A DNA stretch of 64,000 bases from Roseovarius litorisediminis. Lineage in GTDB: Bacteria > Pseudomonadota > Alphaproteobacteria > Rhodobacterales > Rhodobacteraceae. The DNA is taken from positions 434,001-498,000 of the forward strand of contig NZ_FWFL01000001.1 of assembly GCF_900172295.1 (NCBI RefSeq), written 5' to 3'. The translations under genes were made by a program, and so were the position numbers. This document shows positions 1 to 64,000 of this stretch, in pieces; position 1 is the first letter of the stretch; each line of letters begins with the position of its first letter. The notes under the pieces are model-generated. The model saw only the letters and a list, made by a program, of their open reading frames with translations. It was not told the origin of the DNA and searched no databases.

Positions 1-2
1 GT

Positions 3-509
3 CAGGAACAGTTCCGTCAGGCCGAAATTGCCGCGCTGAGCGACACCGCGCATTTCATTGATCGGTCGGAGCGGTTGTATGGCTATCCGAATTTCGTATG
101 TGATACCGGCGGGTCGATCTGTGAATGGGTGGATGGCAACGATCCCGACGACATGTTGCTCACGGAATTGTCACGTCACTGCCTGCTGATCTATCTTCAG
201 GGCTCGGACGCGCATACGCAGGAACTGATCCGCCGCTTTGACCGTGCGCCCAAGCCAATGGCCTACCAGCCAGAGTTTCTGAATTCTTGCTGGGAAAAAT
301 ATCTGTTGAAAAACAATTGCAAAGAAGGCGATGTTGACCCTGATGATTTCATCCGGTGGACCTACGCAAGTGCCCTCGCTCATCGGCAGCCCCGCTATGA
401 AGCAATGGCGAAATGGGGGGTGACGGTGACAGCAAGCCAGGTCGCTGCCGTAAGATCCGCCGATGATTTCATCACCCTGGTTGCTTCGGCACTTGAGCAG
501 GGCAACTAA
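3..509 (+). CDS. Partial conserved protein upstream of metA (5' end outside window)
   Basis: The reading frame is open from the first bases of the window to a stop at 507-509, so this is the C-terminal ~168 residues of a longer protein. A TTG at 75 could act as a start, but the frame continues in coding style upstream of it (QEQFRQAEIAALSD), so I read it as internal. The fragment is soluble and acidic, with no membrane segment. My recollection is that a gene annotated only as 'ATPase' often precedes metA in Rhodobacteraceae; the P-loop would lie in the missing part, so function cannot be confirmed here. It ends 38 bp before metA on the same strand and may be co-transcribed with it. Confidence 0.6.
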   Translation, partial: QEQFRQAEIAALSDTAHFIDRSERLYGYPNFVCDTGGSICEWVDGNDPDDMLLTELSRHCLLIYLQGSDAHTQELIRRFDRAPKPMAYQPEFLNSCWEKYLLKNNCKEGDVDPDDFIRWTYASALAHRQPRYEAMAKWGVTVTASQVAAVRSADDFITLVASALEQGN

Positions 510-547
510 CGCCCTATCTTTTATACTCATTCTGAAAGCCCGCCTTA

Positions 548-1471
548 ATGCCCATCAAGATACCCTCTGACTTGCCTGCCTATGACGTGCTCAAGCGCGA
601 GGGTGTCATGGTCATGGATGAGGATCAGGCCGCACGGCAGGATATCCGCCCGCTGCGCATCGGGCTGTTGAACCTGATGCCCAAGAAAATTCAGACTGAA
701 AATCAGTTTGCCCGTCTGATCGGGGCAACGCCACTGCAGATTGATTTGTCGTTGATACGGATGAGCGAACACCAGACCAAGAACACCGCAGCCGAGCATA
801 TGGAAAGCTTTTACCGTCCTTTCGATGAGGTCGCGGCAACCGGCGAAAAATTTGACGGTCTGGTCATCACAGGCGCACCAATTGAACATCTGGAGTTTGA
901 CGCGGTTACCTATTGGGATGAATTGCTTCAACTCATGGACTGGACCCAGACCAACGTGCACTCCACCTTTGGCGTCTGCTGGGGCGGGATGGCGATGATC
1001 AACCACTTCCATGGCGTCAAGAAACACATGCTGGACCACAAGGCGTTTGGATGTTTCCGACATCGCAACATGGCGCCCGCGTCACCCTATCTGCGCGGGT
1101 TTTCAGACGATTGCGTGATCCCGGTCAGTCGCTGGACCGAGATGCGCCAACCCGAGATTGAGGCCGCAAGCGGGCTCAAGACCCTGCTGCACAGCGACGA
1201 GGTCGGTCCTTGTCTGGTCGAAGACAAGGCGCACCGCGCGCTTTATATCTTTAACCATTTTGAATATGACAGCGACACACTCAAACAGGAATATGATCGC
1301 GATATAGCCAATGGCACGCCGATCAACGTGCCGTGTAACTACTATCCAGACGACAACCCCGCAAACCCGCCGCAGAATCGCTGGCGTAGCCATGCGCATC
1401 TGCTTTATGGCAACTGGATCAATGAAATATATCAGTCAACGCCCTTTGACATGAATGACATTGGCGTTTGA
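548..1471 (+). CDS. metA: Homoserine O-acyltransferase, predicted acetyl-CoA type (MetA family)
   Basis: Transfers an acyl group from acyl-CoA to homoserine, the first committed step of methionine synthesis in the cytoplasm. The 307-residue protein aligns end to end with E. coli MetA ([33 protein letters not shown]). Catalytic Cys144 lies in [10 protein letters not shown], and His237 and Glu239 in IFNHFEYD. The residue matching E. coli Gly111 is Glu113 ([10 protein letters not shown]). In the family a Glu at this site goes with acetyl-CoA and a Gly with succinyl-CoA, so despite the common name this is probably a homoserine O-acetyltransferase (inference). Its last 17 bp overlap the next gene. 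Confidence 0.95.
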
Positions 1472-2423
1472 AATCATAACCTTGCTGGCCGTCTCTATAG
1501 TGGCCACCTGGATATATGTCCAATACCGTGCGCGCCGGCACGAGGCCCAAGCCGAAGCCGAATTTCCCCCTCTGGGGCAGATTTCAGTTGTGGACGGGCA
1601 TAGGGTACACGCGGTTGTCATGGGGGCTGGCCCGGATCTGGTACTGATCCACGGATCATCGGGCAATACGCGCGACATGACACATTCCCTGGCGCCGCGT
1701 CTGGCAGAAAACTTTCGCGTGATTGTGTTTGACCGCCCCGGTCTGGGCTATACTGAAAGGATCAACCGCTCTGGTGCAAGTATTTCGCAACAGGCTGATT
1801 TGCTGGCCCGTGCCGCACATCAGCTGGGGGCAGAAAAACCCATTGTTCTGGGTCACAGCTATGGCGGGGCGGTTGCTTTGGCCTGGGCCGTAGAGAATCC
1901 CGCTGAACTGTCGGCACTTGTCGTCTTGTCGGGGGCAGCCAAGCCATGGAAATCGGGCCTTACCCGGTTTTACAAAATCACCTCGCATCCGATGTTGGGT
2001 CCGCTCGTCATTCCGTTTCTGACGGCGTTTGTGCATGATGAACGGGTGGAGAAACAGATTGCCAGTATCTTTGCCCCACAATCTGCACCTGACGGATATA
2101 CGTCCTATGTCGCGCCGGGCCTGACATTGCGTCGGCATTCATTGCGCGCCAATGCGATGCAACGCGCCAATCTGCTGCCCGAAGTCGAAGCGCTTCATAT
2201 GCGCTACGGTGAGATCGCCGTTCCCACCGAAATTCTACACGGAACCGAAGATACGACTGTGGGACTGTCAATTCACGCCGAACCGCTGGCGCGCCAGATC
2301 CCTGATGCGGTGCTGACCCGGCTTGAAGGGATCGGGCATATGCCCCAACATGTTGCAAAGGATGACGTTGTCGCCGCCATTCACCGTGTGGCCATCCGCG
2401 CCGGATTGCACCCTCGGCCCTGA
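1455..2423 (+). CDS. Membrane-anchored alpha/beta-fold hydrolase
   Basis: A 322-residue alpha/beta hydrolase. An N-terminal hydrophobic segment (residues 4-22) followed by RARR suggests an inner-membrane anchor. The oxyanion strand LVLIHGSSG is at 62-70, the nucleophile Ser135 in GHSYGG, the probable acid Asp267 in LHGTED and the catalytic His295 in GIGHMPQH, so the triad is complete. Substrate cannot be read from sequence; ester or epoxide hydrolysis are both possible. The ATG at 1455 lies inside the end of metA in another frame, which suggests translational coupling, but I know of no functional link to methionine synthesis. Confidence 0.85.
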
Positions 2424-2456
2424 GGGGTCATACTGCCTAAAAAAGAGGAGTGGCGA

Positions 2457-3326
2457 ATGGAATTGCCCTTTGACGGCGCAATCAGTGCTTTTTATGAAAA
2501 CGGCGCGCCCAAGGAAATTCACAATGCAATTTTGCGTGCGGACAAGGGCGATATTCTTGAAGCCAGCTATCCGTATTCCGAACGCCTGCCGCGCAAACAC
2601 TATGAACGGGACCTTAGAAAACTACAGATTGAACTGGTCAAGTTGCAGGCCTGGGCCAAGGAAAGCGGCGCGCGTGTCGCTTGTGTGTTCGAAGGGCGCG
2701 ACGCCGCCGGAAAAGGCGGCACGATCAAGCGTTTCCGGGAAAATCTTAATCCCCGCGGCGCGCGGGTTGTGGCCCTGTCAAAGCCGTCGGATACAGAAGC
2801 CACACAATGGTATTTTCAGCGCTATGTCGATCATCTGCCAGCGGGCGGCGAGATCGTGTTTTTCGACCGCAGCTGGTATAACCGTGGTGTTGTGGAAAAG
2901 GTTTTTGACTTTTGCAATGACGACCAGCGAGAACATTTCTTCCACCAGGTTTGCGATTTTGAAAAGATGATCGCCGAAGAAGGCATCTACCTTTTCAAAT
3001 TCTGGCTGAATGTCGGGCGGGCAGAACAGCTACGCCGCTTTCTGGGCCGCGAAAGCGATCCATTGAAGCAGTGGAAACTCAGCTGGATTGATGTCGAGGG
3101 GCTGAAAAAGTGGGATGACTACACCGCCGCCATTGGTGAAACCCTGACACGCAGCCATACCAAACAGGCCCCCTGGATCGTGATCCGATCAGACGACAAG
3201 CGTCGCGCCCGTTTGGCAGCCATCCGTACGGTGCTGAACAACATCGACTATGCCCGCAAAGATCCCAGGGCGATCGGCGAACATGACATGCAGATTTGCG
3301 GCGGACCCGAAATCTGGAATGCGTAA
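2457..3326 (+). CDS. ppk2: Polyphosphate kinase 2 (PPK2 family)
   Basis: Transfers phosphate between polyphosphate and nucleotides. The 289-residue single-domain protein carries the family Walker A loop [10 protein letters not shown] (79-88) and Walker B with lid [13 protein letters not shown] (from 135), plus the late motif [10 protein letters not shown]. The length fits class I PPK2, but nucleotide preference (GDP, ADP or AMP) cannot be assigned safely. A GAGGAG ribosome site precedes the ATG. The last 8 bp overlap the following TetR gene. Confidence 0.93.
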
Positions 3327-3936
3327 GCGCGGCTATCATCATGGCAATCTGCGTCAGGCTTTGGTTGAGGCCGCATTGCAGTTGATCGAGGCCAAGGGCC
3401 CGACGGGCTTTACCCTGTCCGAGGCGGCAAAACAGGCCGGTGTCACACCCGCTGCGGTTTACCGCCATTTTGCAGGCCGCGAAGACCTGATCGCCGAGTC
3501 CGCACGGCAGGGGTACGAGATTTTCGCAGATGTGATGCAATACGCTTATGACAAGGGCCAGCCTTCGGCGTTGGCCTCGTTCGAGGCAACCGGACGCGCC
3601 TATCTGGCCTTTGCGCGCAAATACCCTGGCCACTATATTGCAATGTTCGAAAGCGGTATTTCGGTCAACCGCACGCCCGAACTGGCGGCCATTTCATCGC
3701 GTGCCCGCGCCGTGCTCGAGCGCGCCGCAGAAGAGCTAAGCCAGCATATCCCGCCCGAGAAACGCCCACCGCCGTCGATGTTCTCGGCCCATGTCTGGGC
3801 CTTGTCACATGGTGTAGTTGAATTGTTCGCCCGCAATTCGCCCGGCACCCAATCGCCCTTTCCACCCGAGGATCTGCTGGAAAGCGGAATCGGAATCTAT
3901 CTAAGGGGATTGGGTCTTGTGCCACCGGATGAATGA
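3319..3936 (+). CDS. TetR/AcrR family transcriptional regulator
   Basis: A 205-residue regulator. The N-terminal helix-turn-helix spans about residues 8-55 ([19 protein letters not shown], then [21 protein letters not shown]), followed by a helical ligand-binding domain of the WHG type. I chose the ATG at 3319 because [12 protein letters not shown] is the typical start of this subfamily; a longer frame upstream only shadows ppk2. It overlaps ppk2 by 8 bp, so the two are probably translated together. The controlled promoter and ligand are unknown. Confidence 0.88.
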
Positions 3937-3954
3937 CGCAGAAAGCTAGGCCAC

Positions 3955-3970
3955 TGCTAGCGCGCTAGCA
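3955..3970. repeat. Perfect 16-bp palindrome at the convergent gene junction
   Basis: TGCTAGCGCGCTAGCA is a perfect inverted repeat without a spacer. It overlaps the stop codon of the minus-strand DUF3179 gene and lies 18 bp after the end of the TetR gene. No T-run follows on either strand, so it is not a standard intrinsic terminator. It may be a weak bidirectional stop, a protein site or chance. Confidence 0.5.
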
Positions 3971-4925
3971 TCCACTTGCCGTTCGGCCAAAAGGCACGAA
4001 AGGCAAACGCAAACAACACATCATGCGGAACGTCTCGCCCCTGCCCGTTGCGCACGCGCACCGTGCCCACGTCCCGGCCTTTTGCAATCACGCCCGTATC
4101 CAGCGCCGAGGCCTGACCGGCCTCCCAACTAAGCGTCACACCGGCCTCGCGTATACCGCCTTCGTCGCGGATGCGTGTCAGGGGCCACGCCCGGTTGCCA
4201 ACGCGCACCACACGGGCCAGCGGCGGAATGCCGTGGGGTGGGTTTTCACCGCTATACAAGAACGGCCGATGCGAACTGTCATAGCCCTGATAGGGGTTGT
4301 GGCCGTACCGCCTCCCAAAATCCGGCTGTGCCATGACCAGACCGTCGGGATTGCGCTTTCGGAACTGATCCCAGCTTTCCATCCAGGTTGGCAATGCATT
4401 CAGCTTGGTTCCGGTAAGATCACCGACAATTGCCGTGCCAATGGCCTGCTGCCACCAGCTTTGGGTTTCATGGTCATACATCACCATGTCGGAATTGCGC
4501 AGCTTGCCCGTAACACCGAAAGTCAGCGTTCCCTTGCGCGTACGCCGGTCAAACGTGATGCCCGAATTGCACAACGGGCAATAGGTGACCGCGATCGGCA
4601 CGCCGCCCACAGTGTCATTCACTATCTCATGCCAGGTCAGATAGCGCAGCGGATAGGCGCGAGGGTCGGCCCCGGCCATTTCAACGGTGATTACCGGTTC
4701 GTTTCCCTTGATGCGCCGTTCACTTTTCGCTCTGAGAAACTTGGGGTTGCTCAGCGCCGGAATCCCATCCTTGGGCGGGCCGCCTGACAGGATTTCTTTC
4801 CAGTTCGCCACGCTGGTTTTACGGAAATTCGTGTCTGGCCATTCATGTTTCCAGAAATTCGGGTCGGCATGGGCTAGCCCCGCCACAAGTGTCAGTGAGA
4901 CTAGAAATGAAATCAGGCGGATCAT
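3957..4925 (-). CDS. DUF3179 domain-containing exported protein
   Basis: A 322-residue protein with a Sec signal peptide (MIRLISFLVSLTLVAGLAHA, cut near residue 20). The family is recognised by the block YPLRYLTWHEIVNDTVGGVP followed by YCPLCNSGITFDRR, whose two conserved cysteines may bind a metal or form a disulphide. Members occur in bacteria and archaea and have no established function. It converges on the TetR gene and shares no operon with it. The assignment to the family is firm; its role is unknown. Confidence 0.85.
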   Translation of the reverse strand: MIRLISFLVSLTLVAGLAHADPNFWKHEWPDTNFRKTSVANWKEILSGGPPKDGIPALSNPKFLRAKSERRIKGNEPVITVEMAGADPRAYPLRYLTWHEIVNDTVGGVPIAVTYCPLCNSGITFDRRTRKGTLTFGVTGKLRNSDMVMYDHETQSWWQQAIGTAIVGDLTGTKLNALPTWMESWDQFRKRNPDGLVMAQPDFGRRYGHNPYQGYDSSHRPFLYSGENPPHGIPPLARVVRVGNRAWPLTRIRDEGGIREAGVTLSWEAGQASALDTGVIAKGRDVGTVRVRNGQGRDVPHDVLFAFAFRAFWPNGKWMLAR

Positions 4926-5014
4926 TGGTCTGCTCCCTGTATCAGACCAAATAATGATGTAGCACCAGACCGGTGGTGGCTAGTCCCTGCACGCGATTGT
5001 GAGGGCTTGTGCGT

Positions 5015-5794
5015 CTACCTTTTGTTGGCGTCCACTGCCTTTAGGGCGCGCTCCCAGTTCCGGTCTCGCAGAAGCCTTTCAAATGCGCGTTCAAGCTCGG
5101 CCACAGCACTGTGTTTGTACCAACGGCCATGGGCCAGAATGATCCGCTTGGGTCGCCAGCTGATTATCTCTTCAACCGAGTCTGCCAGCGCCTTTTTATC
5201 GCGAAAACTCCAGCGCATATCGGGTGGCATCTTGCCGTCACTGTCATCAATCCCGGCAATCCAAACCAGTGGTCGCATCCAGACAGGCAGTTTTGCAGTT
5301 TCAAAGCTTTCGATCAGATCCGTCAGGATCAGCGTGTCGCTTGCCTGATGTAAAAACACCACCTCGCGGTGGATTTTACTGCCCTTAACGATCATCTGCC
5401 GAAGCTGGCCTGCCCAGGGGGTCTCGGGTTCATCCCCCAGATCGTGATCAGCGCAAAATTCCAGCCCCTTTTTGGCGGCCCTCTCGACCACCCCCGGAGC
5501 AACCCATGCAACCGCCTCAGGATAAGCTTCCTGCCAGTCACCCAGATGCGCGTAGTGAATCCAGTTTGGCGCTATCAGATGACGCACCGGACCATACACC
5601 TTCAGCTCTTCTGCAAGCGCATCGGTAAGTTTTGTTGGCGAGTGTACCCACAGATCGCCGTTCTCCAACCGCACCACGGTGGCACGGGTGGAAAATGGCA
5701 GCCCCATAAAACGCAGTGCCGGACCATCAATAAGCCAGATGTCCTTGGCCACCGGCTTAAGGGTGTTCAGCGGCTCGTACCCCGTGATCGTCAT
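5015..5794 (-). CDS. DUF4336 protein, metallo-beta-lactamase-like fold
   Basis: A 259-residue cytoplasmic protein of the DUF4336 family. It starts DIWLIDGPALRFMGLPFSTRATVVRLENGDLWVHSP and has HLIAPNWIHYAHLGDWQEAYP, which resembles a degenerate metallo-beta-lactamase fold lacking the full HxHxDH motif. A later segment, RIILAHGRWY, supplies another histidine. Catalytic activity is not established. It begins 7 bp after the stop of the exported cyclophilin, so the two cyclophilins and this gene look like one operon. Confidence 0.78.
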   Translation of the reverse strand: MTITGYEPLNTLKPVAKDIWLIDGPALRFMGLPFSTRATVVRLENGDLWVHSPTKLTDALAEELKVYGPVRHLIAPNWIHYAHLGDWQEAYPEAVAWVAPGVVERAAKKGLEFCADHDLGDEPETPWAGQLRQMIVKGSKIHREVVFLHQASDTLILTDLIESFETAKLPVWMRPLVWIAGIDDSDGKMPPDMRWSFRDKKALADSVEEIISWRPKRIILAHGRWYKHSAVAELERAFERLLRDRNWERALKAVDANKR

Positions 5795-5801
5795 GATCTG
5801 A

Positions 5802-6350
5802 TCACTCGGTTACAGTGACCTTTTTCATCACGTCCGGTTTTCCCTTTACTGCACCCGAATAAGAATCGCCGCGTTTGATGGCATCGACCACATCCATGCC
5901 TTCAGTCACACGTCCAACAACCGTATATTGACCATTCAGGTGGTCGGCGGGTTGAAACATGATGAAAAACTGGCTGTTTGCACTATCCGGGTCCGGTGTA
6001 CGCGCCATTCCAACGACCCCCCGGCGAAACCTTTCGTCAGAAAACTCGGCCTTGATGTTGGGCTTGTCGCTATCGCCAGTGCCAGCAAGGCGCATGTTCA
6101 GCCCGTCAAGCTTGCCATATTGCACATCACCGGTTTGTGCCATGAAACCATTGATAACGCGGTGAAAGACAACACCGTCATAGGCGCCCTCTTCTGCCAG
6201 CGCGACAATCTGCGCCACATGGTTGGGGGCGATGTCTTCCAGCAGGTCGATTTTGATTGTGCCGTTGGCTTCGCCCTCTACTTCGATCTGCAGACCAGTG
6301 GCCAGCGCAGGGCTGGCCAGCAGGCTCATCAAGAGGATCAGTTTACGCAT
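5802..6350 (-). CDS. Exported peptidyl-prolyl cis-trans isomerase (cyclophilin)
   Basis: Catalyses cis-trans isomerisation of proline peptide bonds, here in the periplasm. A signal peptide ([17 protein letters not shown]) precedes a cyclophilin domain with [15 protein letters not shown], the proline-binding NSQFFIMF and [10 protein letters not shown]. At 182 residues it fits a single-domain enzyme of the PpiA type. It overlaps the end of the cytoplasmic paralogue upstream by 8 bp, which points to a tandem duplication with the copies sent to different compartments. Confidence 0.92.
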
Positions 6351-6849
6351 CAGCTGCCACCTTGACGCTGATCATCCGGTCGGGATTCGCAGGCGGCTCG
6401 CCGCGGGTTATTGCATCGACATGCTCCATGCCCGAAATCACCCGTCCGTAAACGGTGTATTGGCCATTCAGGAAATGGTTGTCGCTGAAATTGATGAAGA
6501 ACTGGCTATTGGCGCTGTCGGGGCTTTGGCTACGCGCCGCACCCAAGGTGCCACGATCATGCGGCAGTTTGCTGAATTCCGCCTTCAGGTTTGGCAGATC
6601 GCTGCCCCCGGTGCCGGCTGCGCGCGGGTTGTAATCTTTTTCCATATTGGCATTGGCCACATCGCCGGTCTGGGCCATGAACCCGTCAATCACCCGATGA
6701 AAAGCCACATTGTCATAGTCACCGCGCCGCGCAAGTTCCTTCATCCGGTTACAATGGCCGGGGGCAACGTCGGACAACAGCTCGATGGTGACGGTGCCAC
6801 CTTTCAATTCCATCAGAATGGTGTTTTCGGGGTCTTTGATCTCGGCCAT
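6343..6849 (-). CDS. Cytoplasmic peptidyl-prolyl cis-trans isomerase (cyclophilin)
   Basis: A 168-residue cyclophilin without a signal peptide, resembling PpiB. It shows [24 protein letters not shown] and [18 protein letters not shown], so the catalytic Arg, the Gln and the Phe-rich pocket are present. It is the first gene of a likely three-gene minus-strand operon (cytoplasmic cyclophilin, exported cyclophilin, DUF4336), with a GGAGGG ribosome site just upstream. The pgk gene starts 129 bp away in the opposite direction. Confidence 0.92.
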
Positions 6850-6978
6850 TGGGCCCTCCTGTTTTCATTATTCAGACCGATACCTAGGGCCTTGCGCAGC
6901 AATTGCCAAGCGCAGAGCTTGACGCCCCAGCGGCTTCGCGCCATGAGAGGCGCGGACTGTACGAAGGAGAAACCGGGC

Positions 6979-8166
6979 ATGAGCTGGAAAACACTTGATG
7001 ACATGGACCTGATGAACAAGCGTGTTCTGACCCGCGTCGATATCAATGTGCCGGTGAAAGACGGGATCGTAACCGATGCCACCCGAATCGAACGTATCGT
7101 GCCCACCATCAACGACATCCTGGCCAAAGGCGGCAAGCCGATCCTGATCGCGCATTTCGGCCGACCCAAAGGCAAGGTCGTACTGGACATGTCATTGCGG
7201 GTTACGCTGCCCGCACTGGAACGCGCGCTTGGCCGCAAGGTGCGCCTGCTTGAAACGCTGGATGCCGCCGAGAACCTGACAACAGAGGCGCAGGCGTCAG
7301 ACGTTCTTCTGCTGGAAAATATCCGCTTCCATCCCGGCGAGGAAGCCAACGATCCGAACTTTGCCCAACGTCTGGCCAACCTTGGCGATATCTACTGCAA
7401 TGATGCCTTTTCCGCCGCCCACCGGGCACATGCCTCAACCGAAGGACTGGCGCATCACCTGCCCTCTTGCGCCGGACGCCTGATGCAGGCCGAACTACAG
7501 GCGCTTGACGCGGCACTGGGCCAGCCCAAACGCCCGGTTGTTGCCGTGGTCGGCGGGGCCAAGGTCTCGACCAAACTCGATCTCCTGGGCAATCTGGTCG
7601 AAAAGGTCGATACTCTGGTCATTGGCGGCGGCATGGCCAACACGTTTCTGGCTGCGATGGGCCTGAATGTGGGCAAATCGCTTTGCGAACATGACATGGC
7701 CGGCACAGCCCGCGAGATCATGCGCAAGGCCGGCGCTGCAGGCTGCGAAATCCTGCTGCCGGCCGATGTTGTCGTGGCGCGCGATTTCCGCGCCGGGGCT
7801 GCGCATGAAACCGTCGGCGCCCACGCCTGCCCGCCAGATGCGATGATCCTCGATGCCGGCCCACAATCTGTGGCGCGCATCATCGCCGCTTTGGATACTG
7901 CAAGAACCCTGATCTGGAACGGCCCCCTCGGCGCATTTGAAATTGAACCGTTCGATGCCGCCACCAACGCCGCTGCTGCCCATGCCGCCGCCCTCAGCCG
8001 CGAAGGCAAACTGACTTCTGTGGCCGGTGGCGGTGATACGGTCGCCGCCCTGAACAAATCCGGTGCCGCCGACGATTTTACCTACATCTCCACCGCAGGC
8101 GGCGCATTTCTGGAATGGATGGAAGGCAAGGATCTGCCCGGCGTTGCCGCCCTGAAAGCAGGATGA
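6979..8166 (+). CDS. pgk: Phosphoglycerate kinase
   Basis: Interconverts 1,3-bisphosphoglycerate plus ADP and 3-phosphoglycerate plus ATP. The 395-residue protein has the family landmarks in order: [54 protein letters not shown] and the nucleotide-binding [10 protein letters not shown] chose the ATG at 6979, which has AAGGAG upstream and matches the usual N-terminus; the frame is open for 750 bp further upstream only as an antisense shadow of the cyclophilins. Confidence 0.96.
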
Positions 8167-8219
8167 GACGGGCGAAATACCTGCCGTTCTTCTTGCGGTA
8201 GATTTTCCGGAGGATTTTA

Positions 8220-8232
8220 GGGGCAACGCCCC
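8220..8232 (+). terminator. Short hairpin downstream of pgk
   Basis: GGGGC-AAC-GCCCC forms a 5-bp GC stem with a 3-base loop, 54 bp after the pgk stop. No T-run follows, so termination is uncertain; it may instead protect the mRNA end. Confidence 0.35.
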
Positions 8233-8350
8233 TCGTGACACATATGCCGTGCGGCATAGCCGCTCTGTTGCCGACAAGCGCCTACACAATTGCACCCTCG
8301 GATTTTTCCCGTAACACTTTGCCGTAAATCGTCACATATGGAGCCACCTC

Positions 8351-9136
8351 ATGATCCCCTCCCAGCGTTGGACCCTCATTACCGGTGCCTCCCTCGGCCT
8401 TGGTGCGGAATTTGCCCGCATCGCCGCCGCAGAGGGGCGTAATCTGATCCTGACTGCGCGCTCGATTGAAAAATTGAATGCGCTTGCAGATGAATTGCGC
8501 GCGATGGCAGGTGACATCGTCGTCATTCCCGCTGATCTTTCAGACCTCAGACAAGTCGAAACCCTGTGGGAAAAGGCGGTCAACGGGCGCTGCGTCGATA
8601 TGCTGGTGAATAACGCGGGGCTTGGCCAGCACGGCCTCTATAGTGACCCCGAAACGTGGCCACGTGAATTGGTCACACTTAATGTAAACGTCACCGCCCT
8701 CAGCTATCTGATGAAACAGGCCATTCCACACATGCAGGCCGCGGGTGGAGGGCGGATCATGAATCTTGCCTCAACCGCTGGCTTCATGCCCGGTCCCAAC
8801 ATGGCCGTCTATCACGCCTCAAAGGCCTATGTACTGTCTCTGTCCGAAGCTGTGGCAGAAGAACTGCGCGGCACAAATGTTACCGTTAGTGCCATTTGCC
8901 CCGGCGCAACCGAAACCGCCTTTTTTGACGCCGCCAACATGCGTGGAATAGGGCTGCTGAAGGTCGGAAATCCGGCCTCGGCCCAATCCGTTGCCAAAGC
9001 GGCCTGGAACGCCACCCTTTCGGGGCGCCGGGTACTGGTGACCGGTCTGATAAACAATCTGTTCGCCTTTAGCCCGCGTCTGGCCCCGCGCCGCCTTGTC
9101 AGCTTTATCGCAGGCAAGGTGATGGCCAAATGGTAG
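8351..9136 (+). CDS. Short-chain dehydrogenase/reductase (classical SDR)
   Basis: A 261-residue NAD(P)-dependent oxidoreductase. It has the cofactor motif TGASLGLG near the N-terminus, NNAG in the Rossmann core, and Ser with the YxxxK pair in YHASKAYVLSLSEA. ICPGATETAF follows, as in SDR family 44196-type dehydrogenases. The substrate is unknown. It stands between pgk and the aldolase gene on the same strand but with sizeable gaps on both sides (184 and 106 bp), so it need not be part of a glycolytic operon. Confidence 0.85.
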   Translation: MIPSQRWTLITGASLGLGAEFARIAAAEGRNLILTARSIEKLNALADELRAMAGDIVVIPADLSDLRQVETLWEKAVNGRCVDMLVNNAGLGQHGLYSDPETWPRELVTLNVNVTALSYLMKQAIPHMQAAGGGRIMNLASTAGFMPGPNMAVYHASKAYVLSLSEAVAEELRGTNVTVSAICPGATETAFFDAANMRGIGLLKVGNPASAQSVAKAAWNATLSGRRVLVTGLINNLFAFSPRLAPRRLVSFIAGKVMAKW

Positions 9137-9242
9137 AACAACAGGCGGGCAGCCTGTTAGCGCGACCATAATTGCAACCAAGCGCGCCCTCGCATAGAAG
9201 CGGCACAGCAACTTGCAACAGGTAATCGGTGGATATTCAGAT

Positions 9243-10136
9243 ATGACAAACACGCGTCAGGCAGACAAGGTACGCTCGGGCAACGGTTTTATTGCGGCTC
9301 TGGATCAGTCCGGCGGGTCAACCCCCAAGGCCCTGGGCCTTTATGGTGTCACCGAGGACGCCTATAGCAACGACGCCGAAATGTATGATCTGATCCATGC
9401 CATGCGCGCACGGATCGCGCAATCGCCTGCATTCACCGGTGATCAGGTTCTGGGTGCCATTCTGTTTGAGATGACAATGGACCGCGACATCGGTGGCAAG
9501 CCCTCGCCATTGTTTCTGTGGGAAGAGCGCGGTGTTGTCCCCTTTCTGAAGGTCGACAAAGGTCTGGCCGATGAAAGCAACGGTGTGCGCCTGATGAAAC
9601 CGATTCCCGATCTGGACGCCCTGCTGAAACGCGCCCGCGCGGCAGGAATCTTTGGCACAAAGATGCGCTCTGTTATCGATGCGGCCTCGACCAGCGGCAT
9701 TGCCGCCAACGTCGCCCAGCAGTTTGAGATTGGCGAACAGATCCTGGGCCATGGCCTGATCCCGATCATCGAACCCGAAGTGACCATTTCCATCGCCGAC
9801 AAGGCCGAAGCAGAAAACATCCTGATGACCGAGCTGACCAAACAACTGAACGCACTGCCCGCGGATCAGGAGGTGATGCTGAAACTCACTCTGCCCGAGA
9901 CACCCAATCTGTATGAAACCCTGGTTAATCACCCCAACGTCATGCGGGTTGTGGCGCTATCGGGCGGGTATACGCGCGACGAGGCCAATGCCCGTCTGGC
10001 GCAGAACACCGGTGTGATTGCCAGTTTCTCGCGCGCCCTGACCGAGGGCCTGTCGGCACAGCAGTCGGATGCAGAGTTTGACGCGGCACTTGAATCGGCA
10101 ATCAACGACATCTACGCGGCTTCTGTGGCAGGCTGA
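9243..10136 (+). CDS. Class I fructose-bisphosphate aldolase
   Basis: Cleaves fructose 1,6-bisphosphate to two triose phosphates through a Schiff-base lysine. At 297 residues it matches the bacterial class I aldolase family (SGNGFIAALDQSGGSTPKAL, FEMTMDRDIGGKPSPLFLWE, VPFLKVDKGL, FGTKMRSVI, PIIEPEVTI, MLKLTLPE). I chose the ATG at 9243 over an in-frame start 30 bp earlier because MTNTRQADKV is the expected N-terminus and GGTGG lies upstream. With pgk 1 kb away it forms a loose glycolysis/gluconeogenesis group. Confidence 0.92.
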   Translation: MTNTRQADKVRSGNGFIAALDQSGGSTPKALGLYGVTEDAYSNDAEMYDLIHAMRARIAQSPAFTGDQVLGAILFEMTMDRDIGGKPSPLFLWEERGVVPFLKVDKGLADESNGVRLMKPIPDLDALLKRARAAGIFGTKMRSVIDAASTSGIAANVAQQFEIGEQILGHGLIPIIEPEVTISIADKAEAENILMTELTKQLNALPADQEVMLKLTLPETPNLYETLVNHPNVMRVVALSGGYTRDEANARLAQNTGVIASFSRALTEGLSAQQSDAEFDAALESAINDIYAASVAG

Positions 10137-10219
10137 GGTCTTGGAGAAGGGGGCTGCCTGCCCTCTGTCCGCCCGTGGCGCAAGTCGCGCTAAAGGTATT
10201 TAAACCAAGAAAAAACAGT

Positions 10220-10843
10220 TCAGACCAGAGACGTCACCCAGAGAATCATGGCGTCGTCTGCGCTGACTGAAATCACGTTGTGGCCCATCGCGGCATCATA
10301 ATACGCACTGTCGCCGCGGCGCATTTCGATCGGCTCGTAGAATTCCGTGTACAATCTGACCACGCCGGTCAGCACATAAAGAAATTCTTCGCCATCATGG
10401 CGCACCCAGCCGTCAAACTCTTCGACCGAGCGTGCCCGGATACGTGCGCGATAGGGCAACATCTGCTTATTCGTCAGCGTCTCGCCCAGCAACTCGTGCT
10501 CGTAGGTTACCGTGGCCTGAGGCGTTCCCGTGCCGGATTTGGTCACCGACATGCGGCCATTGATCTGGTCACGCTTTGGTGCGGTGAAAAGCTGTGGCAC
10601 CGAAATTTCCAGGCCAACGGCCAGTTTTTTCAACGCTTCATAGGTCGGCGACATCTGTCCGTTTTCGATCTTGCTCAGGGTCGAGCGCGCCAGTCCCGCC
10701 TGACCGGCTGCCTGTTCCAGCGTCCAGTTGCGAGATTTGCGCAACTCACGCACCCGCGCGCCCAGATTGAGCGGCTCAGCCTCGGCTGTCTGCCCGTTTT
10801 CCCGGGCAACGCGGATCAGGTTTTCCGGGGTTTTCTGCTTCAT
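10220..10843 (-). CDS. XRE-family regulator with C-terminal cupin domain
   Basis: A 207-residue transcription factor. An XRE helix-turn-helix (LGARVRELRKSRNWTLEQAAGQAGLARSTLSKIENGQMSP) occupies the first third, and a cupin domain (FDGWVRHDGEEFLYVLTGVVRLYTE) the last part. Cupins in such regulators usually sense a small ligand. The start is uncertain: ATG at 10843 is used here, but TTG at 10879 or GTG at 10873 would add 10-12 residues. The gene diverges from the acyl-CoA synthetase gene at very short distance, so it probably controls that gene and itself. Confidence 0.87.
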   Translation of the reverse strand: MKQKTPENLIRVARENGQTAEAEPLNLGARVRELRKSRNWTLEQAAGQAGLARSTLSKIENGQMSPTYEALKKLAVGLEISVPQLFTAPKRDQINGRMSVTKSGTGTPQATVTYEHELLGETLTNKQMLPYRARIRARSVEEFDGWVRHDGEEFLYVLTGVVRLYTEFYEPIEMRRGDSAYYDAAMGHNVISVSADDAMILWVTSLV

Positions 10844-10887
10844 GATCCGATCTATAATCGGCGTCCTGTCCACTTGCAACTTGGTGG

Positions 10888-12435
10888 ATGGCGGCCTACT
10901 CCGTAGAGATGAATTCGGTATTCGATCAAGGCCCGTCGGCCCCTTGCCCCACCCCCTTCAATCTGGCCGCGCATGTGCTGGCCAGGGGCGATGGAACACC
11001 TGGCAAGGTAGCCCTTTCAGTTCTGGACGTCGAGGGTGTCGAGGAATGGAACTTCGGGCAGTTGAGAGTTGCGGTTCTGGGCACGGGCACCGGACTTTTG
11101 CGGTCGGGCCTGAAACCCGGCAACCGCATTCTTATGCGTCTCGGCAACACCGTTGAATTTCCTATCGCCTATCTCGGCGCTATCGCCGTCGGGCTGGTGC
11201 CTGTTCCCACCTCGTCTCAGCTGACAAGCCCCGAGGTCGCAGGCATCCTGAAAATGACCGATCCCCGTGCCATTCTGTTAGGCCCCGGCATTGCCTGCCC
11301 GGAAACGGATTTACCGATCATCGACCAACCCACGTTAGAGGCAATGCGCGACCTGCCACCGGCGGCGTTTGACATGGGCGATCCTGACCGTCTGGCCTAT
11401 ATCATCTACACCTCTGGCACCTCGGGTAAACCCCGCGCTGTGGCTCATGCGCATCGGGCCATCTGGGCACGGCAGATGATGTTTGACGGCTGGTACGGAC
11501 TGCAGCCCGATGACCGTCTGTTGCACGCCGGCGCGTTCAACTGGACCTACACGCTTGGAACAGGCCTGATGGATCCCTGGACTGCGGGGGCAACGGCCCT
11601 GATTCCAGGCGCCGGGATCGCACCGGAATACCTACCAATCTTGCTGAAACAACATCAAGCAACAATTTTTGCTGCCGCACCAGGGGTTTACAGGAAGTTC
11701 CTAACGCCTGAACATCCCCTTGATCTGCCGCACCTCCGCCATGGATTGTCTGCGGGTGAAAAACTATCAGACACGATCCGGCAACAATGGCAACGCGCCA
11801 CCGGCACCAGCATCTACGAAGCATATGGCATGTCCGAATGCTCGACCTTCATATCCGGCAGTCCCGATCATCCGGCAACGCCGCCGTCACTGGGGCGCCC
11901 GCAAAAGGGCCGCCGTGTCGCCATTCTTGGGCCCGACGGCCCCGTGCCATTGGGCGAGGAAGGCACTATTTCCGTTCACCGCAGCGATCCCGGTTTGATG
12001 CTGGGATACCTGAACGCGCCCGAAGCCACCGCCGGGAAAATGCAGGGCGACTGGTTTCTGACCGGCGATCAGGGTGCGATGGATTCGGACTTCCAGGTCG
12101 CATATCTGGGCCGCGCCGATGATATGATGAACGCTGGCGGCTACCGTGTTTCCCCGCTTGAGGTCGAAGCCGCCCTCAATCTCCATCCCGGCATCACGCA
12201 ATGTGCGGTAACAGATATTGAGGTGAAACAGGATGCACGCCTGATCATGGCCTTCTATACAGGCCCCAGTGCCCTGCCACCCGGAGAGCTGGAAAGCTTT
12301 GCCGCCACGCGGCTGGCCGCCTACAAACGCCCCCGCGGCTTTTTTCACGTCACGGCCCTGCCCACAGGCGCCAATGGTAAAATCCTGCGCCGCGCGCTGC
12401 GGCCGATCTATGAGGCCCTACATGGTCAAGCTTGA
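10888..12435 (+). CDS. Acyl-CoA synthetase / adenylate-forming enzyme
   Basis: Activates a carboxylic acid as acyl-AMP and then acyl-CoA. The 515-residue protein has the AMP-binding P-loop YTSGTSGKPRAVAHAHRAI, YEAYGMSE, WFLTGDQGAMD and, near the C-terminus, RADDMMNAGGYRVSP and the late catalytic lysine in GANGKILRR. It resembles benzoate/fatty-acid ligases, but the substrate is unknown. The start is uncertain; ATG at 10909 (MNSVFDQGP) would leave a more credible promoter space from the divergent XRE-cupin gene. Its end overlaps the FrnE-like gene by 14 bp. Confidence 0.9.
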   Translation: MAAYSVEMNSVFDQGPSAPCPTPFNLAAHVLARGDGTPGKVALSVLDVEGVEEWNFGQLRVAVLGTGTGLLRSGLKPGNRILMRLGNTVEFPIAYLGAIAVGLVPVPTSSQLTSPEVAGILKMTDPRAILLGPGIACPETDLPIIDQPTLEAMRDLPPAAFDMGDPDRLAYIIYTSGTSGKPRAVAHAHRAIWARQMMFDGWYGLQPDDRLLHAGAFNWTYTLGTGLMDPWTAGATALIPGAGIAPEYLPILLKQHQATIFAAAPGVYRKFLTPEHPLDLPHLRHGLSAGEKLSDTIRQQWQRATGTSIYEAYGMSECSTFISGSPDHPATPPSLGRPQKGRRVAILGPDGPVPLGEEGTISVHRSDPGLMLGYLNAPEATAGKMQGDWFLTGDQGAMDSDFQVAYLGRADDMMNAGGYRVSPLEVEAALNLHPGITQCAVTDIEVKQDARLIMAFYTGPSALPPGELESFAATRLAAYKRPRGFFHVTALPTGANGKILRRALRPIYEALHGQA

Positions 12436-13054
12436 CATCATTTCCGATCCGATATGTCCCTGGTGTTATATCGGTAAAACCCTTCTGGATCAGGCTCTGG
12501 CGCAGCGCCCGGATCATCCGTTTGTCATCGAATGGCATCCGTTTCAACTCAACCCTGACATGCCCGCCGAAGGCATGGACCGGCGGGATTATCTGGAACA
12601 CAAATTTGGCGGCAAAGAGGGCGCTGTTGCCGCCTACGCGCCCGTTCTGGAACGTGCCGAGGCCGCAGGTTTGAACATCGACTTTGGCGCCATCAAACGC
12701 ACGCCGAATACACTGGATGCCCACCGCCTGATTCACTGGGCCGGGATCGAGGAACTTCAGGATAGCATGGCGATGGCCCTGTTCGCCGCTTATTTCGACG
12801 AGGGTCGAGATATCGGCGATCATGAAGTGCTGGCCGACATAGCCGATGGCCTGAGCATGGACGGCGCCATGGTCCAGAGACTGTTGGGAACCACGGCAGA
12901 CCGTGAAGACATCCGTACCCGCGATGCGCAATTCCGTCAGATGGGTGTTACCGGGGTGCCGACCTTTATCGTCGACGGCAAGCATGCCGTTCCCGGATGC
13001 CAACCCGCCGAAACCTGGCTCAAGGTGATAGATGAAATCACCAAACAGGATTAA
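12422..13054 (+). CDS. DsbA-family oxidoreductase, FrnE-like
   Basis: A 210-residue thioredoxin-fold protein of the DsbA/FrnE (2-hydroxychromene-2-carboxylate isomerase-like) family. The redox motif is Cys12-Pro-Trp-Cys15 (DPICPWCYIG), and the cis-proline loop is GVTGVPTFIVDGKHAVPG. It lacks a signal peptide, so it acts in the cytoplasm, unlike DsbA proper. Overlap with the upstream acyl-CoA synthetase suggests coupling, perhaps in a shared catabolic step (inference). Confidence 0.88.
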   Translation: MVKLDIISDPICPWCYIGKTLLDQALAQRPDHPFVIEWHPFQLNPDMPAEGMDRRDYLEHKFGGKEGAVAAYAPVLERAEAAGLNIDFGAIKRTPNTLDAHRLIHWAGIEELQDSMAMALFAAYFDEGRDIGDHEVLADIADGLSMDGAMVQRLLGTTADREDIRTRDAQFRQMGVTGVPTFIVDGKHAVPGCQPAETWLKVIDEITKQD

Positions 13055-13133
13055 ACCGCAGGCAGAAACCCGGTGACGTGGTTTCGAACCGCGCGGATAT
13101 GGCTCCGCGTACCGGCCTGAAAGGAGATGCCTC

Positions 13134-13499
13134 ATGCGTAGTTTGCAAGCATTGGCGCTTTTGTCCACGCTGGCCCTGATCATTCTGGGCGGCACGGTGT
13201 TTTTCCATCTGGTTGAAGGCTGGAACTGGATCGACAGCTATTTTTTCACCGTCGTGACCCTGTCAACCGTCGGGTATGGCAGCCTGGTGCCCGCAACCAC
13301 ATTGGGCAAGATTGGGACAACGATCTTTATCTTCGTGGGCCTGGGCGTTTTCGCCGTTGCCATTCAGCAGTTCGGCTCGTTCACTGTGAAGCGGCGTGAA
13401 AAGCACACCGAATGGCTGGTGGCGCGCCTTGGCCACCATAATGTTCCGGATTCTGAAGAACCCAAACCAGCCAACGAACCTGAAAGCCCCCCCGAATGA
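13134..13499 (+). CDS. Small two-transmembrane potassium channel
   Basis: A 121-residue channel subunit. Transmembrane helix 1 is about residues 5-26, then comes the pore helix with the K+ selectivity filter TVGYG (45-49), then helix 2 about 57-76 and a hydrophilic tail rich in Pro and Glu. Four copies would form a pore. No RCK or voltage-sensor domain is present, so gating is not evident. An AAGGAG site lies 8 bp before the ATG. The stop overlaps the next start (ATGA), coupling it to the exporter. Confidence 0.85.
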   Translation: MRSLQALALLSTLALIILGGTVFFHLVEGWNWIDSYFFTVVTLSTVGYGSLVPATTLGKIGTTIFIFVGLGVFAVAIQQFGSFTVKRREKHTEWLVARLGHHNVPDSEEPKPANEPESPPE

Positions 13500-14707
13500 C
13501 CGGCCAACCCGGCATGGGCCGGGTCGAGTTTGTGGCCCTGATGGCCATGCTGGTGGCCACAGTGGCCTTTTCCATCGACGCCATGCTGCCTGCCCTGCCC
13601 CAAATCGGCGCCGAGCTGACACCTGCAAATCCAAATCACGCGCAACTGATTGTCACGTCGTTCATCCTCGGGCTGGGCATCGGCACGTTCTTTACCGGCC
13701 CTTTGTCGGACACATTCGGGCGCAAACCTGTCATCCTGACCGGCGCCTGCGTCTATATTGCCGGGGCGGCTCTGGGGTTTGCTGCACCCTCGCTTGAACT
13801 GATCATCGCGGCGCGCATCCTTCAGGGGCTTGGTGCGGCTGCGGCCCGGATCGTGGCACTGGCCATCATCCGAGACCTTTTTGCGGGTCGCGAAATGGCC
13901 AGGCTTATGTCATTTGTCATGATGGTTTTTACGCTGGTACCCGCCATTGCGCCCCTGGCAGGCAGCGCGGTCATCGCGGTCAGCGGCTGGCGCGGTATCT
14001 TTGCGGCCTTTGTGGCCTTCGCGTTGCTGACAAACCTCTGGCTGGCCCTGCGCCTTACCGAACCCCTGCCACCGACGCGCCGCCGCCCCTTCAACCGAAG
14101 CGCTCTTTTCATTGCTTTGCGCGAGGTCCTGTCGCACCACACCGTGCGCCTGTCGATAGCGGTGCAAACCCTGTGCCTGACCACGTTATTCGCCTCGATC
14201 AGCTCGATCCAGCAGATCATCGGCGGCACCTATGGCCGTGCTGAAACCTTTCCCCTCTGGTTCGGACTGATCGCCCTGATTTCCGGCAGTGGCAGCTTCA
14301 TCAACGCCTCACTGGTGATTCACCTTGGCATGCGTCGTCTGGTCAGCTTTGCCTTGTCAGCGCAGATCGTGATCACGGCGCTGGTGCTTGCACTTTTCCT
14401 GACAGACCTTCCGTCCGGACTGCAATTCCAGGTCTATATTGCCTGGCAGACAACAATCTTTTTTCAGGCCGCCCTGACCCTTGGAAATCTCAACGCCCTT
14501 GCCATGGAACCGCTGGGCCATATCGCAGGCATGGCCGCCAGCGTGATCGGATCGCTGGCCACCGTCGGCTCGGTCATTCTGACCGTTCCCATCGGGCTGG
14601 CCTTTGACGGAACACCTATGCCGTTATTTCTTGGCGTGCTTATTTGTGTGGCAACTGGCTTTGGTCTGATGAAAGGTCTGGCGCGGCGCCAAAGTTACGA
14701 GCCTTAA
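13496..14707 (+). CDS. Bcr/CflA-family MFS drug exporter
   Basis: A 403-residue inner-membrane transporter with about 12 predicted helices. GPLSDTFGRKPVIL between helices 2 and 3 is the MFS A-motif, and ARILQGLGAAAARIVALAIIRDLF is typical of Bcr/CflA drug:H+ antiporters. The substrate is unknown. It overlaps the K+ channel gene by 4 bp; co-expression of a channel with a proton-driven exporter is plausible but unexplained. Confidence 0.88.
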   Translation: MTGQPGMGRVEFVALMAMLVATVAFSIDAMLPALPQIGAELTPANPNHAQLIVTSFILGLGIGTFFTGPLSDTFGRKPVILTGACVYIAGAALGFAAPSLELIIAARILQGLGAAAARIVALAIIRDLFAGREMARLMSFVMMVFTLVPAIAPLAGSAVIAVSGWRGIFAAFVAFALLTNLWLALRLTEPLPPTRRRPFNRSALFIALREVLSHHTVRLSIAVQTLCLTTLFASISSIQQIIGGTYGRAETFPLWFGLIALISGSGSFINASLVIHLGMRRLVSFALSAQIVITALVLALFLTDLPSGLQFQVYIAWQTTIFFQAALTLGNLNALAMEPLGHIAGMAASVIGSLATVGSVILTVPIGLAFDGTPMPLFLGVLICVATGFGLMKGLARRQSYEP

Positions 14708-14812
14708 GGTTAAATTAAATTATGTATACTGTCGCATACCGTCTTTCCTATTGCGTGTTTTTAGTCTATGACGCCGCCAACATCACTTCATCCTAATCGA
14801 GAGAGATCACCG

Positions 14813-17026
14813 ATGGTTGATACCAATAGCCCCGACATCATCTACACAAAAGTTGACGAAGCCCCCGAACTCGCCAGCGCGTCCCTCCTGCCGATCATCC
14901 AGCGGTTCGCCGCCTCCGCCGACATTACGGTCGGCACCAAGGATATTTCTCTGGCAGGTCGTATTCTTGCAACCTTCCCCGAAAATCTGACCGAAGATCA
15001 ACGTATCTCAGACGATCTTGCCGAACTGGGTAATCTGGTAAAAACCCCGGGTGCAAACGTGATCAAGCTCCCCAATATCTCGGCGTCGGTCCCCCAGCTT
15101 GTCGCCGCCATTGAGGAACTTCAATCTCAGGGCTATGCCCTGCCCGACTATCCCGAAGACCCGGCAACCGACGCGGAAAAAACAATCCGTGCGCGCTATG
15201 ACTCCATCAAGGGTTCGGCTGTGAACCCGGTTCTGCGCGAAGGTAACTCGGATCGCCGGTCTGCCAGGGCGGTCAAAAATTACGCACAAAAGAACCCTCA
15301 TTCGATGGGCAAATGGGAATCAACCTCCAAGACCAAGGTTTCATCCATGTCGGACGGCGACTTTTACGCCAACGAGGTTTCAGCAACCATCACCGACGCC
15401 CAGGCGGGTAACGCGAAAATAGAATTTGTCGCCAAGGATGGCTCCATCACCGTTCTGAAGGACGGCTGGGCGCTTGAACCCGGCACCATTGCCGATGCAA
15501 CCTTTATGTCGGTCAAGGCGCTGGACGCCTTCCTGTCGGACGCCATTCAGGACACCAAATCTGATGGCACCATGTTTTCGCTGCACCTGAAGGCCACGAT
15601 GATGAAGGTCTCGGATCCGATCATCTTTGGTCACGCGGTCAAGGCCTGGCTTGCGCCGGTGTTTGAGAAATTCGGCGCCGAGCTTGACGCCGCTGGCGTG
15701 AACCCTAATTCCGGCATGGGCGACCTGCTGGAGCGGGTCCGGGACAACGCCGCAATCATGGCCGAGATCGACGCTTTGACCGCCGTGCGCCCCGCCATGT
15801 ACATGGTCGACAGCGACAAGGGCATAACCAACCTGCACGTGCCCTCGGATGTGATCATCGACGCCTCCATGCCTGCCGTGATCCGCGCAGGCGGCAAAGG
15901 CTGGGATGCGGCAGGCAAAAAGGGCGACACCAACTGTGTCATCCCCGATCGCTGCTATGCCACCGTCTATGACGAGGCCATCAATTTCTTCAAAGCTAAT
16001 GGCGCTCTGGATGTGGCGACCGCGGGCTCGGTCGCCAATGTGGGCCTGATGGCCCAGAAGGCCGAAGAATACGGCTCGCACCCCACCACCTTTGAAGCTG
16101 CTGCTGATGGCGTAATCCGTATTGTTCTGGCCAATGGCGAAACATTGCACAGCCATAACGTAAATGCAGGCGATATCTGGCGCGCCTGCACCGCCAAGAA
16201 AGCCCCGATTGAAAACTGGATCGAGCTGGCACTGGACCGCCAACGCCTGACCGGATCCGAATCGATCTTCTGGCTGGATGCCAACCGCGCCCACGACGCC
16301 GAGCTGATAAAATACGTCAAGCCCGCGCTGCAAGCGGCTGGTGCCGCAGACAAATTTCAGATCATGGCCCCCCGCGAGGCGACCGCACAGTCGCTGAAAA
16401 CCATCACCGCAGGCAAGGATAGCATCGCCATCACGGGCAACGTGCTACGCGACTATCTGACCGACCTCTTTCCGATCCTTGAACTGGGCACCTCGGCGAA
16501 AATGCTTTCGATCGTCAAGCTGATGAACGGCGGTGGCCTGTTCGAGACAGGTGCAGGTGGCTCGGCCCCCAAGCACGTGCAGCAGTTGATGGAAGAAAAC
16601 CACCTGCGGTGGGATTCAATGGGCGAATTCTGCGCACTGGGTGAATCGCTGAACTTCCTCGCCGAGGCCAGAAAAAACGCCCGCGCCCGCGTTCTGGGAC
16701 AGGCAGCCGAAGCCGCAACCCAAGGCATTCTGGACAACAACCGCTCTCCCAGCCGCAAGGTTGGCGAGCCGGACAACCGCGACAGCCACTATTGGTTCGC
16801 CCGCTACTGGGCCGAGGCCCTTGCCACGCAGACCGAAGATACAGGACTGGCACAGGAATTTGCACCCGTCGCCAAAGCCCTGGCCGAGAACGAGGCAAAG
16901 ATCACCAGCGAACTGGCGGCGGTACAGGGTCACCCTGCGGATACCGGTGGCTACTATAATGCCGACGCCGCCAAGCTTGCAGCCGTCATGCGGCCAAGTT
17001 CTACGCTGAACGACATCATCGGATAA
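14813..17026 (+). CDS. icd: Isocitrate dehydrogenase (NADP+), monomeric type
   Basis: Oxidatively decarboxylates isocitrate to 2-oxoglutarate with NADP+. The ~737-residue single chain matches the monomeric IDH family along its length ([82 protein letters not shown] in the form [16 protein letters not shown]). I chose the ATG at 14813, preceded by GAGAGA; an upstream in-frame ATG at 14768 would add 15 atypical residues. A second, unrelated IDH follows 107 bp downstream. Confidence 0.95.
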
Positions 17027-17045
17027 CACTCGCATGAAACCCGCG

Positions 17046-17083
17046 CAGCCGGCTATCCCTACACCACCGGGATGGGCCGGCTG
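17046..17083 (+). promoter_or_regulatory. Strong hairpin between the two isocitrate dehydrogenase genes
   Basis: CAGCCGGC (17046-17053) pairs perfectly with GCCGGCTG (17076-17083). An inner helix, ATCCC (17055-17059) with GGGAT (17069-17073), continues the stem. No T-run follows, so it is a poor terminator. It could stabilise or process the mRNA, letting the two genes be expressed at different levels. Confidence 0.5.
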
Positions 17084-17133
17084 ACACTTTGCAATCAGCA
17101 CGGGCTGGCGGCGCCCAAAGGAGACTGTGATAA

Positions 17134-18348
17134 ATGACCAGGATCAAGGTAGACAACCCAATCGTTGAAATGGACGGCGATGAAATGACCCGGATCATCT
17201 GGGATTTCATCAAGAAAAAACTGATCCTGCCCTATCTGGACATTAACCTGCTCTATTACGATCTGGGCATTGAGGAACGTGACCGCACCAACGACCAGAT
17301 CACCATCGACGCAGCCGAAAAAACCAAAGAAGTCGGTGTTGCCGTCAAATGCGCCACCATCACCCCGGATGAGGCCCGTGTCGAAGAATTCAACCTGAAA
17401 CAGATGTGGCGCAGCCCCAACGGCACCATCCGCAACATTCTGGGCGGCGTGATCTTTCGCCAGCCGATCATCTGCCAGAACGTCCCGCGCCTTGTGCCCG
17501 GATGGACCAAACCTATTGTTATCGGGCGCCACGCATATGGCGATCAGTACCGCGCCACCGATTTTAAATTCCCCGGCGCCGGTAAGCTGACACTAAAATT
17601 CGTCGGTGAAGACGGCGAAGTCATCGAGCGCGAAGTGTTTGAGGCTCCCGACAGCGGCGTCGTCATGGCCATGTACAATCTCGACAAGTCGATTATCGAC
17701 TTTGCCCGCGCCTCAATGAACTATGGTCTGAACATGGGGTGGCCGGTCTATCTGTCGACCAAGAACACCATCCTGAAACAATATGATGGCCGTTTCCTTG
17801 AGCTGTTTCAGGAAATCTATGAGGCAGAATTTGAAGACAAATTCAAAGCTGCCGGCATCACCTATGAACACCGCCTGATCGACGATATGGTCGCCTGTGC
17901 GATGAAATGGAACGGTGGCTATGTCTGGGCCTGCAAAAACTACGATGGCGACGTTCAGTCTGACACCGTGGCGCAGGGTTTTGGCTCGCTTGGTCTGATG
18001 ACTTCTGTCCTGATGACGCCCGATGGCAAAACCGTCGAGGCCGAAGCGGCCCACGGTACCGTCACCCGCCACTATCGCCAGCACCAGAAGGGCGAGGCAA
18101 CCTCGACCAACTCGATCGCGTCGATCTATGCCTGGACAGGCGGGCTCAAGCACCGGGCCAAACTGGATGGCAACGACGCGCTGATGAACTTTGCCACCAC
18201 ATTGGAAAAAGTCATCGTTGATACGGTTGAGTCCGGGTTTATGACCAAAGACCTGGCCCTGCTGGTCGGCCCCGACCAAAGATGGCTGACAACGATGGGT
18301 TTCCTCGAGAAGATTGATGAAAACCTGAACAAGGCGCTGGCCGGATAA
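17134..18348 (+). CDS. icd: Isocitrate dehydrogenase (NADP+), dimeric eukaryote-like type
   Basis: A 404-residue enzyme of the homodimeric class that also contains mitochondrial IDH2. It shows [62 protein letters not shown] and the NADP-binding [12 protein letters not shown]. It catalyses the same reaction as the gene upstream but is non-homologous to it over the chain. The pairing may separate bulk TCA flux from NADPH supply (inference). A clear terminator follows. Confidence 0.95.
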
Positions 18349-18388
18349 AACCAGGGGTATTGCGCCCCCGGAGATTTAAAACAACATT

Positions 18389-18413
18389 CGGGGGCCCATA
18401 GTGGCCCCCGTTT
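18389..18413 (+). terminator. Intrinsic terminator after the second icd gene
   Basis: CGGGGGCC (18389-18396) pairs with GGCCCCCG (18403-18410) across a 6-base loop and is followed by TTT. It lies 40 bp after the stop. It also sits before the end of the convergent PNPOx-like gene and may act on both strands. Confidence 0.75.
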
Positions 18414-18452
18414 CATCTTGGTGACAATATCCCAGCCGGAAGCATGCAGGTT

Positions 18453-19082
18453 TCAGGCCTTCGCAGCCAATTCTGCCTTCAACGCGGCATACTCGGCCTG
18501 CAACTGGCCCAACTGCTGCTGAAGCGGGGCCAGTATGGGTTGCAGTTCTTCCATCGTCAGGCGCACCGGCAGGTGTTGCGGGCAGTTCCAGTCAAATCCC
18601 TCAACCCTGATGACCACCGCGCGCTCGGGTCGGCCGCGATAGCTGTCATCATGCAGCCTTTCGATCAGCGCCGGATCATCGGCGATATCCACCAGACGGG
18701 CCCGGCCCAATATCTTGATACGCGCCGAGTTGGGATAATCCACAAGGATCATGGCAATCCGGTCATCATGGTCCAGATTACCCGCGCTGATATACTGTCG
18801 GTTGCCACGGAAATCCGCATAGGCAATCGTCTGGTCGTCCAATACTTTCAAAAACCCGCGCGGCCCGCCGCGAAACTGGACATAGGGCCAGCCGGTCTCG
18901 GATACTGTCGCCTGATAAAATCCATCACGCAGGCCGATGAACCGAACCTCCTGCGGGCCAAGCCGGTTGTCCGGGCCGAAATCCGCACTCAGGAATTTTT
19001 CATAAGCCTTTGCCGAGCCCTGTTTTTCCTGAATTGCGCGCACACGGGGGGTAAAAGCCAGTTCTGCAAATGCCTTGGCCAT
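18453..19082 (-). CDS. Pyridoxamine 5'-phosphate oxidase-family flavoprotein
   Basis: A 209-residue protein with a split-barrel FMN-binding fold (FYQATVSETGWPYVQFRGG, RGNRQYISAGNL, RIAMILVDYPNSARIKILGRA). A C-terminal coiled coil of about 40 residues (LQQQLGQLQAEYAALKAEL) is additional to the barrel and suggests oligomerisation. The family includes general stress and F420/FMN reductases, so PdxH activity should not be assumed. It starts 2 bp after the stop of the DUF1348 gene and is probably co-transcribed with it. Confidence 0.82.
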   Translation of the reverse strand: MAKAFAELAFTPRVRAIQEKQGSAKAYEKFLSADFGPDNRLGPQEVRFIGLRDGFYQATVSETGWPYVQFRGGPRGFLKVLDDQTIAYADFRGNRQYISAGNLDHDDRIAMILVDYPNSARIKILGRARLVDIADDPALIERLHDDSYRGRPERAVVIRVEGFDWNCPQHLPVRLTMEELQPILAPLQQQLGQLQAEYAALKAELAAKA

Positions 19083-19084
19083 CG

Positions 19085-19549
19085 TTATAACCCCAGCACG
19101 CTGAGCCCGGGGTGATCATCCGGACGCCGCCCCTGCGGCCAATGAAACTTGCGGTCTGCGGCGTCTATGGCCAGATCGTTGATGCTGGCATAGCGTTTTG
19201 CCATCAAGCCGTCGGCATCAAACTCCCAGTTCTCGTTTCCATAGGACCGGTACCACTGACCTGCTTCATCGTGCCATTCATAGGCAAAACGTACCGCAAT
19301 TCGGTTACCAGCCGTGGCCCACAGTTCCTTGATCAGACGATAGTCGTGCTCACGCTGCCATTTCCGGGTCAGAAACGCTTCAATTTCGGCGCGCCCTTTA
19401 GGAAATTCTGCTCGGTTGCGCCATTCACTGTCGACCGTATAGGCCAGTGCCACCTTGGCGGGATCGCGGCTGTTCCAGCCGTCTTCGGCAGCGCGCACTT
19501 TTTGCGCGGCAGTCTCGGGGGTAAAAGGGGGCAATGGTGGACGTGACAT
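19085..19549 (-). CDS. DUF1348 / NTF2-like fold protein
   Basis: A 154-residue protein of the DUF1348 family, a SnoaL/NTF2-like fold ([64 protein letters not shown]). Members have no firmly established reaction. The start at 19549 is favoured by AGGAG six bases upstream; an ATG two codons earlier abuts that site. The short spacing to the PNPOx-like gene suggests a two-gene operon, perhaps for redox stress (inference). Confidence 0.82.
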
Positions 19550-19659
19550 GGGCATCTCCTTGGTTAACTGATCTGTACATGGTTGTTGCGTACCGATCTG
19601 TCAACCCTGCAGACGCACCCTCCCGAAACCGTGATCCCGCCGATTCCTGGCTGCCGCCA

Positions 19660-20931
19660 TCAAAGGTTTTCGAATTGCGCTTCTTCCCGCGCAGACCATC
19701 GCACGGTCAGGTCGAACCCGCCTTCGCCCTGCACCTCGTTCTCGACCACACCCTTTTCAAACAGCCACGCCCGTTTGCGGCCCTCACCAAAGTCAAGATG
19801 TACCTGGCTGACGTGTGTGGCGCTTGCCAGAGCCTCTGTCACGGCACCGATAAAATCGTCAATCCCCTGCCCAGTAACGGCGGAGATTGCCTTGACGTCC
19901 TCGCGTCGCGCCGCCTGGGTCAGGGCGGCGTTGCGTGCATCGTCGTCCAGCAGGTCGATCTTGTTCCAGACCTCGATAAGCGGCGTGTCATCCTTGACCC
20001 CAAGGCTTTCCAGGATGTTCCTTACATCCGCCGCCTGTGACTCGCTTTCGGAATGCGAAATGTCGCGCACATGCACGATAAGGTCCGCCGCCAGCACCTC
20101 TTCCAGTGTGGCGCGAAACGCGGCAACCAGTTCGGTGGGAAGATCACTGATGAAACCCACGGTATCCGACAGGATCACTTCTGGTCCGTCGGGCAATTCA
20201 ACCCGTCGCATTGTCGGATCAAGCGTGGCAAACAGCATGTCCTTGACCAACACCTCTGCGCCGGTCAGACGGTTGAACAGCGTTGATTTGCCCGCGTTGG
20301 TATAGCCCACCAGCGCCACGATCGGAAACGGCACCTTGGCCCGGCTGGCCCGATGCAAGGTGCGCGTCTTGACCACCTTTTCCAGCTGTCGGCGCAGACG
20401 AACCAGCTGTTCGTCAATCGCCCGCCTGTCGGCCTCGATCTGTGTTTCGCCAGGACCGCCGACAAAACCCAGCCCGCCGCGCTGCCGCTCCAGGTGTGTC
20501 CATGCCCGCACCAATCGTGTTCGCTGATAAGACAGGGCCGCCATTTCCACCTGCAGCACCCCTTCACGGGTGGCTGCACGATCACTGAAAATTTCTAAAA
20601 TCAGGCCGGTCCGGTCCAGCAGTTTGACACCCCAGGCCTTTTCCAGATTACGTTGCTGCACCGGCGACACCGGCCCGTCCACCAGCACAAGCTCCACCTC
20701 GTTTGCTTCGAACATCAGGCGCAGTTCTTCCAGCTTGCCTTTACCGAACAGCATGCCGGGATGTGGTTTTTTCAGGCGCACCACGCTCTGACCTGCGACC
20801 TCCAGATCGGGCAGCGCATGGGCAAGCGAAACCGCTTCCTCCAGTGCAAGACCGGGATCGCGAGAGCTGTTAGATGATTGGATATCAGGATGCAGCACCC
20901 AGGCGCGGGTGGCCTCCCGTTCTTGATCCAT
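19660..20931 (-). CDS. hflX: Ribosome-associated GTPase HflX
   Basis: A 423-residue GTPase that binds and splits 70S ribosomes under stress. The N-terminal HflX domain includes GKLEELRLMFEANEVELVLVDG and GPGETQIEADRR; the G domain has the P-loop GYTNAGKST, switch II DTVGFISDLP and NKIDLLDD. The ATG at 20931 overlaps the hfq stop (ATGA), so expression is coupled to hfq, as in many proteobacteria. Confidence 0.95.
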   Translation of the reverse strand: MDQEREATRAWVLHPDIQSSNSSRDPGLALEEAVSLAHALPDLEVAGQSVVRLKKPHPGMLFGKGKLEELRLMFEANEVELVLVDGPVSPVQQRNLEKAWGVKLLDRTGLILEIFSDRAATREGVLQVEMAALSYQRTRLVRAWTHLERQRGGLGFVGGPGETQIEADRRAIDEQLVRLRRQLEKVVKTRTLHRASRAKVPFPIVALVGYTNAGKSTLFNRLTGAEVLVKDMLFATLDPTMRRVELPDGPEVILSDTVGFISDLPTELVAAFRATLEEVLAADLIVHVRDISHSESESQAADVRNILESLGVKDDTPLIEVWNKIDLLDDDARNAALTQAARREDVKAISAVTGQGIDDFIGAVTEALASATHVSQVHLDFGEGRKRAWLFEKGVVENEVQGEGGFDLTVRWSAREEAQFENL

Positions 20932-21170
20932 CAAGTGTTGTCTTCACCTTCATAAAGGTTCACAGGCTGCGACGGCATTATGGTCGAAACCGCATGCTTG
21001 TACACCAGCTGTGACTGGCCATCCCGGCGCAGCAGGATGCAAAAATTGTCAAACCAGGTGATAACCCCCTGTAGTTTGACCCCGTTTATCAGGAACACTG
21101 TGACCGGAATCTTGGTCTTTCGTACCTGGTTCAGAAATGCGTCTTGAAGGGACTGACGGTCAGAAGCCAT
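20931..21170 (-). CDS. hfq: RNA chaperone Hfq
   Basis: A 79-residue Sm-like protein that forms a hexamer and pairs small RNAs with mRNAs. The Sm1 motif lies in [21 protein letters not shown], and the Sm2 motif YKHAVSTI carries Lys58-His59 of the proximal RNA site. The C-terminal tail is short, as usual in alphaproteobacteria. It precedes hflX and lies on the far side of trkH from trkA. Confidence 0.97.
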
Positions 21171-21307
21171 TTAATTTCAAAGCCTTTATTCTTGCGAGCG
21201 CCGCGGACCGACGCAGTTTTTTCTTCAGTCACACGAGTATGTATCGCACGGGCGAGACTTTCCAGCCTAAAAATAAACTTGGCGCAAGGCAGAGCTCAAG
21301 TGGTGCT

Positions 21308-22831
21308 TTAGTCGCGCCATAGTCCGGGATTGAACAAGGCAATGATTGCAAGTGTTTCAAGCCGTCCCAATACCATCGCGGCACAAAAAACCAGTTTGGC
21401 GGCTTCTGTCATGCCCAGCAGGCGGATTGGCTCTTCTGCAGCAACCGTTGTTAATGGGCCGGTTGTTGACAGGGCTGAGATTGCCAAAACCGTCGCCCTT
21501 TCAAAATCCTCTCCCAACGCTGAAAGAACCACGGTCACCAAGGCCAGCGAAATTGCAAAAAGCATAAAGAAGATCCAGGCGATGAATGCCCCCTTGCGCC
21601 GAATGCGCCGACTGCCTGCACTGGCACGGCCGACAGATGATGGATGTACCAGCCGCTCCATCTCACGCCGCCCGTTCAGATAAAGCGCGAAAACCCGCAG
21701 CAGTTTCACACCGCCCGCCGTGGTCGCCACACCGCCCCCGACAAGCGACAGCCCCATCAGGATAAGGCCCGGCGTGCCAAGCCCCGACCACTGCTGCGCC
21801 GCGACCCAGTCAGCGCTCTGAAACCCGGTTGTGGACAAAAACGACAGCACGGTGAACAGACTGCCCCATAGCGCCCGCAGACCTTGCCCGAGATTTTGCA
21901 CCTCATCGACGTCAAAACTGGCAATCCAATGGCGCAGGAAAAGCAGCAACGGCACCCCCAGAACCAATACCATCCCCAGCCGGAATTCGGGATCTTCCAG
22001 AATACTGGGCCGCGCCGTTGTGACCGTATCCGACGAAAAAGTAAGCCGCGACAGCGAAAACAGCAGGAAAAGGAATATCACCACCTCGCCTCCGACGCCC
22101 GAAACCCCGTTCTGCACCCCGCCAACCGAGGATATGCCGCTGGTCGCCATGGTTGACATGGCATGGATCAGGGCCACCAGTGCACGGTCCCCCCCGATCA
22201 TCAGCATGATCCACAGTATCCCGGTAAGCCCGATATAGATCGGGGCCAGTTGCATCGTGATCTGCTCCAGGCGTTTACCGGAACTGGCCCGCTGAAACCG
22301 GTCCAGTCGTGTATCCCCCTGCCCCGGTTCCGCGCTGGCCGTCACTTCAAACCCACCCAGGTTCAACGGCGCCAGAACCGCCGAGGCGGAAATCCAGATC
22401 AGCAGCCCGCCAAACCACCCGACCAGCCCGCGCCACAGGTGCAGGCTGTCCATCAGGCGCCCCGGCTTGTCAAACAACGTCGCCCCGGTTGTGGTGAAAC
22501 ATGACAACATTTCGAAATAGGCATTAAGAAAACTGGTGGTCTCAAGCCCCTCATAAAGCGGGAACGCCAGAAAAACCGGCAGAAAAAGATAAGCCAGAAA
22601 AAGCGAAAGCAGGTTCTGGAGGTCACTCTCGTCTCGTCTTGGCCGCCCCGACATGGCCAGACCGACCACCAGAACCAACGCCAGCCCCAGAAACCCGGAA
22701 TAGCCAAAAGCACGCGCCACGCTGGTATCCGACCGGAATAGCGCATCGATCATCGGCAGGAACATCACCAATGCCGAAATCCCGGTCAGGATCAGGATCA
22801 GCGGAAATGTCAGAAGGCGACCAGTCATCAC
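21308..22831 (-). CDS. trkH: Potassium uptake transporter, TrkH
   Basis: A 507-residue inner-membrane K+ channel-like subunit of the Trk system. It is strongly hydrophobic, with repeated pore loops such as CFTTTGATLF, ATSGISSVGG, FLSTTGFQSADW and SALSTTGPLTTV, each matching a filter segment of the four M1-P-M2 units. It starts 1 bp after the trkA stop, so the gating subunit and the pore are co-expressed. The last base is 137 bp upstream of hfq. Confidence 0.95.
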   Translation of the reverse strand: MMTGRLLTFPLILILTGISALVMFLPMIDALFRSDTSVARAFGYSGFLGLALVLVVGLAMSGRPRRDESDLQNLLSLFLAYLFLPVFLAFPLYEGLETTSFLNAYFEMLSCFTTTGATLFDKPGRLMDSLHLWRGLVGWFGGLLIWISASAVLAPLNLGGFEVTASAEPGQGDTRLDRFQRASSGKRLEQITMQLAPIYIGLTGILWIMLMIGGDRALVALIHAMSTMATSGISSVGGVQNGVSGVGGEVVIFLFLLFSLSRLTFSSDTVTTARPSILEDPEFRLGMVLVLGVPLLLFLRHWIASFDVDEVQNLGQGLRALWGSLFTVLSFLSTTGFQSADWVAAQQWSGLGTPGLILMGLSLVGGGVATTAGGVKLLRVFALYLNGRREMERLVHPSSVGRASAGSRRIRRKGAFIAWIFFMLFAISLALVTVVLSALGEDFERATVLAISALSTTGPLTTVAAEEPIRLLGMTEAAKLVFCAAMVLGRLETLAIIALFNPGLWRD

Positions 22832-22832
22832 G

Positions 22833-24209
22833 TCAGAAGAAATCTATCGAGACCTGAAGCAGTTGTTCAACCTGCACCACATCAGACGCCATGGCAAACA
22901 GCACAACCACATCCCCGGCTTCGATTCTCAGACCACCAGAGGGTTTGTGAATCGTGTCATCTTTCTTGACACCGCCCACCAATACCCCTTCCGGGAAATC
23001 AATATCGCGGATCGCGGACCCGGCAATGGTCGAAGTAGACAGAACTTCGGCCTCAATCACCTCGGCCTCGGCATCACCGATGGAATAGACCGCGCGCACA
23101 CGACCATGACGGATATGCCGCAGGATCGAACTGACGGTCGTGGCGCGCGGATTGATATAGGCATCAATCCCCAGGGGCTCCATCAGTGGTAAAAGCGTGG
23201 GATCATTGATCAGCGCAATCGCAAAAGGGCAGCCTTCGGCCTTGGCCCGCACAGCGGCCAGCATGTTCGTCTTGTCGTCATCGGTTACCGCCAGCACCGC
23301 ATCCGCCCGCGCAATACCTGCTTCGGCCAAAAGTGCCGAATCCAGACCGTCACCGTTCAGCACGATGGTCCGCTCCAGCGCATCGGCGGCCAATTCGGCA
23401 CAACGGCGGCTTTTTTCAATCACTTTTGCACGGATGCGCCCACCGCGAGTTTCAAGTGCCTTGGCCACCGCCAACCCGATGTTGCCGCCGCCAACAATCA
23501 CCAGACGTTCCTGTTTCTTTTCGGATTTTCCAAACACCTCCAGCGTGCGTGGAATATCCTCAAGCGGGGCGAAAACATAACATTCGTCGCCAACAAACAG
23601 CTGATCCCCGGCCTCGGGTGCAAACAGCCGCCCCTCGCGCCGTACCGCCAGAACCACCACGCGCAGGGTTGAGAACAGATCGCTCAGCTGCCGCAACGGT
23701 GTGTTGACCACAGGACAGTCTTCTTCCAGACGCAGCCCCATCAGCTGCGCCTTGCCGTCCAGAAATGTTTCGGTGTCAAAAGCCGCCGGGGATGCCAGCC
23801 TCTGCAAGGCCGCCTCGGCCACTTCACGCTCGGGGCTGATCACCACGTCGATCGGCATGTGGTCGCGGCGGTAAAGATCGGAATAGATCGCATCCAGATA
23901 GGACTGGCTGCGCAGACGGGCGATTTTCCGCGAAATTGCAAAAACCGAATGAGCCACCTGACAGGTGACCATGTTGACCTCGTCCGAATAGGTTGCGGCG
24001 ATGATCATGTCAGCATCCCGCGCGCCCGCCCGGTCCAGAACATCCGGGTAGGACGCGAATCCGGTGATGCCTTGCACATCAAGGGTTTCGGTGGCCCGGC
24101 GTACAAGGTCGGGGTTGTTGTCCACGACCGTTACGTGGTTCTTTTCGCCAGACAAATGGCGCGCGATCTGCCAGCCAACCTGACCAGCACCGCAGATGAT
24201 GACCTTCAT
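22833..24209 (-). CDS. trkA: Trk potassium system NAD-binding regulator TrkA
   Basis: A 458-residue peripheral membrane protein that gates TrkH in response to nucleotides. It holds two RCK-N Rossmann domains, with IICGAGQVGWQIA at the N-terminus and IVGGGNIGLAVAKALE in the middle, each followed by an RCK-C domain (FPEGVLVGGVKKDD in the second). The full double-domain length is normal. It belongs to the ntr-trk-hfq-hflX arrangement common in alphaproteobacteria, though a divergent lipoprotein gene separates it from ntrX here. Confidence 0.95.
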   Translation of the reverse strand: MKVIICGAGQVGWQIARHLSGEKNHVTVVDNNPDLVRRATETLDVQGITGFASYPDVLDRAGARDADMIIAATYSDEVNMVTCQVAHSVFAISRKIARLRSQSYLDAIYSDLYRRDHMPIDVVISPEREVAEAALQRLASPAAFDTETFLDGKAQLMGLRLEEDCPVVNTPLRQLSDLFSTLRVVVLAVRREGRLFAPEAGDQLFVGDECYVFAPLEDIPRTLEVFGKSEKKQERLVIVGGGNIGLAVAKALETRGGRIRAKVIEKSRRCAELAADALERTIVLNGDGLDSALLAEAGIARADAVLAVTDDDKTNMLAAVRAKAEGCPFAIALINDPTLLPLMEPLGIDAYINPRATTVSSILRHIRHGRVRAVYSIGDAEAEVIEAEVLSTSTIAGSAIRDIDFPEGVLVGGVKKDDTIHKPSGGLRIEAGDVVVLFAMASDVVQVEQLLQVSIDFF

Positions 24210-24311
24210 GGCTCTTGCCTCATCTTTTCTGAAGGTGTTGCATGACAGAAGGGGTTTGGTTGGTCAATTGGTTTGTCCGCTGCCCTGACTTGTGACGATA
24301 CGAGGTTCAAC

Positions 24312-24794
24312 ATGCTGTACCCCATAAGACTCACCCGCAGATTGGCGCTGATGGCCACAACCGCACTGATCGTGGCCTGCGCACCGCTCAAGATCTATTA
24401 CAAGGAAGGCGTACAGGTGGCCCGGATGGAAACTGACCAGACGGACTGCGAAATCTCGGCTTTGGAAAAAGTGCCAAAAGATATCCGGACCCGCTATATC
24501 CCGCCAACCTACACGCCCTATCAGTATTGCGACCGCTACGGGCGCTGCTATTGGCGCCAACGCCTTGTCTCGCCCGGGCGGCACGTCAGCTACGATTCCA
24601 ATGGTCCCTTGCGGGACAAGGTTACCGCGCAATGCATGGCGCAGAAGGGCTACCAACTTGTCGAGCTACCGGCCTGCGGTTCAGCCGTCACCCAATCCGT
24701 CCCTGTGCATGCCACACAGGTATTGCCTCGACTTGGCCCCAAGTCCTGTGCAATTCGCCTGAAATCCGGTCGCTGGCAGATCGTCACGCCCTGA
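24312..24794 (+). CDS. Small cysteine-rich lipoprotein of unknown function
   Basis: A 160-residue protein. A signal sequence with a lipobox (LIVAC) puts the lipidated cysteine near residue 23, and GAGG stands six bases before the ATG at 24312. The mature part has several further cysteines (YQYCDRYGRCYW, AQCMAQKGY, LPACGS, KSCAIRL), which suggests disulphides in the periplasm. I do not recognise a named family. It runs opposite to its neighbours, between trkA and ntrX. Confidence 0.75.
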   Translation: MLYPIRLTRRLALMATTALIVACAPLKIYYKEGVQVARMETDQTDCEISALEKVPKDIRTRYIPPTYTPYQYCDRYGRCYWRQRLVSPGRHVSYDSNGPLRDKVTAQCMAQKGYQLVELPACGSAVTQSVPVHATQVLPRLGPKSCAIRLKSGRWQIVTP

Positions 24795-24840
24795 CCGAAA
24801 GCGTTTATCCTAACCCTGCTAAGTTTCAGGGCGAACTACT

Positions 24841-26244
24841 TTAATCGACTTCCTCGTCGATCTGTGCCCCCTTGCCGCCCGCCTTCGATCCGGTGACAAC
24901 CCCCAGCGACTTAAGCTTGCGGTGCAGCGCACTGCGTTCCATTCCGACAAACTCTGCCGTTCGGCTGATATTTCCGCCAAACCGGTTGATCTGTGTCAGC
25001 AGGTATTCGCGTTCAAACGCTTCGCGCGCCTCGCGCAGGGGCATCGTGGCCAGCGATCCTGACAACACAACGCGCCCGTCTTCCGGCGTGGAATCCGTTT
25101 CTCCGGGGACTTCGCGGGCCTGAATGGCGTCGCTACTCTCACCCAAAATCAGGATACGCTCGATGACATTGCGCAATTGCCGTACGTTCCCGGGCCACGT
25201 CATTGTCTGCAACAATGTGCTGGCTTCCTCACTCATCTCGCGCAGGGGTAACCCCTGGGACTTGTTGAACATTTCAATGAAATGCTTGGCCAGCGCCGGA
25301 ATGTCTTCACGCCGTTCTTCCAATGAGGGCACAGTGATCGGCACCACGTTCAACCTGTGAAAAAGCTCACGGCGGAAGCGTTCAGCCGCAATTTCAGCTT
25401 CAAGGTCACGGTTGGTCGAAGAGATGACCCGCAGATCAACTTCTACCTTGTCGTTGCCGCCCACGCGCAGAAACGTCTGATCCACCAGCACGCGCAAAAT
25501 CTTGGATTGCGTGCCGGGCGGCATATCGGCCACCTCGTTAAAATAGATGATGCCACCGTTGGCTTCTTCCAGCAGACCGGGCTCGATTCCGCGCTCGTCG
25601 CTTTCGCGGCCGAACAGAACCTCTTCCATCCGGTCCGATTCGATTGTGGCACATCCCACCGTCACAAACGGCCCGTCCGCACGATTTGAATTGGCATGGA
25701 TATAGCGCGCCGCAAGTTCCTTGCCCGATCCCGCGGGCCCCGACAGCATCACCCGTCCGTTCGATTTGGTCACCTTGTCCAGCTGCCCGATCAACGTTCG
25801 GAAAGACGGGCTTTCACCCAGCATCTGGGCGGGGGCCGTATCGCGCCGCTTTAAGGCCTGATTTTCGCGCCGCAGACGGCTGGTTTCCATCCCGCGCCGG
25901 ATCACTACCAATAGCTGGTCGATGTTAAAGGGCTTCTCGATGAAATCATAAGCCCCCTGCTTGATCGCTGCGACAGCGATTTCGATATTGCCGTGGCCAC
26001 TGATGATCACCACAGGTACTTCGGGGTAATCGCGTTTCACTGCTTTTAGAATATCGATTCCGTCCATCTGGCTGTCCTTCAGCCAGATGTCGAGGATCAG
26101 CAGCGAAGGCTGCTGATCGGCAATGGCCGCCATCGCATCGTCGGAATTACCCGCCAGCCGCGTGCCATATCCCTCGTCCTGCAGAATATCTGCAATCAGT
26201 TCGCGAATATCGCGTTCGTCATCCACAATCAGAATATCACTCAT
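24841..26244 (-). CDS. ntrX: Nitrogen-regulation response regulator NtrX, without GAFTGA loop
   Basis: A 467-residue response regulator: receiver domain with phospho-acceptor Asp52 (LLILDIWL), AAA+ domain (GPAGSGKE Walker A), and a Fis-type helix-turn-helix (ISRTAEFVGMERSALHRKL). Where sigma-54 activators have GAFTGA the sequence reads VLFGRESDERGIEPGLLEEA, so the sigma-54 contact loop is missing. I place the start at 26244 because GAGG lies 8 bp upstream; 13 extra residues are possible. It follows ntrY by 7 bp. Confidence 0.94.
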   Translation of the reverse strand: MSDILIVDDERDIRELIADILQDEGYGTRLAGNSDDAMAAIADQQPSLLILDIWLKDSQMDGIDILKAVKRDYPEVPVVIISGHGNIEIAVAAIKQGAYDFIEKPFNIDQLLVVIRRGMETSRLRRENQALKRRDTAPAQMLGESPSFRTLIGQLDKVTKSNGRVMLSGPAGSGKELAARYIHANSNRADGPFVTVGCATIESDRMEEVLFGRESDERGIEPGLLEEANGGIIYFNEVADMPPGTQSKILRVLVDQTFLRVGGNDKVEVDLRVISSTNRDLEAEIAAERFRRELFHRLNVVPITVPSLEERREDIPALAKHFIEMFNKSQGLPLREMSEEASTLLQTMTWPGNVRQLRNVIERILILGESSDAIQAREVPGETDSTPEDGRVVLSGSLATMPLREAREAFEREYLLTQINRFGGNISRTAEFVGMERSALHRKLKSLGVVTGSKAGGKGAQIDEEVD

Positions 26245-26251
26245 GTTATCC

Positions 26252-28510
26252 TCACACTGCCTGTCTGGCTTTTTCTGTCTCATCTACCGCAACACTCAGC
26301 GGCAATCTTATGATTGCCATCGCTCCCGAATGCGTACCGCCTTCGAATACCGGGGCATCTTCCAGAACCAGCGTGCCGCCATGTTCTTCGATGATCTTCT
26401 TGACGATCGGCAGGCCCAGCCCTGTACCTTTTTCACGCGTGGTCACATAGGGTTCGAATAATCTGGCCCGGTCTTCAGGCAACCCAATACCGTTATCAGC
26501 AATTCTGATGACGGCCATGCCATCCTCAATCGCGCTGCTGACCCGAATGGTTGGAACATGGTCAGCGGGGCACACTTTTTCCTGAAGACTTTCAATGGCC
26601 TCTCCGGCATTTTTCATTAGGTTTGTCAACGCCTGACTGATCATGGTTGAATCGATCTCCCCCCACATCTCAGCGTCGCAAAGCGCAGTTTCAAACTTGA
26701 CAGCCGGCTGCCCGCTTTCCTGTAACAGCACGGCTTCTGCCAGCAATTTGCCAAGATCTTCCTGTTTGGTCTGGGGTTCGGGCATCCGGGCAAATTTCGA
26801 AAACTCATCGACAATCCGGCGCAGGTCATTGGTCTGGCGCACCACGACATCCGTCAATTGCGCCAGCGATTCCGCATTATCCTGATCCAGTAGCTTTGAA
26901 AACTTCCGCTTGATCCGTTCCGCTGACAGCTGAATCGGCGTCAGTGGGTTCTTGATTTCATGGGCAATGCGTTGTGCCACATCCGCCCAGGCTGCCATCC
27001 GCTGGGCCGCCACCAGATCAGTCACATCATCAAAGGCCACCACATAGCCCTCACGCTTATTGTCCTTACCGGTGCGTTTTGACATGCGGACCAGCAGGTT
27101 TTCCTGCCGGTTGCCCCGCGTCACCTTGATCTCTTCCTGCACAAACCCCGTGGGACTGCCCTTGAGGCGTTCAAAAAGCGCACCGAATTCGGGCACAGCC
27201 ACACTGAGTGCCAGTGATTGCTGATCTTCCTGCCAATCCAGCAGCCGTTCCGCAGCGCGGTTCACAAAGGTCACCCGACCCTGCGCATCCAGCCCGACAA
27301 CCCCCGACGACACCGACCCAAGAACAGAGTCAAACAACCGACGCCGCCGCTCGATCTGTTTGGTATTGGCCAGCAGTTTCTCGCGCTGGCCTTTCAGTTG
27401 CCGGGTCATCTGGTTAAAATAGGTACTCAGCATGGCGATTTCGTCATCGCCTTCCTCTTCGCGCACCAGGGTATCCAGATCGCCTTCGCCAACGCGCTGC
27501 GCGGCACTGGTCAGTCGCCCGACCGGGCGCGACAGCCGCTCGGCAAACCACATCCCCAGCCAGATCGCCGCCAGAATAAGAATTACTGCAAAGCCCAGAT
27601 AAAGCAGACCGAATTCAAATAAAACCCGGCCCCGTTCGCTTTCACGTTGCTGGTAAAAGCGCGCCGTTTCCTGGGTTTCGTCCAACAGGCTCAGAATTTC
27701 GCCATCGACGTTCCGGCTGACATACAGAAAACGGTCCGGGATGGTTTCAAGCGGCATCAGTGCGCGAAACTCATTATTATCCCAGTCCTGAATGACCACC
27801 ACGCCTTCCTCCATGGCCTGGTCGATCTGCGCCTGATCGGGCTGCTCGTAATCGAACAGGTAAGATCGTTCACCGCGCGCCCGCAGTTCGCCGGTGCCAT
27901 CAATCACAAAGGCTTCGCGCAAGCCGCGCTGGATTTCGCGCTGGCCACGGGAAAGCACCTGCCGGATGTCGCCATCATCCATAAACACCGTCGCCCGTTT
28001 CGTGGCATTCAGAAGTGAGGCCAACGCACGGGCATCCGTCACCAGATCGCGGCGATGTTCCTCTTCATAGGCCTGCGCGGCGGAAACACTGCTGCTGACA
28101 ACCCGGCCCACGCGGTCGGAAAACCAGGCCTCCAGCCCCATATTCACCGACAGTGTGGCAAAGACGGCGACCGTGACTGTTGGCAGCAGCGCCATGATCG
28201 CAAAGACTCCGGTCAGCCGCAGGTGCAGACGTGACCCGGCCGACCGGCTGCGCCGCGCAGACACCATCCGGACGACCCGTTGCAGAACCAGGGCCGCTAC
28301 AATGATCACATAGACCAGATCCGACAGCAGAACGATGCGCAGGATATTCGAGGAGGCCCCCTTATCCAAAGGCCCCATCACCAGGAATGTCACAAGCGCC
28401 AGAACAGGTCCCAGAACCACAAGCCCCAGCGTCGCTACATTTTTAAAGCGCTGCAGTCGCCGCAACCGGCTGATTGCATCCCAGGATAAACGGCGTGTCC
28501 CTGTTGCCAC
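26252..28510 (-). CDS. ntrY: Nitrogen-regulation sensor histidine kinase NtrY
   Basis: A ~752-residue membrane kinase that phosphorylates NtrX. Several N-terminal transmembrane helices flank a periplasmic region, followed by HAMP (RLTSAAQRVGEGDLDTLVRE), a PAS-type domain (VVGLDAQGRVTFVNRAAERLL), HisKA with the phospho-His in [12 protein letters not shown], and the HATPase boxes (GTGLGLPIVKKIIEEHGG). A GTG at 28510 with AAGGGGG six bases upstream is favoured over the GTG at 28549. In other alphaproteobacteria NtrYX links nitrogen and redox status to gene control. Confidence 0.94.
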   Translation of the reverse strand: MATGTRRLSWDAISRLRRLQRFKNVATLGLVVLGPVLALVTFLVMGPLDKGASSNILRIVLLSDLVYVIIVAALVLQRVVRMVSARRSRSAGSRLHLRLTGVFAIMALLPTVTVAVFATLSVNMGLEAWFSDRVGRVVSSSVSAAQAYEEEHRRDLVTDARALASLLNATKRATVFMDDGDIRQVLSRGQREIQRGLREAFVIDGTGELRARGERSYLFDYEQPDQAQIDQAMEEGVVVIQDWDNNEFRALMPLETIPDRFLYVSRNVDGEILSLLDETQETARFYQQRESERGRVLFEFGLLYLGFAVILILAAIWLGMWFAERLSRPVGRLTSAAQRVGEGDLDTLVREEEGDDEIAMLSTYFNQMTRQLKGQREKLLANTKQIERRRRLFDSVLGSVSSGVVGLDAQGRVTFVNRAAERLLDWQEDQQSLALSVAVPEFGALFERLKGSPTGFVQEEIKVTRGNRQENLLVRMSKRTGKDNKREGYVVAFDDVTDLVAAQRMAAWADVAQRIAHEIKNPLTPIQLSAERIKRKFSKLLDQDNAESLAQLTDVVVRQTNDLRRIVDEFSKFARMPEPQTKQEDLGKLLAEAVLLQESGQPAVKFETALCDAEMWGEIDSTMISQALTNLMKNAGEAIESLQEKVCPADHVPTIRVSSAIEDGMAVIRIADNGIGLPEDRARLFEPYVTTREKGTGLGLPIVKKIIEEHGGTLVLEDAPVFEGGTHSGAMAIIRLPLSVAVDETEKARQAV

Positions 28511-28608
28511 GCAAGTCCCCCTTCGGTTAGTAGCACCCAAAGGGCGCACCGCTACATATGGCTTTATCCGATCCGCTCGTCCAAAATAGCCACAGTTCTG
28601 TTGCAGTT

Positions 28609-29973
28609 TTACATCAACTTGCGGCGGCGTGTCACGCGAATATCCAGCTCGGTAATTTTCTTACGTAACGTATTGCGGTTGATCCCCAGCAAATCGGCAC
28701 ATTTGGCCTGATTTCCGGCACTTGCATCCAGGGCAATCTCGATCAGAGGCAGCTCAACCTCGCGCAGGATACGGGCATAAAGGCCCGGCGGCGGCAACAT
28801 ATTGCCATGCAGGTCAAAATACCGGCGCAGATGGCGCGCGACAGAGGTCGATAATGATTCGCCACCGCCCTGCCCGATAACCGGCTCTCCCCGGGGTTGA
28901 TTGCCCAGAACGGCGCTGACTTCGGCACTGGTTATTTCTTGCGCCTGTGCCGTGAGGCTGATCCGTTTGACTGCATTTTCCAGCTGTCGCACATTGCCCG
29001 GCCAACTATAGGTCCGCATCAGTTCCAGTGCATCTTTTGACATCCGCCGCAACAGCATCCCATCCCGCTCGGAGCGGGCCAGGAAATGCTCGGTCAAAAG
29101 CTCAATATCCTCCACCCTCTCGCGCAGGCTGGGCACGTCAATTGAAGCACCGCTCAGCCGGTAGAACAGATCTTCACGCAGCTTCGGTGATCCCTGCCCT
29201 TCATTAAGGCGCTGCTGACTGGTGGCCATGAACCGCGGCGCGTTATCTCCGGGGGCATCCACCATCCTGACAACCCGCGCCTGCGCCTCGTTGTCCAGAT
29301 CACCCACTTCGTCCAGCACAATAGTGCCGCCCCTGGCCCGCGCCATGATCTTTGAAGGTCCTTCCAGATCGGCCAGATCGGCGGGCGCGACGGTAACAAA
29401 CGGCAGGGATCGCCGGTCTGAAAAATCGTGTATCACCCGCGCGATCAACGACTTTCCGGTGCCGGATTCACCGCAGATCATGACCGGCAGGTCGGTGTTG
29501 ACGATCCGCGCCACCACCCGGTACAGCGCCTGCATCGCGGGTGTTCGCCCCACAAGCGGCAATTCTTCGGGCTGGCCATCAAGGTCCGACTGAGCCGCCC
29601 GCGCCCGTACCCGGCTATCCAGCGCCCGCGCCGTCCGCTTCATCAGATCCGGCAGGTCAAAGGGCTTGGGCAGATAATCATAGGCCTCGGCTTCGGCCGC
29701 CTGAATTGCCGTCATGATGGTGTTCTGTGCCGAAATCACGATCACCGGCAGCCCGGGCCGATCTGCGGCGATCTTCGGCAACATCTCAAGGCCGTTGCCA
29801 TCGGGCATCATCACGTCGGTGATCACCGCATCGCCTTTTCCCTCGGCAATCCATCGCATCAACGTCGTCAGGCTTGACGTGGCATGCACCTTGCACCCCG
29901 ACCGTGTCAGCGCCTGCGTCAGAACCGTGCGGATCGTGCGATCGTCGTCTGCAACCAGTACCGTGCCATCCAT
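28609..29973 (-). CDS. ntrC: Nitrogen response regulator NtrC, Rhodobacter type without GAFTGA
   Basis: A 454-residue response regulator: receiver with Asp53 ([11 protein letters not shown]), AAA+ domain with Walker A GESGTGKS, and a C-terminal Fis helix-turn-helix ([20 protein letters not shown]). The segment that should hold GAFTGA is shortened to [20 protein letters not shown]. Rhodobacter capsulatus NtrC shares this deletion and is known to activate sigma-70 promoters. The same mechanism is inferred here. AAGGAG stands 7 bp before the ATG at 29973, immediately after ntrB. Confidence 0.95.
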
Positions 29974-29977
29974 GCCG

Positions 29978-31048
29978 TCACTCCTTGATCTCAAACATTG
30001 CCCGCGGCAATGAGATGCGGAATACCGTCCGCCCCGGAACCGAACTTACTGATATCCAACCTTCGTGGTCCGAGATTATCTTGGCCGCCAATGCCAGCCC
30101 CAGACCGGTGCCGTTGTCGCGCCCCGATACAAACGGCTCGAATATCTCGCCCGCGATGTCGTCGGGCAGGCCCGGTCCATCATCGATAACCTCAATCTGC
30201 AGGGGTAAAGACCGCCCCTCGCCATCGCCCCGCCGGACCCTGAGCGACTGTTCGTAATAGCTGCGCAGGGTAATGGTGCCGCCTTTGCCGCCTGCCGCTT
30301 CAGCGGCGTTTTTCAGCAGGTTTAGCACCACCTGCAACAACTGGTCCGGATCCCCAAGCGCGTGCGGCAGCGACGGGTCATAATCCTCGACCACCGCCAT
30401 TTCAGCCGCAAATCCCAAAAGCGCCGAACGTCTTGCCCGGTCCAGCACGTCATGCACATTGACCGCCTGCAAATTCGGCTTGGTGATATTGCCAAACTGC
30501 TCGACCTGCTCCAGCAGCTTCACAATCCGACGGCTTTCGCTGACGATCAGATCAGTCAGTTCCAGATCGTCCTGCGCCAGATTCATCGATAACAGCTGCG
30601 CCGCGCCAGTTATACCCGCCAGCGGATTCTTGATCTCGTGGGCCAGCATTTCCGCCATTCCGATGGCCGACCGTGCCGCCGACTTGACCGAACTGTTCTG
30701 CGTCATACGACCGGCCAGTTCACGAGGCGAGATCAGCAGCAGCATATGGCCCGGATGACCCGACACCGGGGCGATCTGAAGATTGCACTGCAGCGGCGCG
30801 CGCTCACCCGTTCCGACGTCGACGTCATTGACAAACAGCGGTGTGTCATGGGCGCGGGCCCGTTCAAACGCCTCTTCCAGCGGGGCATCCACCGCCAGCC
30901 TGTCCCAGACAGGCTGCCCAACCACCGCCCGGGCCGAACTCATCAGAAACCCTTCGGCGGCGGGGTTGATCCGGACAATACGGTCATCCGCATCCAGCAT
31001 CAGCGCCGGTACTGGCAACGAGGTCCAGATCGCCTCATCACTGGTCAT
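29978..31048 (-). CDS. ntrB: Nitrogen-regulation sensor histidine kinase NtrB
   Basis: A 356-residue soluble kinase, partner of NtrC and target of PII proteins. The N-terminal PAS domain ([23 protein letters not shown]) is followed by the phospho-His motif [20 protein letters not shown] and HATPase boxes ([29 protein letters not shown]). There are no membrane helices, as expected. Its ATG at 31048 overlaps the dusB stop (ATGA), and its stop lies 4 bp before ntrC. Confidence 0.95.
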
Positions 31049-32040
31049 GCCGCAGCCCTTTCGCAATCTTCCAGCGCGTCAGGGATCAGCGCCAGTACCT
31101 CTGCCGGATCGCGGCTGGTCAAAACGCGTTTACGCATCTCAACCCCGGTGCCTGCACCATCAAGGTACCAGCCCAGATGCTTGCGGGCGACGCGGTTGCC
31201 CAGCTCCTGACCATAAAAGCCCAGCATGGCGTCATAGTGGCCGGCAACCAGATCGCTCAGGTCCCGACCTTTTGGCGCCAACGGGGCGGGCTTACCCTGC
31301 AACTCGGCGGCAACCTGTGCCAGACCCCATGGCCGTCCCTGCGCACCGCGCCCGATCATAACCGCATCTGCGCCGGACTGGTCCAGCGCTGTGCGGGCGC
31401 TGGCGGTACCGGTTATATCCCCATTGGCCACCACTGGAATGCTGACCGCGTGTTTAACCGCCCGTATCGCCGCCCAGTCGGCATGTCCCTTATAAAACTG
31501 ACATCGCGTTCGACCGTGAATGGTGATCATTTTCACCCCCGCCGCTTCGGCCCTTCTGGCCAGGTCGGGCGCGTTCAGCAGGGTGTTGTCCCACCCCAGC
31601 CGGGTTTTCAGGGTTACAGGTATGGTTACGGCGCTGACCACAGCCTCGATCAGGCGCAGTGCATGGTCCAGATCCTTCAGCAAGGCCGACCCGCAGGCAC
31701 CGGTACCGCCTGCGCTGGTCACCCGCTTGGCCGGACATCCCATATTGATATCGATGATCTTTGCGCCATTGCCCTCAACCTGTCTGGCGGCTTCTGCCAT
31801 CCAGTGCGCCTCGCGCCCGGCCAATTGCACAGCCGTATTTTCAATACCAAAGCCCAGTTCGGCCCGGTCTCGCACTCCCGGTTTGGCCTGCACCATTTCC
31901 TGGCTGGCAACCATCTCGCTGACCACCAGGCCGGCGCCGAAACGCGACACAAGATTGCGAAACGGCAAATCGGTGATTCCCGCCAGCGGCGCCAGCAGAA
32001 CCGGGGTTGAGAACAGAGTATCGGTGAAGGTCAGCGCCAC
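31045..32040 (-). CDS. dusB: tRNA-dihydrouridine synthase, DusB/NifR3 type
   Basis: An FMN enzyme that reduces uridine to dihydrouridine in tRNA. The 331-residue protein has the family start [18 protein letters not shown], the catalytic Cys102 in [11 protein letters not shown], and [12 protein letters not shown]. In Rhodobacter this gene is called nifR3 and leads the ntrBC operon, as here. Proposed active-site features are complete, so it should be functional. It diverges from ispDF across a 158-bp gap holding an NtrC-like site. Confidence 0.95.
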
Positions 32041-32133
32041 ATGCCTAATCCTTGTGCATTGGCGCCTGTCTACCCGCTGACTTGGCGATTCACAATATAA
32101 TCAGGGTCAAAACGAGTGGTGTCAAAGTGTGAT

Positions 32134-32150
32134 TGCCTATTTTTTAGGCA
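32134..32150. promoter_or_regulatory. Candidate NtrC-binding site, dusB/ispDF intergenic region
   Basis: TGCC-TATTTTTTA-GGCA is a nearly perfect inverted repeat matching the Rhodobacter capsulatus NtrC consensus CGCC-N9-GGC in spacing. It lies 94 bp upstream of dusB and 49 bp upstream of ispDF. Assignment is by motif only; the nifR3-ntrBC operon is the likelier target. Confidence 0.5.
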
Positions 32151-32198
32151 TTTCGCCCCGGCATTGCGCTTGGTGCAGACCGCGCGTACTCAAGGGGT

Positions 32199-33329
32199 AT
32201 GACTACAGCCGCCATCATCGTTGCCGCAGGCCGCGGTACCCGCGCCGGAGGGGATCAGCCAAAACAGTGGCAACCCCTTGCAGGGCGCCGTGTTATCGAC
32301 TGGACTCTGGCCGCGTTCGAGGCAGTGGACGACATTGCCCGCATTGTTCTTGTCCTGCATCCTGATGACATGGCACGCTACCCGCCCCGCGACCGGATCA
32401 CCACCGTCGCCGGAGGCGCTCTGAGGGCGGAATCTGTGCGCAACGGACTTGAATCGCTGACAGAAACCGATGTCACAAATGTGCTGATTCACGACGTGGC
32501 CAGATGTTGTACGAAATCCGCGTACATTTCGTACGTTTTGTACGAATTGCAAAACGCGCCGGCGGTTGCCCCGGCCCTGCCTGTCACAGATGCCTTGTGG
32601 CAAGGTCATGATGGCTATGTCAGCGGCACACAGGATCGCAGCGGCCTTTATCGGGCACAAACGCCTCAGGCTTTTGATTTTCAATCCATATTACAGGCCC
32701 ACCGCGCCCACTCGGGCGAGGCCCTGGACGATGTCGAAGTCGCCCGCGCGGCTGGCATCGATGTGAAAATCATTGACGGCGACGAAAGCAACCTGAAAAT
32801 CACCCACCCGTCGGATTTTTCCCGGGCAGAGAAAATACTGAAGGAACAAATGGATATACGCGTAGGTTCGGGCCTTGACGTCCACCGCTTTGGTCCCGGC
32901 GATCATGTGATGCTGTGTGGCGTCGCCATTCCCCATAGCCGCGGCCTGCAAGGCCACTCCGATGCCGATGTCGGCATGCACGCTCTGACCGATGCGATCT
33001 ACGGCGGCCTGGCCATGGGCGATATAGGGCGCCACTTCCCCCCATCAGATCCGCAATGGAAAGGCGCTGAAAGCCACATATTTCTGCGCCACGCGGTCGA
33101 AATGGCCGGTGAAAATGGGTTCGTTATCAACAATATGGACGTTACTCTTATCTGCGAGCACCCAAAGATCACACCCCACGCCCCGGCCATGAGACAAGCC
33201 CTGTCCGGCATTACAGGCGTCGACATCGAACGGGTATCGGTCAAGGCCACAACCTCGGAAAGGCTGGGCTTCACCGGCCGCGAGGAAGGCATCGCTGCGC
33301 AAGCCCTTGTGACATTGGTGAAGACATGA
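32199..33329 (+). CDS. ispDF: Bifunctional IspD/IspF isoprenoid enzyme
   Basis: Catalyses two steps of the MEP isoprenoid pathway: MEP cytidylyltransferase and 2-C-methyl-D-erythritol 2,4-cyclodiphosphate synthase. In 376 residues, IspD covers about 1-222 ([19 protein letters not shown]) and IspF about 223-376 ([40 protein letters not shown]). The usual HDAARP motif of IspD reads HDVARCC (98-104), and residues 103-120 depart from the family consensus without a length change. The DNA there contains repeated GTACGAA elements. It overlaps pgpA by 4 bp. Confidence 0.93.
32509..32546. repeat. Cluster of GTACGAA inverted repeats inside ispDF
   Basis: GTACGAAAT (32509-32517) and ATTTCGTAC (32526-32534) form a perfect inverted repeat with an 8-base spacer that itself holds GTAC. 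A third GTACGAA unit follows at 32540-32546 and forms a second inverted repeat with TTCGTAC. The stretch is AT-richer than its surroundings and coincides with the atypical IspD residues. Confidence 0.7.
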
Positions 33330-33823
33330 ATATCCCGCATCTGATCGCCACATTTTTCTGCGTCGGGCACCTGCGCCCCGCACCCGGAACCTGGGGTTCG
33401 CTTGCTGCTCTCCCTGCGGCCTGGGCCCTGCATGTTCTGGGCGGTTTTCCTTTGCTGGCCGTCGCGACCGCATTCGTTTTTGCCTTAGGTTGGTGGGCCA
33501 CAGCATTGGAAACAAAAGGCAAATCCGATCACGATCCGTCCGAGATTGTGATCGATGAAGTCGCGGGTCAATGGCTTGCCTTTCTGCCCGTCTCGATCGG
33601 CGCCGCCCACTCCGCCGCCCCGCTGACCGCCCTCTGGCCGGGCTGGATTGCCGCATTCCTTGCCTTCCGTTTCTTTGATATACTCAAGCCCGGTCCGATT
33701 GGTTGGGCCGACCGGCGCGGAGATGCGCTTGGCGTAATGCTGGATGATGTGATCGCCGGCCTTTTCGCTGCGGTGGTTGTGGTATTTCTGGCCTGGCTTT
33801 CGCACGGGGTTTTGATGCGATGA
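33326..33823 (+). CDS. pgpA: Phosphatidylglycerophosphatase A
   Basis: Removes phosphate from phosphatidylglycerophosphate to give phosphatidylglycerol at the inner membrane. The 165-residue protein shows the family motifs [14 protein letters not shown] and [17 protein letters not shown] with about four membrane helices, followed by [18 protein letters not shown]. It overlaps ispDF upstream and pncC downstream by 4 bp each, so the three genes form a tight operon. Confidence 0.94.
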
Positions 33824-34290
33824 CCACAAGTGCGCAGCTATTGATGCGGGCTCGCGACAAGGGCCTGCGCATTGCGACGGCAGAAAGCTGCACAGGCGGC
33901 ATGTTATCGGCTGAAATCACCAAAGCAGCAGGGTCTTCTGACATTTTTGACCGTGGCTTTGTAACATATTCCAACGCGGCCAAGCAGGACATGCTCGGCG
34001 TTACAGACGCGTCGCTCAAAGCCTATGGCGCGGTCTCTGAACAGGTTGCGATTGAAATGGCTGACGGCGCATTGGCGCGTTCCGTCGCTGACCTCGCCCT
34101 GTCTGTCACGGGCATCGCCGGCCCCGGCGGATCCGACAGCAAGCCCGAGGGACGCGTATGTTTTGCCCTTGCCCGCAAAGGTGCGAAAACCAAAGCCCAC
34201 ACGGTTGAATTTGGCGCTTTGGGTCGTGAAAACGTACGTCAGGCAAGCACCGCCTATGCTCTGGACCTTTTGATCCAGGCCGCAACCTGA
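33820..34290 (+). CDS. pncC: Nicotinamide-nucleotide amidohydrolase (CinA C-terminal family)
   Basis: Hydrolyses NMN to nicotinate mononucleotide in the pyridine nucleotide cycle. The 156-residue protein is the stand-alone CinA C-terminal domain, with TAESCTGGMLSAEIT, GFVTYSNAAKQDMLGV and LSVTGIAGPGGSDSKPEG. The N-terminal CinA domain is absent, as in E. coli YgaD-type proteins. It is the last gene of the ispDF-pgpA-pncC operon. Confidence 0.92.
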   Translation: MTTSAQLLMRARDKGLRIATAESCTGGMLSAEITKAAGSSDIFDRGFVTYSNAAKQDMLGVTDASLKAYGAVSEQVAIEMADGALARSVADLALSVTGIAGPGGSDSKPEGRVCFALARKGAKTKAHTVEFGALGRENVRQASTAYALDLLIQAAT

Positions 34291-34324
34291 ATCTGGCGTC
34301 AAAATGGGCAACCCCCCGTTTGGT

Positions 34325-34367
34325 CGCGTATTTTTTAGGCATTTTTCAAATTGCCTGTCCTCTAAGC
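34325..34367. promoter_or_regulatory. Candidate tandem NtrC-like sites upstream of amtB
   Basis: CGCG-N9-GGC lies at 34325-34340 and TGCC-N9-AGC at 34352-34367. Each departs from CGCC-N9-GGC by one or two bases, and the pair sits 88-131 bp before the amtB start. The core TATTTTTTAGGCATTT is nearly identical to the site upstream of dusB/ispDF. Tandem weak sites are typical of NtrC enhancers in Rhodobacter, but this is a motif match only. Confidence 0.5.
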
Positions 34368-34455
34368 TTGTTCAAACCCACTTGCCTCTTTTTTCACGTT
34401 CTTTCTTCCGCTTAACCAGCGCGCATGGTTTGAAGCACGCTGAAAGGAAAAAGAA

Positions 34456-35634
34456 ATGAACGCCGCCGACACCGCCTGGATCATCGTGGCTACGGCCTTG
34501 GTTCTTTTCATGACATTGCCCGGTTTGGCCCTGTTTTATGGGGGGTTGGTGCGCGCCCGCAATGTGCTCAGTGTGTTCATGCAATGCTATGCCATTGCCT
34601 GTTTGATGAGCGTTTTGTGGTTTGCCTTCGGGTATTCCATCGCCTTTGGCGACGGTAATGCCGTCTGGGGAGGCTTCGGCAAGATGTTTCTGAACGGAAT
34701 CACGGCCGACACCCTGTCAGGCACATTGCCCGAGGTTCTGTTCTTTGCCTTTCAGATGACCTTTGCAATCATCACACCTGCATTGATTGTCGGCGCCTAT
34801 GTCGAACGTATCGGATTTGGCTTCGTCTTGCTGTTTTCCGGTCTTTGGATGCTTCTTTGCTATGCACCGGTTACCCATTGGGTCTGGGGCGGTGGATTTC
34901 TGGCGGACGGGGGAATTTTTGGCGATACCGGCGTCAGGGATTTCGCCGGGGGGATCGTTGTCCATGAAACCGCCGGTTTGGCGGCCCTTGTGATTGCTTG
35001 CATTCTGGGCCCCCGAAAGAACCGCACTACGCCGCCGCACAACCCCGGATTTGTGATGATCGGCGCGGCCATGCTCTGGGTTGGCTGGTTCGGTTTCAAC
35101 GGCGGCTCGCAACTGGCCGCTGACGGGGGCGCCGCCATGGCCCTGACCGTAACCCATATTTCGGCCGCCACTGCCTCGTTAAGCTGGGCGCTCTGGGAAC
35201 GTATCAAATTCGGCAAAGCCTCGCTTGTTGGTATTGTCACGGGCACCATTGCCGGTCTGGCCTCGATCACGCCCGCCAGCGGCTTTGTCGGCCCGGTTGA
35301 GGCGCTTGTCATCGGGGCAGTCGCAGGCGTCCTGTGTCAGGAGGCCGTCAACCTGATACGGAACAGGCTTCACATCGACGATACCTTGGACGTCTTTGCA
35401 GTGCACGGTGTGGGCGGAATATTCGGCACTATCATGATCGCCGCCTTCGGGGCGGGCAGTTGGATTGCACAGCTTGGGTCGCTGGCTATTGTCGGCGCCT
35501 TCACCGTTGTGGTCAGTGTCATTCTGGTCAAGCTGGTGGCCGCCATCACCGCACTTCGCGTTGATCTGGAAACCGAAACCAACGGGCTTGACCTCAGCGT
35601 CCATGGCGAGCGCGCCTACGATATGAGCAGCTAG
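34456..35634 (+). CDS. amtB: Ammonium transporter AmtB
   Basis: A 392-residue trimeric ammonium channel with about 11 transmembrane helices. It has LPGLALFYGGLVRARNVLS, VGWFGFNGGSQL, and the pore histidines in GGIVVHETAGL and DVFAVHGVGGIFGT. No signal peptide is evident. A glnK gene, usually paired with amtB, is missing on both sides; the PII partner must lie elsewhere. AAAGGAAAA precedes the ATG. A terminator follows. Confidence 0.95.
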   Translation: MNAADTAWIIVATALVLFMTLPGLALFYGGLVRARNVLSVFMQCYAIACLMSVLWFAFGYSIAFGDGNAVWGGFGKMFLNGITADTLSGTLPEVLFFAFQMTFAIITPALIVGAYVERIGFGFVLLFSGLWMLLCYAPVTHWVWGGGFLADGGIFGDTGVRDFAGGIVVHETAGLAALVIACILGPRKNRTTPPHNPGFVMIGAAMLWVGWFGFNGGSQLAADGGAAMALTVTHISAATASLSWALWERIKFGKASLVGIVTGTIAGLASITPASGFVGPVEALVIGAVAGVLCQEAVNLIRNRLHIDDTLDVFAVHGVGGIFGTIMIAAFGAGSWIAQLGSLAIVGAFTVVVSVILVKLVAAITALRVDLETETNGLDLSVHGERAYDMSS

Positions 35635-35660
35635 ATCAGGGCGAAACGCAACTCTTTGAA

Positions 35661-35687
35661 ACGGGCCCCTGTCGTGGGCCCGTTTTT
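35661..35687 (+). terminator. Intrinsic terminator after amtB
   Basis: ACGGGCCC (35661-35668) pairs with GGGCCCGT (35676-35683) over a 7-base loop, and five T residues run from 35683. It lies 26 bp after the amtB stop. Confidence 0.88.
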
Positions 35688-36038
35688 CCGAGTCTTTTCG
35701 AAAACCAAAACCCCAAGGATTTGGAAGACGAATGCGTTATACGCTTAAGGTAGTATTTTAACCATTTCGGTTATTCACGCTTATGTGACAGAAAATATGG
35801 TAAAATAACGTTGAAACGGTGTCTAGCCACGAATTTGACATAATTTTTCTAGAATTTTGCCGCATTTCCCCAAAAAAGTAAGGTTATGAAATACAATCTT
35901 AGGGCGCATCTTAAATACTTATACAAACCCGGAACACTCGCTGATCTGCTCTGATGCTGGAAAACACTCATACACCGCAACCCTGTGGATCTGCTGCGTA
36001 ACCCAAGCCTCTGACAAAATAAAAAAGGTGCAAAGAAA
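35688..36038. other. AT-rich intergenic stretch with no clear gene
   Basis: This is the most AT-rich part of the window. It holds small inverted repeats (GCGTTATACGC, AACCATTTCGGTT) and a TTGACA hexamer near 35836, without a convincing -10 at normal spacing. An ATG at 35886 opens a 22-codon frame (MKYNLRAHLKYLYKPGTLADLL) with AAGG upstream, which could be a leader peptide but is weakly supported. A promoter for the small gene at 36039 is likely here. Confidence 0.5.
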
Positions 36039-36215
36039 ATGACTGACAATCTTCTGGAAAAAGCCCGTGAAAACCGTATCAAAGCGCTTAAGGCGCTTCA
36101 GAGCGATCACAGTGATGTTTCGTTCACGACCCAGCGGAATCAGCATACAAAAAAACATAAGATCGTGTTCATTTCGCGCCGTGAAACCTGCAACGCAATT
36201 ACAATGGCAGCCTGA
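36039..36215 (+). CDS. Small basic protein of 58 residues, unknown
   Basis: ATG at 36039 opens a 58-codon frame ending TGA, with AAGGTG 7 bp upstream. The product starts MTDNLLEKARENRIKALKAL, likely a helix, and continues with a Lys/His/Arg-rich middle and a hydrophobic end. It is soluble and basic with one cysteine and no recognised domain. It stands alone between the amtB terminator and the convergent COQ10-like gene. The ribosome site and predicted helix support it; homology is unknown to me. Confidence 0.5.
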   Translation: MTDNLLEKARENRIKALKALQSDHSDVSFTTQRNQHTKKHKIVFISRRETCNAITMAA

Positions 36216-36414
36216 GACACGTCAGTTGTGGCGCTATTTAGATTGCCGCCACATTGCAAAAGTCGCCCCTGCGTACATCGTCGGGGCGCCTGACGTTTGA
36301 AAGCGCCTTGGATTGGTCAGCACCCTGCAGGCTGTTTTTCGGGATAAAACACCAGGCAGTTTATCCACTCGGATTTCCATCCATGACGCCGCAAATCGTG
36401 GGCTGCGCCGACTG

Positions 36415-36861
36415 TCAACCGTACAATGAATTCGCGCGCTCTTCGAAAGCCCGCACAATCCGCTTCATGGCTTCGTAAAAGAAAAACTCGGCCGCGGATT
36501 GCAAAATACGATTACGAAACTCGAAATCAACGAAAAAGGACACCTCGCAGCCTGCAGGCTTATCGGTGAACTTCCAGTTGGACTTGAGAAACTTGAACGG
36601 CCCATCCAGATATTCCGTATCAATCTTGCGATCGTCAGGCCACAGTACCACCCTGCTGCCAAACCGTTCGCGGAATACCTTAAAACTGATCACCAGATCG
36701 GCCTCCATCACCTGGGATCCATCGAGCTGAGGTTTCACTGATCGCACCCGCGCGGCCGCTGTCCATGGCAGGAATTTGGGGTAACTTGCCACATCAGCCA
36801 CCAGATCGTACATCTGCTGGGCGCTGTGAGGTAAAACACGGGTTTCTGAATGGGTTGGCAT
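36415..36861 (-). CDS. COQ10/RatA-like START-domain protein
   Basis: A 148-residue START-fold protein of the polyketide-cyclase family that includes ubiquinone-binding COQ10 and E. coli RatA (RVLPHSAQQMYDLVADVASYPKFLPW, SFFVDFEFRNRILQ). In alphaproteobacteria the COQ10-like role in coenzyme Q function is more likely than the proposed RatA toxin role, since no ratB partner is nearby. AAGGACGTT precedes the ATG at 36861; a longer start six codons earlier is less likely. Confidence 0.88.
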   Translation of the reverse strand: MPTHSETRVLPHSAQQMYDLVADVASYPKFLPWTAAARVRSVKPQLDGSQVMEADLVISFKVFRERFGSRVVLWPDDRKIDTEYLDGPFKFLKSNWKFTDKPAGCEVSFFVDFEFRNRILQSAAEFFFYEAMKRIVRAFEERANSLYG

Positions 36862-36932
36862 AACGTCCTTGTTTTTCACGTGACAGTGAGGCGCTTTTTC
36901 ATAGACTGGTCCGGGAAGTTCAAGGGGGTGTG

Positions 36933-37475
36933 ATGCCAGATCAACCTTATGTCATCGATCAGATGATTTCTGCCAAGGAAATTGCTGCGCGAATTGAGGC
37001 GCTTGCAGTTGAAATCAAAACAGAGTTTTCCAACACCGAAAAGCTGATTGTCGTTGGCCTTTTGCGCGGCTCATTCGTGTTTATCGCCGATCTGGTGCGT
37101 GAACTGGATATGAATGTCGAAGTGGATTTCGTCGAAACCTCCTCGTATGGCAATGCCATGCAAAGCAGCCGCGAGGTTCGTATCCTCAAAGATCTGCGCG
37201 GTGATATCGAAGGCCGCGATGTGCTGGTGGTGGAAGATATCGTTGATACAGGCCATACCCTGACCCATGTTCTGCACCTTCTGGAAAGCCGCAAACCCGC
37301 GCGGCTGCGCACAATCGCCTTGTTGGATAAACCGTCCCGGCGCGAGGCGGACATCAAGGCCGACTGGATCGGGTTTGTCATTCCCGACGAGTTTGTCGTC
37401 GGCTACGGCATCGACTATGCCCAACGCAACCGCAACCTGCCCTTTATAGGCAAGGTTCGGTTCCTGGACGGATGA
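36933..37475 (+). CDS. hpt: Hypoxanthine phosphoribosyltransferase
   Basis: Salvages hypoxanthine or guanine with PRPP to IMP or GMP. The 180-residue protein has [28 protein letters not shown] and the PRPP loop [14 protein letters not shown], with [20 protein letters not shown] near the C-terminus. A GTG one codon earlier (36930) is a possible start. The stop overlaps a small downstream gene (ATGA). Confidence 0.93.
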
Positions 37476-37645
37476 ACCCGCGCTGGCTGTTTCGGATGGC
37501 AAAATGGGCCCGGCAACCGCCCAGTGAAAAACGCGTGATCTTTGTTCTTGGAATCGTCGGGCTCTGCCTGGTGCTGTTCGCGATCGAACGGTTTGTCGGC
37601 TGGCCGGATTTCCTGTCCCTGGAACCGCGCGCAAGGCGATGGTGA
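37472..37645 (+). CDS. Small single-pass membrane protein downstream of hpt
   Basis: ATG at 37472 overlaps the hpt stop and opens a 57-codon frame. After a basic start ([15 protein letters not shown]) a single helix about residues 21-38 ([18 protein letters not shown]) is followed by [10 protein letters not shown] and a basic end. The overlap and the membrane helix with flanking charges speak for a real gene. I do not know the family; a membrane-anchored accessory protein is possible. Confidence 0.6.
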
Positions 37646-37689
37646 ATGACCCCACCAAAATCAGGTGGTCTGACGCAAGATAATCACCG

Positions 37690-38898
37690 TCAAGGCCGTT
37701 CGGAAATCGCAACACCGTCGTCGATCTCGTCCGACGGGTGGGTCAAAACCTGATCACCCTCAACCAACCCCTCCAGCACCTGAGCGAAGGACGCGTTGCG
37801 CTGGCCAATCCTGATCACGCGCGTTTGGGCCACGCCGTTTTCGCTGACAAAAACCGCCCAGTCTTTGCCCTTTCGGAAGATTGCGCTGACCGGGACCAAA
37901 AGCACATCGTCGTTTTCCCATTCAATGATGCGCAGAAACACCGAAAACCCGTCCCCCAGTTCCCGGCGCCGTTCTGACGGAGTCACAAGATCAAACACCA
38001 CGTCGACGCGCTGCTCTTCGATGCCAAGCGCAGAAACCTTGGTATAGGCGGATGGCTCGATCTTTGAAATGCGCGCCTCTAGCGGCGTATCCCCGCCCCA
38101 GCGTTCGACAATGGCCATGTCGCCAGTTTCTAGCCGGACCGCATCGACCGACAGAAGATCCGCCACGATCTCAAGATCGTCGGGCTGGCCCACTGACAAC
38201 AGGCGCGTACCTGCGGTAACGGGGCGCTCACTGATCATGTCGATTTCCAGCACCTGACCGGTGACTGGTGCGAAAAGCTGTTTGCAGCAGGTATTGCCAG
38301 GTCCATCCGGGAAATTCACCGGCTCGATCAGGGCAGCGCGGGCGCGGTCAAGCGCGCCTTTGGCCATCTCCAGCCCGGAAATTGACGCGGCTTCTGCGGC
38401 GCGTTTAATCCCAAGCTGCTGTTCGGCATTTTCAAGCCGCGTAACTGACGACACGCCACGCTCGACCAGAAGCTTTGCACGCTCGTATTCTTTTTCCGCC
38501 AGCGTCAGGTCTTCGCCGGCTTCGCGCATAAGGCTGCGGGCCTGATGCAGCGCGGCCTCGGCCTCGCGCACGGCAGCTTCTGCCTGAATCCGGGTGCGGG
38601 CATCCAGCAGGTTCGACGACGCAGGCTCGACCACGGCGACGATTGTTTCACCGGCAACAACCGGGTCGCCCACCCGGACGGGTGAACGCAGAACCGTGCC
38701 CGAGATTGGTGCGGCCACTTCAAACACTTCGCGGATACGCGTTTTACCGTCAGCATTGACCGTTACCTGCAACGCCCCGCGTTCAACCCTGTGCAGGTCG
38801 ACCGGTACCGGGTCGGTTCGGAAGGCCACAAAGGCCAGCGCACCCGCGACAAGCAGACCAAAACTGCCCATTAAAACTGTTCGGGATTTCAATGCCAT
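37690..38898 (-). CDS. HlyD-family periplasmic adaptor of an ABC exporter
   Basis: A 402-residue membrane-fusion protein. An N-terminal helix (VLMGSFGLLVAGALAFVAF) anchors it, followed by a lipoyl-like half (FEVAAPISGTVLRSPVRVGDPVVAG), a coiled-coil hairpin (EAEAALHQARSLMREAGEDL and onward) and the second lipoyl half with beta-barrel. It would link the ABC permease to an outer-membrane channel. It follows the permease by 4 bp in an ATPase-permease-adaptor operon. Confidence 0.9.
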   Translation of the reverse strand: MALKSRTVLMGSFGLLVAGALAFVAFRTDPVPVDLHRVERGALQVTVNADGKTRIREVFEVAAPISGTVLRSPVRVGDPVVAGETIVAVVEPASSNLLDARTRIQAEAAVREAEAALHQARSLMREAGEDLTLAEKEYERAKLLVERGVSSVTRLENAEQQLGIKRAAEAASISGLEMAKGALDRARAALIEPVNFPDGPGNTCCKQLFAPVTGQVLEIDMISERPVTAGTRLLSVGQPDDLEIVADLLSVDAVRLETGDMAIVERWGGDTPLEARISKIEPSAYTKVSALGIEEQRVDVVFDLVTPSERRRELGDGFSVFLRIIEWENDDVLLVPVSAIFRKGKDWAVFVSENGVAQTRVIRIGQRNASFAQVLEGLVEGDQVLTHPSDEIDDGVAISERP

Positions 38899-38902
38899 TA
38901 CC

Positions 38903-41266
38903 CTACTCCCGTGTTTTCATAACCTGGATTAAATCAAGACGATCCAGTCGTCGCCGGACGATTAAAGATGATAACAGCGCCGCCCCCAGAACGATAAGGC
39001 TGGCGCGGGCAAACCCCGATGGTTCCAGCACCAACGGTATAGCGTAAAGATCACTGGTCGATCCCTTGGACAGAGCCGAGGCAATACCCGCCCCCAGAAG
39101 CCACCCCAAAGGTTGCGCCAGCACCGCCAACAGCATGGTTTCCCCCATCAGGATGAACGATACCTCGGCCCGGGTGAAGCCCAGAATGCGCAGACTGGCC
39201 AGTTCGCGCGCGCGCTCGGACAACTGAATACGGGCCCCGTTGTAAGCGACGCCAAAGGTGATCAGCACGGCGATCACCACATAGATCGAGGTCATAATGG
39301 TAATGTTCTGGCGGATCGTATCCTGAAACGAGCGGCGCATTTCATTCAGCATCACCAACCCGCTGAGTTCCGGCGTATCTTTCAGAACGCGGTGCAGATC
39401 TGGCAGCTGATTTGTATCCACCAACAGATTCGCAGTTGTGATCTGTGGGGCCTGCCGCAAAAGCCGGTTCAGGCTTTCAAGATCCATATAGGCACCCAGG
39501 CCAAAATACTGGGTCACAATCCCCGAAACGATCACGTCATGGGTTTCATTGCGCCCGCCCTTCAACTCGATCTGGATCACATCTCCGGGCTGAACCTCAA
39601 GATGGGTTGCAAGACGTTCAGACAGCAGAATACCGTCAGCAGGGGCGTCAACAATCCGGCCCCGGCCATTGACGATACGCGACAGGTCAGTGCCAGGGCG
39701 GCGCGCCTCGATGGGGGTGTCTTTTTCCAGGTGGCCGTGACGCAGCACGGCAGCATGAAACTGTTGCCCTTCGGCTTTCAGAACGCCAGGCAGGTTGGCA
39801 ACCGCCGTCAAAGCGGTTTCCCGCACATCGGGGGAAAACATCAGCGTGGCATCCTGACGGTTGGCTTGATCAAAGGTGGTTTGCATCAACACATCCAGCG
39901 CATCCGAGAAAAAGCTTGAGGCCACCAGGACGGCAGCGGCCAGCGACAAGCCCAACGTGGTCAGCGCCGAGCGTACCGGCCAACGCACGATACTTCGCAA
40001 AATCATCATCACCGGCTGTGACAAGCGCAGCACGGTCATCACCCTGTCCAGCAAGGTGCGTTTGAACCGGGGCGGCGCAGGTGGGGCCATGGCCACCGCG
40101 GGCGCGATGCGGGCGGCACTCAGCGCGCTTTTAGCCGCACCCAATGCCGCGCTCAGCACCGCCAGAATGCCCGAGATGGCATAGGCATCGTAAGACACCC
40201 GATAAACCAGATAGGGAAAGTCGAAAAACCGTGCATAAATGCGTGCCACTGCCCGCGACAGCCATGTACCAACGCCCCAACCCAGCAAGGTACCAAGAAC
40301 GGCAATCAGGCAAGCCAACATCAGATAGTGAATGCAAATTTCAACATCCGAATAGCCGACGGCCTTCAACAGGCCTATCTCACTTCGTTCAAGGGCGATG
40401 ATCCTGCCGATCACCATGCTGACCAGAAAGGCAGAAATACCGTAAAAGATAGGCGGTAAAATCATGCTGCCGTTACGTTGCTCGGCTATCTCGGCGTCGA
40501 TGAAACTGTTTGACACCTGTATATCGCGCCCATAGGCCCCAAGACCGCCATAGGGGTCCAGCAGGTCGTCCAGCCGGTCGATCACCTCGGCCTCAATCGC
40601 GGATGGGTCCAGTTTCAGGGTGACATTGTTGAACGCGCCCTCCATGTCAAACGCAGCCGAAACCGCCCGTTCAGGCATCCAGAGTATGCCAAAGGTCTTG
40701 TTGTCCGGTAACAGCGCGCCGGGACCGATGGTATAAATGAATTCCGGTGACAAGGCTGTACCGGTCAGGGTCAGTTCGCGTTTCTGACCATTCAGATTGG
40801 CAAAGAACTGATCACCGGGCTGCAGGTTGTTGGCCTTGGCAAACGGCGCATTTACCACCACCTCATCCGCGCGGGTCGGATCCGGCAACCGGCCTTGCCG
40901 CATCAACGGCAGGTTCAGCTGCGCCACGCCATTTTCCGGTAACGAAAGAATGCGCCCGGTGACGGTTTCGATGCGGCCCGGTACATCCAGTATGACGTGT
41001 TTGACGACACGCGCCTCGGCCGTTCGCACACCGTCAATGGCAGTTATGTCCTGCAGTACTCCTCTTGGGACGCGATTGGCATCACCAAACACATCCGCAA
41101 AACGGTTCCGCTCGTAGTAGGCGGTGCGCGTATCTTCCAGCGCGCCATACATGCCATAGGTCGTCAGCAATATTGCCACGCCACAGGCCAGCACAAGGGC
41201 GATGGCCAGTGCCTGCGCCCACAATCGCCTGAAGTCGCGCAACAGCTTTTTGTCCAGTGCGCGCAT
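38903..41266 (-). CDS. ABC transporter permease with two FtsX domains
   Basis: A 787-residue membrane protein with an N-terminal helix, a large periplasmic domain, and two FtsX/MacB-type blocks (MVIGRIIALERSEIGLLKAVGYSDVEI and LSERARELASLRILGFTRAEV). It is about twice the length of MacB permeases, so one chain may form the whole transmembrane unit. The family exports lipids, lipoproteins or peptides by mechanotransmission. It starts 6 bp after the ATPase gene. Confidence 0.9.
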   Translation of the reverse strand: MRALDKKLLRDFRRLWAQALAIALVLACGVAILLTTYGMYGALEDTRTAYYERNRFADVFGDANRVPRGVLQDITAIDGVRTAEARVVKHVILDVPGRIETVTGRILSLPENGVAQLNLPLMRQGRLPDPTRADEVVVNAPFAKANNLQPGDQFFANLNGQKRELTLTGTALSPEFIYTIGPGALLPDNKTFGILWMPERAVSAAFDMEGAFNNVTLKLDPSAIEAEVIDRLDDLLDPYGGLGAYGRDIQVSNSFIDAEIAEQRNGSMILPPIFYGISAFLVSMVIGRIIALERSEIGLLKAVGYSDVEICIHYLMLACLIAVLGTLLGWGVGTWLSRAVARIYARFFDFPYLVYRVSYDAYAISGILAVLSAALGAAKSALSAARIAPAVAMAPPAPPRFKRTLLDRVMTVLRLSQPVMMILRSIVRWPVRSALTTLGLSLAAAVLVASSFFSDALDVLMQTTFDQANRQDATLMFSPDVRETALTAVANLPGVLKAEGQQFHAAVLRHGHLEKDTPIEARRPGTDLSRIVNGRGRIVDAPADGILLSERLATHLEVQPGDVIQIELKGGRNETHDVIVSGIVTQYFGLGAYMDLESLNRLLRQAPQITTANLLVDTNQLPDLHRVLKDTPELSGLVMLNEMRRSFQDTIRQNITIMTSIYVVIAVLITFGVAYNGARIQLSERARELASLRILGFTRAEVSFILMGETMLLAVLAQPLGWLLGAGIASALSKGSTSDLYAIPLVLEPSGFARASLIVLGAALLSSLIVRRRLDRLDLIQVMKTRE

Positions 41267-41272
41267 CTCAGG

Positions 41273-41980
41273 TCACCACGAAATCTCGGAAGGTGAAATC
41301 TGGTGCTCATTCACATCGACCCGGGCAATCCGCCCGTCCTGAAAATATATCACCCGATGCGCCATTTTACGGATCGAGGCATTATGTGTGATCACCGCTG
41401 TCGTTGTGCCCAGCCGTTCGTTGATGTCTTTCAGCGCCTCCAGCACCTGAACCCCGGTCTTGCTGTCAAGCGCGCCGGTGGGTTCATCGCACAGCAAAAC
41501 TTCGGGTCGCTTGGCGATGGCGCGGGCAATGGCCACGCGCTGTTGTTCGCCTCCCGACAACTCGGCTGGAAAATGGTCCATCCGAGCGGTCAGGCCAACC
41601 TGTTCCAGGGCCTCTTCGGGGCGCATCGGGTTGACGGCCACATCAGTCACCAGCTGCACGTTTTCGCGTGCCGTAAGGCTGGGCACCAGGTTATAGAACT
41701 GAAAGACAAACCCGACGTGATCGCGCCGATATTGCGTCAGCCCGCGATCCCCCAGCTTTGTCAGTTCCAGATCCCGAAACCACACCCGCCCGTCTGTAGC
41801 ATGATCAAGCCCGCCAAGAATGTTCAGCAGGGTAGATTTGCCGCTTCCTGAGGGTCCCAGCAACACAGCCAGTTCACCGGCAAAAAGCTCAAGATCCACA
41901 CCCGCCAGGGCATGCACCTTCAACTCGCCTGTGTCATAAACCTTTGTCACACCTTCTGTTCTGAATACGATGTCAGGCAT
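41273..41980 (-). CDS. ABC transporter ATP-binding protein (LolD/MacB type)
   Basis: A 235-residue ATPase with Walker [10 protein letters not shown] (42-50), signature LSGGEQQR (141-148), Walker [13 protein letters not shown] and the H-loop VITHNAS. It resembles LolD and MacB nucleotide-binding domains and powers the permease downstream. The start at 41980 is chosen by GAGAGGGA upstream; a longer frame to 42070 lacks a ribosome site. It leads the ATPase-permease-adaptor operon. Confidence 0.93.
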
Positions 41981-42185
41981 ACGTCCCTCTCTATGCCGGT
42001 CAGGATACGTTGTGCACCTTTTGCTGGCCTTGATGTGGCGCAAAAACTTGTGTGGCAGGCGTGTCGTCACCTGTCGCCCGGAAGGAACGACTGCATTGCG
42101 TCAAATTTCGGTCGGGTGTCGCGACAGAACGACAATCCGCTGCCTGTCTGTGTCGACGGATCTGCCCACCCTTAAATGAGCAACC

Positions 42186-43166
42186 TCATAGTGCTGCTTC
42201 CGGCGTGAAAATGACCCGGGTATCGTCGTGGAATTCGTTCAGGTTCAACTGCCATTTAGCCTTGGGCCAGCGCAATTCCATCTGCGCCTGCCACGGCCGG
42301 TAGACCGCCGTATAAAGCGTGCCAAATCCCTGATCAAACGCAGACGAATACAAAGGCGGACGCAGGAATGCGCCGATGAACTTTTCTTCAGGCTCGACAT
42401 GCAACGTCAGCCGCTGCAATAAAAACCGTTCCCGTTCGACCGTGGCGGTGAACCGCGCGTGGCTGGCCCATTCCACACGCTCCTGATGGTTGGTCGCCAC
42501 AGCGGCATTGGTGATTACCGTGGCGCGGTCGGGTGCCATCAGCGCTGTCAGATACTTGCGCTGCGCATCCACGACGGTCACATTGTAACTCATGTGCGTC
42601 GGCACCCGTTTCAGCACCTCGCCCGCCTCTTTGGCGGTTTCACAGGTCTGCAGCACATAGCGCAGCACCAGTGGCACACCAAACCCGTCACCTACCACCC
42701 GGCGCCCGCCAAATGTCAGCGACACCGCCAGACCAGCATCGTTGATGCCGTCCACCAGCCCCCACAATCCGTCGCTGGTACCCATCACGGCACGTCCCTG
42801 CCAGGCGGTGCGCAGCACCAGACTGTCAAACGCCTTGGCGCTGTAATCGTAATTGCGCACCAGAACAGGTTCTTCGCCGGGCCATATCGCTTGACTGCAC
42901 CCTGACAGATAAGGTGGCGGGCAATAAAAACTCAGAAACCGCGAGGCATGATCAGACCCGCCTGCCAACTCGCAAAGCTGCTCATACAGCGGCAACATTT
43001 CGGGCATATGCGCCCGCAATGCTTTGCGGCTGTCCAGGTACCCCGGACGCGCCTCGGCCCCTTCGCGCACCCACCAGCGATGGTAGGCCGGCCAGTATTC
43101 ACGGAACAACCCGGCCCAACTGGGGCCGGGTTCCGCTTCCGATATGGCGCGCCAGTTCAGTTGCAT
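42186..43166 (-). CDS. C45-family Ntn hydrolase / acyltransferase
   Basis: A 326-residue protein related to acyl-CoA:6-aminopenicillanate acyltransferase, an Ntn hydrolase matured by self-cleavage. The predicted new N-terminal nucleophile is Cys90 in YLSGCSQAIW, and VLVRNYDYSAKAFDS is the conserved oxyanion strand. Such enzymes hydrolyse or transfer amide-bound acyl groups. It begins 3 bp after the ATP-grasp stop and is the last gene of a four-gene minus-strand cluster. The penicillin role of the fungal enzyme should not be transferred. Confidence 0.82.
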   Translation of the reverse strand: MQLNWRAISEAEPGPSWAGLFREYWPAYHRWWVREGAEARPGYLDSRKALRAHMPEMLPLYEQLCELAGGSDHASRFLSFYCPPPYLSGCSQAIWPGEEPVLVRNYDYSAKAFDSLVLRTAWQGRAVMGTSDGLWGLVDGINDAGLAVSLTFGGRRVVGDGFGVPLVLRYVLQTCETAKEAGEVLKRVPTHMSYNVTVVDAQRKYLTALMAPDRATVITNAAVATNHQERVEWASHARFTATVERERFLLQRLTLHVEPEEKFIGAFLRPPLYSSAFDQGFGTLYTAVYRPWQAQMELRWPKAKWQLNLNEFHDDTRVIFTPEAAL

Positions 43167-43169
43167 GCG

Positions 43170-44630
43170 CTACATGATCTTGAACGCCGGGTCCGCCAGC
43201 GCAGGCCCCGCTTCGGCGGTGGGCAGCGGTCGGCCCGACGTGCCCTGCTTGATCCCGTGAATCCAGCGTTTGGCGCGTTCGTTCAATTTGAACCCCGGCG
43301 TCATCGACCGGCCCCGCGTCACCAGAATCCCGATGTCTGCCCCCTCATAGCGATAATCGCCCGGCTGCAGAATGCGCAGGAAAAACGCCTCGTTCTCGCT
43401 TTCGACGGCACGGCGGTGATAGTCGAACCGGTCAAAATCAATGCTGCCATCCTCCCGCATCTTGTAAATACCCGTTTCGGGGACTTCAGCAGCAATATCC
43501 ACCGTATCATCGGTATGTTTGATCACCATTTGTGACCAACTGTCGATCATCGACGGATCGGCCCACCGGGCGTTCAGTTCGTTCACATCCAGATTGAATT
43601 TCTTTTTCGAGAATTCCAACAGGTGGAACAGGAACAATGGCGCATCCGCATGGGCAAAGGCCGCGTGGTTGGTCATCGACGAAGCCCCGGTAATGCGCGG
43701 GTTCAGCTCACCCAGCCACAGATCGCCGGTTTTCTTGTCGATCAGGAAATCAAGCTCGAAATAGCCGCGATAGCCTTCTTTGCGCAGCTGCTCACCAAAC
43801 TTGAAGGTTAGCTCGCGCGCCTTCTGGCGCACCTTGGGTGGAAAGGCGGTAGACAGAATTTCATTGCCGCACCAGCCGCCCCGATAGGGCGTCAGTTCCT
43901 TGAACCCCACCAGTTCGGTCATCAGCGGGCCAACGATGGTCCCCTCTTTGGTCGCACAAGCCTCGATCGCCGAGCCGCGGCAATCAATTCGCTTCATGAT
44001 CTTGATCTCGCCCTCGCCTACGATCTCATGTTCATGACGGCGGAAATCGGCCTCGGACTTGATAAAGAACGTGGTATGGCCGCTATCGCCAAAGGCCGAT
44101 TGCAGCACCAGATCATGACCGATCCCGGCCTTTTCACAGGTCTTTTGCAGATCCTCGTAGGATTTCACCTCGGCCAGAACGTTGGGCACCGACGGCACCC
44201 CGGCCTTGTTGCCGATACGCACCGTTTCAATCTTGTTGTCCATCTTGGTGCGCAGCTTCGCCTTGGGAAACCACACATCAGCGCCCAGTTCTTTGGACAG
44301 CCGCTCGGTTTCTTCATCAAACATCAGAAAGACGAATTTCGGCTTGCCGCCGCGGCGCTTGACCAGATCAATCACTTCCTTGTGCTGCAACAGGTAGTTG
44401 TTGATATCCTCAATCGACTGGAATTCCGCATGCGGCTGCTCGGAAGGGCAAAATACATTCGGGTGTTTGCCGCCGTAACAGTCGATATAGCAGATGTACT
44501 TGAAATTCTTGCACCACTCATCCAGCCCCAAAAGGTTGAAATTGGTCGCCGAGATAAAATAGATCGGGTCCTCATTGCGGTGAAAATGACGGCGGATTTC
44601 TGAAATATTCTTCAAAACTGCCTTAGGCAT
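43170..44630 (-). CDS. ATP-grasp ligase (often labelled biotin carboxylase)
   Basis: A 486-residue ATP-grasp enzyme. The preATP-grasp part includes FISATNFNLLGLDEWCKNFKY, and the grasp has VLQSAFGDSGHTTFF and the Mg-binding end YFELDFLIDKKTGDLWLGELNPRITGAS. The chain is similar to proteins annotated as biotin carboxylase, yet no biotin carrier or carboxyltransferase is near. Its place between a decarboxylase and an Ntn acyltransferase favours a carboxylate-amine ligase (inference). It begins 18 bp after the decarboxylase gene. Confidence 0.82.
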   Translation of the reverse strand: MPKAVLKNISEIRRHFHRNEDPIYFISATNFNLLGLDEWCKNFKYICYIDCYGGKHPNVFCPSEQPHAEFQSIEDINNYLLQHKEVIDLVKRRGGKPKFVFLMFDEETERLSKELGADVWFPKAKLRTKMDNKIETVRIGNKAGVPSVPNVLAEVKSYEDLQKTCEKAGIGHDLVLQSAFGDSGHTTFFIKSEADFRRHEHEIVGEGEIKIMKRIDCRGSAIEACATKEGTIVGPLMTELVGFKELTPYRGGWCGNEILSTAFPPKVRQKARELTFKFGEQLRKEGYRGYFELDFLIDKKTGDLWLGELNPRITGASSMTNHAAFAHADAPLFLFHLLEFSKKKFNLDVNELNARWADPSMIDSWSQMVIKHTDDTVDIAAEVPETGIYKMREDGSIDFDRFDYHRRAVESENEAFFLRILQPGDYRYEGADIGILVTRGRSMTPGFKLNERAKRWIHGIKQGTSGRPLPTAEAGPALADPAFKIM

Positions 44631-44648
44631 TGTCGTCCTCCCTTGGAT

Positions 44649-47405
44649 TTATTTATTGCGTGCGTCGTTCAGCTTCAGTCGCGCAGCATTGGTTTTGGCC
44701 TGCCGTTTCAGGGCATCCTGAGTGAAAACCCTCAGCCCCAGATCGGCGCGATAGCCATGAATTTCGTTCACATCCAGCGCCCGCATGAACGCCAGAATTT
44801 CGTTGCTGACCACCTGCCCGGGCACCAGGATCGGAAAACCCGGCGGATAGGGAATAATGAACGACGCAGACACCACGTCATCCCCGCCATCCATGGCGTC
44901 ATTGATTGATCCCTCGAGTTCCAGATAGTCACAATTCTTTTCATCGTAACTCAGGAAAAAGGCTGATCTGATATCGCCTTCGATCGTTATCTGATCGGTG
45001 CGGAATGCATCGTGGAAGCGGCTGAAATCCGGCAAGGGCGGCAGATCATGCATCAGGTTCGACACACGCTTTTCAAACCCGCGCCGCTCCATGATAGAGG
45101 CATCATCCAGCAACTCGTCCAGTTCCTTGGCGATCTCGACCAGCACTTCGATCAGATAGGCGACCGAAGATCGCGTTGTGCCGATATTGGTCATGAACAG
45201 AACCGTATTGCGCGAGGTCTTGTTGATCTGAATTCCGTACTTATCCATCAGGATATCGGTCTTGAACGTATCCCCGTCCCAACCCGTGCCCCCGACCAGC
45301 AATGTCACCCGGGTGGCATCCAGAACGAATTCGTCCTGTTCCCAGCAGTCCCAGATATCGGTCCAGCCCTGATGCGGATCATAATAGCTTTGAACGCCAC
45401 TTTCACGGTGCTCTTCGGGGATCATGTCACCCGCGGTCAGAACCTTGAAGTACTTCATCAACAACGGGTGTGTCGAAATTGCCCGCCGCATCGACATCGC
45501 CGCTTCGACCTGGCGCTGCACAAACTCGAAACCCTCCAGCTCGACCTGCCGTCGCCCGACGTCAAGCGACGCGATGATCTGATAATTAGGCGAGGTCGAG
45601 GTATGCGTCATGTACGCCTCGTGAAAGCTGGCCTCGACTTCACCTTTAAAATCCTGATCGTTGACATGGATCATCGACCCCTGCCGCAGCGATGTCAGTG
45701 TCTTATGGGTTGATTGTGTTGCATAAACCCTCACCCGAGACCCCGGCGACGGAATAAGCCGCGTGTTCAGCAAGGTCTCGTCATCGGCGTCCTTCAGTTC
45801 GGCCTGTTGTGCCTCGTAGGCCGCAATATGTTCAGCCGTGCGCAGACGCTCCCGAAGGGTATTGGCCGCATTCATCGCCGTACGTTGCCGATAGGTCGGG
45901 CCAAAGCGGGCAAAGGCAAACCAAGCCTCGTCCCAGAGGAACACTATATCCGGCTTGATCGCCAGACACTCCTCCATCACCCGTTCGACATTATAGACGA
46001 TGCCGTCGAATGTGCAGTTGGTCAAAAGCAGCATGCGCACGCGATCCAGCTTGCCTGCCGCCTTCAGTTGCAGCAGCTGATGCTTGATCTCTCGCAACGG
46101 CACCGCGCCATACATCGAATATTCGTTCAGCGGATAGCTATCCAGATAGACAACCTGCGCCCCCGCCAGCACCATGCCGTAATGGTGCGACTTGTGGCAA
46201 TCGCGATCGACCAGCACAATATCGCCAGGCCGCACCACTGCCTGCACCACGATCTTGTTGCAGGTCGAGGTGCCGTTGGTGGCGAAATAGGTCTGCTTTG
46301 ATCCAAACGCGCGGCTTGCCAGTTCCTGCGCTTCCTTGATCGGGCCCGTTGGCTCCAGCAGACTGTCCAGCCCACCGCTGGTGGCACTGGTTTCGGCCAG
46401 AAAGATATTGGGCCCGTAAAACGCGCCCATATCCTGAATCCAGTGACTGCGCGAAATTGATTTGCCCCGGCTGATCGGCATGGCGTGAAACACGCCAGTC
46501 GGCTGTTTGGAATATTCGACCAATGCGGTGAAAAACGGCGTCTTGTTACGCGCCTGCACCCCACGCAGAATGTTCAGATGCAACTCCAGGAAATCTTCCT
46601 GATTGTAGAAAACCCGCCGACAAATCCCCAGGTCAAGCCCGGCAATATCCTCGACCGAGCGGTCGGTGACCAGATAGGCATCCAGTTCGGGCCGTACCTT
46701 GGCGATCAGGCGACACAGTTCGGGGCCATAATCTGTAGGCTGCAGCGCTTCGATACTGTTGATCCCGCCTGCACGATTCAGATAGCGTTTCAGAATGGGC
46801 AGTTCGATCTTGGATTCCATGATCAGCCCGGGTCGCACCACGATGGCCTGAATATTGTGATTGAACAAAATCCCGATCAGCGCATCCTGCAGGCTGGGTA
46901 CAACGACCGCCTCGTAGTGAAACGGGTCTTCCAGTCGCCGCATCCGGGAAAAATTGCTTTTCAGCCACCGCTCCTGATGCTCGTTCACATTGTCAACGAT
47001 CATCACCTCGAAATACGGCTTGGTCAGGGCGCGCGCTTCCAGCGACTGCATCGCCTCGTCGTCATGATCTTCGGTATCAACACTGTCTCGATCCAGTGGA
47101 ATATGCCGCCGCCGATAGGCGCCTGTGGTCAGCGCCCGGGTCACGCGTTGCACGCCAAAGGCCACGTCGGCGAAATTCTTATGTTCAAACTGCCGGCGCA
47201 ACTGCTCAAAGGCCTGCACTCCGGGAAAGGCCCAATAGGCCTCAATCAAGGCGAGCGATTCAAAAAGACCAGAGATCTTTTCGATCTGCGCCGCCGCTTT
47301 CTTGCCCTTGGGCTCTCGCGAAAGCGCTTCTGTGGTTTCACGTAGGGCGCTCCACCGATCTGCCCTAAGCTGAATCGCCGAATAGTAATCACTCATAGAC
47401 TGCAC
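44649..47405 (-). CDS. Very large Orn/Lys/Arg-type PLP decarboxylase
   Basis: A ~918-residue fold-type I PLP enzyme of the Orn/Lys/Arg decarboxylase group. A non-standard ~150-residue N-terminal part precedes the wing domain; the major domain has YFATNGTSTCNKIVVQA, WDEAWFAFARFGP and the PLP lysine (about Lys568) in ATQSTHKTLTSLRQGSMIH; the C-terminal domain has PYPPGFPILVPGQ. Substrate is not determined. GTG at 47405 has GAGGA at a 7-base distance; ATG at 47396 is an alternative. It is longer than LdcI or AdiA (about 715-755 residues). Confidence 0.88.
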   Translation of the reverse strand: MQSMSDYYSAIQLRADRWSALRETTEALSREPKGKKAAAQIEKISGLFESLALIEAYWAFPGVQAFEQLRRQFEHKNFADVAFGVQRVTRALTTGAYRRRHIPLDRDSVDTEDHDDEAMQSLEARALTKPYFEVMIVDNVNEHQERWLKSNFSRMRRLEDPFHYEAVVVPSLQDALIGILFNHNIQAIVVRPGLIMESKIELPILKRYLNRAGGINSIEALQPTDYGPELCRLIAKVRPELDAYLVTDRSVEDIAGLDLGICRRVFYNQEDFLELHLNILRGVQARNKTPFFTALVEYSKQPTGVFHAMPISRGKSISRSHWIQDMGAFYGPNIFLAETSATSGGLDSLLEPTGPIKEAQELASRAFGSKQTYFATNGTSTCNKIVVQAVVRPGDIVLVDRDCHKSHHYGMVLAGAQVVYLDSYPLNEYSMYGAVPLREIKHQLLQLKAAGKLDRVRMLLLTNCTFDGIVYNVERVMEECLAIKPDIVFLWDEAWFAFARFGPTYRQRTAMNAANTLRERLRTAEHIAAYEAQQAELKDADDETLLNTRLIPSPGSRVRVYATQSTHKTLTSLRQGSMIHVNDQDFKGEVEASFHEAYMTHTSTSPNYQIIASLDVGRRQVELEGFEFVQRQVEAAMSMRRAISTHPLLMKYFKVLTAGDMIPEEHRESGVQSYYDPHQGWTDIWDCWEQDEFVLDATRVTLLVGGTGWDGDTFKTDILMDKYGIQINKTSRNTVLFMTNIGTTRSSVAYLIEVLVEIAKELDELLDDASIMERRGFEKRVSNLMHDLPPLPDFSRFHDAFRTDQITIEGDIRSAFFLSYDEKNCDYLELEGSINDAMDGGDDVVSASFIIPYPPGFPILVPGQVVSNEILAFMRALDVNEIHGYRADLGLRVFTQDALKRQAKTNAARLKLNDARNK

Positions 47406-47471
47406 GTTATTTTCCTCGCTGCGTTTGCGACGGACCAACTTGCAGAATTGGGCAGCTCAGAGCCCTCTGGG

Positions 47472-48461
47472 TCAGCCGCTGGAAGTATCGATCGGATCGT
47501 ACATCTCCTGTTGCTTACTGGATGGTGAGTAGCTTGCATTGGTGGCGACAGACATTGTGGCCACATGGGCTTCATCGCTGGGGTCAATCAACAATCCCGC
47601 GCGTGATCCCTGTTTGGGAATCTCAAGCGGGCCCAGCCCGTGCAGATACGCATCTGTTCCGCTGTTGCGGTCGTAAACCGAGAAATCTGCCGAGCGGTCT
47701 CTGAAACTTTTCAAAACCTGCCCCAACCCCTTCATACCGGTTTCTCGTTGCCTGCGCACTGTGTCCAGATCCAATTCAATAGGGAACATGTCCTCTTGTC
47801 CAGCAGATTGATGCAAAACCGTCGCCGCCGGATCAATGATGCAGGATTTTCCAACGCCACCTGCACCCAAGCCATTGACATCTATGACATAGCACTGGAA
47901 TTGCGCCGCCGTGGCCCGGGCGATGGCCAGCTCTGCATCGCGGTCGGTGGTGCCGGTCAGCACCGGGTGCAACAACACTTCCACCCCCTGGCTGGTCAGT
48001 TGCCGGGTGGTTTCGGGGAACCAGATATCATAACAGATCGACAGGCCGAACCGGCCCACGTCGGGCACGTCAAAGACGCAAAACCCGGTTCCCGCCGAAA
48101 TGCCCGCCTCGTACGGGCGGAACGGAAACATCTTGCGGTAATGCGCCACGATCTCGCCCTGCGGATTGATCACCGTCGAGGTATTGAAAATCTCACCCGC
48201 TTCGGTCTTTTCAAACATTGACCCCGGAATCAGCCAGATATTGTGTTTGACCGCTGCTGCGCGAAATTGTTCGATTGCATCGTTGTACAGAGGCAGGGCG
48301 AATTTGCTTAGCGGGCCATGAGGGGACAATTCGCTGAACAGCACCATTTGCGTCCAGGGAAAGCGTGCCATCAGAACATCGATTTTGTGGATCATGCTCT
48401 CCACGTTCGAGTGCAGAGCAGTTACATGCATTTGCACACCGGCAATTGCGAATGGCGTCAT
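47472..48461 (-). CDS. Carbon-nitrogen hydrolase (nitrilase superfamily)
   Basis: A 329-residue amidase of the nitrilase superfamily with the Glu44-Lys110-Cys143 triad (LFSELSP, HYRKMFPF, SICYDIWFPE). The family includes N-carbamoylputrescine amidase and agmatine-pathway enzymes, which fits the decarboxylase 66 bp downstream, but the substrate cannot be read. An extended C-terminal tail (SSKQQEMYDPIDTSSG) follows the core. It is the first gene of the four-gene cluster, 230 bp after the LysR gene on the same strand. Confidence 0.87.
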   Translation of the reverse strand: MTPFAIAGVQMHVTALHSNVESMIHKIDVLMARFPWTQMVLFSELSPHGPLSKFALPLYNDAIEQFRAAAVKHNIWLIPGSMFEKTEAGEIFNTSTVINPQGEIVAHYRKMFPFRPYEAGISAGTGFCVFDVPDVGRFGLSICYDIWFPETTRQLTSQGVEVLLHPVLTGTTDRDAELAIARATAAQFQCYVIDVNGLGAGGVGKSCIIDPAATVLHQSAGQEDMFPIELDLDTVRRQRETGMKGLGQVLKSFRDRSADFSVYDRNSGTDAYLHGLGPLEIPKQGSRAGLLIDPSDEAHVATMSVATNASYSPSSKQQEMYDPIDTSSG

Positions 48462-48691
48462 CGGATCAGGTCTCCGTCCTGTAATGCAGCCCGGATTGGG
48501 CTGGGGTAAAGGCTACCATATGCTATTTGCCAACCTAAGAACAACAGGTAACAAACTTATCCAAATGCATACCAACTATGCCCGGAAAGCAGCCATCGCG
48601 ACGTCAACCGGGCCTGCGCCAGACGATGCCTTCGCAGGGCAGTGGCCAACACTGTTGCGCCAGCATTGCGCCGTCGAATTTGGCCGGAAGG

Positions 48692-49621
48692 TCATGCCGT
48701 TTTTACAAACGCCTCGACATTTTGCTGCACTGTCCGGATCTCTGCTTCCAGCCGCTTGCAAAATGCCTGCGACAGACGCGATTGCGGGCTGTGTGCGGGT
48801 GTCAGGATCGACACCGAACTGCCAATCCTGGGCCGGAACCGCCGGAACACCAGCCCGGTGTCGCCTCTGTCCAGATTGCTTTGCGCCGTGATCAGATCGC
48901 AGATCATGTAACACAGCCCCGCCTCGACCAGTTTCAGCCCAGGCAGGAAGGTCTGCAATTCAAACCGCCAGCGATAGGCACAGTTCATCTCCTCAAAGGC
49001 GGCGCGCGTTTGCACATGCGTCTGATGCTCCTCGAACAACATCGCCAGATCCGCGCCGCGCAACGTCTCGGGGGTTATAAGCTCGTGGTCCGCCAGCTTG
49101 TCGTCCCGCGGCATCGCGCAGAGGCATTCCAGATCAAAGTCCTGTTGCCCGATGGAGGACCGCGCCTTTGGCGTTTCCGCGAACCCCACATCAAACTGCT
49201 GAGACGCAATCAGATCCTCAATCACCCCCGATGATCGCATCATCAGCGATGCATCCACCCCCGGCTTGTCCCTCAGAAACTCCGTCAGCACCCGGGGCGT
49301 AAAAAACCCCGACGCCGCCGGATGGCTGGCAATCCGCAATTTGCCCTTTTCCAGCCGCGCAATCCCCCCCAGCGTGCGTTTGGTCTGTTCAAGGCGTGCC
49401 AGAATATCTTCACATTCTTCCAGAAAATACCGCGCTTCGGGGGTCGGTGTCAGCTTGCCATGTTCGCGCAGAAACAATGCAAATCCCAGCTCTGCCTCAA
49501 GCCCCGCCACCATGGAACTTACCGCTGGTTGCGTGCGTCCCAGCACCCTTGCCGCCTGACTGATTGACCCCGCGCGTATCACCTCGCGAAAGGTATTAAG
49601 TTGCCGAAACGACAGGTTCAT
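48692..49621 (-). CDS. LysR-family transcriptional regulator
   Basis: A 309-residue regulator with an N-terminal winged helix (LSFRQLNTFREVIRAGSISQAARVLGRTQPAVSSMVAGLE) and a periplasmic-binding-like effector domain. It diverges from the TRAP transporter genes across 111 bp and probably controls them. The ATG at 49621 gives the usual MNLSFRQL start; two codons upstream is an alternative. The downstream amide cluster on the same strand could be a second target. Confidence 0.88.
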   Translation of the reverse strand: MNLSFRQLNTFREVIRAGSISQAARVLGRTQPAVSSMVAGLEAELGFALFLREHGKLTPTPEARYFLEECEDILARLEQTKRTLGGIARLEKGKLRIASHPAASGFFTPRVLTEFLRDKPGVDASLMMRSSGVIEDLIASQQFDVGFAETPKARSSIGQQDFDLECLCAMPRDDKLADHELITPETLRGADLAMLFEEHQTHVQTRAAFEEMNCAYRWRFELQTFLPGLKLVEAGLCYMICDLITAQSNLDRGDTGLVFRRFRPRIGSSVSILTPAHSPQSRLSQAFCKRLEAEIRTVQQNVEAFVKTA

Positions 49622-49640
49622 GACCACCCCATAAAGAAAC

Positions 49641-49672
49641 TTGATGGAATCAACTATTTTTCCAATTTGATT
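49641..49672. promoter_or_regulatory. Candidate LysR operator in the divergent promoter
   Basis: TTGAT-GGA-ATCAA (49641-49653) is a palindrome, and a further TTGATT occurs at 49667-49672, giving an AATCAA...TTGATT repeat. It lies between LysR and the TRAP genes, where LysR-type regulators normally bind. Spacing is not the textbook T-N11-A. Confidence 0.4.
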
Positions 49673-49732
49673 TTATACCGGGTGAGACGTCAAGCTAAAC
49701 CAGCGCGACCGAAACGAGTCGCCGGGGGATAA

Positions 49733-50203
49733 ATGGACAACTTTACCAAATACCTGCTGACCGGACTGATCTGCGTTGTGGCCCTTGGCCAGTTCGTTCA
49801 GGTCATTACCCGGTACATTCTTCAGATCCCGGTCATGGGGCTTGAGGAAACGATGGCCTATCCAACGATCTGGCTTTATATTTTCGGGGCCGTCAATGCC
49901 TCGCGCGAAAACACCCACATACGCGCCAACGTTCTGGAAATCTTTCTTAAAACCGAACGCCAGCACACCATTCTGGCGATCCTGGGCGAGGTGATCAGCC
50001 TGATCGTCGGTATGTGGCTGCTGACATGGGCATGGGATTTCACCCGCTATGCCTGGCGCGTCTGGAAAGAAAGCCCGACGCTTTATATTCCGACCTTTTA
50101 TTCTGACGTGGCCCTTGTCGTCGGTCTGGCCCTGATGATGCTTTATACCGCTGGCCATCTTGTGCGCCACATCAACACCCTGCGTCACGGAGCGGCCCAA
50201 TGA
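49733..50203 (+). CDS. TRAP transporter small permease (DctQ family)
   Basis: A 156-residue inner-membrane protein with four predicted helices, the small subunit of a tripartite ATP-independent periplasmic transporter. MGLEETMAYPTIWLYIFGAVNASRENTHIRANVLE is the family signature. A GGGGG site precedes the ATG. It overlaps the large permease by 4 bp. Confidence 0.93.
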   Translation: MDNFTKYLLTGLICVVALGQFVQVITRYILQIPVMGLEETMAYPTIWLYIFGAVNASRENTHIRANVLEIFLKTERQHTILAILGEVISLIVGMWLLTWAWDFTRYAWRVWKESPTLYIPTFYSDVALVVGLALMMLYTAGHLVRHINTLRHGAAQ

Positions 50204-51498
50204 TTGAAATCGCGCTTCTGGCCATTGCCGTTCTGGTCATCACCCTGACCCTTGGCGTGCCGCTTCCCTACTGTTTTGGCGGAGCGCTGATGGTGATGTA
50301 TTTCCTGGGCGAGGTCACCATGAAGGGCATGGTGCTCTGGGGTGTGCAGCAACTGGGCAACCCGGTTCTGCTGGCCATTCCGCTGTTCGTGCTGGCAGGC
50401 ACCATCATGTCGGCCAGCGGCATCGCCGCCTCGTTGCTGAATTTCGTCAATGCCTTCATCGGCCATGTGCGTGGCGGCCTTGGCGTGGTAGCCGCCGTCA
50501 GCTGTGCCGTCATCGGTGCGATCTCGGGCTCGGGGCTTACCGGTATTGCCGCCATCGGCCCTTTGCTGATCCCGGAAATGGAAAAACGCGGCTACCCGCG
50601 CGAATACGCCACCGCGCTGATTGCCAACTCTTCCATCCTTGGCCTGCTGATCCCGCCCTCGGTCACGATGATCGTCTACGGCTGGGTCACCGACACCTCG
50701 ATCCTGGCCTGCTTTCTGGCCACGCTTGGCCCCGGCCTTCTGATCATGGTGAATTTCTCGCTGGTGAACCTGTGGATGAGCCGCAAGTTCCCCCTGATCC
50801 TTGATGACAAACCGTCATTCAGCCAACTGACGTCGGATATCGCGAAACGCGGTTTCAATGCCACCCCTGCCCTGTTGATGCCCATCATCATCCTTGGCGG
50901 CATCTACGGCGGCATCATGACCCCGACAGAGGCGGCGGCGATCTCGGTAATCTACGCGGTGCCCGTGGGCTTTTTCATCTACCGCGGCCTGACATGGGAC
51001 ACTTTCCTTGAAGCCGGCAAAGAGGCCGCAACGGCTGTCGGCGCGATCATGTTCATGATTCTTTTCTCAATGATCCTTTCCCAGATGTTCGTGTACGAAT
51101 CGATCCCGCAGAAAATGGTCAGCTCGATCTTTGCCATCACCGAAAACAAGGTGCTGCTGCTGATCCTTATCAACATCCTGCTGTTTCTGGTGGGCATGGT
51201 CGTCAATGACGTGACCGCCATCATCCTGATTGCCCCGCTGCTGCTGCCGCTGATGCAGGCCATCGGTGTCAGCCCGGTACAGTTTGCGGCCATCATGGGC
51301 GTCAACACCGCGATGGGCGGGGTAACCCCCCCCTATGCCTCGATCCTGTATCTGGGTGCCCGTATCGGCAACGTGAAAGTCACCAAGGTTATCAAGCCCG
51401 CCATGATCCTGATCATCACCGGCTATGTACCCGTCGTCTTTCTGACCTCTCTCTGGCCCGATCTGTCGCTCTATCTGCCGCGCCTGTTCGGGTACTGA
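50200..51498 (+). CDS. TRAP transporter large permease (DctM family)
   Basis: A 432-residue membrane protein with about 12 helices, the Na+- or H+-coupled transport subunit. It shows IPLFVLAGTIMSASGIA, GAISGSGLTGIAAIGPLLIPEM, NSSILGLLIPPSVTMIVYG and AIMGVNTAMGGVTPPYASILY. It lies between the small permease and the binding protein, in the usual Q-M-P order. Confidence 0.94.
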   Translation: MIEIALLAIAVLVITLTLGVPLPYCFGGALMVMYFLGEVTMKGMVLWGVQQLGNPVLLAIPLFVLAGTIMSASGIAASLLNFVNAFIGHVRGGLGVVAAVSCAVIGAISGSGLTGIAAIGPLLIPEMEKRGYPREYATALIANSSILGLLIPPSVTMIVYGWVTDTSILACFLATLGPGLLIMVNFSLVNLWMSRKFPLILDDKPSFSQLTSDIAKRGFNATPALLMPIIILGGIYGGIMTPTEAAAISVIYAVPVGFFIYRGLTWDTFLEAGKEAATAVGAIMFMILFSMILSQMFVYESIPQKMVSSIFAITENKVLLLILINILLFLVGMVVNDVTAIILIAPLLLPLMQAIGVSPVQFAAIMGVNTAMGGVTPPYASILYLGARIGNVKVTKVIKPAMILIITGYVPVVFLTSLWPDLSLYLPRLFGY

Positions 51499-51533
51499 TA
51501 ACAACTGAAAACCAACCTTAGGAGGAACCACAA

Positions 51534-52523
51534 ATGAAACACCTACTGATCGGCACCGCCACCGCCGCCCTGATGGCCCTAGGCAGCATCGCCTCGGCCG
51601 CTGACTTCAAGATGAGCCACGTACGCCCGCAGGATGCCACCATCGACGTCGAACTGCGCGCCTTCTCGGCCAAGGTGGCCGAGGCCACAGGCGGTGATGT
51701 CAATATCAACATCTTCCCCGCCTCCGCCCTTGGCGATTACACCACGGTGCAGGAACGCATCAGCGTTGGCGCCATTGAAATGGCAACTCAGCCCGCCGCC
51801 ACCGGCGCCGACCGCCAAATGCAGATCAGTTCTTTCCCGTTCCTTGCATCGAACTGGGCTGAAGCCCGGAAAATTTATGGCCCCGGTGGCGTTGTACGCG
51901 AGGTCATGGCAGGCCTTTACGCCAAGCAGGACATCACCATGCTGGCCGCCTACCCGGTCTATTTCGGGGGCATCTCGCTGAATACCGATCCGGTCCACCC
52001 CGGCGATCCGTCGCCCAACGGCATCAAGGTTCGCGTACCCGGCATCAAATCCTTCCAACTGACCGGCGAAGCTTTGGGTTACATCCCCTCGCCCATCCCG
52101 TTCTCTGAAGCATTCACCGCCATCCAGACCGGCGTGGTTGACGGCGTGATCGGTTCGGGCGCCGAAGGCTACTACGCCTCGTTCCGCGACGTGACCAAAA
52201 CCTATATCCCCGCCAACACCCATTTCGAGGTCTGGTACATGATCATCTCGAACGAGGCGATGGCAGGGCTGGACGCCGACGATCAGGCCGCCCTCAAAGC
52301 AGCAGCCGAAGAGTTTGAAGCCACCCGCTGGACCGTCGCCGAGGCGGATCAGGGCAAGAACGAACAAAAGCTGGCGGATGAACTGGGCACCAATGTCGTT
52401 CAGCTCAGCGATGCCGAACTGTCTGCCATGGCCGCCAAGGTCCGCGCCGATGTCTGGCCGCAGGTTCTGGAAGACGTGGGCGTGGAATGGGGTCAGGCGA
52501 TCCTCGACAAAGTCGCCGAATAA
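51534..52523 (+). CDS. TRAP transporter solute-binding protein (DctP family)
   Basis: A 329-residue periplasmic binding protein with a signal peptide cut near residue 22 (ALGSIASA). The family Arg that binds the ligand carboxylate is Arg167 in NGIKVRVPG, so the solute is probably a carboxylate, perhaps an amino-acid-like one given the oxidases downstream. AGGAGG stands 8 bp before the ATG. The downstream FAD enzyme begins 100 bp later. Confidence 0.93.
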   Translation: MKHLLIGTATAALMALGSIASAADFKMSHVRPQDATIDVELRAFSAKVAEATGGDVNINIFPASALGDYTTVQERISVGAIEMATQPAATGADRQMQISSFPFLASNWAEARKIYGPGGVVREVMAGLYAKQDITMLAAYPVYFGGISLNTDPVHPGDPSPNGIKVRVPGIKSFQLTGEALGYIPSPIPFSEAFTAIQTGVVDGVIGSGAEGYYASFRDVTKTYIPANTHFEVWYMIISNEAMAGLDADDQAALKAAAEEFEATRWTVAEADQGKNEQKLADELGTNVVQLSDAELSAMAAKVRADVWPQVLEDVGVEWGQAILDKVAE

Positions 52524-52623
52524 GTCCGGTTTCGTAGGAAATCCGTACAGACCTTACAAAATCCGGGGTGGCGCGCGCCGCCACTCCGCACCTTCCTGCA
52601 ACCCTGTGCCAAAGGATAAAGTC

Positions 52624-53721
52624 GTGGACGCTGACTATGCAATCATCGGTGGCGGTGTTGTCGGCCTGAGCGTGGCCTGGGGCCTGTTGAAAAAGGGCCG
52701 CAGCGTTGTCGTGCTGGATGGTGATGACGGATCGTTCCGTGCCAGCCGGGGCAATTTCGGGCTTGTCTGGGTGCAATCAAAAGGCATGAAACAACCCCGC
52801 TATGCGCAGTGGTCCCAAACCTCTGCTGCCGCCTGGAAAGAGTTTTCTGACGAACTGAGCGATGCCACCGGGCATGATGTCGGGCTGGAACAAAACGGTG
52901 GCTATGACCTTCATTTTACAGAAGAATCCCTTGCCGAAACTGTCACCCAGTACGAAGGGCTGAAGGCCAAGCTGGGGGGCAACTATCCCTACGAAGTGCT
53001 GGGCCACAACGCCCTGAAAAAGGAAGAGCCCGCCATCGGCCCCTCGGTCGTAGGTGCAATTCTTCATCATCAGGACGGCCACGCCAACCCGTTGCGCCTG
53101 TTGAAATCGCTGGCTGCAGACGTGCGCCGGTTGGGCGGCAAGGTTCTGAACGGGAAAACTGTCATTGATGTTTCTAAAAACAACGATTTCACAGTAACTT
53201 GCAGCGATAACTTCACCTTGAACGCGTCCAGGGTCGTGCTGTCTGCGGGCCTTGGTGCAATGACACTCGGCCCCAAACTTGGCTTCATCGCTCCGATCCG
53301 CGCCCAACGCGGGCAAGTGCTGGTTACTGAAAAACTGCCCAAAATGATCAACCGCCCCTCGCTCATCGCGCGCCAGGTTGACGAAGGCGGTATCCAGATC
53401 GGCGCCACAAACGAAGAGGTCGGCCTTGACGACCACGTCACCCAGAAAGGCCTTAGCGGGCTGGCCGCCGAAGCGGTTACCGCGTTCCCTGCACTGGCCC
53501 ATGCACAGCTGGTGCGCAGCTGGGGTGCGCTACGTATTCTGTCGCCAGATGGCCTTCCTATCTATCAGGAAAGCAAAACAATGTCAGGGGCTTATCTGGT
53601 GACCTGTCATAGCGGCATCACACTTGCCGCAGCACACGCGCGGTTCCTGCCAGACTGGCTGGAAGGCACTGAGAAGGCGCCGGATCTGGAGGTGTTCAGT
53701 GAACAACGTTTCGCCGTTTAA
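52624..53721 (+). CDS. FAD-dependent oxidoreductase (DAO/SoxB-like subunit)
   Basis: A ~365-residue flavoprotein of the D-amino acid oxidase/sarcosine oxidase fold. The FAD-binding motif IIGGGVVGLSVAWGLLKKG is at the N-terminus, and the family end IYQESKTMSGAYLVTCHSGITLAAA is present. The GTG at 52624 has AAGGA upstream. It is the catalytic subunit of a three-gene set similar to hydrogen cyanide synthase, opine oxidase and D-hydroxyproline dehydrogenase. The substrate is unknown, but imino or N-alkyl amino acids are likely. Confidence 0.88.
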   Translation: MDADYAIIGGGVVGLSVAWGLLKKGRSVVVLDGDDGSFRASRGNFGLVWVQSKGMKQPRYAQWSQTSAAAWKEFSDELSDATGHDVGLEQNGGYDLHFTEESLAETVTQYEGLKAKLGGNYPYEVLGHNALKKEEPAIGPSVVGAILHHQDGHANPLRLLKSLAADVRRLGGKVLNGKTVIDVSKNNDFTVTCSDNFTLNASRVVLSAGLGAMTLGPKLGFIAPIRAQRGQVLVTEKLPKMINRPSLIARQVDEGGIQIGATNEEVGLDDHVTQKGLSGLAAEAVTAFPALAHAQLVRSWGALRILSPDGLPIYQESKTMSGAYLVTCHSGITLAAAHARFLPDWLEGTEKAPDLEVFSEQRFAV

Positions 53722-54013
53722 AGCCCTTGAAAAGACTCCCGCACTGGCCACAGTCCGTTTTGGCGACCGGGTTTTACAGCTGCCAGAAGGTGCCAATCTT
53801 GCCGCTGCTCTGCTGGCCGCCGGCATCACCACTTTCCGCCAGACACCGGTCTCGGGCGCCCCGCGCGCGCCATTCTGCATGATGGGGGCCTGTTTCGATT
53901 GTCTGGTTGAGATTGACGGCATCACACGTCAGGCCTGCATGCTCGAAGTCACCGACGGGCTTGTCCTGCACCCGGCGCACCTGCCCCGCGAGGTCACAAA
54001 TGCAACAGATTGA
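53699..54013 (+). CDS. (2Fe-2S) ferredoxin-like subunit of the amino-acid/opine dehydrogenase
   Basis: A 104-residue subunit with a plant-type [2Fe-2S] motif: Cys60, Cys65 and Cys68 in FCMMGACFDC, and Cys80. It corresponds to the small subunit of sarcosine/opine oxidases (HcnA, OoxA-type N-terminal). GTG at 53699 is preceded by GGAGG; it overlaps the FAD gene before it by 23 bp and the next by 14 bp. Electrons from substrate probably pass through this cluster. Confidence 0.88.
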   Translation: MNNVSPFKALEKTPALATVRFGDRVLQLPEGANLAAALLAAGITTFRQTPVSGAPRAPFCMMGACFDCLVEIDGITRQACMLEVTDGLVLHPAHLPREVTNATD

Positions 54014-55394
54014 CCTGATCATCATCGGTGCCGGTCCTGCCGGCATGGCCGCAGCACAAACCGCTGCAGACAATGGGCTTTCTGTCTGCCTTCTGGATGA
54101 ACAACCCCGTCCGGGCGGCCAGATCTACCGCGATGTCGACCGTGTTGCACCCCTGCGCGGCGATATTCTGGGCAAGGACTATACCGAAGGCCGGTCCCTG
54201 ACATCCGCTCTCATGCATCCACAGATCACCCGTATCCCCGGCGCCACCGTCTGGGCCATCGAAGAAGGCTCCCAGGTGGCCTATACCGCAAACGGACGCG
54301 CGGCAATGATCGGGGCCAAACGCATCCTTCTGGCGACCGGCGCGCTGGAACGCCCCATGCCCCTGCCCGGCTGGACCCTGCCGGGTGTGATGACCGCAGG
54401 CGCCGGACAGATTTTGCTGAAGCAATCCGGCGTTCTTGCCAACAGCGCTGTACTGGCAGGCTCAGGCCCCCTGCTCTATCTAATCGCTGCCCAGATGGTA
54501 CGCGCGGGCACCCCGCCGCTGGCGATGGTCGAGACCCAGACCCGCCATGATACCTTCAGCGCCATGCGTCATATCGCCGGCGCGCTTCGCGGCTGGCGCT
54601 ATCTGCTCAAGGGGCTTGGCATGTTGGGGGAACTGAAACGTGCCGGCGTCCCGCGCTACACCGGCGCCACGGATATTGCCATCCTGGGTGACACTGCCGC
54701 CACGGGCATCTGCTTTACCAGCGGTGGCAAGTCCCACCAGATCAACTGTGACACTGTTTTCCTGCACCATGGGGTCGTGCCCAACACACAGGCCGCACGG
54801 TCAATCGACATTGCGCATCACTGGAACAACCAGCAGCAGTGCTTTGTCCCGGACATTGATCATTGGGGACAGACCAACGTCGACACCGTTTACATCGCAG
54901 GCGACGGGGCCGCCATTGGCGGCGCCAAGGTGGCCGCACTGGCCGGTCGACTGTCTGCGCTCAAGATCGCCTCGGACCTTGATGCACTCAAAGCTGACGA
55001 TCGTGACCGGCAAGCCGCCCCGCTGCGCCGCGCCATCTCGCATGAACTGGCGGCCCGCCCCTTTCTGGACGCGGCCTATCCGCCCTGTGCACAAGCGCTT
55101 GATCCGTCTGATAAAACCCTGATCTGCCGTTGCGAAGAAGTGACCGCAGGCGACATTCGTGGCTATGCCAAGATCGGCTGCCTCGGTCCCAACCAGACAA
55201 AGGCCTTTGGCCGCGCAGGTATGGGCCCCTGTCAGGGCCGATACTGCGGGCTGAGCGTGACCGCGTTGCTGGCCAAAGCCAACAATCGCTCACCGGAGGA
55301 AACCGGTTATTACCGCATCCGGCCACCGCTCAAACCGGTGACACTGGGGGAACTGGCCGCCATGCAAGATGTGACAAAGAGCGCAGCGGAATAA
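54000..55394 (+). CDS. NAD(P)/FAD oxidoreductase with C-terminal BFD-like Fe-S domain
   Basis: A 464-residue flavoprotein, the third subunit of the set. The FAD motif is IIGAGPAGMAAAQTAADNG and a second Rossmann segment is AVLAGSGPLLY. The C-terminal domain binds Fe-S through Cys376 and Cys378 (LICRCEEVT) and Cys411 and Cys416 (GPCQGRYCG), like bacterioferritin-associated ferredoxin. It would accept electrons for the respiratory chain. It overlaps the ferredoxin subunit gene by 14 bp. Confidence 0.88.
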   Translation: MQQIDLIIIGAGPAGMAAAQTAADNGLSVCLLDEQPRPGGQIYRDVDRVAPLRGDILGKDYTEGRSLTSALMHPQITRIPGATVWAIEEGSQVAYTANGRAAMIGAKRILLATGALERPMPLPGWTLPGVMTAGAGQILLKQSGVLANSAVLAGSGPLLYLIAAQMVRAGTPPLAMVETQTRHDTFSAMRHIAGALRGWRYLLKGLGMLGELKRAGVPRYTGATDIAILGDTAATGICFTSGGKSHQINCDTVFLHHGVVPNTQAARSIDIAHHWNNQQQCFVPDIDHWGQTNVDTVYIAGDGAAIGGAKVAALAGRLSALKIASDLDALKADDRDRQAAPLRRAISHELAARPFLDAAYPPCAQALDPSDKTLICRCEEVTAGDIRGYAKIGCLGPNQTKAFGRAGMGPCQGRYCGLSVTALLAKANNRSPEETGYYRIRPPLKPVTLGELAAMQDVTKSAAE

Positions 55395-55478
55395 CGCCTG
55401 CAGCACGCCACGTCAGTCTGGACAGTACAACCCCTGGGTTTAAGGTATTCCAAAAGTACCACTGAACCGGAGCTTTCC

Positions 55479-55937
55479 ATGCAACTGACCGTTAACGGCA
55501 CAGCCTATCAGGTCGATGTCGAACTCGATATGCCGCTTCTTTGGGTCCTGCGGGATGAGCTGGGCATAACCGGCCCCAAATATGGTTGCGGCATCGCGCA
55601 ATGCGGCGCCTGCACCGTGCATGTGGAGGGAATGCCCGTACGATCCTGTCAACTGCCCATCGGTGATCTGGAAGGTGAGGTAACTACGATCGAAGGACTG
55701 GGAACGCCCGATGCGTTGCATGCAGTACAGCAGGCCTGGATCGACCATCAGGTCGCGCAATGTGGCTATTGCCAGTCGGGTCAGATCATGGCCGCAGCCG
55801 CCTTTCTTGACCTGAACCCGGACCCCTCCGATCAGGATATCGACCGCGCCCTATCGGCCAACCTTTGTCGCTGCGGCACCTATCCCCGGATCCGCGCTGC
55901 GGTTAAAACCGCCGCTGCCAGTTTGAAAGGGGCCTAG
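55479..55937 (+). CDS. Molybdenum hydroxylase [2Fe-2S] subunit (IorA-like)
   Basis: A 152-residue subunit with two [2Fe-2S] clusters: Cys37, Cys42, Cys45 and Cys57 (plant type), and Cys95, Cys98, Cys130 and Cys132 (LCRCGTYPR). It matches the small subunit of isoquinoline 1-oxidoreductase and related aldehyde oxidoreductases. It passes electrons from the molybdenum subunit to the cytochrome downstream. It starts 84 bp after the dehydrogenase set and 3 bp before the large subunit. Confidence 0.92.
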
Positions 55938-55940
55938 GGT

Positions 55941-58178
55941 ATGGGGCGCCTTAAAACCATTGCCCGCAGGACTTTTCTGATCGGGTCTGCCGCCATCGTA
56001 GGCGGTGTTGCCTTTGGCACGGTCATGTACAAGCGACCTGCCAAAAATCCGCTGCTGCAGGATCTTGGGCCGGGTGCAGCCGCAATCACGCCTTATGTTC
56101 TGATCACCCAGGAAGGCATCACCCTGATAACCCCCCGTGCCGACAAGGGTCAGGGCGCCTATTCGGTGCAGGCCGCCCTGATCGCCGAAGAACTGGATGT
56201 TGAACTGGATCAGATTACCGTCGATCCCGGCACGCCCAGCCCGGCCTATTACAACACAGCACTGGCCAATGACATGGCCCCGTTCAGGTCCACCGACGAC
56301 AGCATTATCGCAGAATTCACCCGCGCCGTGCTGGACGCGCCGGTCAAATTTCTGGGCATACAGATCACTGGCGGTTCAACCACTGTTCCTGACAGCTATG
56401 AAAAACTGCGGATGGCAGGGGCCGTTGCCCGCGAAACCCTCAAAGCTGCAGCGGCCAAGGTTTCAAACCAACCGGTTGATCAATTGACCACGGCCAGGGG
56501 GGCGGTTCACCTGCCCGATGGTCGCATGCTGACATATATCGAACTGGCCGCCACGGCGGCAACGCTCAATCCGGTGACCGATATCACCCTACGTGACCCA
56601 CAAGACTGGCGTCTGATCGGCAAGCCGATGCAGCGCATTGATATCGCGGCGAAATCCACGGGCACACAGGCCTACGGTATCGACATCAGAATGCCCGATA
56701 TGCTGCATGCTGCAGTCACACTCAACCCGCGCCGCGGGTCGGTGAACAGCTATGATGCGACAACGGCCGAAACCATGCGCGGCGTTCGAAAGGTTGTCCC
56801 GGTCACCGGCGGTATCGGCGTGATTGCCGACAACACCTGGCGCGCCATGCAGGCAGCCAAAGCCATCTCCGTCGACTGGGGGGCCGCCCCCTATCCGGCA
56901 GATATGGACGCCCACTGGAAGTCCCTGACGGACAGTTTCACCGACGATCAACTCGACAGCCAATACCGCAACGACGGCGATATTGCAGGTGCGCTGGGCA
57001 ATGCCGAACCGGTCAGCGCCGAATACCGAGCGCCCTATCTGGCCCACGCCCCGCTTGAGCCGATCAATGCCACCGTTCTGGTGACTGACGCCCGCGTCGA
57101 CATCTGGACCGGTACCCAGATACCGCGCTTCATACAGGCCAATATCAGCAAAATCACCGGTATCGATGCAGACAACATCCATGTGCATGTGCTGATGATG
57201 GGCGGCAGCTTTGGTCACCGACTGGAAGATATGGTTGTCCGACAGGCCACCGAACTGGCCATGACAGTTAAGGGCACACCCGTAAAACTGACCTACAGCC
57301 GCGAACAGGATTTCGCCCAGGATTTCACCCGCCAGATCGCCATGGCGCAGCTGCGGGGTACGTTGCGCAACGGTCAGGTCGACACATTTGACCTTGGCAT
57401 TGCCATGCCGTCCGTCATCGGCTCGCAAATGGGCCGACAGGGATTTCCCGCCGCCGGGCCCGACACCCAGATCGTGGCAGGTGCATGGGATCAGCCCTTT
57501 GCCATCCCCAACTACCGCATCACTGGCTATCGCGCGCCTGAACTGGCCCCGATCAGTTCTTGGCGGTCGGTCGGGGCCTCTACCAACGGGTTTTTCCATG
57601 ACTGCGCGCTGGACGAACTGATCCACGCGGCCGGGGCCGACCCGCTGGCCGAGCGTATCCGCCTGTGCAACCACGCCGCCTCGCGCACGGTTCTTGAGAC
57701 CGTCGGCGAGATGTCGAACTGGGGTAGCAAGCTGGATGAAAATCAGGGCCGCGGCGTGGCCTTTTGCCTGTCCTTCGGCGTGCCCTGCGCCGAGGTGATC
57801 GAGGTGACCGCAACACCCGCCGGCGTTCGAATTGACAAGGTCTTTGCCGTCGCCGACGTGGGCCGCATCATCGACCCGGTGAATTTCGAAGCTCAGGTCT
57901 CGGGCGGCATTGTTTTTGGTCTTGGCCACGCAATGAATTGCGAAATCACCTATGCGGACGGTGCAGCGCAGCAATCGAACTACCACCAATTCGAAGGCCT
58001 GCGCCTGTATCAATGCCCTGAAATCAAAGTGCGCGGCCTTGAAAACGGGCGCACAATTCGCGGCGTGGGCGAACCCGGGGTACCCCCCGCTGCTCCGGCA
58101 CTGGCGAATGCGATTTTTGCCGCCACCGGCCAACGCATCCGCGAAATGCCGTTCAATAAATACATCAAGTTCGTTTGA
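55941..58178 (+). CDS. Molybdenum hydroxylase large subunit, Tat-exported (IorB-like)
   Basis: A 745-residue molybdopterin-cytosine-dinucleotide enzyme of the xanthine dehydrogenase family, IorB branch. A twin-arginine signal (ARRTFLIGSAAIVGG) sends the folded enzyme to the periplasm. It has MMGGSFGHRLEDM, PISSWRSVGASTNGFFHDCALDEL and the active-site Glu in RGVGEPGVPPAAPALANAI. It hydroxylates a heterocycle or oxidises an aldehyde; the substrate is unknown. Maturation factors are not in this window. Confidence 0.92.
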   Translation: MGRLKTIARRTFLIGSAAIVGGVAFGTVMYKRPAKNPLLQDLGPGAAAITPYVLITQEGITLITPRADKGQGAYSVQAALIAEELDVELDQITVDPGTPSPAYYNTALANDMAPFRSTDDSIIAEFTRAVLDAPVKFLGIQITGGSTTVPDSYEKLRMAGAVARETLKAAAAKVSNQPVDQLTTARGAVHLPDGRMLTYIELAATAATLNPVTDITLRDPQDWRLIGKPMQRIDIAAKSTGTQAYGIDIRMPDMLHAAVTLNPRRGSVNSYDATTAETMRGVRKVVPVTGGIGVIADNTWRAMQAAKAISVDWGAAPYPADMDAHWKSLTDSFTDDQLDSQYRNDGDIAGALGNAEPVSAEYRAPYLAHAPLEPINATVLVTDARVDIWTGTQIPRFIQANISKITGIDADNIHVHVLMMGGSFGHRLEDMVVRQATELAMTVKGTPVKLTYSREQDFAQDFTRQIAMAQLRGTLRNGQVDTFDLGIAMPSVIGSQMGRQGFPAAGPDTQIVAGAWDQPFAIPNYRITGYRAPELAPISSWRSVGASTNGFFHDCALDELIHAAGADPLAERIRLCNHAASRTVLETVGEMSNWGSKLDENQGRGVAFCLSFGVPCAEVIEVTATPAGVRIDKVFAVADVGRIIDPVNFEAQVSGGIVFGLGHAMNCEITYADGAAQQSNYHQFEGLRLYQCPEIKVRGLENGRTIRGVGEPGVPPAAPALANAIFAATGQRIREMPFNKYIKFV

Positions 58179-58188
58179 AGGGTACGCC

Positions 58189-58761
58189 ATGAAACACGTT
58201 CTGGTCCTCTTCACCCTGCTTGTCCCACAGATGGCCCCCGCCCAATCCAATACCGCCGAAGAAGGACTTGCCGCGTGGGACCGCATCTATCAGGTCACCT
58301 CAAGCCCGCGCTGCGCCAACTGTCATGTGGGCGATAACAATATCCCGATGTGGTCCGGCCCCAGCTATGGCAGCACACGCCCGCACGGCATGTATATCGA
58401 CGCAGGCCCCAGTCGCATCGGCGCCGAATTTATCCCCTGCAGTACCTGCCATGTCAGCTCGGATCGTCCGAATTTAACACCCCATTCCGCCCCCCACATC
58501 GCGGGGCTTTGGCATCTGGCCCCGGTCGAGGCGGAATGGTTCGGTAAATCCTCGAACGACATTTGCACCCAGCTGCGCGATCTCGAACGCAACGGTGGCC
58601 GCACTGCCGAAGACCTGGTTGACCATGCAGCCGAAGACGCAATCGTTGCCTGGGGCTGGACCCCGGGGGGCACGCGCGTGCCAGCCCCCTTCAGCCAGGC
58701 CGAACACGTCACTGACATGCGCATCTGGGGCGCCGCAGGCCAACCCTGCCCGGGCGACTGA
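58189..58761 (+). CDS. Periplasmic di-haem c-type cytochrome
   Basis: A 190-residue exported protein with a signal peptide ending near APAQS. It has two haem attachment motifs: Cys42-Ala-Asn-Cys45-His and Cys84-Ser-Thr-Cys87-His. It follows the IorB-like gene by 10 bp, so it is the likely electron acceptor of that enzyme, passing electrons to the respiratory chain. The family is not named to me with certainty. Confidence 0.85.
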   Translation: MKHVLVLFTLLVPQMAPAQSNTAEEGLAAWDRIYQVTSSPRCANCHVGDNNIPMWSGPSYGSTRPHGMYIDAGPSRIGAEFIPCSTCHVSSDRPNLTPHSAPHIAGLWHLAPVEAEWFGKSSNDICTQLRDLERNGGRTAEDLVDHAAEDAIVAWGWTPGGTRVPAPFSQAEHVTDMRIWGAAGQPCPGD

Positions 58762-58817
58762 CACAAGAGCGATGCTAGCGGGCTTGCAGCCCAGACCGCG
58801 CGGTGCTTCAAAGGGGC

Positions 58818-59870
58818 ATGAGCCGCGCAGCAACCACCTTGATCCTGATCGCCGTTGCGGCCCTTGCCGGGATAGCGGCCCATTGGATTGGCCTGCCACT
58901 GCCTTATCTGTTGGGGCCGCTCAGCGTCACTGCCCTTATCGCCACCGGACTGCCCACAACCCTGCCCGCTGGCTATGCCTTTCCCAACTGGCTGAGGATG
59001 ATCTTCATCGCAATCATTGGCCTGATGATTGGCGCACGCGTCACACCCGAACTGTTTGTCAACGCCGAACGCCTGGTCGCCAGCCTTCTGGCACTGATCG
59101 CCTTTGTTGGTATTGCCTTGGCCTGGAACTATGTCATCTTCCGCCATCTGGGCGGGTACGACCGCGCTACGGCGTTTTATTCCAGCACCCCCGGCGGGCT
59201 CTATGAATCCCTCGCCATGGGCGAAGACGCCGGTGCCGACATGCCACGCCTGATCCTGCAGCAGTTTTTAAGGGTCATCGTTGTGGTCACTGTGTTGCCC
59301 ATCGCGCTGTCGCTCTGGCTGGGTGCTCCGGTCGGCAGCGCAGGAGGCATGACCCTGGCCCGGGCCTCGGTGCCATTAGAGGCATTGCCAGTTATCCTTG
59401 TTGCAGGCGCCATCGGCATTGTTGCCGGCAAGGTGCTGCGCCTGCCCGCCGGTCAGCTAACGGGTCCGATGGCCGTGGCGGCCGCCCTGTCGCTTACCTC
59501 TCTGATGCCGCTCGACATCCCGCAATGGTTGGTCAACGTGGCACAGATTATTGTCGGAACTGCCCTTGGCATGCGCTTCATAGGACTCAGCCGCGCCCTG
59601 ATCCTGCGCGGGTTAGGCCTGTCGCTGGCCTCGGTCGGCGGTATGCTGATTGTCGCGGTCGCTTTTGCCGCCCTGCTGGCCCCGGTCACGGGTGAACATT
59701 TCGACGTCATGCTGATCAGCTTTGCCCCGGGCGGTGTTACCGAAATGGCGCTGGTGGCGCTTAGCCTTCATGCCAACCCGGCTTTTGTCACCCTGCACCA
59801 CATTGTCCGTATCCTGATTACTGTAATCGGTCTTGCGCTGTCTGCCCGGCACCTGCGCCGCACCCTTTGA
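58818..59870 (+). CDS. AbrB-family membrane protein (PF05145, COG3180)
   Basis: A ~350-residue inner-membrane protein with about ten helices in two similar halves (HWIGLPLPYLLGPLSVTAL and LRLPAGQLTGPMAVAAAL). It is called AbrB or putative ammonia monooxygenase in databases, yet it is neither a regulator nor shown to be an oxygenase. FYSSTPGGLYE and SFAPGGVTEMALVAL are the conserved loops. A transport role seems likelier (inference). The start is uncertain: AAAGGGG lies one base before ATG 58818, and GTG 58803 is possible. Confidence 0.82.
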   Translation: MSRAATTLILIAVAALAGIAAHWIGLPLPYLLGPLSVTALIATGLPTTLPAGYAFPNWLRMIFIAIIGLMIGARVTPELFVNAERLVASLLALIAFVGIALAWNYVIFRHLGGYDRATAFYSSTPGGLYESLAMGEDAGADMPRLILQQFLRVIVVVTVLPIALSLWLGAPVGSAGGMTLARASVPLEALPVILVAGAIGIVAGKVLRLPAGQLTGPMAVAAALSLTSLMPLDIPQWLVNVAQIIVGTALGMRFIGLSRALILRGLGLSLASVGGMLIVAVAFAALLAPVTGEHFDVMLISFAPGGVTEMALVALSLHANPAFVTLHHIVRILITVIGLALSARHLRRTL

Positions 59871-59893
59871 CAGGCGGGGCTCTCTGCTTTATT

Positions 59894-59907
59894 TGAACAA
59901 TTGTTCA
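59894..59907. promoter_or_regulatory. Perfect 14-bp palindrome, TetR-type operator candidate
   Basis: TGAACAATTGTTCA is a perfect palindrome with 22 bp between it and the SDR start codon. Such symmetric sites near a start are typical of TetR- and GntR-type operators. No regulator of that type is adjacent; the LysR gene 10 kb away would not use this form. Confidence 0.6.
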
Positions 59908-59928
59908 TTTAGCAACGGAGACCACCCC

Positions 59929-60684
59929 ATGCGCATCGAATCCACTGCCGCGATCATCACCGGGGGCGCCTCGGGTCTGGGCGAGGCCACGGCCCGACAT
60001 TTCCGCGAATTGGGGGCGAAGGTCACCCTTCTGGACCGCGACACCACCCGCGGCCCCCTGGTTTCCAAGGAAATCGGCGCCACTTTTGTTGAGACAGATG
60101 TCACGGATGAGACCTCGGTGAAGAATGCCGTTGCCGCGGCCAAAACAGCCATGGGCCGGATCACAGCCACCATCAACTGCGCCGGAATAGCGACGGGTGA
60201 AAAGACTTTGGGCAAAAACGGTCCGCATGATCTGGCATCCTTCCGCCGCACCATCGACATCAACCTGATCGGCAGCTTTAACGTCGCGCGTCTGGCTGCG
60301 GCCGAAATCGCACAAAACGATCCCCTGCCCGACGGAACCCGCGGCATTATCGTCAACACTGCCTCGATCGCCGCGTTCGACGGCCAGAAGGGCCAAACCG
60401 CCTATGCAGCGTCAAAAGGCGGGATTGTGGGGATGACCCTGCCCATGGCCCGTGACCTGGCACGTGAAGGCATCCGCGTCATGGCGATTGCTCCGGGCAC
60501 GTTCCTGACACCGATGCTGCAGGGCCTGCCGGCCGAGGTGACCGAGGCGCTGGCGCAGGATGTCACCTTTCCCAAACGCCTTGGTGATCCAGCGGAATAC
60601 GCGGCACTGGCACGTTTCATTGTCGAATGTGACTACCTGAATGGCGAAGTGATCCGTCTGGACGGAGCTTTGCGGATGCAGTGA
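59929..60684 (+). CDS. SDR-family 3-hydroxyacyl-CoA dehydrogenase-like protein
   Basis: A 251-residue NAD-dependent dehydrogenase resembling type-10 17-beta-hydroxysteroid/3-hydroxy-2-methylbutyryl-CoA dehydrogenase. It has TGGASGLGEATARHF, NCAG, the catalytic Ser in VNTASIAAFDGQKGQ, and YAASKGGIVGMTLPMARDLA (YxxxK), then PGTFLTPMLQGLP. Such enzymes act in branched-chain acyl-CoA breakdown. The ATG at 59929 follows a GGAG site. A palindromic operator candidate precedes it, so it may be controlled separately from the upstream genes. Confidence 0.88.
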   Translation: MRIESTAAIITGGASGLGEATARHFRELGAKVTLLDRDTTRGPLVSKEIGATFVETDVTDETSVKNAVAAAKTAMGRITATINCAGIATGEKTLGKNGPHDLASFRRTIDINLIGSFNVARLAAAEIAQNDPLPDGTRGIIVNTASIAAFDGQKGQTAYAASKGGIVGMTLPMARDLAREGIRVMAIAPGTFLTPMLQGLPAEVTEALAQDVTFPKRLGDPAEYAALARFIVECDYLNGEVIRLDGALRMQ

Positions 60685-60698
60685 ACTGATAACGGCCT

Positions 60699-62522
60699 TC
60701 AGTTGGCCGCTTCGGCCTTTTCCTCCAGCATCAGCCATTCTTCCTCGGCGGCAGCCAGTGCCTGTTGCCGTTCAACCAGCGCCTGTGAGGCCTTTTTGAA
60801 CTTCAAAGGTTCTCGGCTGAACAGCTCGGGATCGGCAAGCAGTTGTTCCAGTTTACAAATCTCTGCTTCCAGTCGCTTCAATACCGACGGCAACTCTTCA
60901 AGCCGATGTTTTTCGGTAAAGGACAGCCCCGATTTTACAGCTGCCTTTTGCTTTAACTCCGGTTTTGAAGCACCTGTTTTATTGTCGGTTTTTTCGACAT
61001 TAGTTGCTTTTGACTTGCCCCGTTGCGCCTGGTAATCCGACCAGCCTCCGGCATACACCGTGGCCTCGCCGTCGCCTTCCATTGCAATGGTTGTGGTTGC
61101 CACCCGATCCAGAAAATCCCGGTCGTGACTAACCAGCAGAACCGTTCCGTCATAATCGTCGAGCAATTCCTGCAACAGGTCCAGCGTTTCGATATCCAGA
61201 TCGTTGGTTGGCTCGTCCAGCACCAGCAGGTTGCTTTCCTTGGCCATGAGTTTGGCCAGCAGCAATCTTGCTTTTTCACCGCCAGACAAGGACTTGACGG
61301 GCGCTCTTGCCTGACGTTCGTCAAACAGAAAATCTTTCAGGTACCCCACCACATGACGCGGTTCTCCACGCACCAGAACCTGATCGGCGTTACCCGAAAC
61401 GCGCATCTCGCGGTCGCCCGTCAGGCTTTCCCAAAGGGTCATTTCCGGGTCAAGTTGCGCCCGTGCCTGATCAAACACCGCAGGCATAAGGTTGGTCCCC
61501 AACTGTACCGTTCCGCTGTCCGGCGCAATCTCACCCAAAAGCAGTTTCAACAGCGTCGTTTTGCCCACGCCGTTCGGCCCGACAAATGCAACACGGTCAC
61601 CCCGTAAAATCTTTACGCTCAATTTTCGCACGATAACTTTATCGCCGTAAGCCTTTGAAATATCGTGTGCTTCTATAACTTTACGGCCCGATTTTGGCCC
61701 CGCCTCCAGCGCCATCGCCGCCGGGCCCTGGCGCTTGATCTGACCGGCACGTTCGGCCCGCAACTCTTGCAAGGCGCGCACCCGGCCCTGGTTGCGTTTG
61801 CGCCGCGCGCTAATGCCCTCCACCGCCCACCGTGCCTCGGACTTGATCTTGCGGTTAAGTTTGTGGCGTTGCTGGTCTTCTTCTTCCCAAACCTTATCCC
61901 GCCACGCCTCGAAACCTTCAAAGCCGGATTCCCGACGCCGAACCTTACCCCTGTCGATCCAAAGGGTTGAGCGGGTAAGTTCGCGCAAAAATGCGCGGTC
62001 GTGACTGATCAGAACAAAACCTTTTCGGGTCTGCTTCAGTTCATTCTCAAGCCAGCCAATAGCTTCTATGTCCAGATGGTTTGTCGGCTCATCCAACAGC
62101 ATCAGGTCGGGCGCCTCGGCCATCAGCTTTGCCAATGCAGCGCGCCTGCGCTCGCCCCCTGAAGCGGTCGCAACGGGTCGGGCGGGATCGAATTTCAATC
62201 CCTCACCGGCCATTTCGACGCGGTACATTTCACCTGCGTCCAACCCGCTTAGAGCGTAGTCACCAAGCGTGGCAAACCCCTTCATGTCAGGGTCTTGCTC
62301 CATATATCCCACGCTGACGCCCGGTGTGACGACGCGCGCGCCACGGTCCGCCTCAACCAGCCCGGCCATCACCTTCATCAGGGTGGATTTTCCCGACCCG
62401 TTACGCCCGACCAGTGCCACCCGGTCGCCCGGTTGAACCACAAGCGATAGATCGTCAAAAACCGGTTCCCCCCCGAAAGTGAGGGAAATGTCGGAAAGCT
62501 GAAGTAAGGGTGCACGTGCCAT
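60699..62522 (-). CDS. uup: ABC-F family ATPase, Uup-like
   Basis: A 607-residue soluble protein with two ABC domains and no membrane part. Walker A motifs are GRNGSGKST and GPNGVGKTT, each with its signature (SGGERRR and LSGGEKAR), joined by a ~80-residue linker. The C-terminal coiled coil (EEEWLMLEEKAEAAN end) is typical of Uup. ABC-F proteins act on ribosomes or nucleic acids rather than transport. The start at 62522 gives the family N-terminus MARAPLLQLSDISL; 19 residues upstream are probably not translated. Confidence 0.93.
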   Translation of the reverse strand: MARAPLLQLSDISLTFGGEPVFDDLSLVVQPGDRVALVGRNGSGKSTLMKVMAGLVEADRGARVVTPGVSVGYMEQDPDMKGFATLGDYALSGLDAGEMYRVEMAGEGLKFDPARPVATASGGERRRAALAKLMAEAPDLMLLDEPTNHLDIEAIGWLENELKQTRKGFVLISHDRAFLRELTRSTLWIDRGKVRRRESGFEGFEAWRDKVWEEEDQQRHKLNRKIKSEARWAVEGISARRKRNQGRVRALQELRAERAGQIKRQGPAAMALEAGPKSGRKVIEAHDISKAYGDKVIVRKLSVKILRGDRVAFVGPNGVGKTTLLKLLLGEIAPDSGTVQLGTNLMPAVFDQARAQLDPEMTLWESLTGDREMRVSGNADQVLVRGEPRHVVGYLKDFLFDERQARAPVKSLSGGEKARLLLAKLMAKESNLLVLDEPTNDLDIETLDLLQELLDDYDGTVLLVSHDRDFLDRVATTTIAMEGDGEATVYAGGWSDYQAQRGKSKATNVEKTDNKTGASKPELKQKAAVKSGLSFTEKHRLEELPSVLKRLEAEICKLEQLLADPELFSREPLKFKKASQALVERQQALAAAEEEWLMLEEKAEAAN

Positions 62523-62610
62523 GAGAGGCGGGCTATCCCGGCGCCTTCGGGGCGTCAAGCGAAAGGGAAGGATTATCAAGCACGACCGGACATTTCAGAC
62601 TGTGGGCCCG

Positions 62611-63354
62611 TTACCGCGCCGCAGCCCGCAAAAGCCGCTTGCGAGCCTGAGGAATCGCATTGATCTCGACCCCGGTAAAGACATGCAGCGTATCCAGCTG
62701 CCGGTCGACCACCGCATGATCGCTGACCCATCCCCCCATCATCAGATAGGTCCGTAACAGCGGTGGCATCCGCAGCATCGCCTGCCGCGCATCACACGGG
62801 CTCTGCCCGGGTTCCTGTGCAAAACGAAAGACCTGTTGCGCCTTAATTTTCGGCCGCCATTGGCACGGGCCAAGGTGACGCTCTTTCAGCAGTGCCAAAG
62901 CATCAAGATAAGCAGTGGCATCGGTTCCCGGGAACGACGAGCAGCCAAACAGCATTTCAATGCCATTTTCATCAACAAAGCGCGTCATAACTGCCCAGGC
63001 CACCCGCAGGATATCGGGATCACAGAAACCGGGGCGGATGCAGAAACGGCCTATCTCAGCCATCGGGCCCGGGTAGGCCGTCAGTGCTGACAAATCATAA
63101 AACTGGGCCGAATAACTGCGCGCGATTTCGGCGCCGCTGCTAAGAGGCAGTAGCCGAAAACAACAAAGCAGCGTTCCCGTTTCAGTTTCTTCCACAAGGT
63201 AGTGCCTGCAGATTCCATCGAATTGGTCGCTATCATAACCCTCTGGATCATTGCCCCGGGCAAACGCGATATATCGCAGGCTCTGCGCCGCGCGCAGGGC
63301 CAAGGCCGTGTCGGCCACACGCACACTGTAACGGCTTAAGTTTAAACTTGGCAT
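62611..63354 (-). CDS. olsB: L-ornithine N-alpha-acyltransferase OlsB
   Basis: Transfers a 3-hydroxyacyl group from acyl carrier protein to ornithine, the first step of ornithine lipid synthesis. The 247-residue protein has the GNAT-like OlsB pattern (LRYIAFARG, DGICRHYLVEE, AEIGRFCIRPGF, IEMLFGCSSFPGTD). Its olsA partner is not next to it. Ornithine lipids are common in roseobacters. The ATG at 63354 is favoured; eight codons upstream could extend it. Confidence 0.88.
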   Translation of the reverse strand: MPSLNLSRYSVRVADTALALRAAQSLRYIAFARGNDPEGYDSDQFDGICRHYLVEETETGTLLCCFRLLPLSSGAEIARSYSAQFYDLSALTAYPGPMAEIGRFCIRPGFCDPDILRVAWAVMTRFVDENGIEMLFGCSSFPGTDATAYLDALALLKERHLGPCQWRPKIKAQQVFRFAQEPGQSPCDARQAMLRMPPLLRTYLMMGGWVSDHAVVDRQLDTLHVFTGVEINAIPQARKRLLRAAAR

Positions 63355-63430
63355 CACCAATCCTGGCCACTCACACACACGACCTGTTCGGCAACCGTCT
63401 CACGAAAACCTCAGCGGCCCTTTCCAGGCA

Positions 63431-63886
63431 TCAGTTGAACAACTGGCTTGGATCCAGGTTGCCGATATTACCCAACAGTTGCCGCAGGAACCCATTTGAA
63501 ACAACGGACGAGTCGGTCACCCGCCGCGACAAGGGTACGACATTGCCATCCTGAAGACCAAACCGTTCTATATTTGCGATGGCGTCATTCTGGTCAAAAC
63601 TGATCGCCAGAACCTGACGCTCAACCACCTGGGGCCGGTACATGCCGAAGTGACGTACACGACTGCGGACGTAATAATAATTTCCGTCGCTCAGCATACC
63701 CGATGCCGAAGGCGGCCCAACCACATCATCCACCGTTGCGCGGGTATCAACCCCAACCACCAGTTCGGCCAGTTCTTCATCCGACGGCGCGTATCCGTGA
63801 TTCTGATAGGTGGCCGAACAGGCCCCCAACACAACAAGACAGAACATCGCTATGGCGGTACACACCCGGTTTCTGATAGCTAACAT
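63431..63886 (-). CDS. bamE: Outer-membrane assembly lipoprotein BamE
   Basis: A 151-residue lipoprotein of the BAM complex that inserts outer-membrane proteins. The signal sequence ends in a lipobox, LGAC, with the lipidated Cys near residue 23. The SmpA/OmlA domain follows (VDTRATVDDVVGPPSASGM, NYYYVRSRVRHFG, VLAISFDQNDAIANIERFGL). It diverges from the gene that begins at 63976. Confidence 0.9.
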   Translation of the reverse strand: MLAIRNRVCTAIAMFCLVVLGACSATYQNHGYAPSDEELAELVVGVDTRATVDDVVGPPSASGMLSDGNYYYVRSRVRHFGMYRPQVVERQVLAISFDQNDAIANIERFGLQDGNVVPLSRRVTDSSVVSNGFLRQLLGNIGNLDPSQLFN

Positions 63887-63975
63887 GTCTGCCCTCTTGA
63901 TCTTGGTCCGACGGACCTTTTATCCCGCTTACAACAAGGTGGCACAATGGTTCAAGAAAGGAAGCAAGTTTAGTG

Positions 63976-64000
63976 ATGGCCGACAAACCAACAAATCCGA
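63976..64000 (+). CDS. Start of a gene cut by the window end
   Basis: ATG at 63976 opens MADKPTNP and runs to the window end, with GAAAGGAAG about 14 bases upstream. In related genomes a DUF177 (YceD) gene followed by rpmF and plsX often diverges from bamE, so this may be its N-terminus. Eight residues cannot prove it. Confidence 0.4.

Follow-up and report, generated by a model that had tools for sequence, protein, structure and literature searches.

Why would a bacterium keep two isocitrate dehydrogenases (IDHs) with the same coenzyme next to each other on its chromosome? The question is raised by a 64,000-nt stretch of Roseovarius litorisediminis DNA, here called the window. A preliminary description had placed an IDH of about 737 residues in it, followed after 107 bp by one of 404 residues. 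An ORF check of the window bore this out: both open frames were confirmed on the same strand with 107 bp between them. The frame of the first gene is already open from 14768; its ATG is at 14813 and the stop codon ends at 17026, which yields 737 amino acids. In the following the two products are called the monomeric and the dimeric IDH. The parts of the locus are:

12269..13054, + strand: DsbA-family protein, upstream landmark of the slot; the true start is probably within the frame
13134..13499, + strand: small ion-channel protein, upstream landmark
13496..14707, + strand: MFS transporter, Bcr/CflA-like but under the cut-off of that model; upstream landmark of the slot
14708..14812, + strand: AT-rich stretch 5' of the monomeric IDH, likely promoter region (GC 0.41 vs 0.62 before the dimeric IDH)
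14813..17026, + strand: type III (monomeric-type) NADP-isocitrate dehydrogenase, 737 aa (profile matches, conserved residues)
17046..17083, + strand: stem-loop of 14 pairs with one bulge and without a T-run, directly 3' of the stop codon of the monomeric IDH
17134..18348, + strand: type II (eukaryote-like) NADP-isocitrate dehydrogenase, 404 aa (profile matches, active-site residues)
18389..18410, + strand: terminator-like stem 3' of the dimeric IDH, listed on both strands; the unit probably ends here
19660..20934, - strand: GTPase HflX, downstream landmark

Between the dimeric IDH and hflX the minus strand carries genes for a PPOX-type flavoprotein and a DUF1348 protein (window 18453-19555). 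An anti-phage defence role for the PPOX gene was considered and rejected, as it had no match. The whole genome (4.0 Mb) contains a single PF03971 match and a single match to the dimeric IDH of the window; a search with PF00180 returned two further, unclassified matches.

Identity and fold of the two enzymes

The monomeric IDH matched TIGR00178 over its full length with 1078 bits (cut-off 950), and PF03971 covers residues 9-736. The dimeric IDH matched NF006156, also over its full length, with 760 bits (cut-off 335), and TIGR00127, the eukaryotic-type NADP-IDH, with 673 bits (cut-off 397). All 10 substrate, metal and coenzyme positions examined in the monomeric IDH are conserved; these are the isocitrate, metal and NADP positions of the Azotobacter enzyme. 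The dimeric IDH carries R100, R109, R132 and Y139, the active-site arginines and tyrosine of human IDH1. Both proteins belong to NADP-IDH families and have their key residues conserved. As first described, they would be two NADP-IDHs for one reaction.

The same description had called the enzymes unrelated and differently folded. At the level of sequence the former holds: no similarity between the two was detectable (BLASTP E 0.62). The closest solved structures by sequence are 1itw, the Azotobacter-type monomeric IDH, for the first enzyme and 3us8, a dimeric IDH from Sinorhizobium, for the second. The structure of the monomeric IDH was predicted from a 20-sequence alignment (pLDDT 82.5). The model aligned with 1itw_A over 727 residues (Z 50.1, rmsd 3.2), and monomeric IDHs scored at Z 48-50. 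Dimeric NADP-IDHs ranked below these, at Z ~17-19, with 350-379 residues aligned and 10-12% of them identical; for 3us8_B the values were Z 18.3 and rmsd 3.6 over 370 residues at 12% identity (Foldseek E 2.5e-8). With a shared core at Z ~18 "unrelated" fails for the folds, and the alignment with 3us8_B contradicts "different folds". According to this model the two enzymes are very remote relatives with a common core, and because of that core the term "non-homologous" does not strictly apply. As to the oligomeric state of type III IDHs, some relatives are homodimers according to passages in two reports (PMC10574006; PMC5979607).

Probable transcription of the pair

How might both genes be read? 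The 100 bp before the dimeric IDH have a mean GC content of 0.66 in 9 tandems vs 0.58 in 20 solo loci (p 0.008), and the lowest-GC 40-bp stretch before the gene differs in the same comparison (p 0.004, Mann-Whitney); three of the twelve same-strand pairs (L084, L226, L231) were excluded. "Dimonly" in the tree of dimeric IDHs and "solo" in the frameshift count below denote a dimeric IDH with no monomeric IDH adjacent; four such genomes (G211, G055, G001, G093) have one elsewhere. A strong stem-loop follows the stop codon of the monomeric IDH in the window and in most other tandems. Behind the stop codon at 122 other monomeric IDH loci, a GC-rich perfect stem was present in 82, and in 53 of these 82 at least four T were found in the next eight bases. 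The stem-loop at 17046-17083 is probably a former terminator, an attenuator or a processing element. The 107-nt gap as a whole did not fold significantly better than shuffled sequences (z -1.2), and the larger region searched for terminators has 6 such stems vs 4.8 expected in shuffles. No sigma-70-type promoter was found in the searched region, which says little for this bacterial group. Taken together, we infer one promoter before the monomeric IDH, partial read-through into the dimeric IDH and an end at the 18389-18410 stem. An RNA element before or between the genes was also considered; the one Rfam match was under the gathering score, lay within the monomeric IDH and was taken as chance.

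One slot with three states in Roseovarius

Sixty genomes of the genus were searched with both enzymes, and landmarks were located with MFS, DsbA and HflX queries. The monomeric IDH was present in 45 and the dimeric IDH in 25; both were present in 10 and neither in 0, and 50/60 genomes had only one of them. The place behind DsbA-(channel)-(MFS), here called the slot, held the monomeric IDH alone in 30/60 genomes. These are 28 cases behind MFS, G265 behind DsbA, and G249, which the landmark script left unplaced and which was counted in this group since its monomeric IDH adjoins HflX. In 9/60 genomes the slot held the tandem, with the monomeric IDH first in 9/9. One of these, G280, has a contig beginning just before the monomeric IDH, with the upstream landmark not visible, and was assigned to the slot by its tandem. 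The dimeric IDH alone was found in 15/60 (3 behind MFS, 12 behind DsbA), 60-948 bp past the landmark. A single genome (G285) has the monomeric IDH in the slot and the dimeric IDH elsewhere, and in five (G254, G262, G268, G277, G293) the monomeric IDH is not behind the landmarks. Among the 10 dual genomes are eight tandems with gaps of up to ~110 bp and a ninth, G303, with 1.05 kb between the genes. The same chromosomal slot is thus occupied by the dimeric IDH alone, by the tandem or by the monomeric IDH alone among congeners. A further locus labelled Roseovarius (L077) has the same gene order as the window. In G254 and G268 the gap between MFS and HflX measures ~0.7 and ~0.5 kb with no IDH between, and the monomeric IDH is elsewhere in the genome. 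Possibly this is an end state in which the gene of the slot was lost.

Origin of the monomeric IDH in the window

The monomeric IDH of the window is 71-75% identical to the 44 other monomeric IDHs of the genus sample, 84% to that of Shimia and 82-83% to those of several other genera. A tree grouping it with three Roseovarius-labelled monomeric IDHs was rejected (dlnL 293, p-AU 3e-5). It therefore comes from another lineage than its genus. The dimeric IDH of the window is 80-88% identical to full-length dimeric IDHs of the genus. The loci counted exclude G078 (two fragments), G265:C14 and G294:C73, as well as the second copy in G200 and the second fragment in G235; the two rows of the G280 gene were joined as coordinates.

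The pair in the Rhodobacteraceae

Profile searches for both enzymes were extended to one genome from each of 248 genera of the family. The monomeric IDH was found in 136/248 and the dimeric IDH over cut-off in 189/248. The tally was 50 genomes with the monomeric IDH only, 86 with both, 108 with the dimeric IDH only and 4 with neither (G095, G113, G155, G156), i.e. only one of the two in 158/248. The tally was made by eye on the search tables, and fragments of the dimeric IDH in G069, G118, G160, G220 and G233 were scored as present. The surroundings of the monomeric IDH were mapped at 135 places (134 flanks and the window). At 9/135 a dimeric IDH follows on the same strand within 300 bp, with one more at 1.3 kb; at 2/135 the genes are divergent within 250 bp, and another two pairs lie within 5 kb. 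The preliminary description had proposed a survey of adjacency in this family. In the present one 12/86 dual genomes have a close pair (<=1.3 kb) and 74/86 do not. The 12 are a lower bound because at least 17 mapped places have no more than 1.5 kb of sequence on one side. In 12/12 pairs within 1.3 kb the monomeric IDH is 5' of the dimeric IDH. The sole exception seen was L103, from a metagenome-derived genome with the label Caulobacterales, where the two are convergent ~420 bp apart, with the dimeric IDH 3' of the monomeric one.

A single conserved home of the monomeric IDH in the family was considered and rejected, as most of its loci have no common named neighbours. In the map of neighbour names a crude gene caller missed the monomeric IDH in 44 loci; locus counts were taken from homology-based maps.

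The dimeric IDH does have a usual place. Of 20 dimeric IDHs in mapped dim-only genomes, 18 are located at sufB-nifS-rrf2/hydrolase-IDH-(SMR, Lrp)-typA/DUF1330-alaS-recA, whole or in part. At this usual locus monomeric and dimeric IDH form a tandem in 6 genomes (G050, G144, G024, G084, G208, G157) and a divergent pair in 2 (G134, G116). In 5 genomes the monomeric IDH is there alone in the orientation of the dimeric gene (G142, G106, G230, G148, G102), and in 4 it is alone and inverted (G187, G139, G064, G235). In G139, G064 and G235 only the alaS side anchors the gene; the G235 gene is cut (profile positions 3-637, the rest on another contig), was scored as standing alone and is outside the tree of monomeric IDHs. 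No dimeric IDH was found elsewhere in these nine genomes (all best matches at E 9.5e-6 or weaker). What is seen at the slot in the genus is thus repeated in the wider family, at another locus.

The inverted genes group as would be expected if a divergent pair had lost its dimeric IDH: G134 and G116 have the two divergent pairs, and the monomeric IDH of G134 clusters with those of G187 and G139 (support 96), while the monomeric IDH of G116 clusters with that of G064 (support 94). A tree of up to 7 flanking genes from 35 loci of the usual locus was used for undirected counts of changes. The state "monomeric IDH alone" required 9 changes, of which well supported branches force 8; for the presence of the monomeric IDH the number was 10. 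G106, with a monomeric IDH, is sister of G141, with a dimeric one (support 100); the same holds for G148 and G137 (support 96). Shuffled labels yielded similar counts of changes, thus the states are scattered over the flanking tree and not clustered. The monomeric IDHs of neighbours on this tree are often not mutual nearest kin. At the 20 mapped dim-only loci no remnant covering at least 30% of a monomeric IDH was found.

A second genus, that of G106, was represented by 5 genomes, 2 with the tandem and 3 with the monomeric IDH alone; in 5/5 typA is 0.6-2.9 kb downstream. Among the mono-only genomes of the family G096, G181, G070 and G009 have the gene at the window-type locus, next to MFS, and in 37/50 it is at neither the window-type nor the usual locus. 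With 74/86 dual and 37/50 mono-only genomes lacking the arrangement, most dual or swapped genomes have not visibly passed through it. In R. litorisediminis the usual locus is split: recA-alaS-DUF1330 is at about 312 kb of contig C29, rrf2-hydrolase at about 555 kb, and the IDH pair, at 449 kb, between the two parts. Several relatives have an SMR (small multidrug) gene 3' of the IDH, at the one locus as at the other; it is not among the genes beside the pair in the window.

Selection and decay

Compared with their nearest kin both genes have pN/pS values of 0.13-0.17 (0.13 for the dimeric IDH); for the monomeric IDH against the distant L077 the value was 0.31. With the conserved active-site positions this agrees with the earlier statement that both look complete; neither gene appears broken. 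Judged from these ratios, both appear to have been under purifying selection over their history. The dimeric IDH of the window has the shortest end branch among the tandem dimeric IDHs (0.047). Because it shows no decay, stable coexistence is as possible as a transition. Frameshifts in the dimeric IDH occurred in 2/14 adjacent pairs (L084/G280, L258/G157) vs 0/31 solo genes (Fisher p 0.09). Split monomeric IDHs were 0/215, a number which includes six repeats of a twice-represented sequence, and the neighbours of the two frameshifted dimeric IDHs are whole. This hints that the dimeric IDH is the partner that decays; both cases are draft metagenome genomes, in which an assembly error is possible.

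Interpretation and alternatives

What, then, is the tandem? Probably both enzymes work and are functionally equivalent, and the pair lies between two states of a gene displacement that recurs in place. Most likely both enzymes would work and the dimeric IDH would be read from the promoter of the monomeric one, in a state between "dimeric only" and "monomeric only". A monomeric IDH with its own promoter and terminator would enter on the 5' side of the dimeric IDH in either orientation. In the tandem form the dimeric IDH would lose its own promoter region and would be transcribed by reduced read-through from the monomeric IDH past the remaining stem-loop. Later one of the two IDHs could be lost because either enzyme would suffice for the TCA cycle. 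From gene content, either alone would seem sufficient, with room for other kinds of IDH in individual genomes. As 15 congeners have the dimeric IDH only, the monomeric IDH may have been lost as well as the dimeric one. For as long as the two coexist, NADPH and 2-oxoglutarate could come from two sources with different kinetics, to the possible benefit of the cell. A bolder form of this reading is rather unlikely: that the place is a recurrent exchange site, to which monomeric IDHs of several lineages come repeatedly on the 5' side of the dimeric gene, whichever way round, with homologous recombination via the conserved flanking genes as the simplest route, and where the states coexist as selection fluctuates, e.g. 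with temperature or NADPH demand. If this were true, an essential step of the TCA cycle would be in continuing turnover.

The tandem could also be a dedicated operon of two isozymes, i.e. co-transcribed IDHs which cover different conditions because their affinity, temperature range or regulation is not the same; this has been suggested for other bacteria that have two NADP-IDHs. Both genes are intact and constrained and the tandem occurs in several species of the genus, as such an operon would have it; further, the two enzymes of P. aeruginosa differ in Km and heat stability, as part of one report states (PMC10574006). But the 50 of 60 congeners that manage with one enzyme and the stem-loop between the genes speak against it, and the genome has no TIGR01346 isocitrate lyase, which leaves no known kind of glyoxylate branch that would need regulation. 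For the same reason regulation of that branch was rejected as the reason for two IDHs; in the family 1/248 genomes had a TIGR01346 match over cut-off, and 82 more had weaker matches. All in all we hold the operon to be a real, if lesser, possibility. An ancestral tandem of the family, followed by differential loss only, would account for the monomeric IDH being 5' of the dimeric one at two loci and for much of the pattern in the genus. However, L258 and L265 are sisters by their flanking genes (support 99), yet have monomeric IDHs in different supported clades. There are two orientations of insertion, the monomeric IDH of the window cannot join the Roseovarius-labelled ones by the tree test given above, and the dim-only loci retain no remnant of 30% or more of a monomeric IDH (0/20). 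This makes purely differential loss improbable. Many of the compared genomes are drafts, which might suggest chance adjacency or an assembly artefact; as the tandem is also present in assemblies of few contigs (G260 with ~10, G307 with 7) and the pair is adjacent in 9/10 dual genomes of the genus, we give this practically no weight.

Relation to known systems

Paired IDHs are already known. Colwellia maris (Vibrio sp. ABE-1) reportedly encodes both kinds of NADP-IDH, dimeric and monomeric, in the linked genes icdI and icdII, and the dimeric partner is said to be of the E. coli-like kind. This gammaproteobacterium resembles the window in having a monomeric and a dimeric NADP-IDH in the same genome; a survey of its locus as an exchange slot was not found in the open-licence literature. 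Gene displacement in situ, as reportedly described by Omelchenko et al. 2003, is the replacement of orthologues by xenologues inside operons, and is similar to the IDH slot in that a gene is replaced at its own place. A report of the IDH swap itself was not found in the open-licence literature. The phosphoglycerate mutases are a further parallel: according to parts of one report, two functionally equivalent enzymes are spread patchily even within a genus and some genomes have both, as with the IDHs; unlike at the IDH slot, both enzymes at one locus are not reported in those parts (PMC2964296). Whether such dual genomes are an early displacement or a retained ancestral state is left there as an open question (PMC2964296).

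The pair is thus ordinary in its enzymes and unusually informative in its arrangement. How one enzyme takes over from an equivalent but very different one while an essential pathway keeps running is usually deduced from the patchy occurrence of the two. With the old, the double and the new state at one locus within one genus, the order, direction, change in expression and fitness cost of the middle state become measurable.

The monomeric IDH also has other neighbours. In 2/4 Pseudomonas-labelled loci, those of P. flexibilis (L136) and P. guariconensis (L140), it is beside an E. coli-type icd (78% and 76% identical), so its adjacency with a dimeric IDH exists for another subfamily, too. In these pairs the dimeric enzyme is type I and the genes are divergent, whereas the pair in the window is type II and in tandem. 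P. aeruginosa has isocitrate lyase and IDH kinase, as stated in part of one report (PMC10574006). A third kind of partner, going by its sequence, appears to be an NAD-IDH-like protein. It is ~120 bp 3' of the monomeric IDH in G214 (L179:10330-11349), a genome without a match to the dimeric IDH, and ~1 kb 5' of it in Aliiroseovarius halocynthiae (L094:4019-5041); the two score 447 and 456 bits against NF006529, under its cut-off of 510. Finally, G200 has two near-equal monomeric IDHs ~9 kb apart, C4:218892-221105 on the plus and 229975-232188 on the minus strand, without a match to the dimeric IDH.
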